39,203 nucleotides of DNA from a virus. The position numbers and the translations under genes were made by a program. The notes beneath the pieces were generated by a model. The model made no database searches. It was not told the DNA's origin and saw nothing but the letters and a program-made list of their open reading frames with translations. The stretch spans positions 1-39,203 of IMG/VR virus record IMGVR_UViG_3300048835_000081; one strand, given 5' to 3'. Positions 1 through 39,203 of this stretch are shown here, in pieces. The first letter of the stretch is position 1. The number at the start of each line of letters is the position of its first letter.

Positions 1-127
1 CTGGATGGAAGATATTTATTAATTGCCGATTCAACTTTATATGTAACAATCACACAATTAAACGATTCACTTAATTATTTAGATTCTTTAATCATGGATA
101 ATAAAAATGTTTTTGAAATAAGTTTAC
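1..127. repeat. 127-bp terminal direct repeat, left copy (circular assembly overlap)
   Basis: These 127 bases are identical to 39077-39203. The reading frame of the tail gene that starts at 38747 runs through the right copy and continues in frame from base 1 to the stop at 417. The simplest reading is a circular contig whose ends overlap by one assembler word of 127, not a biological terminal repeat. Confidence 0.95.
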
Positions 128-417
128 CGAGTTCAACAACAGTAGCGGGCAGGATTGCGGGCGCAACTTCGGGCGTTGACTATCCGGCTGATTGGTCATT
201 AGCGGCTGGGACTTCGGTAGTTGATTTGGTAATTACTCACAACTTCGGGCGGCGGGTTGCTTCGGTTTCTATTTGTGCAGTTGATGGAACTCAGGAACAA
301 CAGCTATTTAACACGGCTGCATATAATGGAATTATAACTCCTGATTCAAATTCATTAAGGATTCAGAGTTTAGCGACAATTCAAAAAGCAATTAAAATTT
401 ATATAACTTTCGTATGA
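1..417 (+). CDS. Tail-tip/fibre-associated protein, C-terminal part (5' part at the right end of the window)
   Basis: This is the 3' portion (138 codons) of a gene split by the linear cut. Joined to 38747-39076 it gives a 248-residue protein. The visible part holds a short stretch rich in Asp, Ser and Leu, then a beta-rich C-terminal domain with an HNFGRR motif and an Asp-Gly-Thr turn, ending in a hydrophobic beta strand. It lies between the tail-tip proteins and the long fibre and overlaps the fibre start by 4 bases (ATGA), so a virion role in the host-contact end of the tail is likely. The ATG at 94 is only an internal Met. I do not recognise a named family. Confidence 0.8.
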   Translation: MDGRYLLIADSTLYVTITQLNDSLNYLDSLIMDNKNVFEISLPSSTTVAGRIAGATSGVDYPADWSLAAGTSVVDLVITHNFGRRVASVSICAVDGTQEQQLFNTAAYNGIITPDSNSLRIQSLATIQKAIKIYITFV

Positions 418-3400
418 AAAAGTTAATAACAGCAATATTTTTTTTTATCTGTTTGGCTTCTTTTGGTCAAGAAGATGAATATTACCGATTAGTTGACTGG
501 AAGTTTTACCCGGATTCAGTTTATCAGTTAACAGATTCAACATATATTTTCAAAGCAGACCCGATTGATTATACCGACCCGGGCGCAATTAACCGGACGA
601 TTGGCAATTATGTGGTTGACTATGTAGGGCATAGATTTTTAGTTATAGATTCCAGTTCAACAACAATAACAGTTGAAGACGTTTATCGAACAGGTCAAGC
701 GCCGCAATCATTACAAATAGCACGTTGTTATAAATCGGTTGGAAATGGTAAAGCCGATTTTGTTGGAAGTGTTGACTATTCGCCTTTAGATGAGTCTTCA
801 AAATGGAAACTAAACGGAGCAGATAATGAGTTGTTGTGGCGAGAAATTCAAAGTGGAAGTTATGCAAATCATCCGGACCTTACTAATTTAGGATGGACTA
901 CTTCGGGACATTCAGACGGTTCAAGTAAAATTGCAGCTTTTGATGCAGTTGGGGCAGCGACAACTTTAGACACGATTACAAATTTAGCAAGTCAGTATGA
1001 TTTGACTTTAAAACAATCACAACTAAATGGGACTGGATTTGTAAAGGCTTCTGGAACTACAATTAGCTACGATAATTCATCGTATTTGAATAAAACAATC
1101 ACAACTAATCCAGACTATAATACATTAACAACTCCAGTTTGGGGTAGAAATAATAGCACTTCAATAGCAAATGCACCAACAGCCGGGCTTCATTGGTATA
1201 TTTCAGGAGGCAATAATGACGCAATGAGTAGTTTGGGCGGTCAATTAGCTTTGGGATATTCAACAACAGGTGGTGGTTACCAGCAAGCTAAATTATACAT
1301 GCGAAGTAAATCCTCATCTTCTACTTGGAATGATTGGATTGAAGCATATACAACTAATAATGCAAACCTTACTTCTGTAAATTGGAGTTCGAATATTAAT
1401 AACAGTTTACAATACAATCTTAATGGCACAAATATCAATACAGCTGGAACTTTGACTAATGTTGCATATAAAGGTGCTTTAACTACAAACTATTTAGTTA
1501 AATATGACGGCACACGGTTAGGTAATAGTCAAATCTCTGATAATGGAACTAATGTAGGAATTGGGACAGTAAGCCCATTATTTAAATTAGACGTAAGGGG
1601 TAATACGAACACATATCAGGGGACAAGTGCAATTACTTCAATAATAGCGAACTCTACAAATGCAAGTGGGTATCACGCATTAAAATTGACAACAGCCAAT
1701 AATAGTAGAAACACAAGGTTATTATATGGAGAATCAGCAGGGAACGTAGTTTATTCAGTAAGAGGAGACGGAACTACATTAATTGGCACTGATACCGATA
1801 ATACAGTAGATAAATTACAGGTTAGTGGTTCAATTTTAGGCACAACTGCAAAACTTACAAACCTTACTGATAATTTTATTCCTATTCATAAATCAGATGC
1901 TTTAGGATTTGAAAATTCAAGACTATTTTTTTCGGGAAACATAGTCAGATATTCAGATGCAAATACATTTTCAAACGCTCGTGATATTGTTGATAAAGCC
2001 TATGTAGATGCAATTGCCAGTGGAAATATGCCTAAGCTTCCAGTTGATGCAGCAACTACGACTAACATAACACTTTCAGGAACTCAAACGATTGACGGGT
2101 ACGCAGTTTCAGCAGGTCAAAGAGTTTTAGTAAAAAATCAATCAACTGCAAGTCAGAACGGCGTTTATGTAGTTGCGGCAGGGGCATGGTCAAGGGCTAC
2201 CGATTTGGATACATGGACTGAATTATATAAAGCCTATGTAGCGGTTCTAAACGGTGGCCAGTCTGGAGCTTCTTATGTCTGTAATATAGCAAGTACTGGA
2301 ACATTGGGAACAGATGCAATTACATGGGTGCTTTATTCTGCACCTACAAACATAATTGCAGGGGATGGTATTTTAAAAACAGGTAATATTATTTCGGCTG
2401 ATTATGGCGGCACCGGAACGGCAACTACATTAAGCAGGTCAGACCATACACAGGCAGCAAGTACAATCACAAGTCCTGGTAATTTAACGGCGGGTTCATC
2501 AAAAATTACAATAGGTGGCACTGGTACAGGGGCAACATTGCAGAATGTATCTGTTGACGTTGATGAGGCTAATTTGACATTATCAAGTTTGGGCGGTTCA
2601 GTAACCGATTCACAAGTGCCGAATGACATTACTTTGACAAATATTACCCAAATCACAAATAGAAGCCATACAAATTTATCCGATATTGGCACAAACACAC
2701 ACGCCCAAATTGATACACATATAACTAATGACGGTGATTTATCGGCAACAAACGAGATTCAGAAAGTAGATACATTTTCAATAGTTGGAAATCAATTGCA
2801 ATTATCTTTACAGAATGATGGGGAGGCGAAAAAGACAATTGATTTAAGTGCTTATGTCAATCCAGATTTGTCAGGATATCAGCAAAATTCAGATACGTTG
2901 GGTTTTGATGCAACTAAATACGACTTAAGTTTTAAGCAAGATAAACTTAATGGAAATGGTTTTGTGAAAGCCAACGGCACTGCAATTAGTTATGACAATA
3001 CAGAATATCTGGCATTGTCTGGCGGTACAATGAGTAATAATAATCTTGTAAATAATCTAAATGCAGATTTACTTGACGGATATAATTATACTTCGTTTAT
3101 TCCTTATTCAGTTTATAGTTATACATCAGGAATTTTAATAGCAACTGATATATCTTCAACTTCAGATGCAATGTTTACGTTTGTTGTTGATGGTAATGGA
3201 TATAATGGAGAAAAATTTCAAATTAACGCACAAGGATATAATTATAATTCTGCAAATTTAATAACCCGATATAAAGGAAATTCTATAAATTACAATAGTC
3301 CTATTTACTATTTTAATTACAACGGATTTGTTTATATATGGTTATCTGAATTTTCCAGTTTTCAAACATTTAATGCTTCTGTAATTTCCGGCAATTCCTC

Positions 3401-5468
3401 TCCTCGTGGCGTTAACAGGATTACTTCAATTACAAATTCAGCAAAGCCTACTACTGGAGTTACTCGTGAAGTTAGTTTTACTTGTAAAAAAGTATGGACG
3501 GAGTCTAATAGCAATATAAACACAGTTAATTGGTTGGTTGCAAATGCTACAACTCAGTATCACGCTGTTAATAAAGGTCAATTGGATGCAGCAATTTCAG
3601 GTATATCAATTGGAAATTACAAACTAAAATCCGACTCAACGGCTTCGGACGGATATGTAAGACGTGATAGATTGACTTCAAGTTTGGCAACTAAAGAAAA
3701 TGCCTTTTCAAAAAATACAGCCTTTAACAAAAATTTTGGAACAACCGCAGGAACAGTTTTAGAAGGTAGGACTTTTGGAACGGCTGCAAATAACAATACA
3801 GGTGATTTTGATGCATCAGGAACAGCAATCGGATTAATGACTACCCACCAAACAACTTATAATCATACGAACTATAACACTGCATACAATGATAAAATTA
3901 ATTCTTTGGCTGTTACCGGAACAACTACAAAGACAATCACACTAACACAGCAAGACGGGGGAATAGTTTCAAATACTTTTGCCGATTTAGATAATCAAAA
4001 TTTATCAAAAAGTAAAACTGGAAATAATATAACGGTTAATATTTCAGGCGGTTCAGGAACTACATTTAGCGTTGCCGATGCTGATAGCTCTAAAACAAAT
4101 GAGATTCAGGATTTATCATTAATCGGAAATACACTTTCATTAAGTCAATCAGTTGCAACTATTGATTTAACGCCTTACACCGATGCAAACTGGACAGATG
4201 AAGGGACTTATTTAGTTCCTACCAGTTTAGAAAATATCAAAATTGAAAATGGGATGCCAACTTTGAAATTTTTAGATACTGGTTATCCGTCAAGATTTTT
4301 TAATATAAATATGAATACTGATAAATTATTCCTTACTTATTTTGATGGAACTGTAAGTTATTCGCACGACTTTGACAGATACGGATTGAACACTGGACAA
4401 TTAAAATTATACAATTCCGGCTATCAGGACATTGACGGTTCAATTAGATATGATGGAAGCGATTTATTAGGCAGAACTGGTGGAACATGGAAAAGCCTTA
4501 CAAGTTCAGGATGGACTAATTCAAGTGGGGCATTATATCCAACAACAATTACAGATGAGGTTCGTATTGGTTCTGCTACTGATTTAGGTAGTGAAAAATT
4601 GCAAGTTTCTGGAAATGCAAAAGTAACAGGTTCTTTAACTTCGCTAACTTCAACAGTTGACGGCAATATTAATTTAGGTAACTTTATAAGGTTTTCAGAG
4701 ATTGGCGCACCGTCAACACCGCCGTCAAGTTACGGATATTTATACGAAAAAACTGATAGTAAATTATATTTTAAAAATGATTTGGGAGTTGAATATGATT
4801 TGACAAGTTCAGGTTCATCGTACACATTACCTTTAGCTGCAAATGGAACAAGGGGAGGTTTGCAAATAGGATATACTTCAACTGCAAATAATTTTGCTTT
4901 GCAATTAAGTTCAGAAAAGGCATTTACAGCACTGCCAGATGCGACACCAAGCGTAAAAGGTATTGCAAGTTTTAATACTTCAAATTTTTCAACTTCTTCC
5001 GGTGCAGTTAGTATTAAAACAGGCGGAGTTTCAAGCGCAAATATTGCAGACAAAGGCGCAAACACTCAGGTACTTTTTAATAATTCAGGCACTATTTCAG
5101 GTGATGCAGACCTTACATTTGATGGTACTAACATAACAGTTGGCGGATATGTTTCAAGCGATGAAAATAGAGTACAGTCAAGCGTTGTAACTACAATGAA
5201 TATGCAAAGTGGAATGAAAGGGATATCTACAACTTTAACAGCTAATAGAAATATTGAATTAATTAATTTATTTGACGGGCAAGAGGGTCAGATAGAAGTT
5301 TTTCAAAATGCAACAGGTGGGTGGAACTTAACACTTTCTGGTTATATGTTAACAGCTAAAAAAATGGGGTCAAAGTCAACGATTAATCCTGCTGCAAGTT
5401 CACACACAACAGTAGTTTTCTGGAGAACAGGTTCTGTACTTTATTATGGATTTATTTATGATAACTAA
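414..5468 (+). CDS. Large mosaic tail fibre / receptor-binding protein, 1684 aa
   Basis: The longest gene. It opens with a hydrophobic signal peptide-like segment ending in SFGQ (residues 1-19). Around 200-226 and again at 841-867 there is a duplicated block with a GFVKA(S/N)GT core. Residues about 255-315 resemble a pyocin-knob/fibre-tip fold (G-L-H-W-Y start, W-N-D-W end). Around 381 a VGIGT..P..KLDV motif begins, typical of Bacteroidota fibres and surface proteins. Residues about 539-640 match the widespread fibre domain with TIDGY.VSAGQRVLVKNQ and NGVYVV. NEIQ...GN.L.LS...TIDL repeats follow twice, along with a NADLLDGY motif. The C-terminus (about 1590-1684) is a compact beta domain ending LYYGFIYDN. 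It probably forms a long trimeric fibre that sets host range. Confidence 0.85.
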   Translation: MKKLITAIFFFICLASFGQEDEYYRLVDWKFYPDSVYQLTDSTYIFKADPIDYTDPGAINRTIGNYVVDYVGHRFLVIDSSSTTITVEDVYRTGQAPQSLQIARCYKSVGNGKADFVGSVDYSPLDESSKWKLNGADNELLWREIQSGSYANHPDLTNLGWTTSGHSDGSSKIAAFDAVGAATTLDTITNLASQYDLTLKQSQLNGTGFVKASGTTISYDNSSYLNKTITTNPDYNTLTTPVWGRNNSTSIANAPTAGLHWYISGGNNDAMSSLGGQLALGYSTTGGGYQQAKLYMRSKSSSSTWNDWIEAYTTNNANLTSVNWSSNINNSLQYNLNGTNINTAGTLTNVAYKGALTTNYLVKYDGTRLGNSQISDNGTNVGIGTVSPLFKLDVRGNTNTYQGTSAITSIIANSTNASGYHALKLTTANNSRNTRLLYGESAGNVVYSVRGDGTTLIGTDTDNTVDKLQVSGSILGTTAKLTNLTDNFIPIHKSDALGFENSRLFFSGNIVRYSDANTFSNARDIVDKAYVDAIASGNMPKLPVDAATTTNITLSGTQTIDGYAVSAGQRVLVKNQSTASQNGVYVVAAGAWSRATDLDTWTELYKAYVAVLNGGQSGASYVCNIASTGTLGTDAITWVLYSAPTNIIAGDGILKTGNIISADYGGTGTATTLSRSDHTQAASTITSPGNLTAGSSKITIGGTGTGATLQNVSVDVDEANLTLSSLGGSVTDSQVPNDITLTNITQITNRSHTNLSDIGTNTHAQIDTHITNDGDLSATNEIQKVDTFSIVGNQLQLSLQNDGEAKKTIDLSAYVNPDLSGYQQNSDTLGFDATKYDLSFKQDKLNGNGFVKANGTAISYDNTEYLALSGGTMSNNNLVNNLNADLLDGYNYTSFIPYSVYSYTSGILIATDISSTSDAMFTFVVDGNGYNGEKFQINAQGYNYNSANLITRYKGNSINYNSPIYYFNYNGFVYIWLSEFSSFQTFNASVISGNSSPRGVNRITSITNSAKPTTGVTREVSFTCKKVWTESNSNINTVNWLVANATTQYHAVNKGQLDAAISGISIGNYKLKSDSTASDGYVRRDRLTSSLATKENAFSKNTAFNKNFGTTAGTVLEGRTFGTAANNNTGDFDASGTAIGLMTTHQTTYNHTNYNTAYNDKINSLAVTGTTTKTITLTQQDGGIVSNTFADLDNQNLSKSKTGNNITVNISGGSGTTFSVADADSSKTNEIQDLSLIGNTLSLSQSVATIDLTPYTDANWTDEGTYLVPTSLENIKIENGMPTLKFLDTGYPSRFFNINMNTDKLFLTYFDGTVSYSHDFDRYGLNTGQLKLYNSGYQDIDGSIRYDGSDLLGRTGGTWKSLTSSGWTNSSGALYPTTITDEVRIGSATDLGSEKLQVSGNAKVTGSLTSLTSTVDGNINLGNFIRFSEIGAPSTPPSSYGYLYEKTDSKLYFKNDLGVEYDLTSSGSSYTLPLAANGTRGGLQIGYTSTANNFALQLSSEKAFTALPDATPSVKGIASFNTSNFSTSSGAVSIKTGGVSSANIADKGANTQVLFNNSGTISGDADLTFDGTNITVGGYVSSDENRVQSSVVTTMNMQSGMKGISTTLTANRNIELINLFDGQEGQIEVFQNATGGWNLTLSGYMLTAKKMGSKSTINPAASSHTTVVFWRTGSVLYYGFIYDN

Positions 5469-6184
5469 TGAAAAAATTATTATTTATATTTTTTATATTA
5501 TTGGCGTTTGATTCATTTAGTCAAACTTCTGCTAAAAAATTACTATTATCACAAGTTAGTGCGCCTGAATTTTTCACGTCAGGAGATACAACAACCACAA
5601 ATCTTGTTGGCGCACCTGGAATAAATATAAAATATCCTGCAATAGTAAATGCAGGAGATGATTTATTTATGATAGTTGGTTCTGATTTAGGTGGTACATT
5701 TAACACAGTTTCAGGATGGACTATGTTGACAGAAAAACACTCAGGATATTTAAATGTTGGTTCTTATGCTGTTTATAAAAAAACAGCTATTGGCACAGAA
5801 GATGGCACGACAGAATATGTAACATTATCATATAGTGGTGGTGCGTTATTTGGTATGATAGTAAGTTTTATAAACGGAAGTACAATAACATCAGAAAACT
5901 ACGATGAGTCTAAATATTTAGATAATCAATCATGGTTGTTTTATATGATTCCAGATTCAGAATTAGAAGTTCATTTTGATATATTTTTTAGCCTTTATTC
6001 ATTCAATGCCGCAAGCTTATCTTACACTTCAACAATGACAGAAAATGCAAGTAAATTATTCACAAGAAGCGGACGAAATTTTATAATAAAAGTATTAAGC
6101 GGAACAAATGGAACATATAATTCATCATGGACTTATCCGACTGCAATACAATTCGCTACATTTAATATAAGATTATCTGAATAA
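5468..6184 (+). CDS. Secreted-type beta-sandwich protein, probable tail-tip or fibre partner
   Basis: 238 residues. The N-terminus is a clear signal peptide (MKKLLFIFFILLAFDSFSQ, Gln at +1 of the predicted cut). The body is beta-rich, with a PAIVNAGDDLFMIVGSD stretch and a SGWTML motif, a pattern I associate with beta-sandwich domains of phage tail adhesins. Its ATG shares one base with the stop of the long fibre gene (TAATG), so it is translationally coupled to it. A role in adsorption is inferred from position. An alternative is a protein shown on the infected cell surface. Confidence 0.6.
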   Translation: MKKLLFIFFILLAFDSFSQTSAKKLLLSQVSAPEFFTSGDTTTTNLVGAPGINIKYPAIVNAGDDLFMIVGSDLGGTFNTVSGWTMLTEKHSGYLNVGSYAVYKKTAIGTEDGTTEYVTLSYSGGALFGMIVSFINGSTITSENYDESKYLDNQSWLFYMIPDSELEVHFDIFFSLYSFNAASLSYTSTMTENASKLFTRSGRNFIIKVLSGTNGTYNSSWTYPTAIQFATFNIRLSE

Positions 6185-6237
6185 CATGGTATCAAATAAA
6201 TTAATTAATTTTATAGCAAAATACAAACCTATTGGAA

Positions 6238-6447
6238 ATGGAGGAAAAACATATTAAGATGATTGAAAATATTCATGCTGCACTGGTTGGCAATGAATAT
6301 AATGACAAAGGAATTATCAAACGTGTTGAAATTACCGAAACAAAGGTAGATAAGCATGAGTTAGTTTTAAAGATAATTTCCGGAGTGATAATATTTTTAG
6401 TTGGAGTTGTTGCATTTTTTAAGGATATAATAGACATATTCAAATGA
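6238..6447 (+). CDS. XhlA-like small membrane protein, probable holin accessory
   Basis: 69 residues. An amphipathic N-terminal helix (1-43, rich in Glu and Lys) is followed by one transmembrane segment (about 44-61) and a short tail. This is the layout of the haemolysin XhlA type of phage lysis proteins. It overlaps the endolysin gene by 4 bases, which supports a lysis role. I chose the ATG at 6238; a TTG two codons upstream is possible. Confidence 0.6.
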   Translation: MEEKHIKMIENIHAALVGNEYNDKGIIKRVEITETKVDKHELVLKIISGVIIFLVGVVAFFKDIIDIFK

Positions 6448-6938
6448 CACCAATTGAGTTTGTAAAAAAATTCTATCCTTTTGCGTTGGAAGTTGAAAAA
6501 AATACTTCAATACCTGCAATATCAATAATGGCTCAGGCTGCATTAGAATCTGGATGGGGCGAAAAGGCTATTGGAAATAATATTTTTGGCATTAAATTTA
6601 AAAAAGGAGATTGGAGTTCTCAGACTGTTTTAACAACAGAATATTCAAAAGATTCACATGCTTTTGATAGTAAAAATGTAATTTCAAAAATTTTTATAAA
6701 AGAAAAGAATGTTTATCAGTTTAAAGTATGGCAGTATTTTGCAGATTACGAAACACCAAAGGAAGCGTTTATGGCGCACACAAAACTATTATTAACTGAT
6801 AGATATAAACCTGCTTTAAGATGGTGCAATAATCCAAAAAGATACCTTATATCTGTTTGGAGGCTTGGATATGCAACTGATATTAATTACGGTCGCAAAA
6901 TGTGTCAAATGGTAGATTCTATAAAAAAAAGAATATGA
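6444..6938 (+). CDS. Endolysin, GH73-type N-acetylglucosaminidase (FlgJ-like)
   Basis: 164 residues. It matches the glucosaminidase (GH73, FlgJ C-terminal) family: an AISIMAQAALESGWGEKAIGNNIFGIKF block holds the catalytic Glu (E35), followed by a WQYFADYETPKEAFMAH helix and a C-terminal LGYATDINYGRK motif, where GYATD..Y is conserved in the family. It would cut the glycan backbone of peptidoglycan at lysis. There is no signal peptide, so it needs a holin, consistent with the small membrane proteins on both sides. The full family length is present and I see nothing broken. Confidence 0.9.
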   Translation: MTPIEFVKKFYPFALEVEKNTSIPAISIMAQAALESGWGEKAIGNNIFGIKFKKGDWSSQTVLTTEYSKDSHAFDSKNVISKIFIKEKNVYQFKVWQYFADYETPKEAFMAHTKLLLTDRYKPALRWCNNPKRYLISVWRLGYATDINYGRKMCQMVDSIKKRI

Positions 6939-7024
6939 ATCCAGTTTTACTAATTTACATTTGTTGTTTTGCAGCTTTAATAGTTTTTATTGCTGTTTCC
7001 GGTTCTAAAAAAGAAAAGAAATGA
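6935..7024 (+). CDS. 29-aa single-span membrane peptide in the lysis cassette
   Basis: The ORF encodes a short N-terminus, one hydrophobic helix with a Cys-Cys pair, and a basic tail (SGSKKEKK). It overlaps the endolysin stop (ATGA) and its own stop overlaps the next ATG by 4 bases, so all three genes are coupled. A pinholin or lysis regulator is possible but this is inference from position and topology. Confidence 0.5.
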   Translation: MNPVLLIYICCFAALIVFIAVSGSKKEKK

Positions 7025-7227
7025 AAAAGATTTGGCAGAAATTAAACGGTAAAAAAACAGTTATCGGAATAAGTCTTCATGCTGTATGGTTTGTGGCTAA
7101 TATGGTTTTTAAAGACTTTGCAACGATGGACGAAGTATTAACCGGACACGCTTTAATCGGCACGATTACAGGCGTAGGAATCGGACATAAAATAAACAAG
7201 TCAATTGAACGTGCGAACCAAAAATAA
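7021..7227 (+). CDS. Small holin-like membrane protein
   Basis: 68 residues. A basic N-terminus (KKIWQKLNGKKTVIG) leads into a first hydrophobic segment (about 13-30), a short polar loop with FATMDEVLTG, and a second, glycine-rich hydrophobic segment (about 43-57) ending in a basic tail. This resembles small phage holins with a K-T-x-I/W-G start. Its place just after the endolysin fits a pore-forming role. Family assignment is by resemblance only. Confidence 0.55.
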   Translation: MKKIWQKLNGKKTVIGISLHAVWFVANMVFKDFATMDEVLTGHALIGTITGVGIGHKINKSIERANQK

Positions 7228-7231
7228 TTTA

Positions 7232-7239
7232 TAAATTTG
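7232..7239 (+). promoter_or_regulatory. Candidate promoter -7 element (TAAATTTG)
   Basis: It matches the Bacteroidota -7 consensus TAnnTTTG and lies 27 bases before the ATG at 7266. No well-spaced TTTG -33 element is visible, so it is weak evidence. Confidence 0.3.
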
Positions 7240-7265
7240 TAATTTAACATTAAATAATTTCAATT

Positions 7266-7490
7266 ATGGAAGATACAAGAAAAGGATTTTTAACACCCGA
7301 CCAGGAAAAGCAACTCGATGAGCTTATTGAGTTGAAAGGTCTTTATGAAAGCATGGATGGAACGGCGATTAAATTAGCCGATAACATGGTCCTGGAAAAA
7401 TTAAAGGCTAAAATTCCAGAAGACGTTTTGCCGATTGTTTACGAGGTGATTGATGAGGTTTTCAAATCTTTAATTGCTATTTCAGAGTAA
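7266..7490 (+). CDS. Conserved hypothetical protein of Bacteroidota phages, 74 aa
   Basis: An acidic, helical protein beginning MEDTRKGFLTPDQEKQLDEL. I recognise this pattern (TRKGFLTP..E..LD.LI followed by LP.VY..IDE) as a family often found next to lysis genes in Bacteroidota phages and prophages, with no known function. It is the last gene before a strong terminator, so it closes the late transcript. Confidence 0.7.
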   Translation: MEDTRKGFLTPDQEKQLDELIELKGLYESMDGTAIKLADNMVLEKLKAKIPEDVLPIVYEVIDEVFKSLIAISE

Positions 7491-7527
7491 GTATTTGTTG
7501 ATTCATAATGTGTGTTTTAAGTTTAGA

Positions 7528-7555
7528 GGGGCTGTATTGACAGTCCCTTTTTTTT
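7528..7555 (+). terminator. Rho-independent terminator closing the late/lysis transcript
   Basis: Stem GGGGCTGT (7528-7535) and ACAGTCCC (7540-7547) pairs over 8 positions with one G-T wobble, a 4-base loop, then eight T (7548-7555). It separates the lysis cassette from the early region. Confidence 0.85.
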
Positions 7556-7560
7556 GTGCT

Positions 7561-7621
7561 ATTTAGAATGAATATAAATAGTTCTTAATCAATTAAAAAT
7601 AGCTTATTTAGAATCATTCTA
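7561..7621. promoter_or_regulatory. Candidate operator: repeated ATTTAGAAT and a 13-bp palindrome
   Basis: ATTTAGAAT occurs at 7561-7569 and 7606-7614, 45 bases apart. The second copy overlaps a perfect palindrome TAGAAT-C-ATTCTA at 7609-7621. Both lie just upstream of the early promoter -7 element at 7646, a usual place for regulator binding. Confidence 0.45.
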
Positions 7622-7645
7622 TTAGTTTCTATCGACATTTTACTT

Positions 7646-7653
7646 TAAATTTG
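7646..7653 (+). promoter_or_regulatory. Early promoter -7 element (TAAATTTG)
   Basis: It matches TAnnTTTG and follows a terminator and candidate operators. The first early gene starts 44 bases downstream. An upstream TTTC near 7626 is a poor -33 match. It probably drives the run of small genes from 7697 onward. Confidence 0.5.
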
Positions 7654-7696
7654 TTGATATAAAACAATAGAAAAATAACAACAAAAAAACGACATT

Positions 7697-7999
7697 ATGA
7701 AAGAGTTTAAATCAAATTTTCAACAGGTTTCAGAAATCTTAGATAGAAAATCGGTAAAAGAAGTAAAAGAATTATTTCACAGTGATAAATATAATGCTTC
7801 TAATTATTCAACAAACGCTGATATTATTGCTGATTTAGTAATTGAAAACAGCAACGATTTTACAAAAGATATAGCTTCAAGAATGAAAGAAGCCGAAGGG
7901 AAAAAATATTTCTCTGCAAAACAAGCATGGTCTGTTGCTTATCAGGTAATCAATAATATTGAACTTTACAAAGTTGCTTTAATTGAAATGTCTAAATAA
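7697..7999 (+). CDS. First early gene, hypothetical protein, 100 aa
   Basis: A soluble, helical, Lys/Glu/Ser-rich protein without recognisable motif. It is the first gene after the early promoter, a position that in many phages encodes host takeover or anti-defence proteins; that role is only inferred from position. The start follows an A-rich leader ending ACGACATT, the same context as before the helicase gene at 13493. Confidence 0.65.
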   Translation: MKEFKSNFQQVSEILDRKSVKEVKELFHSDKYNASNYSTNADIIADLVIENSNDFTKDIASRMKEAEGKKYFSAKQAWSVAYQVINNIELYKVALIEMSK

Positions 8000-8013
8000 T
8001 AAAACAAAACACG

Positions 8014-8211
8014 ATGAAAACTTTAATTTACAAAATTCACAAAATCGACGAAACTGGAAAGTCGGAATTGGTATTAAAAGGTGATAATGAATTTGAAGTA
8101 AGAAAACAATGGGAAATGCTTATTCCAGAAGATGGGTTTAATTACAATTTATCCTGCGGCTGGGAATTGAACGGAAAATCATTAAGAACTACACTTTTAG
8201 AAGATAAATAA
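8014..8211 (+). CDS. Hypothetical protein, 65 aa
   Basis: A small mixed alpha/beta protein. The N-terminal beta strand pattern (KTLIYKIHKID), the E-F-E-V-R-K-Q-W helix and a C-terminal WELNGKS turn are visible, but I recognise no family. It is 14 bases after the previous gene, in the same early operon, and is followed by a weak hairpin. Confidence 0.55.
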   Translation: MKTLIYKIHKIDETGKSELVLKGDNEFEVRKQWEMLIPEDGFNYNLSCGWELNGKSLRTTLLEDK

Positions 8212-8223
8212 ATAAAACAGGTT

Positions 8224-8249
8224 TCCGGTAATCCTAAACCGGACTTTTT
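8224..8249 (+). terminator. Weak hairpin with T-run, possible early attenuator
   Basis: TCCGGT (8224-8229) pairs with ACCGGA (8238-8243) across an 8-base loop, followed by CTTTTT. The 6-bp stem is GC-rich enough to cause partial termination after the first two early genes. Confidence 0.45.
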
Positions 8250-8253
8250 AAAC

Positions 8254-8274
8254 TTTAAAATTATACATTATGAA
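8254..8274 (+). repeat. 21-bp repeated start context, copy 1
   Basis: The 21 bases at 8254-8274 (TTTAAAATTATACATT, then ATG and two A) recur exactly at 10406-10426. Each copy places the same leader directly before a start codon, so it may be a shared translation-initiation element. Confidence 0.7.
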
Positions 8275-8359
8275 AGCAAAAAATTTACAAATTGATTTAG
8301 CAATTGCAGCAGTAGTTGCAGCGTATCTAATCACAGTATTAACAATCTTAATTTTTTAG
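8270..8359 (+). CDS. 29-aa membrane peptide
   Basis: A short ORF behind the repeated start context. After a polar start (MKAKNLQID) nearly all the rest is a single hydrophobic helix rich in Ala, Val, Ile and Leu. Stop and next ATG (8362) are 2 bases apart. Function unknown; small membrane peptides in early regions can affect host membrane or receptors. Confidence 0.45.
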   Translation: MKAKNLQIDLAIAAVVAAYLITVLTILIF

Positions 8360-8361
8360 TC

Positions 8362-8643
8362 ATGGAACTACAAACTTTAAAAGAAAAGTTCTTTACTGAA
8401 CTAATGAAATGGGTTACTGATTCGCACACAAACCTAAAAAGTAATTTTGATATTTTAGTTGAAGGCACTGAGGACGGTTGCGACTTTTGGGCTAAAGGAT
8501 TCGTAGGCTCAGGTTACGACAACAATGGGAACTTTGAAATTTGGGATTTATCAATCGGTGAATTTGGCATTCAGTTTCCAGATTTTACCGGAAGTTTGGA
8601 TAAGAGATTTATTGAAGAAATTGAAACATTTTGCAAAGAATAA
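8362..8643 (+). CDS. Hypothetical protein, 93 aa
   Basis: An acidic, aromatic-rich soluble protein. A helical N-terminus is followed by beta-rich sequence with GCDFWAKGFVGSG and a C-terminal acidic helix. I recognise no family. It is packed between a membrane peptide and the next gene (gap of 4 bases), consistent with one early operon. Confidence 0.6.
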   Translation: MELQTLKEKFFTELMKWVTDSHTNLKSNFDILVEGTEDGCDFWAKGFVGSGYDNNGNFEIWDLSIGEFGIQFPDFTGSLDKRFIEEIETFCKE

Positions 8644-8647
8644 TATC

Positions 8648-8971
8648 ATGGAAACAAAAAAATTAGGACAAGAACCGGCATTTCCGTTTTTTGAAACAAA
8701 TGCAAGTGGATATGAAAATACTGTTGTAGATACTCCTACGGGAAGATTGTATTTACCATTTCAGTCAGGTATGTCAAAACGCTTTTACGCTGCAATGGGA
8801 TACGCAGATGCCGCAACTGAATATCTAAAAGAATGTAGCGCAAATAATATTCTTGAAATATTAGGATTGCCAATTACAACTGCATACACAGGGACTATTC
8901 ATTATGCACAAGCCCTTGTAAAAATGCAATATATTTTTGCTGATGAACTTTTAAAACAAGAAAACCAATGA
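8648..8971 (+). CDS. Hypothetical protein, 107 aa
   Basis: The chosen start at 8648 follows the previous stop by 4 bases; the reading frame is open further upstream but that would overlap the preceding gene by about 120 bases. The sequence has a PAFPFF start, a TGRLYLPFQSGMSKR segment and helical C-terminal half (AAMGYADAATEYL). I recall similar short proteins in Bacteroidota phages that begin with G.PAFP and contain a GMT/SKR-type motif, function unknown. Overlaps the next gene by 4 bases. Confidence 0.6.
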   Translation: METKKLGQEPAFPFFETNASGYENTVVDTPTGRLYLPFQSGMSKRFYAAMGYADAATEYLKECSANNILEILGLPITTAYTGTIHYAQALVKMQYIFADELLKQENQ

Positions 8972-9174
8972 AAACAGCAAGAGTAAAAGAACTCAATGAA
9001 GTTCTGCAACAAATCGAACGGACTAAAAAAAGTCTGGAAGGTAGCAAGGTTAAATCAGATACTGACTTTGCAGATGCTTACAACATGGGACTACAACACG
9101 CAATTCACATGATTAATATTGACATTATGACAATCGAAACTAAAATAAAATTAATCGAATATGAAAAAATATAA
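8968..9174 (+). CDS. Hypothetical helical protein, 68 aa
   Basis: Almost entirely helical, with heptad-like spacing (VKELNEVLQQIERTKKSL and a second helix ending IKLIEYEKI). It resembles the short coiled-coil proteins common in phage early regions. It overlaps both neighbours. Confidence 0.55.
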   Translation: MKTARVKELNEVLQQIERTKKSLEGSKVKSDTDFADAYNMGLQHAIHMINIDIMTIETKIKLIEYEKI

Positions 9175-9319
9175 AATTGCCAGGTTCTTTGCGGTTTTCT
9201 TTGTTGCCGCTTTTCTGATATCTTTCCGGTATTTCGACAAAGAAGCCGCCGGAATGTTTATTTTGTTCGCCTTAGTTGCGACAATTGCAGGATTTATTTA
9301 CTTTAAACTTGATAGATAA
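9161..9319 (+). CDS. 52-aa two-span membrane protein
   Basis: The ORF begins inside the end of the previous gene and encodes two hydrophobic segments (about 8-22 and 31-48) joined by a short charged turn (FDKEAAG), with a basic start and LDR end. Its stop TAA shares one base with the next ATG (TAATG). Function unknown. Confidence 0.5.
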   Translation: MKKYKIARFFAVFFVAAFLISFRYFDKEAAGMFILFALVATIAGFIYFKLDR

Positions 9320-9717
9320 TGGACACTATAAGACTTAGGACAATGACTGAAAAGTCAATAATCGGATTCGGAAAGTTTACTGATATTTCTGTTCAGAACT
9401 TAATCGACATGAAAAAGACCAGGGAAATAAGATGGATTTATTTTAACTGTTCGATGCTAAGTTTTAAAGATAATATTCTTGATTGGGCTGGAATAACAGA
9501 TGAATATAGGATTGAAAAGCCGGGAACCAACAAAGAATTATATTATCAGCTAAACGATGAAAAGAAAAAGAAATTGTCGGGATTTGCAATTTTGAAAAAA
9601 GAATGCCATACGAGAAAAGTTCTTAAATCAAGAATGAAAGATAACATGCGGGTAGATAAAATCCGATTCAGTAAAGGAAGTTTACAAGCAATTAATCAAG
9701 GACATAAAAAATATTAA
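9319..9717 (+). CDS. Basic hypothetical protein, 132 aa
   Basis: The N-terminus (IGFGKFTDISVQNLIDMKKTREIRWIYFN) has the layout of small domains of the DUF3820 kind (FGK..G..+..L, then R-x-Y-L-x-W), but the match is partial and I do not assign it. The C-terminal half is strongly basic, with many Lys and Arg, suggesting nucleic acid contact. Confidence 0.5.
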   Translation: MDTIRLRTMTEKSIIGFGKFTDISVQNLIDMKKTREIRWIYFNCSMLSFKDNILDWAGITDEYRIEKPGTNKELYYQLNDEKKKKLSGFAILKKECHTRKVLKSRMKDNMRVDKIRFSKGSLQAINQGHKKY

Positions 9718-9719
9718 CC

Positions 9720-9905
9720 ATGCCACGAGAAAGAAAAAGCCCAACAGCTAATCAAAACTGGATTAAAGATGCCAGTTTAAGCGAATGGAAAAAGTCAGCA
9801 TTAAAGACTTTGGAAAAAGTGAAAGAGATTGAAGATTCAGGCAAATATGCCTATGTGAAAATATCGGACACTCCGAGGACGTTTAAACGAATTAAAATTG
9901 AATAA
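9720..9905 (+). CDS. Hypothetical basic protein, 61 aa
   Basis: A small, Lys-rich protein with a central helix (LSEWKKSALKTLEKVKEIE) and a C-terminal beta-like TPRTFKRIKIE. No family recognised. It begins 2 bases after the previous stop and its frame is followed by a YopX-like gene. Confidence 0.5.
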   Translation: MPRERKSPTANQNWIKDASLSEWKKSALKTLEKVKEIEDSGKYAYVKISDTPRTFKRIKIE

Positions 9906-9906
9906 A

Positions 9907-10338
9907 ATGAAAAGAGAAATTAAATTTAGAGGAAAAGTGGAAATCGGAGTTAAAGAACCATTTTGGATTTATGGATATTTAGTCATCTACAACAATAAAT
10001 CAACTATTAATTCATTTGATGAAAATGGGTATCATAGATATACAGTAAATTCAGATTCAGTAGGACAATTCACCGGGCTGCAAGATAAAAACGGGAAAGA
10101 TATTTTTGAAAACGATATTGTGGTTGCCGATTGTGCGCCAAGTGGTTTAAATAAAAGAAGTATTAAAAATCATAAATGCGTAATTGAGTTTGGAGAATTA
10201 CATCATGGTTGGAACTGCCTTATAATAGATCACGAGAAAGGCGAAAAGTGGACTACTGGTTATATGAGTTGGGGCAGAAACGGCAATTCACTTGAAGTTA
10301 TCGGAAACATTTATGACAATCCAGAACTACTTCAATAA
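9907..10338 (+). CDS. YopX family protein
   Basis: 143 residues with hallmark YopX motifs: an REIKFRGK start, WIYGYLV, VGQFTGLQDKNGKDIFENDIV in the centre and EVIGNIYDNPELL at the C-terminus. YopX proteins are common in Gram-positive and Bacteroidota phages; their molecular role is not established. I chose the ATG at 9907, since family members start with M-(x)-R-E-I-K-F-R; a TTG 9 bases upstream is less likely. It is the last gene before a promoter gap. Confidence 0.9.
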   Translation: MKREIKFRGKVEIGVKEPFWIYGYLVIYNNKSTINSFDENGYHRYTVNSDSVGQFTGLQDKNGKDIFENDIVVADCAPSGLNKRSIKNHKCVIEFGELHHGWNCLIIDHEKGEKWTTGYMSWGRNGNSLEVIGNIYDNPELLQ

Positions 10339-10388
10339 AATCAATCAAACAAATCAACATTAATTAACAACAGTTATAAACAAATTAC

Positions 10389-10396
10389 TATATTTG
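10389..10396 (+). promoter_or_regulatory. Promoter -7 element of the recombination operon (TATATTTG)
   Basis: A perfect TAnnTTTG match, 26 bases before the ATG at 10422, in an 83-base AT-rich gap. No clear -33 TTTG is seen at 19-21 bases upstream, so it may need an activator. Confidence 0.5.
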
Positions 10397-10405
10397 TTGA
10401 ATAAA

Positions 10406-10426
10406 TTTAAAATTATACATTATGAA
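10406..10426 (+). repeat. 21-bp repeated start context, copy 2
   Basis: An exact copy of 8254-8274, again placing the same leader directly before a start codon (10422). Confidence 0.7.
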
Positions 10427-11486
10427 TGAATTAGTAAAAGTTGACCCAAAAGAGTACGGATTAGAGGAAAATCAAGTATTAACAATCGAACAGGCTTTCA
10501 TGCCTAAGATTATTGAACGTGATGGATTTGCTAAAGTTTACGAACAGTTAATTACAAAAGAACTGAATCCGTCATTGTGTGGTGAAGCCGCTGAACTTCG
10601 CAAAAAGTTAGTAAAAGTCAGAACCGGAATCGCCGATATTCACAAAACACAAAAGGCATATTTTTTGGCCGCAGGTCGTTTTGTTGATGCTTGGAAAAAC
10701 AAAGAAACTGCACCTATCGAACAGATGGAAGAAAAACTATCTGAAATTGAAAAGCATTTTGAAAGGATTGAAGCCGAAAGAATAATAAAGTTGGAAGCCG
10801 AAAGGATAGCCGAAATTTCAAAGTATTCAGAAATTTATCCGCAAGGTTTGGGTAGGATGGATGAATCGGTTTATACTAATTATTTGGCTGGTTTAAAATT
10901 GGCTTATGAAGCTCGCATTAAAGCAGAACAAGAAGCCGAAGCCGAAAGATTAAGGCTTATTGAAGTTGAAAAAGAAAATGCAAGATTAAAGGCTATTGAA
11001 GATGAAAGAATCAGAATTGAAAATGAACGATTGAAAGCCGAAGCCGAAGCCCGTGAAAAAGCTATTGAAGCCGAAATAAAAAAACAGGCTGAACTTTTGG
11101 CAAAACAAAAATCAGAAGCCGAAGCCCGTGAAAAAGCTATTGAAGAAAAAGCACGAAAAGAACGCGAAGCAGCCGAATCTGAACAAAAACGTTTATTGCA
11201 AATTGAACGCGAAAAACAGGCGAAATTAGAAGCTGAATTAAAAGCTAAACAGGAAGCCGAAGCCGCTGAAATAAAACGCAAACAAGCCGAAGAAAAGGCA
11301 CGTTTAGAATCTGAATTAAAAGCCGCAAAAGCTCCAGATAAAGTAAAACTGAGAAAGTATGTCGATTCACTTGTGATCGAAATGCCGAAATGCAGTACCA
11401 AAGAAGCTGATTTTATTTCAAATGAAATTCAATCGAAATTCGCAGCGTTTAAGGTTTGGGCTGAAAAATTAATTGAAACAATTTAA
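10422..11486 (+). CDS. Long coiled-coil protein of the recombination cluster
   Basis: 354 residues. Residues 1-110 form a helical head, and about 105-305 are an extended, highly charged coiled coil rich in Ala, Glu, Lys and Arg. The DNA encoding it contains a 31-bp direct repeat (11040-11070 and 11115-11145, EAEAREKAIE). A small C-terminal domain (about 305-354) starts after KAPDKVKLRKYV. Proteins of this shape often sit directly upstream of single-strand annealing genes in phages (DUF1351-like or SbcC-like architecture). It may act as a scaffold for the annealing protein 3 bases downstream; that is inference. Confidence 0.75.
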   Translation: MNELVKVDPKEYGLEENQVLTIEQAFMPKIIERDGFAKVYEQLITKELNPSLCGEAAELRKKLVKVRTGIADIHKTQKAYFLAAGRFVDAWKNKETAPIEQMEEKLSEIEKHFERIEAERIIKLEAERIAEISKYSEIYPQGLGRMDESVYTNYLAGLKLAYEARIKAEQEAEAERLRLIEVEKENARLKAIEDERIRIENERLKAEAEAREKAIEAEIKKQAELLAKQKSEAEAREKAIEEKARKEREAAESEQKRLLQIEREKQAKLEAELKAKQEAEAAEIKRKQAEEKARLESELKAAKAPDKVKLRKYVDSLVIEMPKCSTKEADFISNEIQSKFAAFKVWAEKLIETI

Positions 11487-11489
11487 GTC

Positions 11490-12083
11490 ATGGAAAATAA
11501 AAATCTTACTCTTTACGAAAAGTTTCGCAGCGTTCCAGAATCAGCCAAAAAGAAAATAACAGGCGGGCGGTTAAATGGGTTCACTGATATTAATCCAATG
11601 TGGAGAATCAAAATGTTAACAGATGAGTTTGGTCAGGTTGGCGTTGGTTGGTATTACGATATTGTAGATGAAAAACTTGAAAAAGGCGCAAATGATGAAA
11701 TTGCGGCATTTGTTAAAATTAACCTGTTTGTAAAAATTGGCGAAGATTGGAGCAAACCAATTCAAGGTATAGGCGGCAGCATGTTTGTAAGCAAAGAAAA
11801 AAACGGAATGTACACTTCAGACGAATGTTTTAAAATGGCTTTAACAGATGCTATTTCAACTTCATGTAAGGCACTTGGAATAGGTGCAGACGTTTATTTT
11901 GAACGTGATAAAAACGATGGCAATAAGCCAAAGCCAGACACAAAACCTGAACTTGCGCCAACTATGCCAGAATGGAATAAAGCAATTGAATGGTTGAAAG
12001 GCGAAGGTACTATTCCGGGTATTAAGAAGAGATATTTATTATCCGAAGCAAACGAACAAAAATTGAAAGATGCCGCAATATAG
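11490..12083 (+). CDS. Rad52/Sak-type single-strand annealing protein
   Basis: 197 residues. The N-terminal 140 residues match the Rad52-like annealing fold of phage recombinases: a substrate-facing WRIKMLTDEFGQVGVGW segment, a beta hairpin region, and the hallmark helix DAISTSCKALGIGADVYFE at 120-138. The C-terminal tail (about 140-197) is charged and variable, as is usual for these proteins, and may bind SSB. It would anneal single strands made by the exonuclease encoded next, which overlaps it by 14 bases. The pair forms a two-component recombination system. Confidence 0.8.
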   Translation: MENKNLTLYEKFRSVPESAKKKITGGRLNGFTDINPMWRIKMLTDEFGQVGVGWYYDIVDEKLEKGANDEIAAFVKINLFVKIGEDWSKPIQGIGGSMFVSKEKNGMYTSDECFKMALTDAISTSCKALGIGADVYFERDKNDGNKPKPDTKPELAPTMPEWNKAIEWLKGEGTIPGIKKRYLLSEANEQKLKDAAI

Positions 12084-12681
12084 ATTCGATATTCAGCAAA
12101 ATACAGAGCAATGGTTAGCTATTAAGGTTGGGAAGTTTTCAGCCTCAATAGCAGCCGATTTGCTGATGGATAAAAAAACTTCTGGTTATACAAATCTGAT
12201 TGAAAAGATTGTTGAAGAACGGATAACAGGAATGCCAACTGAAAGTAAAACATTTTCTGGTAATTCATATACCGACAGAGGTCACGAATTTGAACCAGTT
12301 GCCCGCGAAGATTATGAGTTCAGAAGTTTTAATGACGTTGTTCAGGTCGGAGTTGTTGAACTTGATGACTGGTGTTTGTGTTCGCCTGATGGATTGATTG
12401 GAGAAAACGGATTGATTCAAATCAAATGCCCGATATTCAAAACTCAAAAGGAATATCTGAAAACTAAAAAAGTACCTGGTAATTATTACAAGCAGATGCA
12501 ATTCGAATTGTTTGTTACAGGACGTGAATACAATATATTCTATTCATATCATCCTTTTTTGCCCGCTGTTGAAATTAAAGTTGAACGAGATGAGATAATG
12601 ATAGCCGAAATACAGAGGCGGTTAAATGAGGCTAAAAATGAGGTTGATACGGAAATTGAATTTTTAAAGTCAATAAAATGA
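12070..12681 (+). CDS. YqaJ/lambda-type 5'-3' exonuclease with Q in the E-x-K motif
   Basis: 203 residues, the usual size for YqaJ-like recombinases. Visible motifs: N-terminal QWLAIKVGKFSAS (family R/K-x-G-x-x-(S/T)AS), RGHEFEPVAREDY, then SPDGLI with the metal ligand Asp107 and LIQIKCP with Lys119. In the lambda exonuclease family the position two before that Lys is normally Glu; here it is Gln117. The Q-M-x-F-E-L helix also fits. It would resect DNA ends for the annealing protein upstream. Whether it is active with Gln is open. Confidence 0.85.
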   Translation: MPQYRFDIQQNTEQWLAIKVGKFSASIAADLLMDKKTSGYTNLIEKIVEERITGMPTESKTFSGNSYTDRGHEFEPVAREDYEFRSFNDVVQVGVVELDDWCLCSPDGLIGENGLIQIKCPIFKTQKEYLKTKKVPGNYYKQMQFELFVTGREYNIFYSYHPFLPAVEIKVERDEIMIAEIQRRLNEAKNEVDTEIEFLKSIK

Positions 12682-13103
12682 TTTTCAATTTAAGCAATAA
12701 ATACGGGAAAGAAAATGCAGCAACTGAATTTAATCGATTGAATGAAGTTGCTGCAACTATTGAACTGAAAGCGGTTAAAATGACACGGAGTTCAGCTCAG
12801 AACAGAGCCTTATGGTTATTCTTTCAAATGTGCAGCGATGCTTTAAATAATGCCGGAATTTATCATACTTATACTTTTGTTGACGGAAATGTCATGCAGA
12901 TTGAATGGACTAAAGAAATGTTTAAACAGTATTGGTGGTATCCTATTCAATTAGCCATGTATGAAACTACTTCAACAACAAAATTAAAAAGAAATCAAAT
13001 AGACCCTATTTTAAATTCAATATTTGAGTTGTTTGGTAGGATTGGAATATCTGTTACATTTCCTAATAATTTCGATATGTATCTAAAAATGTTTGAAAAA
13101 TAA
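12678..13103 (+). CDS. NinB/Orf-like recombination protein
   Basis: 141 residues. The RSSAQNRALWLFFQMCSDAL helix, a W-T-K-E-x-F-K-x-Y-W-W-x-P-I-Q segment, STTKLKRNQID and a C-terminal IGISVTFP motif resemble a family common in phages beside recombination genes and sometimes labelled NinB-like. NinB (Orf) proteins help load recombinases on SSB-coated DNA. It overlaps the exonuclease stop by 4 bases, supporting a role in the same pathway. The assignment is by pattern only. Confidence 0.65.
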   Translation: MIFNLSNKYGKENAATEFNRLNEVAATIELKAVKMTRSSAQNRALWLFFQMCSDALNNAGIYHTYTFVDGNVMQIEWTKEMFKQYWWYPIQLAMYETTSTTKLKRNQIDPILNSIFELFGRIGISVTFPNNFDMYLKMFEK

Positions 13104-13107
13104 ATAT

Positions 13108-13115
13108 TATCTTTG
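13108..13115 (+). promoter_or_regulatory. Promoter -7 element before the first HNH gene (TATCTTTG)
   Basis: A TAnnTTTG match just after the stop of the previous gene and directly before a structured leader. A TTTG at 13092-13095 is too close to be a normal -33 element. Confidence 0.45.
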
Positions 13116-13186
13116 GATTGCCTTACCTGGAAGTAATTAGCCGGGGACAGAGTGAAGCGATTACACTTTGGCAATTCTTTTTTAAT
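13116..13186 (+). ncRNA. Structured leader upstream of HNH gene 1
   Basis: The putative transcript can close with ATTGCC (13117-13122) paired to GGCAAT (13070 + 100 to 13175), i.e. 13170-13175, extendable by a G-T pair, followed by TCTTTTTT. Inside it GTAAT (13133-13137) pairs with ATTAC (13160-13164), and AGTG (13151-13154) can instead pair with CACT (13064 + 100), i.e. 13164-13167. The T-run makes the closing stem look like a terminator/attenuator before the HNH ORF. It is GC-richer than its surroundings. No known RNA family recognised. Confidence 0.45.
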
Positions 13187-13192
13187 CGCATA

Positions 13193-13453
13193 ATGAAAAA
13201 CCACACTAAAATATATCTCAATCATTTCGGATACACAACAGCCGATTTTATCCCGTGTGAAGTGTGCAAATCACAGGCTATTGATATTCACCATATAGAA
13301 GCCAGGGGAATGGGTGGCAGCAAGTCAAAAGATACGATTGAGAACTTAATGGCACTATGTAGAAATTGTCATGAAAAATTTGGAGACAAAAAACAGTACA
13401 AAGATTATTTAAAATCAATACACAAAAAAGTGTTGATAAACGTTGTTAATTAA
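13193..13453 (+). CDS. HNH endonuclease 1 (small, zinc-finger type)
   Basis: 86 residues from the ATG at 13193; the frame is open to a TTG at 13118 but that would run through the structured leader. Motifs: CEVC (22-25) and CRNCH (56-60) as the zinc-binding pairs, DIHHIEARGMGG with the HH pair at 33-34, and Asn51 in ENLMALC. This is a complete minimal HNH nuclease. Such genes occur in phages as packaging partners or homing nucleases; being far from the terminase and having its own promoter, this one looks more like a homing-type or accessory gene. Confidence 0.85.
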   Translation: MKNHTKIYLNHFGYTTADFIPCEVCKSQAIDIHHIEARGMGGSKSKDTIENLMALCRNCHEKFGDKKQYKDYLKSIHKKVLINVVN

Positions 13454-13464
13454 AAAGTTTATAT

Positions 13465-13472
13465 TACATTTG
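13465..13472 (+). promoter_or_regulatory. Promoter of the helicase-methyltransferase operon (TACATTTG)
   Basis: A perfect TAnnTTTG with a TTG at 13443-13445, spacing 19 bases, matching the Bacteroidota -33/-7 layout. It lies 21 bases before the helicase ATG. Confidence 0.6.
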
Positions 13473-13492
13473 GTAAAATTTAAAACGACATT

Positions 13493-14857
13493 ATGAATTA
13501 TCAAGAATTTTTAGAGACAAAAAAACATTCAACTAACGACTATGGAATTAGTCCGACATTTATACCGGATAAAATGTTTGACTTCCAAAAATACGTTACT
13601 GAATATTTATGCAAAAAAGGCCGGGCGGCTTGCTTTCTGGATACCGGATTGGGTAAAACAATCATTGAGTTATCTGTTGCAGTAAACTACATTAAGCACA
13701 CTAACAAACCTGTTTTAATTATCACTCCCTTAGCCGTTGCTTTCCAGTTTATAAAAGAAGCTGAAAAATTCGGTATTGATGATATCAGTTATTCAAAGGA
13801 TGGAAAGTACAAAACTAAAATCGTTATCTGCAATTATGAAAGATTGGAACATTTTGATTCAATTGATTTCGATTGCGTTATTCTCGATGAAAGCAGTATT
13901 TTAAAAAACTTTGACGGTGCAATCAAACAACATGTGACCTCATTTTTAAAAAAAGTAAAATATCGGTTTTTGTTTACAGCAACGCCTTCGCCAAATGATT
14001 TTATTGAACTTGGAACCAGCTCTGAGGCTTTGGGATATTTGGGTTATATGGAAATGTTAAGGCAATTTTTTGGCAACAATGAAAACAACATTAGACCACA
14101 GGAAATTGCTTGCAAATGGTATTTAAAACCACACGCAAAAGAAGATTTTTTTAAATGGGTTTCAGGATGGAGTATATCAATGAAAAAACCTTCTGACTTA
14201 GGATTTGACGATACAAAGTTTATTTTACCTGAATTGAAATTGAATTACAACTATGTCAAGAACGATAAAAACTGGATTGTAAACAATCAAATAATGATGT
14301 TCGGAAATATAGCCAAAACGATGACAGAGGTTAGAGATGAACAAAGAATGACAATTGAAAACCGTTGTAATAAAGCTGTTGAATTAGCATCAAATCACGG
14401 AACTTCTGTTTATTGGTGTAATTTTAATGACGAGGGTGAACTCTTGCAACAGCTTGATAAGTCAGCTTATCAGATTAAGGGTTCGATGGATTTGGATAAA
14501 AAAGAAGACATTCTCTTAAACTTTGCAAACGGAAATATTAAAAAGCTGATTACAAAGCCGAAAATGACTGCATTCGGTTTGAATTGGCAACATTGCAATC
14601 ATACTGTTTATTTTCCGACATGGAGTTATGAACAATACTATCAGGCAATAAGGAGGTTCTGGAGGTTCGGTCAGCAAAAAGAAGTTATTGTTGATTTAGT
14701 TTTGTCAGACGGACAGAAAAGGGTTATTGATGCTTTATTGCTTAAAACTGAAAAAGCAATTGAATTATTTGATTTGCTTAACCTGAATTTACACAAACAT
14801 TTAGAACTTTCAAAAACAGAATTTACAAAAGAAATTATTAAACCAAAATTTATTTAA
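13493..14857 (+). CDS. SNF2-type superfamily 2 DNA helicase/translocase
   Basis: 454 residues. Helicase motifs in order: FDFQ (29-32), Walker A DTGLGKT (50-56), motif II as DESS (132-135), motif III TATPSPND (162-169), and motif VI QAIRRFWRFGQ (384-394), typical of SNF2-like proteins. It is compact, near the minimal two RecA-like domains, with about 50 extra C-terminal residues. It is followed after 2 bases by a DNA methyltransferase, a pairing that I have seen in phages of several hosts. It probably moves along double-stranded DNA to support methylation, replication or anti-restriction; the exact job is not shown by the sequence. Confidence 0.85.
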   Translation: MNYQEFLETKKHSTNDYGISPTFIPDKMFDFQKYVTEYLCKKGRAACFLDTGLGKTIIELSVAVNYIKHTNKPVLIITPLAVAFQFIKEAEKFGIDDISYSKDGKYKTKIVICNYERLEHFDSIDFDCVILDESSILKNFDGAIKQHVTSFLKKVKYRFLFTATPSPNDFIELGTSSEALGYLGYMEMLRQFFGNNENNIRPQEIACKWYLKPHAKEDFFKWVSGWSISMKKPSDLGFDDTKFILPELKLNYNYVKNDKNWIVNNQIMMFGNIAKTMTEVRDEQRMTIENRCNKAVELASNHGTSVYWCNFNDEGELLQQLDKSAYQIKGSMDLDKKEDILLNFANGNIKKLITKPKMTAFGLNWQHCNHTVYFPTWSYEQYYQAIRRFWRFGQQKEVIVDLVLSDGQKRVIDALLLKTEKAIELFDLLNLNLHKHLELSKTEFTKEIIKPKFI

Positions 14858-14859
14858 TC

Positions 14860-15870
14860 ATGGGAAAAATTATAGACCAGTTAGTAACCGAAAATTTAGC
14901 AATGTACAACGGTGATTGCATGGATGTAATGCCAATTATTGAAAACGAATCAATTGATTTATCAGTTTATTCTCCGCCTTTTGCAGGACTTTATAATTAT
15001 TCAAGTTCAGAACGTGATTTCTCTAATTGTGAAACAAGGGAACAATTTTTGCAGCAATATGAGTTTTTAATTAAAGAAATCGAGAGGGTTACAAAGCCCG
15101 GCAGAATTACGGCAGTTCATTGTAGCGACATTGTAACACACACAACTCATCACACCCTTTGGGACTTTCCACACGAAATAATACAACTTCATTTAAAGTA
15201 CGGGTTTACATATAATAACCGGATAACAATCTGGAAAGAGCCTTTGGAAGTTCGTAACAGGACAATGGTAAACAGCTTGAAACATAAACAACTTTGCGAA
15301 GATTCTACAAAATGCTATACTGCTATACCTGATTATTTATTAATTTTCAGAAAAGGCGGAGAAAATAAAGTTCCCGTTAATCATCCTGCCGGATTATTTC
15401 ATTATGCAGGTGCTAAACCAATTTTAGATTATTCAACAACAAGGGAACGTTCAATGTTAGAAAAATATGGTGAATTTGAAACAATAAAAGCACGTCATAA
15501 AAATTCAATAGATGGAGCTACTAATAAATTAAGTCATGTAATATGGCAGAGATATGCCTCATCTGTTTGGGATGATATTCGGTCAAATAATGTTTTACAA
15601 TTTAAAGAAAGCCGCGAAGAAGATGACGAAAAGCACGTACACCCTTTACAGCTTGACGTAATTGACAGAATTATTGAACTTTACTCAAATCCTGGAGAAG
15701 TTGTTTTAACTCCGTTTATGGGAGTTGGTTCAGAGGTTTATAGTCCGGTATCGATGGGACGTAAAGCAATAGGAATTGAACTAAAAGAAAGCTATTTTAA
15801 ACAGGCTATTAAAAATCTTGAATCAGTTAAAAGTAGGTTCCAGTTGGATACACAAACAAAACTATTTTAA
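14860..15870 (+). CDS. DNA methyltransferase, N4-cytosine/N6-adenine type
   Basis: 336 residues. The catalytic motif IV SPPF (38-41) comes first and the S-adenosylmethionine motif I, TPFMGVGSEVY, comes late (284-294), followed by GRKAIGIELKESYF. This order marks a beta-class amino-methyltransferase. SPPF fits N4-cytosine enzymes but N6-adenine cannot be excluded. The usual D-P-F of motif I is T-P-F here. The middle (about 130-270) is a long target-recognition region. No cognate restriction nuclease is adjacent, so it likely protects phage DNA from host restriction, together with the helicase upstream. Confidence 0.9.
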   Translation: MGKIIDQLVTENLAMYNGDCMDVMPIIENESIDLSVYSPPFAGLYNYSSSERDFSNCETREQFLQQYEFLIKEIERVTKPGRITAVHCSDIVTHTTHHTLWDFPHEIIQLHLKYGFTYNNRITIWKEPLEVRNRTMVNSLKHKQLCEDSTKCYTAIPDYLLIFRKGGENKVPVNHPAGLFHYAGAKPILDYSTTRERSMLEKYGEFETIKARHKNSIDGATNKLSHVIWQRYASSVWDDIRSNNVLQFKESREEDDEKHVHPLQLDVIDRIIELYSNPGEVVLTPFMGVGSEVYSPVSMGRKAIGIELKESYFKQAIKNLESVKSRFQLDTQTKLF

Positions 15871-15871
15871 C

Positions 15872-16123
15872 ATGGATTTAAAACTATTTTCAACCGCTTT
15901 CCTTCAAGTGTTTTTAGTTTCAGCAAATACTCTGTTTATTGCTAATTTGTTTTATCCCGGTATTGCGCTTGCAGGATTCGGAATAAGTTGGTTTTGGACT
16001 GGAAACGTCAAAAAGATAAGTTTGTCTGGTAAAAAAGACAGGCTAACATATTCAATTGGGGCTATGCTTGGCGGCTTATCAGGTGTGCTAATCAGTAATT
16101 TGATTCAAAATATTTTGATTTAA
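15872..16123 (+). CDS. 83-aa membrane protein
   Basis: Start at the ATG 15872, one base after the methyltransferase stop. It shows hydrophobic segments at about 6-26, 30-44 and 60-80, with a basic loop (GNVKKISLSGKKDR) between the second and third. Small three-segment proteins of this type occur in Bacteroidota phages; function unknown. Confidence 0.6.
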   Translation: MDLKLFSTAFLQVFLVSANTLFIANLFYPGIALAGFGISWFWTGNVKKISLSGKKDRLTYSIGAMLGGLSGVLISNLIQNILI

Positions 16124-16136
16124 AATTCAGGCTAAT

Positions 16137-16173
16137 ACCGGAGTAATTTCGGGCTACCATACCCGGCTCCGGT
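16137..16173 (+). promoter_or_regulatory. Stable intergenic hairpin
   Basis: ACCGGAG (16137-16143) pairs perfectly with CTCCGGT (16167-16173); inside it CGGG (16150-16153) pairs with CCCG (16162-16165). No clean T-run follows, so this may be a processing or attenuation element between the membrane protein gene and the DnaA-like gene, rather than a strong terminator. Confidence 0.5.
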
Positions 16174-16200
16174 TAACTTTTAAAAACAACAAATACAATT

Positions 16201-16530
16201 ATGAAAAAATCAGTTTTAAGTAAATACGAACTTTCGGACGAAGCAAAACAAAAAATGTGGGCTGAGTTTGTAAATGTTTGCAATGAATACGATGAAAAAC
16301 CGGAAGCGGTTTTTGAGAACAACAGAAGCCGCAAAAGGCGATTTGTGGAAATCAGGTATTTAACTATGTTATCGGTTAAGTCTAAAAACGAAACATACAC
16401 ATTTGATAAGATTGGTTTGTATTTTGGACTTGACCATTCAACAGTCATTTACGGAATTAATACAGCCAACGACCTTATTAAATCAGACAAAAATTTCCGG
16501 GCTATTGCAGAAAAGATTTTAAACAAATAA
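16201..16530 (+). CDS. DnaA domain IV-like DNA-binding protein
   Basis: 109 residues. The second half matches the C-terminal DNA-binding domain of DnaA: a helix with R-R-F-V-E-I-R-Y-L, then IGLYFGLDHSTVIYGI with the signature D-H-S-T at 78-81. The ATPase domains of DnaA are absent. It may bind DnaA-box-like sites in the phage or host origin and so steer replication initiation; stand-alone domains of this type occur in Bacteroidota phages. I did not find a cluster of classical DnaA boxes near it. Confidence 0.85.
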   Translation: MKKSVLSKYELSDEAKQKMWAEFVNVCNEYDEKPEAVFENNRSRKRRFVEIRYLTMLSVKSKNETYTFDKIGLYFGLDHSTVIYGINTANDLIKSDKNFRAIAEKILNK

Positions 16531-16540
16531 ATTAATAATT

Positions 16541-16705
16541 ATGAAAAAGCTATTATTATTTTTGACAGTGATAATTTTATCAAGTTGTGCAACAGTAAAC
16601 GATTACCCATTTGCACCTGAGTACAAAACAGGAAAGCACAAAACCAAAAAGTGCAAACCGATTAAAAAAGAGTTTAAATTGTTTGACTGTTCAAAAAACT
16701 GGTAA
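16541..16705 (+). CDS. Small lipoprotein, 54 aa
   Basis: The N-terminus is a type II signal peptide with lipobox LSSC (Cys16), then a short, basic mature part with a KTGKHKTKKCKPIKK run and two more Cys (38 and 50). It follows the DnaA-like gene by 10 bases and is one base before the next secreted protein. Phage-encoded lipoproteins often block superinfection by masking receptors or DNA entry; that role is inferred here. Confidence 0.7.
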   Translation: MKKLLLFLTVIILSSCATVNDYPFAPEYKTGKHKTKKCKPIKKEFKLFDCSKNW

Positions 16706-16706
16706 T

Positions 16707-17069
16707 ATGAAAAAAATCATATCAATTTTATTGATGGCATTTACCTTGTCATCAACGGCAAAACCTAATCCGCTTTGCATCGGGTACGAAATTACAACTT
16801 TTGAAACTGGAAAAGGTTACGAAAAACACCAAACTATTAATTTAGTTGACGTTTATTCAATAGCTCAATTATTTTATTCAGGTAATTGTATTGACTTTGA
16901 AAACGAGCTTAAAAAAAACGTGGCCATTGAATTTTCAAAGACAGGAAACATGACTAAAAGATTGTATATTGAGGTCAAAAAAATTACCTTTTCAGGTAAA
17001 TACAAACGATTGAACAAAGCAGAAATTAAACAATATCTACAAACATGGCAGACTTCACAATCAAATTAA
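16707..17069 (+). CDS. Secreted or periplasmic protein, 120 aa
   Basis: It has a signal peptide (MKKIISILLMAFTLSSTA, cut before KPNP). The mature protein is mixed alpha/beta with two Cys (24 and about 62), a V-D-V-Y-S-I helix start and a basic C-terminus. No family recognised. It is coupled to the lipoprotein gene, so the two may act together in the envelope. I chose the ATG at 16707 because it gives the signal peptide; the open frame extends 32 codons upstream. Confidence 0.65.
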   Translation: MKKIISILLMAFTLSSTAKPNPLCIGYEITTFETGKGYEKHQTINLVDVYSIAQLFYSGNCIDFENELKKNVAIEFSKTGNMTKRLYIEVKKITFSGKYKRLNKAEIKQYLQTWQTSQSN

Positions 17070-17227
17070 ACCTTAACTATTCTGACATTCAGGAATTGAA
17101 AAGAACCCATAACAAAGAAACTAAAATACTGTTCAAAAACGGTGATATACTTACACTTGCAAACGGAAACGGAAAGCGAGTATTTAAGAACCTTTGCCGT
17201 ACTAAGGCTGGGGAAAATTTGGAGTAA
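17045..17227 (+). CDS. Hypothetical protein, 60 aa
   Basis: Starts 25 bases inside the end of the previous gene. It encodes a beta strand-rich start (ADFTIKLNLNYSD), a helix, then I-L-F-K-N-G-D-I-L-T-L and a basic C-terminus. No family recognised. The overlap makes this call less sure than its neighbours. Confidence 0.45.
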   Translation: MADFTIKLNLNYSDIQELKRTHNKETKILFKNGDILTLANGNGKRVFKNLCRTKAGENLE

Positions 17228-17249
17228 TCAATTAAAAACTACAAACAAA

Positions 17250-17606
17250 ATGACAACCAACTCAAAAATGACATTCCTGCAAACAGTCGAATTAAGACTA
17301 TCGAACAAATCAAAATGTTTGGAAGCACTACGAACAGAACCAAACCAATCACGATTTGAAATAGGCCGCAAAACAGGTCTGGGGGACATTGAGGCGCAAA
17401 GGAGATTAAGCGACTTATATAACGATGAGAAAATTGATATTACTGGGAGCCGAAAACATGGAGAACATGAAGTAAGTTTGTATAGTGTACGGTCGCAATT
17501 GGTTTTATTTCCGAATGTAAAGCCGCCAACTTTTACAAAATGGGCTAAAGAAAATCACCCGGAAATTTGGCACGAATACGAAGTATTAATTTTACACAAA
17601 CTTTAA
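17250..17606 (+). CDS. Winged helix-turn-helix protein, 118 aa
   Basis: Residues about 20-82 fit a winged helix: LEALRTEPNQSRFEIGRKTGL (helices 1-2), DIEAQRRLSDLYNDEKI (recognition helix) and the wing ITGSRK...EVSLYSV. Proteins of this type in phage early regions act as replication or transcription factors. The C-terminus ends in an aromatic helix (WAKENHPEIWHEYEV). I use the ATG at 17250; the frame is open upstream over the previous gene. Confidence 0.65.
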   Translation: MTTNSKMTFLQTVELRLSNKSKCLEALRTEPNQSRFEIGRKTGLGDIEAQRRLSDLYNDEKIDITGSRKHGEHEVSLYSVRSQLVLFPNVKPPTFTKWAKENHPEIWHEYEVLILHKL

Positions 17607-17610
17607 CAAC

Positions 17611-17781
17611 ATGAAAAAAAATAATCATCGTGCCGCCCTTGTAACGGCAATTACTATCACTGCTATTTTAGGATTACTTGAAGGCATTTATTATGTAATC
17701 CGTTACATTTCAACCGGGAAATCATTTCCAGAAGAACCGTATTTTTTTGAAAAATGTTTCCGGTTAATTGACTTACTTTAA
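17611..17781 (+). CDS. 56-aa single-span membrane protein
   Basis: A basic start (MKKNNHR) precedes one hydrophobic segment (about 8-30), then a cytosolic or periplasmic tail with FPEEPYFFEKCF. Its last codons contain the TTG (17768-17770) of the downstream promoter. Confidence 0.5.
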   Translation: MKKNNHRAALVTAITITAILGLLEGIYYVIRYISTGKSFPEEPYFFEKCFRLIDLL

Positions 17782-17799
17782 AAAGTTTTTGTATATTTG
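17768..17799 (+). promoter_or_regulatory. Promoter before HNH gene 2
   Basis: TTG at 17768-17770 and TATATTTG at 17792-17799, spacing 21 bases, match the Bacteroidota -33/-7 pattern. The next 120 bases are a structured leader. Confidence 0.6.
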
Positions 17800-17801
17800 T
17801 A

Positions 17802-17921
17802 GTGCTACAACAAATTAGAATTACATGAAAATCATTTTAAAAACATAGGCAGTTTCCCGGGAACATTCCTTTTCTGGTTTGTTGTAGCACCCGGGAAGCT
17901 TGCTTCATAATTTGCTACATT
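17802..17921 (+). ncRNA. Structured leader upstream of HNH gene 2, with two exclusive hairpins
   Basis: GTGCTACAACAAA (17802-17814) is a perfect 13-bp inverted repeat of TTTGTTGTAGCAC (17878-17890). The segment TGTAGC (17883-17888) can instead pair with GCTACA at 17914-17919, just 2 bases before the ATG at 17922. CCCGGGAA occurs at 17866-17873 and 17890-17897. The two pairings cannot form together, so the leader could switch access to the start codon. No known RNA family recognised. Confidence 0.55.
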
Positions 17922-18431
17922 ATGAGAAATAAATTAAATCAAATTAAATTTCCATCTATCCAAAGTGCTTTAATGTCAGAAAATAAAACACAAAAACATA
18001 CTTATTCTGAAAAATTAAAAAATCCTAAATGGCAAAAGAAACGTCTTGAAATACTTAATAGAGATAAATTTACTTGTAGAAATTGTGGTGATAACGAAAA
18101 TCCTTTAAATGTTCATCATATTGCATATAATTATGAACATTATGAAACAAATAATTCATTATTAATTACTCTATGTGAAGATTGCCATAATAAAGAAACA
18201 GAACAGTTAAAAATACAAATCTCAAAATTAATTAAATCTTTAAAAGAAAGTGGTTTTATGTCATTATCGTTTGGATGTCTATCAACCGTTTTTAAAGATA
18301 AGGATAGGGGATGGGCTTTTTACGAACCTGCGTTTGATATAATTAAAATGGCTATTAATGATGATGATATATGGTCTGAATTAGAAAGAAAGTTTTGGGA
18401 AAGATTATCTAATAAATTAAAAGATAAATAA
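17922..18431 (+). CDS. HNH endonuclease 2
   Basis: 169 residues. Zinc pairs CRNC (52-55) and CEDCH (85-89), the HH of VHHIAYNY at 65-66 and Asn78 define a complete HNH domain, preceded by a YSEKLKNPKWQKKRLEIL helix common in this family. The last 75 residues have no recognisable domain and may contact DNA. Its stop shares one base with the next ATG. It differs in sequence from HNH 1 but shares the layout of its own promoter plus structured leader, suggesting a mobile, homing-type gene inserted between early genes. Confidence 0.9.
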   Translation: MRNKLNQIKFPSIQSALMSENKTQKHTYSEKLKNPKWQKKRLEILNRDKFTCRNCGDNENPLNVHHIAYNYEHYETNNSLLITLCEDCHNKETEQLKIQISKLIKSLKESGFMSLSFGCLSTVFKDKDRGWAFYEPAFDIIKMAINDDDIWSELERKFWERLSNKLKDK

Positions 18432-19099
18432 TGAAAGACCCTGCATTTTTATTTTATTCAGATAATTTCCTTTCTGGGACAATGTTTTTTAATGATGAGC
18501 AAACCGGAAAATATATTCGTTTGCTTTGCGCCCAACACCAAACCGGACATTTAGAAGAAAAACATATGATTTTCATATGCAAAGGATATGACGAAGATAT
18601 ATTTAAAAAGTTCATTAAAGATGAATCAGGTAAATACTTTAATGAACGACTTGAAAGCGAAATAATAAAACGTAGAAACTACTCTGAAAGCCGCAGTAAC
18701 AACAAGAAAGGAAAAACAAAACAAATAAATAATACTAAAATCATATCAAAATCATATGATAATCATATGGGAAATGGAAATGGAATAGGAAATATAAATA
18801 TTGATTTTAATTCTTTTTGGGATTTGTATGATAAAAAAGTTGGTGCAAAAAATAAATGTGAAAAGAAGTGGAATAAGTTAAAATTTGAAGTACAAAAAAA
18901 CATTATTGATATTTTGCCGAATTGGAAAAGTCAATTCACAGATAAACAATTTCAACCTTTTCCTGAAACATTCTTAAATCAAGAAAGATGGAACGATGAA
19001 ATAACTAAAAAAACTGAAACAAATGGAAAAACTATCTCAGATATTGAAAGAGAAAAAATGGTCAGCCGGATTAAAGTTTTCACAAGTCCAGACAATTGA
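18431..19099 (+). CDS. Replication initiator / replisome organiser-like protein
   Basis: 222 residues. The N-terminal 90 residues resemble the DUF1376/replisome-organiser winged helix: PAFLFYSDNFLSGTMFFNDEQTG...RLLCAQHQTGHL. A low-complexity, Asn- and Lys-rich linker follows (about 90-130). The C-terminal domain begins FWDLYDKKVG and has W..LK and PETFLNQERW, typical of phage replication proteins that precede a helicase loader. It probably binds the origin and hands over to the loader gene, which overlaps it by 77 bases. Confidence 0.75.
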   Translation: MKDPAFLFYSDNFLSGTMFFNDEQTGKYIRLLCAQHQTGHLEEKHMIFICKGYDEDIFKKFIKDESGKYFNERLESEIIKRRNYSESRSNNKKGKTKQINNTKIISKSYDNHMGNGNGIGNINIDFNSFWDLYDKKVGAKNKCEKKWNKLKFEVQKNIIDILPNWKSQFTDKQFQPFPETFLNQERWNDEITKKTETNGKTISDIEREKMVSRIKVFTSPDN

Positions 19100-19706
19100 T
19101 TTTTCAGAAAATGAAAGTTTGATAAAAAATACATTTATGAAATCAGGTAAAAATTTAATTGGCGAAAAATTCACTGTGCTAAAATGCCAATCTTCAATAA
19201 TTACTGAACTATTAAAATATTTTACCGGAAACCAGTGTATTTATGACTTGAATAAAGGAATTTATTTGTTTGGCATATTTGGGATAGGAAAATCAATGTT
19301 ATTTGAAATAATCAGGAAAACAATTTCAGATTTGGCAAAATTTGATGAATTCGGCAAAAAAATTAATCCAAACGGATTTTTAATAACAAGTTCAGAGCAA
19401 ATAATTGAAACTTATAAACATGACGGAAATCTGGATTATTACGGGTATAGAAAAGAATCAGTTCCTATTGATTTATTGATAAATGAATTTGGTAAAAAGT
19501 TAAATGATAAGATTTATGGTACGGATGCAAACGAGCTTTTAAATTCACTTTTTATGATTAGATATGAATTATTTCAGCGTGGAATTTTAACGCACGTTAC
19601 TTCAAATAGTCATCCTGATAAACTTGATTTGCAGCCTATTTTACTTGAAAGGGCTATTGAAATGTTTAACTTTGTTGAATTGAATGGAGAAAGTTTTAGA
19701 AAATAA
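19023..19706 (+). CDS. DnaC-like helicase loader ATPase
   Basis: 227 residues. Walker A GIFGIGKS (84-91), a sensor I-like TSN (193-195) and the terminal LLERAIEMFNFVELNGESFR, with arginine 210 in the arginine-finger position, match DnaC/DnaI loaders. In the Walker B position the sequence is LLINEFG (NE at 154-155), where the family usually has an Asp before the second acidic residue. It would load the host replicative helicase at the phage origin, since no phage helicase of the DnaB type is encoded. The 77-base overlap with the initiator gene is large but no closer Met exists. Confidence 0.8.
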   Translation: MEKLSQILKEKKWSAGLKFSQVQTIDFSENESLIKNTFMKSGKNLIGEKFTVLKCQSSIITELLKYFTGNQCIYDLNKGIYLFGIFGIGKSMLFEIIRKTISDLAKFDEFGKKINPNGFLITSSEQIIETYKHDGNLDYYGYRKESVPIDLLINEFGKKLNDKIYGTDANELLNSLFMIRYELFQRGILTHVTSNSHPDKLDLQPILLERAIEMFNFVELNGESFRK

Positions 19707-19713
19707 CGTTTTG

Positions 19714-19721
19714 TATATTTG
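19714..19721 (+). promoter_or_regulatory. Promoter -7 element before the candidate RNA (TATATTTG)
   Basis: A TAnnTTTG match 8 bases after the helicase loader stop. A TTTT near 19694 is a weak -33 candidate. It could drive the structured RNA that follows and the gene at 20023. Confidence 0.5.
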
Positions 19722-19912
19722 CGTCTGTGCGGTAATTAAGACGACTATGCCGAAATGCCTAAGCAGACTGGTAGAGCCGCAAAAGTTCAAGGTTTTTAAC
19801 CTTGCCCGCATAGCGCAAGACAGTAGCAGCCCTAAATAGAATGTTCGGCAGGTGTACAACTGATAGCGTAACCGAACTTAAACAGAGGTGCGATTCTGTT
19901 CGGCTGCTATTT
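19722..19912 (+). ncRNA. Candidate structured RNA with tRNA-like parts
   Basis: A GC-rich stretch in an AT-rich genome with many pairings. 3' domain: a 7-bp closing stem AGCAGCC (19825-19831) with GGCTGCT (19902-19908) encloses two 6-bp hairpins, GTTCGG/CCGAAC (19843-19848, 19872-19877) and AACAGA/TCTGTT (19881-19886, 19895-19900). 5' domain: CAAGG/CCTTG around a 7-base TTTTTAA loop (19788-19804) looks like an anticodon arm, after an ACTGGTAGAGC that resembles a D-loop; TGCGG (19728-19732) can pair with CCGCA (19806-19810). GCCGAA (19749-19754) could alternatively pair with TTCGGC (19899-19904). It does not fold as a normal tRNA by hand. Confidence 0.5.
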
Positions 19913-20008
19913 CTTATAACGTGATGCAGCTAACGTCCTCGGTATATGAAAAGTGGCGACAAAAACCAAAACAGATTATTAAATGAACAACAATAGTTTT
20001 TTAAAATT

Positions 20009-20022
20009 TTAGGGAGGGATTT
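20009..20022 (+). promoter_or_regulatory. Strong Shine-Dalgarno site before the DUF2786-like gene
   Basis: AGGGAGGG (about 20010-20017) lies 5 bases before the ATG at 20023. Nearly all other starts in this genome have A-rich leaders without such a site, as expected in Bacteroidota, so this is unusual here. Confidence 0.65.
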
Positions 20023-20571
20023 ATGAGCAAATACATTGAACTTGGAAGAAAATTAAAAGCACTTGCAGAACGTGGGGTTGGTGGTGAAAAATTGAATGCT
20101 GAAAAGATGCTTAGTAATCTACTTAAAAAGCACAACCTGACAATTGCAGATATTGAAGGAGAAAAAACAGACAATTACTTTTTTAAACTGAAAGAAAGTG
20201 AACACCAGTTATGGCATCAGATTGTGAAATCTGTAAATGTTGATATAAAATGCTATGGTGAATTTCCTAAAAAAGATATTAAAAGGCTTGAACTTAAAGG
20301 TAATTATTGCATTCAATCAACACTTTCTGAATATATTGAAATTGAGGCAAAATTTAGTATTTACAACCCGCTTTATCAGGAAGAATTGAACGTATTTTAT
20401 CATGCTTTTTGTACTGCTAATAATTTGGGTATAACGCCAAAAACCCCGATTTCCATTGATGATTTAAGCGTTGACGAACTTAAAACCTACAAAAGAGTGC
20501 TTGAAATGTCTCAGAATATTAAAAGCAAACATTACCGGAAGCAACTAAGCAAATCTAATACTGCTAACTAA
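20023..20571 (+). CDS. DUF2786-like protein
   Basis: 182 residues. Residues 1-45 match the DUF2786 N-terminal pattern: LGRKLKALAERGVGGEKLNAEKML, then LLKKHNLTIADIEGE. The remainder is a mixed alpha/beta domain with DIKRLELKGNYCIQ strands and a helical C-terminus. DUF2786 proteins are found in phages and bacteria, and their role is unknown to me. It is the first gene of the 20-22 kb island and is not coupled to its neighbours. Confidence 0.7.
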   Translation: MSKYIELGRKLKALAERGVGGEKLNAEKMLSNLLKKHNLTIADIEGEKTDNYFFKLKESEHQLWHQIVKSVNVDIKCYGEFPKKDIKRLELKGNYCIQSTLSEYIEIEAKFSIYNPLYQEELNVFYHAFCTANNLGITPKTPISIDDLSVDELKTYKRVLEMSQNIKSKHYRKQLSKSNTAN

Positions 20572-20679
20572 TTCCTAAAAGTTTTGAAAAAACTTATGCG
20601 CGCGGGCAAAATTTTAAAAAACGGTGCAAACCACAAAAGCTGATTAAATGTACACACTAAGCCATTTTTTATATACCGT

Positions 20680-20758
20680 GTTACCAAACGTGCCAACTTC
20701 AAAAAAGCACAGAGGTAACAGGTTAGGCGAAATGTTCTTTATTGGCATGTTTGGTAAC
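20680..20758. repeat. Inverted repeat A (17-bp arms, one mismatch)
   Basis: GTTACCAAACGTGCCAA (20680-20696) is the inverse of TTGGCATGTTTGGTAAC (20742-20758) except at one position. The 45-base loop contains GGTAACAGGTTAGGCG, whose GTTAGGC matches the integron core pattern GTTRRRY, though no integrase is present. Confidence 0.8.
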
Positions 20759-20763
20759 GTCCG

Positions 20764-20841
20764 AGTGCTTGGCATTCGTGCCGCCTTGCACTTACTTTAA
20801 GATTAGGCACGCTGTTTCTTGGCGGCATGATGCTAAGCACT
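20764..20841. repeat. Inverted repeat B (about 21-bp imperfect arms)
   Basis: The left arm 20764-20785 (AGTGCTTGGCAT...GTGCCGCC) pairs with the right arm 20821-20841 (GGCGGCATGATGCTAAGCACT) with a few mismatches and one bulge. It immediately follows repeat A and ends at a GTTACCG (20843-20849). Confidence 0.75.
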
Positions 20842-20883
20842 TGTTACCGCCAGTATTTTGATAAACATTTAAAAATTAACGAT

Positions 20884-21072
20884 ATGTCAATGACTAAACA
20901 AGAAATTAAACAGGAAGCTAATAGACTTCGCAAAAAGGCTGATGAATGCGAATATTACGCAACTACATTAACCCACGAACATCAAAAGTCAATGAAAGCT
21001 GAACTGGAAGCAAAAGCCAGAGAACTTCGGGAACTTCAAAAAGAGTATGAACGCCTTTCTTATATGCGGTAA
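20884..21072 (+). CDS. Small coiled-coil protein, 62 aa
   Basis: Helical throughout, with charged heptads (KQEIKQEANRLRKKADECEYYA and KAELEAKARELRELQKEY). The ATG at 20884 follows an A-rich leader; the frame is open upstream into the inverted-repeat region and I do not use that part. Its stop TAA is embedded in CGGTAACGG, followed at once by a hairpin. Function unknown. Confidence 0.55.
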   Translation: MSMTKQEIKQEANRLRKKADECEYYATTLTHEHQKSMKAELEAKARELRELQKEYERLSYMR

Positions 21073-21077
21073 CGGTT

Positions 21078-21097
21078 TGCCACTTTGCGTAGTGGCA
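21078..21097. repeat. Hairpin after the coiled-coil gene
   Basis: TGCCACT (21078-21084) pairs perfectly with AGTGGCA (21091-21097) around TTGCGT. It directly follows the stop codon and a CGGTAAC motif. No T-run follows, so it is not a typical terminator. Confidence 0.7.
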
Positions 21098-21223
21098 GAT
21101 TAGAAGCACAAAATTTCAAACTAAAACGAATGTTAAATATAAATACAAACCTTGAAGATACCACCGAAACTGCCATTACGCAAAATGGCTGTTATCGGAT
21201 GGGCTTCTGCAAATCTTAATCAT

Positions 21224-21475
21224 ATGGAAAATCAAATTTATAGGGTACAGTTGACAGACGAAAGCAATTTAGAGTTTTACGTTTGCTCAACAAATGAAGT
21301 CAATCCACACCGTAATATAAAAGAGTTAGGTGTGTGTGTTTTAGGTAAAGTCATTCAATTAGATGGTGATTTAAACATGAGTGAATTGGATTCACTTATT
21401 TCTTATTTACAAGATTGTCGGGAATATATCAAAGAGTATAATGAAAATTCCAAACCTTCGGAGGTTGTTTCTTAG
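21224..21475 (+). CDS. Hypothetical protein, 83 aa
   Basis: I use the ATG at 21224 (MENQIYRVQLTDE). The frame is open back to 21152 but that part runs through a hairpin (GCCATT/AATGGC near 21172-21189). The protein is acidic, with beta-rich sequence then a helix (SELDSLISYLQDCREYIKEYN). No family recognised. It ends in a region with a small AACCT-TCGG-AGGTT hairpin inside the last codons (21453-21466). Confidence 0.55.
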   Translation: MENQIYRVQLTDESNLEFYVCSTNEVNPHRNIKELGVCVLGKVIQLDGDLNMSELDSLISYLQDCREYIKEYNENSKPSEVVS

Positions 21476-21479
21476 CCTT

Positions 21480-21511
21480 GCCGACGGACAGATGTTTGTT
21501 GTCGGTTTTTT
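21480..21511 (+). terminator. Rho-independent terminator
   Basis: CCGAC (21481-21485) pairs with GTCGG (21501-21505) around a 15-base loop, followed by TTTTTT (21506-21511). It lies just after the 83-aa gene, so the next gene needs its own promoter or read-through. Confidence 0.6.
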
Positions 21512-21534
21512 ACGAATTTGAAAAACAAAAGTAT

Positions 21535-21831
21535 ATGAATGAAAAACAACAGGTGATTAAATGCTTAGAGCAATTTGACACTAAACAAGAGAAGGTAAGC
21601 CAAGTATTATTTAATGTCTATCCTGCGGAGATGAACGCTTTGGTGCGGTTAGTAAAAAACTGCAATAAACATAGTGTCACCAACCGTAATTTAGCCTATA
21701 AGGTAATGCTCCGAAATTGTGGCGCAATTAACAATGCCGATGGAACTTACACAATACAGGAAGCCGAATTAAAGGCGTGGTTTGAAAATGGCGACCACCT
21801 TAAACAATATACTGACTATGATTTATTGTAA
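21535..21831 (+). CDS. Hypothetical protein, 98 aa
   Basis: Start at ATG 21535, after the terminator; the upstream extension would be read from the hairpin. A helical protein with LEQFDTKQEKVSQVLFNVYPAEMNALVRLV and a C-terminal acidic segment (AWFENGDHLKQYTDYDLL). Several Cys (30s, 40s and 70s) are spread through it. No family recognised. The stop is followed by TAACGG (21841-21846). Confidence 0.55.
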   Translation: MNEKQQVIKCLEQFDTKQEKVSQVLFNVYPAEMNALVRLVKNCNKHSVTNRNLAYKVMLRNCGAINNADGTYTIQEAELKAWFENGDHLKQYTDYDLL

Positions 21832-21943
21832 TTATGGTTGTAACGGGCCGCGTGCATGAACTGAACGCTGTTCGAGTACTCACAGACTTTGATACGAGAA
21901 ATAACCGCTCCTGTTTATGTGCGGGGGCATAACACTAAATAAA

Positions 21944-22225
21944 ATGATTACAAGCAAGACAATTAAGTACGGTCAATTATTAGACTGGCAAAAAGAGAAA
22001 GGCGTAATTGCCACAAGCGTAAAAGCACACTTCTTTAATGAGAAAGGCGTATTAGTTGGCAGAGACTACAAATTTGTGCCATACGATGAGCTGACCGCCC
22101 ACAATGGGAAAACGATGTGGGAAATGAGCCGACTTTGTAAGCCTTTCGGCAAATTACGCCAATGGTTTTACGAAACGAAATGCAAGGTTACAACTGTATT
22201 AATACGAGCAACACAACCTGTTTAG
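21944..22225 (+). CDS. Hypothetical protein, 93 aa
   Basis: Start at ATG 21944, behind an AACACTAAATAAA leader; an upstream in-frame ATG at 21917 lies in a GC-rich patch and is less likely. The protein is basic, with KYGQLLDWQKEKG, an F-F-N-E-K-G-V-L-V-G beta hairpin and WEMSRLCKPFGKLRQWFY. No family recognised. The 112 bases before it contain no gene and no clear promoter. Confidence 0.5.
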   Translation: MITSKTIKYGQLLDWQKEKGVIATSVKAHFFNEKGVLVGRDYKFVPYDELTAHNGKTMWEMSRLCKPFGKLRQWFYETKCKVTTVLIRATQPV

Positions 22226-22420
22226 TGCGGTTTGGAATCGTTAATACGAAGCTGAGCGTTTTGTTTATGCACGTTGTTACCGTGTCGTTGCTTCCTTTTT
22301 AAAGGCCGCGACGTTCAAAGATTGCTACTAATTAATTTTAGAGCAATTCACTTGAACACGTTTATATATGTAATAAAACTATATATAAAATGAATAAACC
22401 AATTGATTTACAATTTTGAT
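22226..22420. other. Gap at the right edge of the accessory island
   Basis: 195 bases without a gene that I can support. The left half has a GTTACCG (22276-22282) and a GC-rich GGCCGCGACG patch; the right half is AT-rich, with repeated TATATA. A 9-codon ORF (22390-22419) ends one base before the next ATG and could be a leader peptide, but is too short to call. Confidence 0.5.
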
Positions 22421-22528
22421 ATGAAAAAATGCAACAACTGTACAAAGCACAATAAGTGCAAGTTCCAATACTACTTTCAGGAATTGAAAATAAACACGTG
22501 TCCTGATTTTCAGATTGCTAAAAAATAG
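22421..22528 (+). CDS. Cys-rich miniprotein, 35 aa
   Basis: Four Cys (4, 7, 13 and 27) with a His at 10, in the pattern C-x2-C-x5-C-x13-C. This could hold one zinc ion. The rest is basic and aromatic. It sits at the boundary between the island and the packed late-early genes. Function unknown; the spacing of the Cys is the main support. Confidence 0.5.
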   Translation: MKKCNNCTKHNKCKFQYYFQELKINTCPDFQIAKK

Positions 22529-22529
22529 T

Positions 22530-22537
22530 TAACTTTG
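22530..22537 (+). promoter_or_regulatory. Promoter -7 element (TAACTTTG)
   Basis: A TAnnTTTG match only 6 bases before the ATG at 22543, so the first gene would be nearly leaderless, unless transcription mainly serves the genes from 22674. The same TAACTTTG occurs before the portal gene at 26135. Confidence 0.45.
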
Positions 22538-22542
22538 TAAAA

Positions 22543-22668
22543 ATGAAACGAGTAGATAATATATTAATCTTGCAAGGCTTCGGAATAATTTCAATTAGAG
22601 AACGCCAATTTTGCGAATATCAGGTTAAGTATTATTGTCTTGATATGCCTAAATATTATTTGAACTAA
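22543..22668 (+). CDS. Hypothetical miniprotein, 41 aa
   Basis: A short ORF behind a promoter, with a hydrophobic N-terminal half (NILILQGFGIISI) and a Tyr/Cys-rich C-terminal half (CEYQVKYYCLDMPKYY). It is 5 bases before the next gene. No family recognised. Confidence 0.4.
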   Translation: MKRVDNILILQGFGIISIRERQFCEYQVKYYCLDMPKYYLN

Positions 22669-22673
22669 ACATT

Positions 22674-23066
22674 ATGAAAAAATTACAATTATCACTTATT
22701 CGCAAATGGTTTGAAATGACAAAGGCTGGAATTAAACCAGAGGATTACAGGGAAATAAATAAATATTGGTTAAAAAGATTATTTGAAGGATTTGACGAAA
22801 ACGATACGATAGAAGTAATTAATGAAATCATTGAAGAATTAAACACATTTCAAATTTCATTAAAAGATTTTAGTCTTTGGTCAGGATTAAAACCAAAACA
22901 TTTTTACTGCAATGTTATGACTTTAGGTTATCCAAAATCAACAGATTCAGAACGTATTTTAAAACTTGAACACAAAGGAATTGAAATAAGAACAGGCAAT
23001 CCAGAATGGGGTGCTGAACCTGGTAAATTGTATTTTGTTATTATGCACGGGAATATTTTTAAATAA
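22674..23066 (+). CDS. ASCH/PUA-like domain protein, 130 aa
   Basis: The start LSLIRKWFEMTKAGIKPEDYREINKYW, in which W-F-x-M-x-x-x-G-x-K-x-x-x-Y-R is the ASCH helix and loop, and the C-terminal EWGAEPGKLYFVIMHG, where family members have a similar G-x-G..EWGA.PGK pattern, mark an ASCH-like fold. Such proteins bind RNA or modified nucleotides. The GYP near 85 also fits. The role in the phage is not known. It begins behind the promoter at 22530. Confidence 0.75.
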   Translation: MKKLQLSLIRKWFEMTKAGIKPEDYREINKYWLKRLFEGFDENDTIEVINEIIEELNTFQISLKDFSLWSGLKPKHFYCNVMTLGYPKSTDSERILKLEHKGIEIRTGNPEWGAEPGKLYFVIMHGNIFK

Positions 23067-23076
23067 ACTAAACATT

Positions 23077-23316
23077 ATGGAAGCAAAAGAAAAAGCAAAG
23101 GAGTTGATTGAAAAATTCATATCAGTAAACGGAAATAGTTTTTTTGCAAAGGATTGTGCATTAATTGCTGTTGTAAATGAATATCATTCACTAAGAGAAC
23201 AGTTATTTCAATTAAGAGTTAATAAAGTAATTGAAAATGGTAAAGTTTATTTAGCATTGCTGGATAAAACACACAAAGACGAAGCAGAAGTAAAACAAGA
23301 AATTGAAAAACTGTGA
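23077..23316 (+). CDS. Hypothetical helical protein, 79 aa
   Basis: Start at ATG 23077, with the AACATT context used by the previous gene. Two helices (AKEKAKELIEKFISV and ALIAVVNEYHSLREQLFQL) and a charged C-terminus. Similar short proteins with a KEKAKELV.KF pattern are frequent in Bacteroidota phages; no function is known. It overlaps the next gene by 4 bases (GTGA). Confidence 0.65.
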   Translation: MEAKEKAKELIEKFISVNGNSFFAKDCALIAVVNEYHSLREQLFQLRVNKVIENGKVYLALLDKTHKDEAEVKQEIEKL

Positions 23317-23612
23317 TTTTAAAAACACTTAAACAATTAACCGGATATGAATTTATTCCAGAACATAAATTCCACGATAGAAGAAAATGGCGGTTCGATT
23401 ATTGCCATGTGGAAAGCAAAACGGCAATCGAGATTGAAGGCGGAGCATGGACAAGTGGAAGACACACAAGAGGAAAAGGATTTATCGGAGATATGGAAAA
23501 GTATAACATGGCAATTGTCGAGGGGTGGATTGTATTGAGATTCACTCCCGGGCAAATGAATGAAAGCAAAACATTTGAATTGATAAAAACAGTAATAAAA
23601 CAAAGATTATGA
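23313..23612 (+). CDS. VSR-like PD-(D/E)XK endonuclease, 99 aa
   Basis: Uses a GTG start overlapping the previous stop. The core matches small phage nucleases of the VSR/DUF559 kind: F-x-F-D-Y with Asp29, the strand TAIEIEGG (Glu40, Glu42), the loop W-x-S-G-R-H-T-R-G-K-G-F (about 46-57), DMEKYN (60-65) and a final GWIVLRF strand. This is an almost minimal domain. In phages it may trim or nick branched DNA before packaging, and it lies three genes upstream of the large terminase, which fits. Confidence 0.75.
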   Translation: MILKTLKQLTGYEFIPEHKFHDRRKWRFDYCHVESKTAIEIEGGAWTSGRHTRGKGFIGDMEKYNMAIVEGWIVLRFTPGQMNESKTFELIKTVIKQRL

Positions 23613-24031
23613 AAGCAAAACATTTAAGGATTGGGAATTTAGTGTTCGGAAAATATGAAGATAACAACGAAGTAGAACGGTCTGTATTGTGTAGGGTTCT
23701 TGCTCTTGACGAAACAGGCGAAATGCTTCAATACAAAATATGGGTGGAAACATTTGGTAGTAGTAATCAAGAATATTTTGATGGTTTTGAACCTATCCCA
23801 CTTACCGAAGAATGGCTTTTGAAGTTCGGTTTTGAAAAAAGTAATGATTTGGATAGTTTTTACCATTTAAGATTGATAAATGATTGGACAAAGTTGTTTT
23901 ATGATCCAAAACATGGAGTCTGTGAATTATCGGTTTCAAATCATGGTGCAATGATTAGAAAATTAAAATCCGTTCACCAACTCCAAAACCTATACTTTGC
24001 ACTTACAGGCGAAGAACTAATAATTAAATAA
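23609..24031 (+). CDS. Conserved hypothetical protein of Bacteroidota phages, 140 aa
   Basis: It has the hallmark start LRIGNLVFG, a central IPLTEEWLLKFGFEK and the end VHQLQNLYFALTGEEL. I recognise this combination from many Bacteroidota phages and prophages, without any known function. It is the last gene before the terminase, separated by one base. Confidence 0.8.
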   Translation: MKAKHLRIGNLVFGKYEDNNEVERSVLCRVLALDETGEMLQYKIWVETFGSSNQEYFDGFEPIPLTEEWLLKFGFEKSNDLDSFYHLRLINDWTKLFYDPKHGVCELSVSNHGAMIRKLKSVHQLQNLYFALTGEELIIK

Positions 24032-24032
24032 A

Positions 24033-24635
24033 ATGGCTTACTCAGGAAAAGAAAATATCCAATACACCCGCGAAGAACTTGAAGCAAAGTTAACTGGAAA
24101 AGAACGCCGTTTTTGTGAAGAATATGTGATTGATTGGAACGGTGCAAGGTCTGCAAGGGTAGCAGGATATAGCGAAAATTCAGCAAAGGAAATTGCATCT
24201 GAAAACTTAACAAAGCCTAACATAAAGCAATATATTGAAATAATCAAAAACGACATTGAAAGATTATCGGGAGTTTCAAAACTTCGCAATATTCAGGAAC
24301 TATCTAAAATAGCTTATTCAAGTGTAGAACATATTCACAATACTTGGATTGAGTTAAAAGATTGGGAACTTATTAAAGAAGATAATCCGGTTATTTTGGC
24401 GGCAATTGAAAGTATTGATACTAAAGTTGAAACACGGAAAGTCAATGTAAGTGAAGATACCGACATTGACGTTGAAGTAAAATATGTTAAGGTTAAATTC
24501 TTTTCAAAAATAGCTGCAATAACGGAGATTAATAAAATGATGGGTTATAATCAACCAGATAAAATTCAATTTTCTGGAATTGCAACACAAACACCAACTT
24601 TTATTTTCTCAGATTTGAACCCGAAAAATGAATGA
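24033..24635 (+). CDS. terS: Terminase small subunit
   Basis: 200 residues. The N-terminal half has the Terminase_2 helix-turn-helix: LTGKERRFCEEYVIDWNGARSARVAGYSENSAKEIASENL (about 20-59), followed by a helical oligomerisation segment and an acidic beta-rich C-terminal part that would bind the large subunit. It recognises phage DNA to begin packaging. The gene overlaps the large subunit by 8 bases. Confidence 0.9.
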   Translation: MAYSGKENIQYTREELEAKLTGKERRFCEEYVIDWNGARSARVAGYSENSAKEIASENLTKPNIKQYIEIIKNDIERLSGVSKLRNIQELSKIAYSSVEHIHNTWIELKDWELIKEDNPVILAAIESIDTKVETRKVNVSEDTDIDVEVKYVKVKFFSKIAAITEINKMMGYNQPDKIQFSGIATQTPTFIFSDLNPKNE

Positions 24636-25920
24636 AAATAAAATTCACATATCTAAAAAGTTCGAACCGTTATTTTCATTATTGCAAGGTAAATATCCAG
24701 AGGTTGACACGGTAATAATGACAGGTGGGCGTTATTCGTTAAAGTCTTACACCGTTTCAATATTTGCAAATACAGCCCTTAGATGGTATGACTGGAACAT
24801 TCTTTACACACGGTACACAAACTCGACAATTATAGATTCAATCAAGCCAGAAGTTAGCGACAAAATAGAGCTTTTGGGATTAGACGGAACAGTAACCGAT
24901 ACAAATACCCACATCGAACACAAAGGCAATAGGATAGCATTTAAAGGCATTAAGCCAGGGAGCAAACACCAGTCAGCAAATTTAAAATCATTATCAGGAT
25001 TCAATTGTTTCATAAATGACGAAGCAGAGGAATTACCGGACATGAAAACTTTCAAAAAGATTTTCTATTCAATTCGTCAAACCGATAAACAAAATCTATC
25101 AATATTAATACTTAACCCAACAACTAAAAACCATTGGATTTTTCAGGAATTTTTTGAAAAGAAAGGACTGGAAGGCGGTGAAAATTGTATCATTGACAAT
25201 ATAATGTACATTCATACCAGTTACTTAGATGCAACGCCTGAAATGATGCCTAAAAACATTTTACTGGATTATGAGAGATTGAAAACAGAAGACCCGAAAG
25301 AGTACGAAAATATAGTCTTAGGCGGTTGGATAACAGAACCAGAAGGCGTTTTGCTGCCAAAATCACAATTGAAATTTCAGGATTTATCAAACATACCAAA
25401 AGAATCAATTATTTTCAGGTTCTCAATATCAGACCCAGCGGACACGGGCGGCGACAAATATTCAAATCCTTTTGTTGACGTTGCTGAAATAGATGGAAGG
25501 ATAGTATGCTTTGTAAAAGACGTTATACATTCAACCGATGGAATAGAAGCAAATGCTGAACGCGTTACTGTAAAATCAATTGAACACGGTATTGAAGCGT
25601 TTTTTATTGAGAACAATGGCGTTGGTTTAGCGGCTGCATTATTGATTAAAAACAAGCTACCAAAAAACGTAACTTATGCCCCTTTTCATAGTTCGATTAA
25701 AAAGGAAACACGAATAATTAGCCATTATGAATTTGTTAAAAAGTTCTTTGTTTTCGATATAAACTACAAATCAAATCCAGAGTATTATAATTTTATCAAT
25801 GATTTGACTAATTACATGAAAGACGGTGATAATAAACACCGGATGGATGCAATAGACGTTATATGTTCGGCTGCAAATATCGTTAAACTTAAATATCACA
25901 AAGTTATTTTTGGTCAATAA
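24628..25920 (+). CDS. terL: Terminase large subunit
   Basis: 430 residues, Terminase_3/PBSX-like. ATPase: Walker A GGRYSLKS (33-40), Walker B with Asp131-Glu132 in FINDEAEEL, and the coupling ILNPTT segment. The nuclease domain begins with SDPADTGGDKYSNP (Asp269), continues through the IENNGVG strand and ends with HRMDAIDVICSAAN. It powers DNA into the capsid and cuts it. The family suggests pac-type headful packaging, which would give circularly permuted DNA and explain the circular contig; this is inference. Confidence 0.95.
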   Translation: MNENKIHISKKFEPLFSLLQGKYPEVDTVIMTGGRYSLKSYTVSIFANTALRWYDWNILYTRYTNSTIIDSIKPEVSDKIELLGLDGTVTDTNTHIEHKGNRIAFKGIKPGSKHQSANLKSLSGFNCFINDEAEELPDMKTFKKIFYSIRQTDKQNLSILILNPTTKNHWIFQEFFEKKGLEGGENCIIDNIMYIHTSYLDATPEMMPKNILLDYERLKTEDPKEYENIVLGGWITEPEGVLLPKSQLKFQDLSNIPKESIIFRFSISDPADTGGDKYSNPFVDVAEIDGRIVCFVKDVIHSTDGIEANAERVTVKSIEHGIEAFFIENNGVGLAAALLIKNKLPKNVTYAPFHSSIKKETRIISHYEFVKKFFVFDINYKSNPEYYNFINDLTNYMKDGDNKHRMDAIDVICSAANIVKLKYHKVIFGQ

Positions 25921-25926
25921 AATTTA

Positions 25927-25934
25927 TATATTTG
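25927..25934 (+). promoter_or_regulatory. Promoter -7 element after terL (TATATTTG)
   Basis: A perfect TAnnTTTG, 6 bases after the terL stop. The next gene is over 200 bases away and a terminator stands in between, so this promoter would make a very short RNA. Confidence 0.5.
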
Positions 25935-25940
25935 TAATGA

Positions 25941-26006
25941 GTTGATTTTGTTCATGGCTTTTAGAGTTGTTTTTTTACCCGCTTGGATTGTCTGAGCGGG
26001 TTCTTT
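25941..26006 (+). ncRNA. Candidate short RNA between promoter and terminator
   Basis: From the expected start about 7 bases after TATATTTG to the T-run after the terminator, a transcript of about 65 bases would form. It holds no ORF of useful size. It may be a real small RNA, or just terL read-through control. Confidence 0.35.
25977..26006 (+). terminator. Rho-independent terminator after terL
   Basis: ACCCGCT (25977-25983) and AGCGGGT (25995-26001) form a perfect 7-bp stem with an 11-base loop, followed by TCTTTA. It separates the terminase from the head operon. Confidence 0.75.
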
Positions 26007-26104
26007 ATTATATATATACTCTATTGTCTTATTTCACCACCGTACAAATCTAAATTTAGGCATAAAAATAATTAGTTTAAAATTTCCATTAATTAAAAAA
26101 TAAT

Positions 26105-26119
26105 ATAGATACAATCTAT
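26105..26119. promoter_or_regulatory. Palindrome ATAGAT-ACA-ATCTAT upstream of the portal promoter
   Basis: A 6-bp perfect inverted repeat with a 3-base spacer, ending 15 bases before the -7 element at 26135. That is where a -33 element would lie, and none of the TTTG type is visible, so it may be a site for a phage late activator. Confidence 0.45.
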
Positions 26120-26134
26120 TAAATAAATTTTAAC

Positions 26135-26142
26135 TAACTTTG
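26135..26142 (+). promoter_or_regulatory. Late (head operon) promoter -7 element (TAACTTTG)
   Basis: A TAnnTTTG match 17 bases before the portal GTG, in an otherwise geneless 238-base gap. Confidence 0.5.
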
Positions 26143-26158
26143 TGAAAAATTTAATAGA

Positions 26159-27412
26159 GTGAATATATTAAATTGGTTCGGTAAAAAAGGACTTGACGTT
26201 TACGAATATAATGAAGATTACAATATCAAAAATATTGGCAATCTGGTTGTGCCTGAAAAAATAACCGCCAAAAACGCTTATATACTTGCAAACTCAGTAC
26301 CAGAGTTATATTTTCCTGTTGATTTTTATGCTGATAGGATTTCAAAACTTAGATTTATTATTGCTAACAAATCAGGACGTGAAGTTGCAAGCTCTGAACT
26401 AAACCGCTTAATAAGCGATGAAATAAATCCTCTGTATTCATTTTCAGATTTGATTTATAACTATGTTTTTAGTTTATTATCGGATGGAAATGCAATAAAC
26501 TATTTAACAATCCCATCAATTTACAAAACAGTTTCGCCAAACACTGTGCAAAGGTGGGACGTATTGCAGCCGAATTTGGTAGATATTAGCGAAAATACAA
26601 ATCTAAATACGCTAACAATATCAAACCTGAATGAAGCTATTAAACGAGCATATTATTTACAGGGCAGCGGATTAAGACAGGAGTTAGAACCGGAAAGATT
26701 AATAATTCATAACTCAGGACTAAGGAAAAGAAACAATTCAATTGTTTTATCTGAATCTTTACTATGGAAAGCTAATAAGTCAATTGATACTTTATTGTCT
26801 GTTTATTCAGCTCGTTATAACGTTTATGCAAATAACGGTGCAGCCGGATATTTGGCACATAAAGCAACGTCAAACACAAACAGCGATTTGGAGTCTGTAA
26901 TTTCAGGCGCAAACAAAAGGGAACAAATTTTAGCTGATATAAACCAAAGGAACGGGATAACAGGAAGACGAAACTTATGGGGAATTTCAGGCGTTCCAAT
27001 TGAGTTTGTAAAAACACTTGCAACAATTAGTGAGTTGATGCCATTTGAAGAGGTTTTGGACGATGCAATAAAAATTGCTTCTGTATTTCAAATCCCGCCT
27101 GTTTTAGTTCCACGAAAAGACCAATCAACTTACGACAATCAACAGGGAGCTGAAAAAAACGTCTGGGAAAATGGACTTTTATCAATGGCTGGCACTGTTT
27201 GTCAAAACCTGACTAAAATGTTTGGCATTACAAACGGCAATAAGATTTGGTTTGATAGTTCAAATGTTTCGGCTTTAACTCAAAACAAATCAGAGAATGA
27301 AGATTTTATTACAAAAAGGTTGGCAAATATTGAGAAATTAAAACAATTAAATCCAGAAATTGACATAACAGAAATGATTAACGAAATTTCAAACGAATAT
27401 GGAAAAGGATAA
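26159..27412 (+). CDS. Portal protein (HK97-type)
   Basis: 417 residues from a GTG start. Characteristic portal features: an N-terminal WFGKKGL segment, the PVDFYADRISKL core, the long helical crown region, and the IPPVLVPRKDQSTYDNQQGAEKNVWENGL motif (residues about 318-345) typical of the phage portal family. It forms the dodecameric DNA entry ring. It overlaps the protease gene by 14 bases, the classic portal-protease-capsid order. Confidence 0.9.
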   Translation: MNILNWFGKKGLDVYEYNEDYNIKNIGNLVVPEKITAKNAYILANSVPELYFPVDFYADRISKLRFIIANKSGREVASSELNRLISDEINPLYSFSDLIYNYVFSLLSDGNAINYLTIPSIYKTVSPNTVQRWDVLQPNLVDISENTNLNTLTISNLNEAIKRAYYLQGSGLRQELEPERLIIHNSGLRKRNNSIVLSESLLWKANKSIDTLLSVYSARYNVYANNGAAGYLAHKATSNTNSDLESVISGANKREQILADINQRNGITGRRNLWGISGVPIEFVKTLATISELMPFEEVLDDAIKIASVFQIPPVLVPRKDQSTYDNQQGAEKNVWENGLLSMAGTVCQNLTKMFGITNGNKIWFDSSNVSALTQNKSENEDFITKRLANIEKLKQLNPEIDITEMINEISNEYGKG

Positions 27413-27992
27413 AAAAAACGATAAACAGGTTTGTAGGGCTTTGATTAGTCCGGTAGCAGATGGGACAGATTGGGACTTTGAAGCCGTCGCAGTTCCAACT
27501 GAAAATAAACAGCTTCGTTATTCATGGATTAATGAAGAATATTATTATCAGGTACTCAGGACTGCAAAAGAAAATATAAAAACTGATAGGATGGATTCAG
27601 GATTGCCATTGTTTGACAACCACCCATATGACCAATCAGCCGTTAATATTTTAGGCATTACAGTTGGATATGAATTTACTGATTCAGGAATTGTGATGCG
27701 GGTTAAATATGGTTCGCGGGCAGACGATGAATTAAAATCAGATATTGCCAATAAAATTATAAAAACCGTTTCGATTGAGGGTTCAATATTAAACCAGACA
27801 ATTGAAAGGAAACAAGGCGAAGTTCCTATTTATTATGCTGATTTATGGGAGCCGGATAGTTTATCATTTGCGCCTGTTCCTCAGGACATAAGCGCACAAA
27901 TTGAAGTTAAAAGGGCGTTGGCAACTCAGATTGAGAAAACCAAACAGCCTGAAAGCGATAGTTTTATTAATAGTTTAATTAAAAAGTTTTAA
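27399..27992 (+). CDS. Prohead protease (HK97 family, U35-like)
   Basis: 197 residues. The expected His is in LPLFDNHPYDQ (His75) and the nucleophile Ser is in IIKTVSIEGSI (Ser125), with the beta-strand layout of herpesvirus-like prohead proteases (LGITVGYEF, GIVMRVKYG). The C-terminal 40 residues are charged and may be scaffold. It would cut the N-terminal delta domain from the capsid protein encoded immediately downstream. Confidence 0.85.
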   Translation: MEKDKKNDKQVCRALISPVADGTDWDFEAVAVPTENKQLRYSWINEEYYYQVLRTAKENIKTDRMDSGLPLFDNHPYDQSAVNILGITVGYEFTDSGIVMRVKYGSRADDELKSDIANKIIKTVSIEGSILNQTIERKQGEVPIYYADLWEPDSLSFAPVPQDISAQIEVKRALATQIEKTKQPESDSFINSLIKKF

Positions 27993-27993
27993 A

Positions 27994-29232
27994 ATGAAAA
28001 AAGAAGATTTTCTTAAGATTGTAAGGTCAAAATCTACAAAAGACCTAACAGAACAGGAACTTTCTTTTTTGGGTTCGATTGGTGAAGCGGTCGAAGGAGC
28101 TTTTCAGGCTGATTCAGTGACCCGAAAGAAAGAGATTGAAGACCTGACAGGAATGTTGGGAACTTTTGATAATGGCGAAAGTGCCGCAAAAGTTATCCGG
28201 TCATTGGCTGCAAAAGTTGATGAAATTGAAGCAAGGGCAAAACGCGGATTCAGCAACGAAGAAAAGTACAAACTTCGTACTTTACTTGAAGGCAAAAAAG
28301 ATGAGATTCAGCGTGCAATGAAAGGTGGCGCACCGTGGGAAATTGAATTTAAAGCTAAAAGAGCTGCCAGTGCTTTAATGACAACTGCAACTGTTTTATC
28401 AGGCGCAAGTGCTGTAAATACTACAAACCTGTTTGATGACATGGATATTGCAGTTTTCCGCTATCCTGCAAATTTCATTATTGACGTTATCGGTGGCGTT
28501 CAGGTTTCAAAAGTTCCTCAGACTTGGCAATGGAAAGAGGAAGGAACAGCAGGTGATGGAGTTCCTACTGTTGTAAGTGAAGGCGCAGCTAAGCCATTAG
28601 TTGATAAAAAATTCATCTGGAAATATGCAACACGCAAAAAGTTTGCAGGACGTGTTGAAATGACCGAAGAAGTTGAAATTGACTTTGAACAGCTTGTAAT
28701 GGATATTACAGCAATGTTTGAAAGGGACGTTATAATCGCTTGGCAAGATTCAGTCTTGGCTGAGATTATCGCATGGGTTCCTGCCTACACAGCAACAGCT
28801 TTGGACGGTACAATAGTTAATCCAACAGTTTACAGTTGCATTGGAGCTTTGAAATTAGCAGTTCAGGTACAGAACTATGAGCCAGACGTTGTATTTTTAA
28901 ATCCGGGTGATGCAGCCGAAGCAATTTATTTGCAGGACAATAGCGGCAATCAGCAGTTTATTCCGGCTGAATTACAGTATGGCGGTTTGCGCCCGATTGT
29001 ATCAAACAAAATTACTGCCGGAACATTGATTGTTGGTTCAAGTCGTTTGATTCAGGAGAAACACTCTAATTTCATTTTACGCAAAGGCGTTCACGGCGAC
29101 CAATTCATCGAAAATGAAAGCACTATTGTTGGTGAAGTTTTCAGTAACTTGAAACTTGCAACTGAATACAAAAAAGGTTGGTGCCAGGGAAGTATTGCAG
29201 TTTTAAAAGCTGCTTTACAGAAAGGAGTTTAA
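27994..29232 (+). CDS. Major capsid protein (HK97 fold, with N-terminal delta domain)
   Basis: 412 residues. The first about 120 form a charged helical scaffold domain (EDLTGMLGTF, AAKVDEIEARAKRGF). The cut site probably lies near KAKRAASALMTTATV. The rest shows HK97 features: VSKVPQTWQWKEEG, the FAGRVEMTEEVEIDFEQL spine-helix region, a P-domain and a C-terminal strand with GWCQGSIAVLKA. It follows the protease by one base. No separate scaffold gene is present, as expected with a delta domain. Confidence 0.92.
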   Translation: MKKEDFLKIVRSKSTKDLTEQELSFLGSIGEAVEGAFQADSVTRKKEIEDLTGMLGTFDNGESAAKVIRSLAAKVDEIEARAKRGFSNEEKYKLRTLLEGKKDEIQRAMKGGAPWEIEFKAKRAASALMTTATVLSGASAVNTTNLFDDMDIAVFRYPANFIIDVIGGVQVSKVPQTWQWKEEGTAGDGVPTVVSEGAAKPLVDKKFIWKYATRKKFAGRVEMTEEVEIDFEQLVMDITAMFERDVIIAWQDSVLAEIIAWVPAYTATALDGTIVNPTVYSCIGALKLAVQVQNYEPDVVFLNPGDAAEAIYLQDNSGNQQFIPAELQYGGLRPIVSNKITAGTLIVGSSRLIQEKHSNFILRKGVHGDQFIENESTIVGEVFSNLKLATEYKKGWCQGSIAVLKAALQKGV

Positions 29233-29235
29233 TTT

Positions 29236-29415
29236 ATGGCTAAGGCAATAAATACAAAGACATTGGTTAATGTAGCTAAGCCGGATTTATCCGGTTTGGT
29301 TACAATCATTGCAACAGGAAAAGCAGTATCAATGAAAAAAGATACTGAGCATAAAGTTACAATGACATTAGCTGAAACTTTGGTAAATAAAGGTTTTGCA
29401 ACATTTAAAAAGTAA
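29236..29415 (+). CDS. Hypothetical protein after the capsid gene, 59 aa
   Basis: A basic, beta-rich small protein (a KTLVNVAKPDLSGLVTIIATG start, then KVTMTLAETLVNKGFATFKK). Such short proteins often follow the capsid gene in Bacteroidota phages. It could be a head decoration or capsid-stabilising protein; no motif decides this. Confidence 0.65.
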   Translation: MAKAINTKTLVNVAKPDLSGLVTIIATGKAVSMKKDTEHKVTMTLAETLVNKGFATFKK

Positions 29416-29419
29416 AATA

Positions 29420-29863
29420 ATGAAAAAACTATTTTTGATTTTATTGATTGTTTCGTTTGCTATCATGGCGAATGCTCAATCTAATCCGGCTGTTGTAACA
29501 CCGGATGCAACAATTACAGACGCCTACTACAAAGTGGCTATTCTGGACACTCTGACAGATGCCGATAACGATAACTTTGTTTTTCGTTTGAAGACTTCTA
29601 AAGTGATGGATATTAATATAAAGCTTTACACTGATTTTGTTTCCGGTTCGTCAAGTGGCACGCTGATAGCGGCGGGTTCAATTGACGGGGTAACTTATGC
29701 AAATATTGATACTATTACAATCGCCTCTGTTACTGCAGATGCAATGGATACCGAAGTAATTACACTGAATGACTATAATTACCCGTATCTGAAAGTAACT
29801 ATGGCACAAACAGGAACGGCAGTAACTGTTCCAAAAGTCTGGATTTACGGAAAGTTTAATTAA
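29420..29863 (+). CDS. Signal-peptide-bearing protein in the head module, 147 aa
   Basis: Start ATG 29420 gives MKKLFLILLIVSFAIMANAQ, a textbook signal peptide with a Gln at +1. The mature part is a beta-sandwich-like domain rich in Thr, Asp and Val (FVFRLKTSKVMDINIKL, SGTLIAAGSIDG). The family of such domains in phages decorates heads or tail tubes. An export signal on a gene between the capsid and the connector is unusual, since heads assemble in the cytoplasm. Confidence 0.7.
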   Translation: MKKLFLILLIVSFAIMANAQSNPAVVTPDATITDAYYKVAILDTLTDADNDNFVFRLKTSKVMDINIKLYTDFVSGSSSGTLIAAGSIDGVTYANIDTITIASVTADAMDTEVITLNDYNYPYLKVTMAQTGTAVTVPKVWIYGKFN

Positions 29864-29877
29864 AAATATCCCGTCAA

Positions 29878-30474
29878 ATGGCTTTAATAGATTCAACATA
29901 TTTCAAAGGTGATATTCTTTTAACGAACAAGACTAATTTAGCAACTGACATTTCAGAAGCGATTGCGCGTTACGAAAAGGAAATATTGATTTCTCTTTTG
30001 GGTTACAAACTTTATAAATTAATGATTGCAAACCCAACAGTAGAGCCTTATAAATCACTTATTGAAGGTGCTGAATTTGAATTGACATTTGACGGGATTA
30101 CTCAATTGCAAAAGTGGAACGGATTAAAGAACACCGATAAGGAAAGTTTAATTTCGTACTATGTTTATTATAAATATCAGGAACTAAACTTTATAAAACC
30201 TTCGGGAATTGGAACGGTAAAACCAAAGGCTGAAAATTCAGAGCTTGCAACTCCGGTATGGAAAATGGTAAACGCCTGGAATAATATGATTAACTTATAT
30301 GGATTGATTCCAAACAGTTGGTTTATTACTTCTTGTGTTTCGATTATTCAACCGGATGGAAGCGCAATTTATGACAATATGCCGAGTGCGTTTAATTACA
30401 TGAATGCAAATATTGATTTGTTTCCTGATTGGATTTTCACACCATTGCGCCCGATTAACCCATTTATGATATGA
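29878..30474 (+). CDS. Head-tail connector/adaptor-like protein
   Basis: 198 residues. The helical start (ALIDSTYFKGDILLTNKT, then ATDISEAIARYEKEILISLLGYKLY) resembles the gp6/DUF6712-type adaptor found at this locus in Bacteroidota phages. The aromatic-rich C-terminal half is less typical. It overlaps the next gene by 4 bases. Order after portal, protease and capsid supports an adaptor role. Confidence 0.7.
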   Translation: MALIDSTYFKGDILLTNKTNLATDISEAIARYEKEILISLLGYKLYKLMIANPTVEPYKSLIEGAEFELTFDGITQLQKWNGLKNTDKESLISYYVYYKYQELNFIKPSGIGTVKPKAENSELATPVWKMVNAWNNMINLYGLIPNSWFITSCVSIIQPDGSAIYDNMPSAFNYMNANIDLFPDWIFTPLRPINPFMI

Positions 30475-30995
30475 ATTTAGATTTTAGATATTTCCCGTTA
30501 ATTATCCAGGACATTGTTACAGAGGTAGCAAAGAAATATGACACGGTTAATAGTTTAAAACCTTTCTATCATTTTGGTACTTATTTAGAACTGACTAAAA
30601 GGATTCAGATTAAAGACCAGATAGATGCGGAAAAATATCCATTGATTTGGTTAGTTTGGGAAGCTAACGAAAGTCAACAAGATTGGGTTAATGAAGTTCA
30701 GTATAATGTTTCACCTCGTTTGTTTATCTGCAATTATACCAGTTCAGATTATTCAAGTTCGGAACGTTATACAACCAACTTTCAGGCGGTTTTGTTTCCG
30801 ATTTGGGAGCTGTTTAAAAACGAATTAATGTTTAACATTTTTACGTCAACTTCAAAACAGTTTCAATTCCGATTAGCAGAACATTTGCTTTGGGGTGAAA
30901 GTCTTGGATTCCAGAAAACTGAAAACGTTTTATTCGACACTTTAGATGCAATTGAGATAAAATTCACAAGTTTGGAAATAAATAAAATATGTTAA
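30471..30995 (+). CDS. Probable head-tail completion or tail terminator protein
   Basis: 174 residues, aromatic-rich, with KYPLIWLVWEANESQQDW and a FPIWELFKNEL helix. It has the size and place of neck proteins (stopper or tail terminator), directly before the tail tube candidate. I recognise no specific family signature, so the role comes mainly from gene order. Confidence 0.55.
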   Translation: MNLDFRYFPLIIQDIVTEVAKKYDTVNSLKPFYHFGTYLELTKRIQIKDQIDAEKYPLIWLVWEANESQQDWVNEVQYNVSPRLFICNYTSSDYSSSERYTTNFQAVLFPIWELFKNELMFNIFTSTSKQFQFRLAEHLLWGESLGFQKTENVLFDTLDAIEIKFTSLEINKIC

Positions 30996-30996
30996 A

Positions 30997-31887
30997 ATGA
31001 AATGCGAACCTTTTTATTATAGTGGTCTTTCGGATTGCGATATGCTTTTCAAAGACGTTGTTGGGGCGTTAATACTTGACAAAGCTCAGGTTTTGTCAGA
31101 TGCCGCCGCGCTTGCTACTTACACGCCAATTATAGCGGGTGCAAGTTCAACAGGTATGTATTTACCGTTGCAAAGGGGTTATCAAAATAACACAGCTGAA
31201 CCAGAACGGAATACCTCAGTAGTTGGATTCACCGAGAAAACAAGCGACCCGCTACCGATGCTTTTAGGTTTCATCAAAGCTTCTTACTGTGATTACAAAA
31301 CTTTGTACGGAATTGACGGCAAAGAAAAAGACGTTGTACTATTCCTGAAAAACGGCAAAGTATGGCACTCTAAAAATTCATCAGGGGCGAAGATTGGATT
31401 TAGGGCGAAAGTATCAATTCGTAAAAATGCACCCGGTGCGGACAACTCAGTTGAAAACTTTCCTATTTACATGGATTTCATGTACATTGAGGATTTGGAT
31501 AATGCTGAATTAACCACACTTGCATTCTCTGTTAAGGAATTAAACGATTCGATTCCTGTTGGTTTGAGCATGAGAGTTTCAACACCATATGCCGCAGGGG
31601 TTGTAGTTGTTGATATTAACAAACGCTGTTCTTTGACTCCGTTTACAGGAATTACAGCTGAAACAAGTTTCGACGTTCTTTATACCGAAGCTGGTTCAAC
31701 TGATTTGGATATTGACGTAACAGCCGCTGCATTAACGAGTGCAGCAATTGGCCGTTATTCTTTGACGATTAAAAAGGATGCAGGGTCAACACCAGCAAAC
31801 TTAACCAAAGGCGTTTGGATTCGTGCCAAAGAAGTTAGCGAGACTGTTGTTACTTACATTTCTGACCCTGTATTCATAAAAGTATAA
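30997..31887 (+). CDS. Probable major tail tube protein
   Basis: 296 residues, beta-rich, without long helices. The SGLSDCDMLFKDVVGALI start and the MDFMYIEDLDNAELTT and LTPFTGITAETS segments suggest a tail tube fold followed by an Ig-like C-terminal domain (about 205-296, ITAETSFDVLYTEAG.., YSLTIKKDAG). A decorated tube protein of this length is normal in siphophages. Evidence is fold pattern and gene order. Confidence 0.65.
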   Translation: MKCEPFYYSGLSDCDMLFKDVVGALILDKAQVLSDAAALATYTPIIAGASSTGMYLPLQRGYQNNTAEPERNTSVVGFTEKTSDPLPMLLGFIKASYCDYKTLYGIDGKEKDVVLFLKNGKVWHSKNSSGAKIGFRAKVSIRKNAPGADNSVENFPIYMDFMYIEDLDNAELTTLAFSVKELNDSIPVGLSMRVSTPYAAGVVVVDINKRCSLTPFTGITAETSFDVLYTEAGSTDLDIDVTAAALTSAAIGRYSLTIKKDAGSTPANLTKGVWIRAKEVSETVVTYISDPVFIKV

Positions 31888-31890
31888 GCT

Positions 31891-32061
31891 ATGAAGATAG
31901 GGAAAATATGTTTTTCGGAAAAACTAAAGTCCCTTTCATGGGTTAACTTTAAAAAATATTGGAACGATTCAGGACATGAAAAAGAAACGGGACTAACACC
32001 GTTGGAAGCTGCTAAAATGTTCGGTATTAAAACTCCGACTTCAAATAAAAAAGGAGAGTAA
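31891..32061 (+). CDS. Hypothetical protein, 56 aa
   Basis: A small basic protein with WVNFKKYWNDSGHEKETGLTPLEAAKMFGIK, which looks like one short helix pair. It sits between the tube protein and a terminator and its stop codon lies in the terminator loop. It could be a tail chaperone fragment or a regulator. No family recognised. Confidence 0.55.
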   Translation: MKIGKICFSEKLKSLSWVNFKKYWNDSGHEKETGLTPLEAAKMFGIKTPTSNKKGE

Positions 32062-32076
32062 AACCTCCTTTTTTTT
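32047..32076 (+). terminator. Rho-independent terminator inside the tail operon
   Basis: AAAAAAGGAG (32047-32056) pairs with CTCC followed by TTTTTTTT (32065-32076). The stem overlaps the last codons of the 56-aa gene. It may lower expression of the downstream tail genes relative to the abundant head and tube proteins. Confidence 0.75.
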
Positions 32077-32088
32077 ATATCTTTTCAA

Positions 32089-32529
32089 ATGAAACTACAT
32101 GAATTACGGATTAAGTCAGATGCTTTTATTGCTTCAATTAATGATAAGATAGTTGATTCTATTCAATCTGTTGATAATGATTTAGTTCAAATCAATAAGA
32201 AAAATATGCTGTTTTCATTAAATGCAAAAGATGAATCATTGATACATGTTTTGACTGGAGTTTCAACACTTTCAAAACCATATGCTAAAAGGAAAAACAA
32301 AACTAAGCCAAATTTATATGACAGTGGTGATTTTCAAAAGGCTATGTTCTTTAGTATTGATGAAAATAAAATGACATGGTTTATTGATTCAGAAGATAAA
32401 AAGAATGGCATATTAACGTGGGCATATACGAATGATATTTTTGGGATTCCAGAAAGCAAAACAACACACGCAAAAAAATTAACTTTTGTGGCATTTGTTA
32501 GAAAATATAAATCAGAAGTTTTAAAATGA
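32089..32529 (+). CDS. Probable virion morphogenesis protein, 146 aa
   Basis: A helical N-terminus is followed by NLYDSGDFQKAMFF, an acidic beta region and a C-terminal IFGIPESKTTHAKKLTF. The (N-L-Y-D-S/T-G-D-F) and I-F-G-x-P signature is familiar from Bacteroidota phage proteins near the tail module, thought to be minor tail or neck components. It overlaps the next gene by 4 bases. Confidence 0.55.
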   Translation: MKLHELRIKSDAFIASINDKIVDSIQSVDNDLVQINKKNMLFSLNAKDESLIHVLTGVSTLSKPYAKRKNKTKPNLYDSGDFQKAMFFSIDENKMTWFIDSEDKKNGILTWAYTNDIFGIPESKTTHAKKLTFVAFVRKYKSEVLK

Positions 32530-33146
32530 TTTACAAAAGATTTTACGAAATAACGATTCGGGATTATAACATAATCGAACAGTCAGGAAAAATAAACCAC
32601 TTGATTAAATGGTCATTTGTGCCTGTTTTTTTAGTTTCCAAATTCATTTTAAAAGAAATTGAGAAAGCTAATAAACTCTTAAATGCAGAGGTTGAAGATG
32701 ACAACGAAGAACTGAAATGGAAAATTGAATCATTGGCTAAAATTGCCGCTATCCAATCAAATGTACTGGGGCTTTATAATCTTTTGAATTTAGGCGTTAA
32801 AATAAACTTATTCAAAGATGAATTAAAACCGCACTACAAACGTAAAATAAAAATTACTGATAAAAATGTAAAACATTATATAGAAAATCTATCTACCTTT
32901 ACAGGTATAAAAATAGTAACACTTGAAGATTTGGCAAAGGTTGTTAAGGAACTGGAATTTAGAAAAGATAAATTCCACGAAAATTTCAGCAAGCCGAAAC
33001 AATCGGGAAAAGTTTATTTAATGCAAGTTGTTTTGGGAGTTTTCAGTTATTTGAATCAATCTGTAAATGTTGATATGACTATCAGTGAATTTGCAATAAT
33101 TCGGGATGAAGCTAATGAAAAATTAAAACGAGAAAAAGTAAAATGA
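32526..33146 (+). CDS. Probable tail assembly chaperone-like protein
   Basis: 206 residues, helical and charged. It lies directly before the tape measure gene and overlaps it by 4 bases, the locus where tail assembly chaperones are normally found. I see no slippery frameshift signal joining it to a second frame. Assignment is by position. Confidence 0.5.
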   Translation: MIYKRFYEITIRDYNIIEQSGKINHLIKWSFVPVFLVSKFILKEIEKANKLLNAEVEDDNEELKWKIESLAKIAAIQSNVLGLYNLLNLGVKINLFKDELKPHYKRKIKITDKNVKHYIENLSTFTGIKIVTLEDLAKVVKELEFRKDKFHENFSKPKQSGKVYLMQVVLGVFSYLNQSVNVDMTISEFAIIRDEANEKLKREKVK

Positions 33147-35413
33147 GCGAGGTTGGATATATTTTTCCAGAAGATGCCGCTAAACAGGTAGTAGAAGTTG
33201 GCAATGCAATTCAAAAAACTGATGCTCAATTGTTGAAATATACAGAGGACGCGAATAAACTTATTTCGATATTGAAGCAACAAAATATATCTTTTGAGCA
33301 ATTACAACAGGCACAAACAAAAACTACAAAAACAATTACTGAACTCGATTCAATCGGGAAAAGTTTAATTCAATCAGAGGAAAAACTAAAACAGGTTACT
33401 GATAAAAGGATTGAGCAAATCATTAAAAATAGGGCTGAAACTCAGAAAGCCACAAAAGAAATACAGTTAAAGATTCGGGCGCAGCAAGCTGAAAAGGGAA
33501 GTATTGAGCAACTATCAGCTGTAAATTCGATACTTGAAAAAAGATTAAAGGCAGTTAATTTAACAACCGATGAAGGGCGAAAGAAAGCCGATTTATTGAG
33601 GGGTGCAATTGACAAGAATACTAAAAAAATAATGGCGAATAGTTCAGAGTTTTCGCGGTGGAAAATAAATATTGGTAATTATCGTTCAGCTCTGGAAGGT
33701 TTACCAGGACCTATTGGTAATGTTGTAAGTTCAACTGGTCAAATCGTAACAGCAGTCGCTAAACTTGGACCCGTTGGTGCAATAGTGGCAGGAACTATTG
33801 CAAACTCAGCAGCTTTATTACTTGCATTTTTCACTAAGTCTGAAAAGGGAGTTGAAATGTTAGAAAGGAAAGTTTCAGGATTAAAGGCAGCTTGGGGCGT
33901 TCTGGTTGGTGAAATGATTTCAGGTGGCGAAAAGATAGCTGAATCGTTTGATAACGTTAGCGAACAATCAACATTCTGGACTAAAGCAATGTCGATTTTT
34001 GGGGTTCAGGGGCAATTAATAGGCGTTCGCATGGATTTAGCAAGTAAATCGGCTGAAAATTATACAAGGGTACAACAGGATTTAGAAGACCAAGAAAGGG
34101 AAATGATAGTTCCAAGGGCGCAAGCAAATCAGCAAATCAAAGCTGCCATGTTGTTATATGAAGATGAAACAAAATCAATGTCAGTTAGGATTGAAGCATT
34201 AAAGACTGCAATTAATTTTGAGAATATGCAAGCGGATGCAGAAATTGAGCATCAAAAACAAGTTGTTCAAAATATCAGGACTATAAACGAAGAAAAAAAG
34301 AAAGCTGGTCAATTAAGAGATGAAGACGAAGAAAAACTTCAAAATGCAATGGCTAAAGAAATTGAACTAAGTACTCAATCGCTTGGAAGACAATTAAGAG
34401 CAACTACAAGAATAAATACTGCAAGGCGAGAATTAAGTGCAGACTATGAACAATCTGTTCTTAAAAGGCAAAAGTTTGAAGATGCAATTTTAGAAGGTGA
34501 ACGCAAACGAGCCGAAGATGAATTGAAAATATGGGCTGAACAGGTTAACAAAAAATACGAATTAGGATTAAAAGAAGTTGAAATAGAGAAAGCAATAAAT
34601 GAAAAGATAGCTCAATTAAATGAAGATGCAAGAAAAACAGAAGACGAAAAAGCAACTGAATCGAATGAAAAATTAATTGAGTTCGGTAATAAAATTGCTG
34701 AAAAAAATAAAGAAGATGCCGACAAAGAAAAAGAGAAAAAAGATGAAATAAATAAACAAACTTTTGATGCGGCTGTAAGTTTGGCTGATACTCTATTTAG
34801 TATGAAGTCAGCTAATTTACAACGTGAGTTTGAAATGGCAGAAGGCAATGAAAAAAAGCAAAAAGAGATTGCCGCTAAAATGGCTAAAAATGAAAAGAAT
34901 CAAGCCTTATTTAATATTGCAATAAGCACTGCAACCGGAATTATGAAAAGTATTGCATCGGTTGGATTACCAGCTGCAATTCCTTTTATAGTTTTGACAA
35001 CTGCATTGGGAGCTATTCAAGCCGGAATAGTAGCGTCTAAACCTATCCCGAAATTTGCAAAGGGAACAGAATACGCACCGAATGAATTTATAGCAGGTGA
35101 AGCAGGGCGGGAACTTATTAAAACTAAGTCCGGTGATTTATTAATGGCGAACAAAGCAACTCATTTTAAAGGTAATAAATTCAGAGGTGCAACAATTTAT
35201 ACTAATCGTGAAACTGAACAAATCATATCACAATCAGGAAAAGAAAACAATTTTGTTTTTGACACTTCGGATTTACGCGATGAAATGCGAGCCGTCAAAG
35301 ATGCAATTACCAAAAAACCTGTTTTAATAACTGACAACTCAGGACGGGTAGTTGGGAAACAGTCAAACAATTATAGGGAAACTTATTTAAACCGGATGCA
35401 AAATGGAAGATAG
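33143..35413 (+). CDS. Tape measure protein, 756 aa
   Basis: Coiled-coil segments at about 1-160 and 290-590 flank a hydrophobic, Gly/Ala-rich core (about 185-235, LGPVGAIVAGTIANSAALLLAFF), then a second hydrophobic stretch (about 590-635). The C-terminal part KFAKGTEYAPNEFIAGEAGRELI is a well-known ending of Bacteroidota tape measure proteins. At about 1.5 angstrom per residue this predicts a tail near 110 nm. No peptidase or muralytic domain is visible. Confidence 0.9.
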   Translation: MSEVGYIFPEDAAKQVVEVGNAIQKTDAQLLKYTEDANKLISILKQQNISFEQLQQAQTKTTKTITELDSIGKSLIQSEEKLKQVTDKRIEQIIKNRAETQKATKEIQLKIRAQQAEKGSIEQLSAVNSILEKRLKAVNLTTDEGRKKADLLRGAIDKNTKKIMANSSEFSRWKINIGNYRSALEGLPGPIGNVVSSTGQIVTAVAKLGPVGAIVAGTIANSAALLLAFFTKSEKGVEMLERKVSGLKAAWGVLVGEMISGGEKIAESFDNVSEQSTFWTKAMSIFGVQGQLIGVRMDLASKSAENYTRVQQDLEDQEREMIVPRAQANQQIKAAMLLYEDETKSMSVRIEALKTAINFENMQADAEIEHQKQVVQNIRTINEEKKKAGQLRDEDEEKLQNAMAKEIELSTQSLGRQLRATTRINTARRELSADYEQSVLKRQKFEDAILEGERKRAEDELKIWAEQVNKKYELGLKEVEIEKAINEKIAQLNEDARKTEDEKATESNEKLIEFGNKIAEKNKEDADKEKEKKDEINKQTFDAAVSLADTLFSMKSANLQREFEMAEGNEKKQKEIAAKMAKNEKNQALFNIAISTATGIMKSIASVGLPAAIPFIVLTTALGAIQAGIVASKPIPKFAKGTEYAPNEFIAGEAGRELIKTKSGDLLMANKATHFKGNKFRGATIYTNRETEQIISQSGKENNFVFDTSDLRDEMRAVKDAITKKPVLITDNSGRVVGKQSNNYRETYLNRMQNGR

Positions 35414-37568
35414 TTTTATATTCGATAAAACTTCAAATACTTTGCCGAAATATAGATTTCAGCTATTAAACACTCTGACTAATGAACTATTGACGTTAAG
35501 GACTGCACCAATTGAGTGGAAAGAGGGAATTATAGAAATAAAAAGGGATATAAAAGTAGGGGGCGTTTTTACTTCATTCGTTGCTTCATCTTTGACTTTC
35601 ATCAAAGAAGGCCGGGACTTTCTTAATAAAATATGGGAAGAAAAAGGATTTAACGGAGAATGTGAATTAATAATTTCATGGAAAAAATTTTCGACACGAA
35701 GTTATGTGGAAATGCCTACCCGATTCGGATTAAACTTTGCAACTGCAAAACCGAGGGTAAAAGTTGGAAAGTTCGGAATAGGTTTTTTGGTTGACACTCA
35801 AAAAAGTTCAACACTGGTTAAATTAGAAAACAGAAGGGGCAAAGAAGTTGATTTAACTAAGTTAGTTAGCCTGGGTGGTTTTCCGATATTTAATGATTCT
35901 TCGTTAATGAAAAGGCTTTTATCTTTTGCATCGGCAGACGTTAGACTTTCAACTATTTGGACTGCAAATTATAATCCTGCATCCAGTTTCAAAATTGAAA
36001 ACAACAAAAACAAAAATATTTTTACTCAATTTCAAATGATATTAAGCATGAATGATTTTGATGAATCGTTTGCGGTTAATTATCAAACAAATATTGATAA
36101 CAGAAATGAAGTAGATTATTGCTATAAAATATCAAAAGAACCGAGGGAAATAACATTTGATTATAAAGTTTCGATTAACGTAACAAACAACAAAACCGGA
36201 TGGGAAGACAGGAATGTTTATGCTGTTTTGGTTGAAGTTTTAAACGGAAATGTAATAAAATATTCAGAAAGGATTTTAGACTGTGGGCGAAACAAAGGCA
36301 TTCAAACGGCAAAAGGAACTATTGAACTATCTTTAGAAATTGGCGACAATATTAGAGTTTATATTCAATCAGATGACACTGATAATATTGCAGCTAACAT
36401 ACATGAATCAAGGTTTTGGATTAATCAAAAGGTTTTAGTTTCACCAACTAAGGAGTTAGATTCATTCCCTATTTATAATGCTTTTGAAAGAGTTTTGCAA
36501 CATATTACTGATTTGCAATTTCCTTTTTTTTCTGATTTTTTCGGAAATACGGATATGATTTATAACACAAATGGTGATAAATATTTAACTGAAAATCAAA
36601 TTTCATTTGCAAACTTAATGACTGGATTAAATTTAAGGGGTGCAAGTTTATTTGATGAAAATAATCCTTTACCAGTTTCGTTTGATAAACTTTTCCATAC
36701 TGCTAATTGCATTTGGAATTTAGGATATTCAAATGAAATGATAGATAATTTTAGCAGGATCAGAATTGAGCCTTATTCATGGTTTTTTGATAATTCAGAG
36801 GCTTTGGATTTATCCGGAAGAATATCAATTTATGACATTGAAACCGAAGCGATGCCGGAGCTTGCATATAGTCAAATCAAATCAGGATTTAAAGATTATA
36901 CTTATGAAAAGATAAACGGGCGAGGCGAATTTAATACTGAAAGCCAAAGGTCAACTGTACTGAACACCGATTCAGTTTATAATATCGTTTCTGAAATAAG
37001 AGGTGATACAATTGGAATTACTGAAAAGATTCAACAGCCACTTACAAGCGAAGATTCAGAGGAAGATAACGAAGTATTTATTATAAAAACTCAAAGGTGG
37101 TTCGGGGGCGATTGGCAGAATGAACTTTCAACTAATGTTCAGATTGAGAATAATTCCTCTTTATTTGAGCAAAATACATTGAATTTATACTTCACTCCTT
37201 TGAGAATGTTGTTAAGACATGGAAACAGAATAAAAGGGGCTTTGTTAAAAAATCTTGACAGTTATATTCGTTTTCAAACTTCTGACAAATCACAGGATTT
37301 AGAAACTTCGGGCGAAGGCGTTACAATAAAAGAAAATCAGGATTATCTTGTTAATGATTTAGCCGATGCAATTTATAAGCCCATTAAACATACCGTTACT
37401 TGCAAATTTACATTTGCCGATTTCGAGGCAATAATGTTAAACAAGAAAGGGTATATTACATTTTCGCCAACAATAAAAGGCTATTTATTATCTTTGAAAA
37501 AGAAAAATAATGAAGACAAAGCCACTATTGAGATAATCGAAATGGTTGAACCAATTTATACAGATTGA
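35403..37568 (+). CDS. Large tail-tip (distal tail/baseplate-like) protein, 721 aa
   Basis: A large, mostly beta-rich protein that follows the tape measure gene with an 11-base overlap. The start (FDKTSNTLPKYRFQLLNTLTNELLTLRTAPIEWKEG) and repeated Asn-rich strands match the large proteins found at this place in Bacteroidota siphophages. It probably closes the tail tube and anchors fibres. No named domain is recognised. Place and size are the main support. Confidence 0.65.
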   Translation: MEDSFIFDKTSNTLPKYRFQLLNTLTNELLTLRTAPIEWKEGIIEIKRDIKVGGVFTSFVASSLTFIKEGRDFLNKIWEEKGFNGECELIISWKKFSTRSYVEMPTRFGLNFATAKPRVKVGKFGIGFLVDTQKSSTLVKLENRRGKEVDLTKLVSLGGFPIFNDSSLMKRLLSFASADVRLSTIWTANYNPASSFKIENNKNKNIFTQFQMILSMNDFDESFAVNYQTNIDNRNEVDYCYKISKEPREITFDYKVSINVTNNKTGWEDRNVYAVLVEVLNGNVIKYSERILDCGRNKGIQTAKGTIELSLEIGDNIRVYIQSDDTDNIAANIHESRFWINQKVLVSPTKELDSFPIYNAFERVLQHITDLQFPFFSDFFGNTDMIYNTNGDKYLTENQISFANLMTGLNLRGASLFDENNPLPVSFDKLFHTANCIWNLGYSNEMIDNFSRIRIEPYSWFFDNSEALDLSGRISIYDIETEAMPELAYSQIKSGFKDYTYEKINGRGEFNTESQRSTVLNTDSVYNIVSEIRGDTIGITEKIQQPLTSEDSEEDNEVFIIKTQRWFGGDWQNELSTNVQIENNSSLFEQNTLNLYFTPLRMLLRHGNRIKGALLKNLDSYIRFQTSDKSQDLETSGEGVTIKENQDYLVNDLADAIYKPIKHTVTCKFTFADFEAIMLNKKGYITFSPTIKGYLLSLKKKNNEDKATIEIIEMVEPIYTD

Positions 37569-37569
37569 A

Positions 37570-38745
37570 ATGATTACAAGTTCAGTTCTAAACTCAGTTA
37601 CTTTTAAAAATCTTGACGGCGGTTTTCCGAACAAGTGGAACACACTACACGCAAACCGGAAACAAGGCGGTTTTTCAGTCATACCATATTGCCAAAAATT
37701 CAATAAAGATGATATTATTTATCTTCAATTTGAAAGTGATTCTGCAACAGTACCCGACTTAGATATATTTTATCCACATTTCAAAGAAACGATTGCAGGA
37801 ACTTTATTGAGTAGTTATGTTGGCGATGATACACGATATTTTTACGGATTTGAAATAACTCTGGGGGCTGCATTCTATGATAAAAAAATCAGTTTTGTTT
37901 TAACTCAGGATACAGATATTTTAACCAGTGAACCGATAATTTGTGAAGATTTAAGCGAACAAATTGCCAAAGGAACTATTAAAAAAGTAAAATATACAAA
38001 CTTAGACAGGGGCGATTCTGATTTATCAAACTACTTTGTCGATTGGTCCGCTACTGAGTTTATGTATTTTTACATTGAAGCAGTTGATATTGAAACAAAC
38101 GATTCAGAGGAAACGGAAATAATTGAGGGAGTTCAGTCAAAAGATATTGCAGCAAGTACAAACTATTCAGGAATAAATTTGCAGGTAAACGGAGTACCGG
38201 ATTATTTAGCTTTGAAACTAAAGGCGGCAAGTTCTTTAGATTATTTTGAAGTTAACGGGATTCAATATATAAAAGATAGTTCGGTTGACATTTCGAGATA
38301 CGGAAATAGCACACTTCACACTTGTACAATTAAGTTGACTGAAAAAAATACAGTTGGATTAAATGTTGATGACTTAGGAATTGAATTTATAGACCAAAAT
38401 ACAATACCAATGGCAATAGTAGTTAAACGAAATACAGGTGCAACAGGAGCGGGATGGAGTGTTGAAAATCCTGAGGGTTATATGCTTCATTCAGTTTTTA
38501 TTAAACACGCAATTACAAGCGTTGCCGATGCAGTTGTGAAATTAGGCACGACAATTGGCGGGGCTGAATTAATTGATGAGGTACAAGGGGATATCAAACT
38601 TGCTGATTATGGTTCAGCTTGGGCGCAATTTCCTGCACACTATTTGAAAAATCCAGATGCAGCGCACAATCTTTATTTTACCATAACCGGAGCCGGTGCG
38701 GTTTTGGATATTATCGTTAATTTTGACACAGTAAAAGAATTATAA
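37570..38745 (+). CDS. Tail-tip protein with possible adhesin domains, 391 aa
   Basis: Start ATG 37570, one base after the previous stop. N-terminal FKNLDGGFPNKWNTLHANRKQGG is followed by several beta domains; ADIETND-type turns and a C-terminal domain (about 300-391) with TGATGAGWSVENPEGYMLHSV and AAHNLYFTITGAGAV. I read it as a tail-tip or upper fibre component. No enzymatic motif. Confidence 0.6.
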   Translation: MITSSVLNSVTFKNLDGGFPNKWNTLHANRKQGGFSVIPYCQKFNKDDIIYLQFESDSATVPDLDIFYPHFKETIAGTLLSSYVGDDTRYFYGFEITLGAAFYDKKISFVLTQDTDILTSEPIICEDLSEQIAKGTIKKVKYTNLDRGDSDLSNYFVDWSATEFMYFYIEAVDIETNDSEETEIIEGVQSKDIAASTNYSGINLQVNGVPDYLALKLKAASSLDYFEVNGIQYIKDSSVDISRYGNSTLHTCTIKLTEKNTVGLNVDDLGIEFIDQNTIPMAIVVKRNTGATGAGWSVENPEGYMLHSVFIKHAITSVADAVVKLGTTIGGAELIDEVQGDIKLADYGSAWAQFPAHYLKNPDAAHNLYFTITGAGAVLDIIVNFDTVKEL

Positions 38746-38746
38746 A

Positions 38747-39203
38747 ATGAAAAATAAATTACCGTTTCTTTTAGCGATTGTTGCAATCATAGGAATTGCG
38801 GCTGGTTCAAATTATGTGATTAATTCAGCACGTTTAGACGGGTTTATTTATGGCAATAAGTCCGGCGGGGTTGATACAATAATGACATTTCATGCTGATT
38901 CAGTAGGTCAATATAAGATTCAGAACATTGCAAACCCTGTAAATCCTTTGGATGCTGTTAATCTAAGAACGCTTTTAAGTTCTGGAAGCGGCGGCGGTTG
39001 GGATTCAATTCCTTTTAATCCTGCCACTGGAAATTTACAGGCCTATTTTTCCGGTTCAAATGTTTATACAACTTCACTGGATGGAAGATATTTATTAATT
39101 GCCGATTCAACTTTATATGTAACAATCACACAATTAAACGATTCACTTAATTATTTAGATTCTTTAATCATGGATAATAAAAATGTTTTTGAAATAAGTT
39201 TAC
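38747..39203 (+). CDS. Tail-tip/fibre-associated protein, N-terminal part (continues at base 1)
   Basis: 152 codons are visible and the last 42 repeat the start of the window. Joined to 1-417 the full protein is 248 residues. It begins with a hydrophobic helix (KLPFLLAIVAIIGIAAG), a possible uncleaved anchor or signal, followed by NPVNPLDAVNLRTLL, a motif shared by tail fibre N-terminal adaptor segments, and a Ser/Gly-rich hinge (SSGSGGGW). It starts one base after the previous stop. Confidence 0.8.
   Translation, partial: MKNKLPFLLAIVAIIGIAAGSNYVINSARLDGFIYGNKSGGVDTIMTFHADSVGQYKIQNIANPVNPLDAVNLRTLLSSGSGGGWDSIPFNPATGNLQAYFSGSNVYTTSLDGRYLLIADSTLYVTITQLNDSLNYLDSLIMDNKNVFEISL
39077..39203. repeat. 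127-bp terminal direct repeat, right copy
   Basis: Identical to bases 1-127. Removing one copy leaves a circle of 39,076 bp. The repeat lies inside a coding sequence, which argues against it being a packaging terminus. Confidence 0.95.

Follow-up and report, generated by a model that had tools for sequence, protein, structure and literature searches.

What is the GC-rich, self-complementary stretch that separates two protein genes of this phage, and does it encode an RNA? The window, that is, the whole 39,203-base IMG/VR virus record IMGVR_UViG_3300048835_000081, carries genes for a Terminase_3 large subunit, a portal, a helicase, a methyltransferase and replication, and by terminase the closest named relatives of its phage are Flavobacteriia phages, e.g. 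of Olleya and Nonlabens. The stretch in question (19707-19930) is flanked upstream by an ATPase-like gene ending at 19706 and downstream by the gene at 20023-20571, which is assigned to phrog_421 and is DUF2786-like by inspection alone. The initial annotation had proposed a promoter followed by unusually GC-rich sequence and this is confirmed, as a −7 box is present and the GC content reaches 45.5%, compared with 33.8% window-wide; just 0.4% of the 200-nt windows along the record have an equal or higher GC content.

The full 224-nt span gives a fold z of −1.8, with 7 of 200 shuffles as good, and 100-nt windows out of register with the domains described below do not stand out in folding from the rest of the genome, so that folding energy alone would not have been proof. 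The stretch folds as two separate domains and, in register, each half beats its shuffles (z = −3.5 for the 5′ domain and z = −2.8 for the 3′ domain, folded as 19822-19915; for either one, a single shuffle out of 200 did as well), which bears out the self-complementarity claimed for the locus. The two domains show no similarity to each other, and their origin by duplication was rejected, the alignment being no better than shuffles (p = 0.36). The clean three-way junction that had been described, with a 7-bp closing stem and two 6-bp hairpins, corresponds exactly to the 3′ domain (Table 1).

Table 1. Features of the RNA locus and of the adjoining repeats, in positions of the window
Feature	Position	Strand	Remarks
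Sigma-A type −7 box TATATTTG, within GTATATTTGC	19714..19721	+	matches TAnnTTTG at −12 to −5
5′ domain	19726..19812	+	fold z −3.5 (19716-19822); pair probabilities mostly >0.8
5′ domain closing stem	19726-19732/19806-19812	+	
5′ domain interrupted hairpin	19742-19758/19763-19779	+	contains D-loop look-alike
5′ domain hairpin	19788-19794/19798-19804	+	anticodon-arm look-alike
3′ domain, conserved noncoding RNA, three-way junction	19822..19911	+	homologue in L031; fold z −2.8
3′ domain closing stem	19822-19831/19902-19911	+	
7-bp stem AGCAGCC/GGCTGCT	19825-19831/19902-19908	+	
Invariant core, 43 columns	19838..19880	+	holds hairpin A; identical in both viruses
Hairpin A stem GTTCGG/CCGAAC	19843-19848/19872-19877	+	23-nt loop CAGGTGTACAACTGATAGCGTAA
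Hairpin B stem AACAGA/TCTGTT	19881-19886/19895-19900	+	covarying
Hairpin B GTGCGA loop	19888-19893	+	
TAACG repeats	19940-19957/20661-20678; 20680-20696/20742-20758; ~20763-20787/20822-20842; 21079-21101/21167-21189; 21851-21869/22255-22273		

Searching IMG/VR with a gapped hairpin A pattern (GTTCGGCAGG...GTAACCGAAC) returned one true homologue of the 3′ domain, on the minus strand of the 25-kb viral contig IMGVR_UViG_3300044961_000027 (hereafter L031, positions 9212-9301). The two RNAs are identical at 68 of 75 nt (E 3e-20), and a covariance model built from the window copy alone scores the L031 copy at 76 bits (E 1.5e-15). The RNA is the sole similarity between the two viruses, since tblastx of the whole 25-kb contig detected no shared proteins. 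In L031 the 3′ domain occurs alone, without the 5′ domain, right after a promoter (TTTG-N20-TATATTTG) that ends around 5 nt before the RNA stem and carries the same GTATATTTGC as the window, and directly 3′ of the RNA there is a G+C-rich terminator hairpin, AAAACCCCTCGAATTTGAGGGGCTTA. The L031 copy thus has the promoter and terminator of a stand-alone sRNA, whereas the window shows the promoter only, with no terminator seen in it downstream of the RNA.

How has the RNA changed between the two copies? Changes affect none of the 43 columns over hairpin A and 19 of the 51 columns elsewhere (Fisher P = 2e-6); the core search sequence within the 3′ domain is GTTCGGCAGGTGTACAACTGATAGCGTAACCGAAC. The invariant parts are the 23-nt loop and the stem of hairpin A together with the GUGCGA loop of hairpin B, which in both copies is an 8-nt [GC]GUGCGA[UC], while the stem of hairpin B changes with compensation. 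Indeed, pair 19882-19899 goes from A-U to C-G in L031 and pair 19885-19896 from G-C to A-U, both being compensatory double changes, and pair 19886/19895 has neither of its partners in L031, where the GUGCGA loop is retained. When partner columns are slid by 1 to 3 positions, paired cells fall from 95% to 48% or less; a shuffle control, on two sequences only, is not extreme (112 of 500). With two known members the covariation amounts to one comparison, and the conserved structure with compensatory change is therefore given modest weight. Covariation in the AGCAGCC/GGCTGCT stem had been named as a check; this stem is indeed kept in both copies, but with just one C-G to U-G change, and the covariation sits in hairpin B.

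The −7 box conforms to TAnnTTTG at −12 to −5, which is the consensus determined for sigma-A in Flavobacterium psychrophilum (PMC9723704), and we read the window promoter as a Bacteroidota sigma-A site, having rejected a sigma-70 site; it has no clear −33 element. On the + strand a TAnnTTTG is met roughly every kb, and the window box carries weight because an identical GTATATTTGC directly precedes the homologous RNA in L031. Transcription is predicted to start at around 19726, at the first bases of the 5′ domain closing stem, and the window transcript would probably be about 190 nt long, compared with about 85 nt plus the terminator in L031. A TTGCG/CGCAA extension of the 5′ domain overlaps the promoter box and thus is probably not all transcribed. 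The searches made found no homologue of the 5′ domain, which seems to be an extra piece of about 100 nt lying between the window promoter and the conserved RNA.

What remains of the tRNA resemblance? The letters taken for an anticodon arm and a D loop (CTGGTAGAG and CAAGGTTTTTAACCTTG) exist, but they are confined to the 5′ domain, the part without a homologue. ARAGORN reports no tRNA or tmRNA, in agreement with the view that this is not a standard tRNA. Nothing in the whole window reaches the gathering threshold of any Rfam 15 family, and the Rfam check suggested for the locus, run permissively (E up to 10) with both copies, gave chance-level matches only, no known family and neither tRNA nor tmRNA. 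The isrJ sRNA (RF01393) was treated as one such chance match: the L031 copy obtains 20 bits, partly via its terminator, with a gathering score of 37 bits, and the window copy is unmatched. A D arm, a 7-nt anticodon loop, a canonical T loop (TTCRA) and a CCA are all missing from the conserved domain, and the tag reading frame with tRNA-like domain of tmRNA was not found. The description as tRNA-like pieces, a degenerate tRNA or a tRNA mimic is therefore not upheld. A structured RNA of a new class had also been suggested, and for the 3′ domain this is supported by homologue, promoter, terminator, invariant core and compensatory changes; the 5′ domain, having no homologue, does not share this support.

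We consider it rather probable that the 3′ domain constitutes a self-contained gene for a small noncoding RNA in Bacteroidota phages; this gene would move between phages, and its RNA would act in trans via hairpin A. Its status as a gene is shown, at the level of sequence, by the fold, the promoter context, the homology, the invariant core, the compensatory change and the absence of the RNA at the same locus in related phages; action in trans is what the conservation pattern suggests.

Could the locus instead be a DNA element, such as a replication signal or a recombination hairpin of the attC kind, that merely resembles an RNA gene? Clusters of attC sites in phages have precedent, including in a Polaribacter phage (PMC9892861), the locus borders on a cluster of imperfect TAACG...GTTAYC inverted repeats, and 19704-19724 resembles 21070-21090 (76%). 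However, conservation falls on the 3′ domain and not on the TAACG part, and the L031 copy has a promoter and a terminator and no such end motifs. The integron core boxes GTTRRRY / RYYYAAC are absent at the ends of the L031 RNA, and the neighbouring hairpins of the window end in GTTACC or GTTATC, the former not fitting GTTRRRY. We regard this explanation as unlikely. The chances are slimmer that the RNA is a cis-acting leader of the DUF2786-like gene at 20023-20571, upstream of which it lies by about 110 nt on the same strand with no terminator found between them, since in L031 the RNA is on the opposite strand from both neighbouring genes, ends in a terminator and converges with the downstream gene, and so cannot be a leader there; moreover, homologous genes in the contigs L003 and L004 have no such RNA upstream.

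We give an equally slim chance to a degenerate tRNA or a tRNA mimic that would occupy tRNA-handling enzymes. Like tRNA and tmRNA (RF00005, RF00023), the 3′ domain has a 7-bp acceptor-like closing stem and beside it a T-arm-sized hairpin, adjoined by UGCGA, its length in L031 is about 85 nt, and the phage of contig L004, which shares the downstream neighbour gene, carries 20 tRNA genes; yet, in addition to the negative ARAGORN and Rfam searches and the missing D arm and CCA, a 6-bp stem with a 23-nt loop takes the place of the anticodon loop and the hairpin B loop has 8 nt. Least probable of all, in our judgement, is a short peptide gene. Translation from the ATG at 19841 would begin with MFGRCTTDSVTELKQRCDSVRLLFLIT in the window and with MFGRCTTDSVTELNQRATWSAANL... 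in the L031 copy, the first 13 residues being identical. Against this, not one synonymous change is found across 43 nt, the C-termini of the two copies are unrelated, and the one-base gaps in hairpin B break the only open reading frame (MFGRCTTDSVTEL...) after about 16 codons, yet preserve the pairing of hairpin B and its GTGCGA loop, which argues for an RNA and not for a peptide.

How widespread is this noncoding RNA? Direct searches among phages, plasmids and related viral records yielded no homologue, and nothing matched in 50,697 phage records, in 72,556 plasmids or, with the models, in about 880 Bacteroidota genomes. Plasmids likewise gave no match to a hand-made variant of the element. 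Model R1 recognised no copy in 390 Bacteroidota genomes, and blastn in 395 Bacteroidota genomes gave nothing credible. Of 15 viral records scanned with model R3, only the window and L031 gave the RNA, several of the other 13 being fragments; in two orders (295 and 201 genomes), the same model gave eight matches of 21-27 bits that we took as chance, nearly all lying inside or overlapping protein genes and one in a repeat. Other candidates were also rejected: short blastn matches in Klebsiella phage-plasmids, a Vibrio phage and cyanophages, of which those inspected or annotated sit inside protein genes; the three matches of the pattern AAGCAGACTGGTAGAG, all in coding genes; the sole match of another pattern over genome contigs, a gene in a MAG; and a match in L036, a chance one in GC-rich DNA that R1 does not recognise. 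Relatives with an 82% identical terminase have the same upstream ATPase gene and then no such RNA. This distribution fits a rare unit moving between phages, and a sampling effect is a possible reason for the rarity.

A model of how the noncoding RNA might work would be as follows. The RNA would be read from its sigma-A type promoter and would fold into a closing stem and two hairpins at a three-way junction, and its gene would travel as an independent unit between otherwise unrelated phages. The putative contact surface, formed by hairpin A (with its 23-nt loop) and by the hairpin B loop GUGCGA, would not serve for pairing with one phage mRNA but would meet a conserved host component, the candidates being RNA polymerase, the ribosome and an RNA-binding protein, while the closing stem and the hairpin B stem would merely hold the shape. 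An RNA that a protein or a large ribonucleoprotein recognises in trans typically shows invariant loops on a supporting stem that changes with compensation, and the loops and the hairpin B stem described here would point to recognition of this kind. The longest complementarity of the RNA to either phage genome is 10 nt, about chance level, a result that speaks against plain antisense action on phage mRNA.

Does it resemble known phage RNAs? The phi29-type packaging RNA (RF00044), likewise from a phage, combines a three-way junction with two looped arms, an architecture also seen in the 3′ domain; we take this as a lead only. There is no Rfam match, the large terminase subunit is an ordinary Terminase_3 and the RNA is not beside the terminase. 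Compared with phage-encoded small regulatory RNAs (reviewed in PMC12197685), the RNA is similarly short, structured and intergenic, with its own promoter and, in L031, a terminator; it differs in having no Rfam family match, in coming from Bacteroidota phages and in being conserved in a closed large-loop hairpin and not in a free seed region. More tentatively, judging from the two copies, it may represent a new class of mobile RNA effector that unrelated Bacteroidota phages exchange and that, through the invariant 43-nt hairpin region, would act on a conserved machine of the host, either as a ribonucleoprotein or as a decoy. Phage noncoding RNA genes are hardly catalogued, those of Bacteroidota phages least of all. 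That the sole item common to two unrelated phages has a core conserved letter for letter and a covarying stem would point to a defined host partner, and the 43-nt core provides an exact sequence for searching, expression and pull-down.

The surroundings of the RNA also deserve mention. Between 19933 and 22290 the window has imperfect inverted repeats that start with TAACG and end with GTTAYC, around or after small genes, most of them with an unequal unpaired spacer adjoining the outer box. This cluster resembles a cassette array, although its boxes do not fit the integron GTTRRRY, and few folds in the genome are stronger than the hairpin at 20751-20850 (z −5.8). L009 (1852-1890) has a TAACGGGCTGCGTGTATGG half-site resembling the one at 21841 of the window; it follows the ATPase gene in related phages without the RNA, so the intergenic position may be a repeated insertion site. 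On the related phage contig L004, the tRNA genes occupy both strands of 6392-10462, with tRNA-like stretches uncalled by ARAGORN, e.g. near 7133-7218. By z-score, the strongest fold of the window (−6.2) is at 29251-29350 on the + strand, just after a gene ending at 29232.
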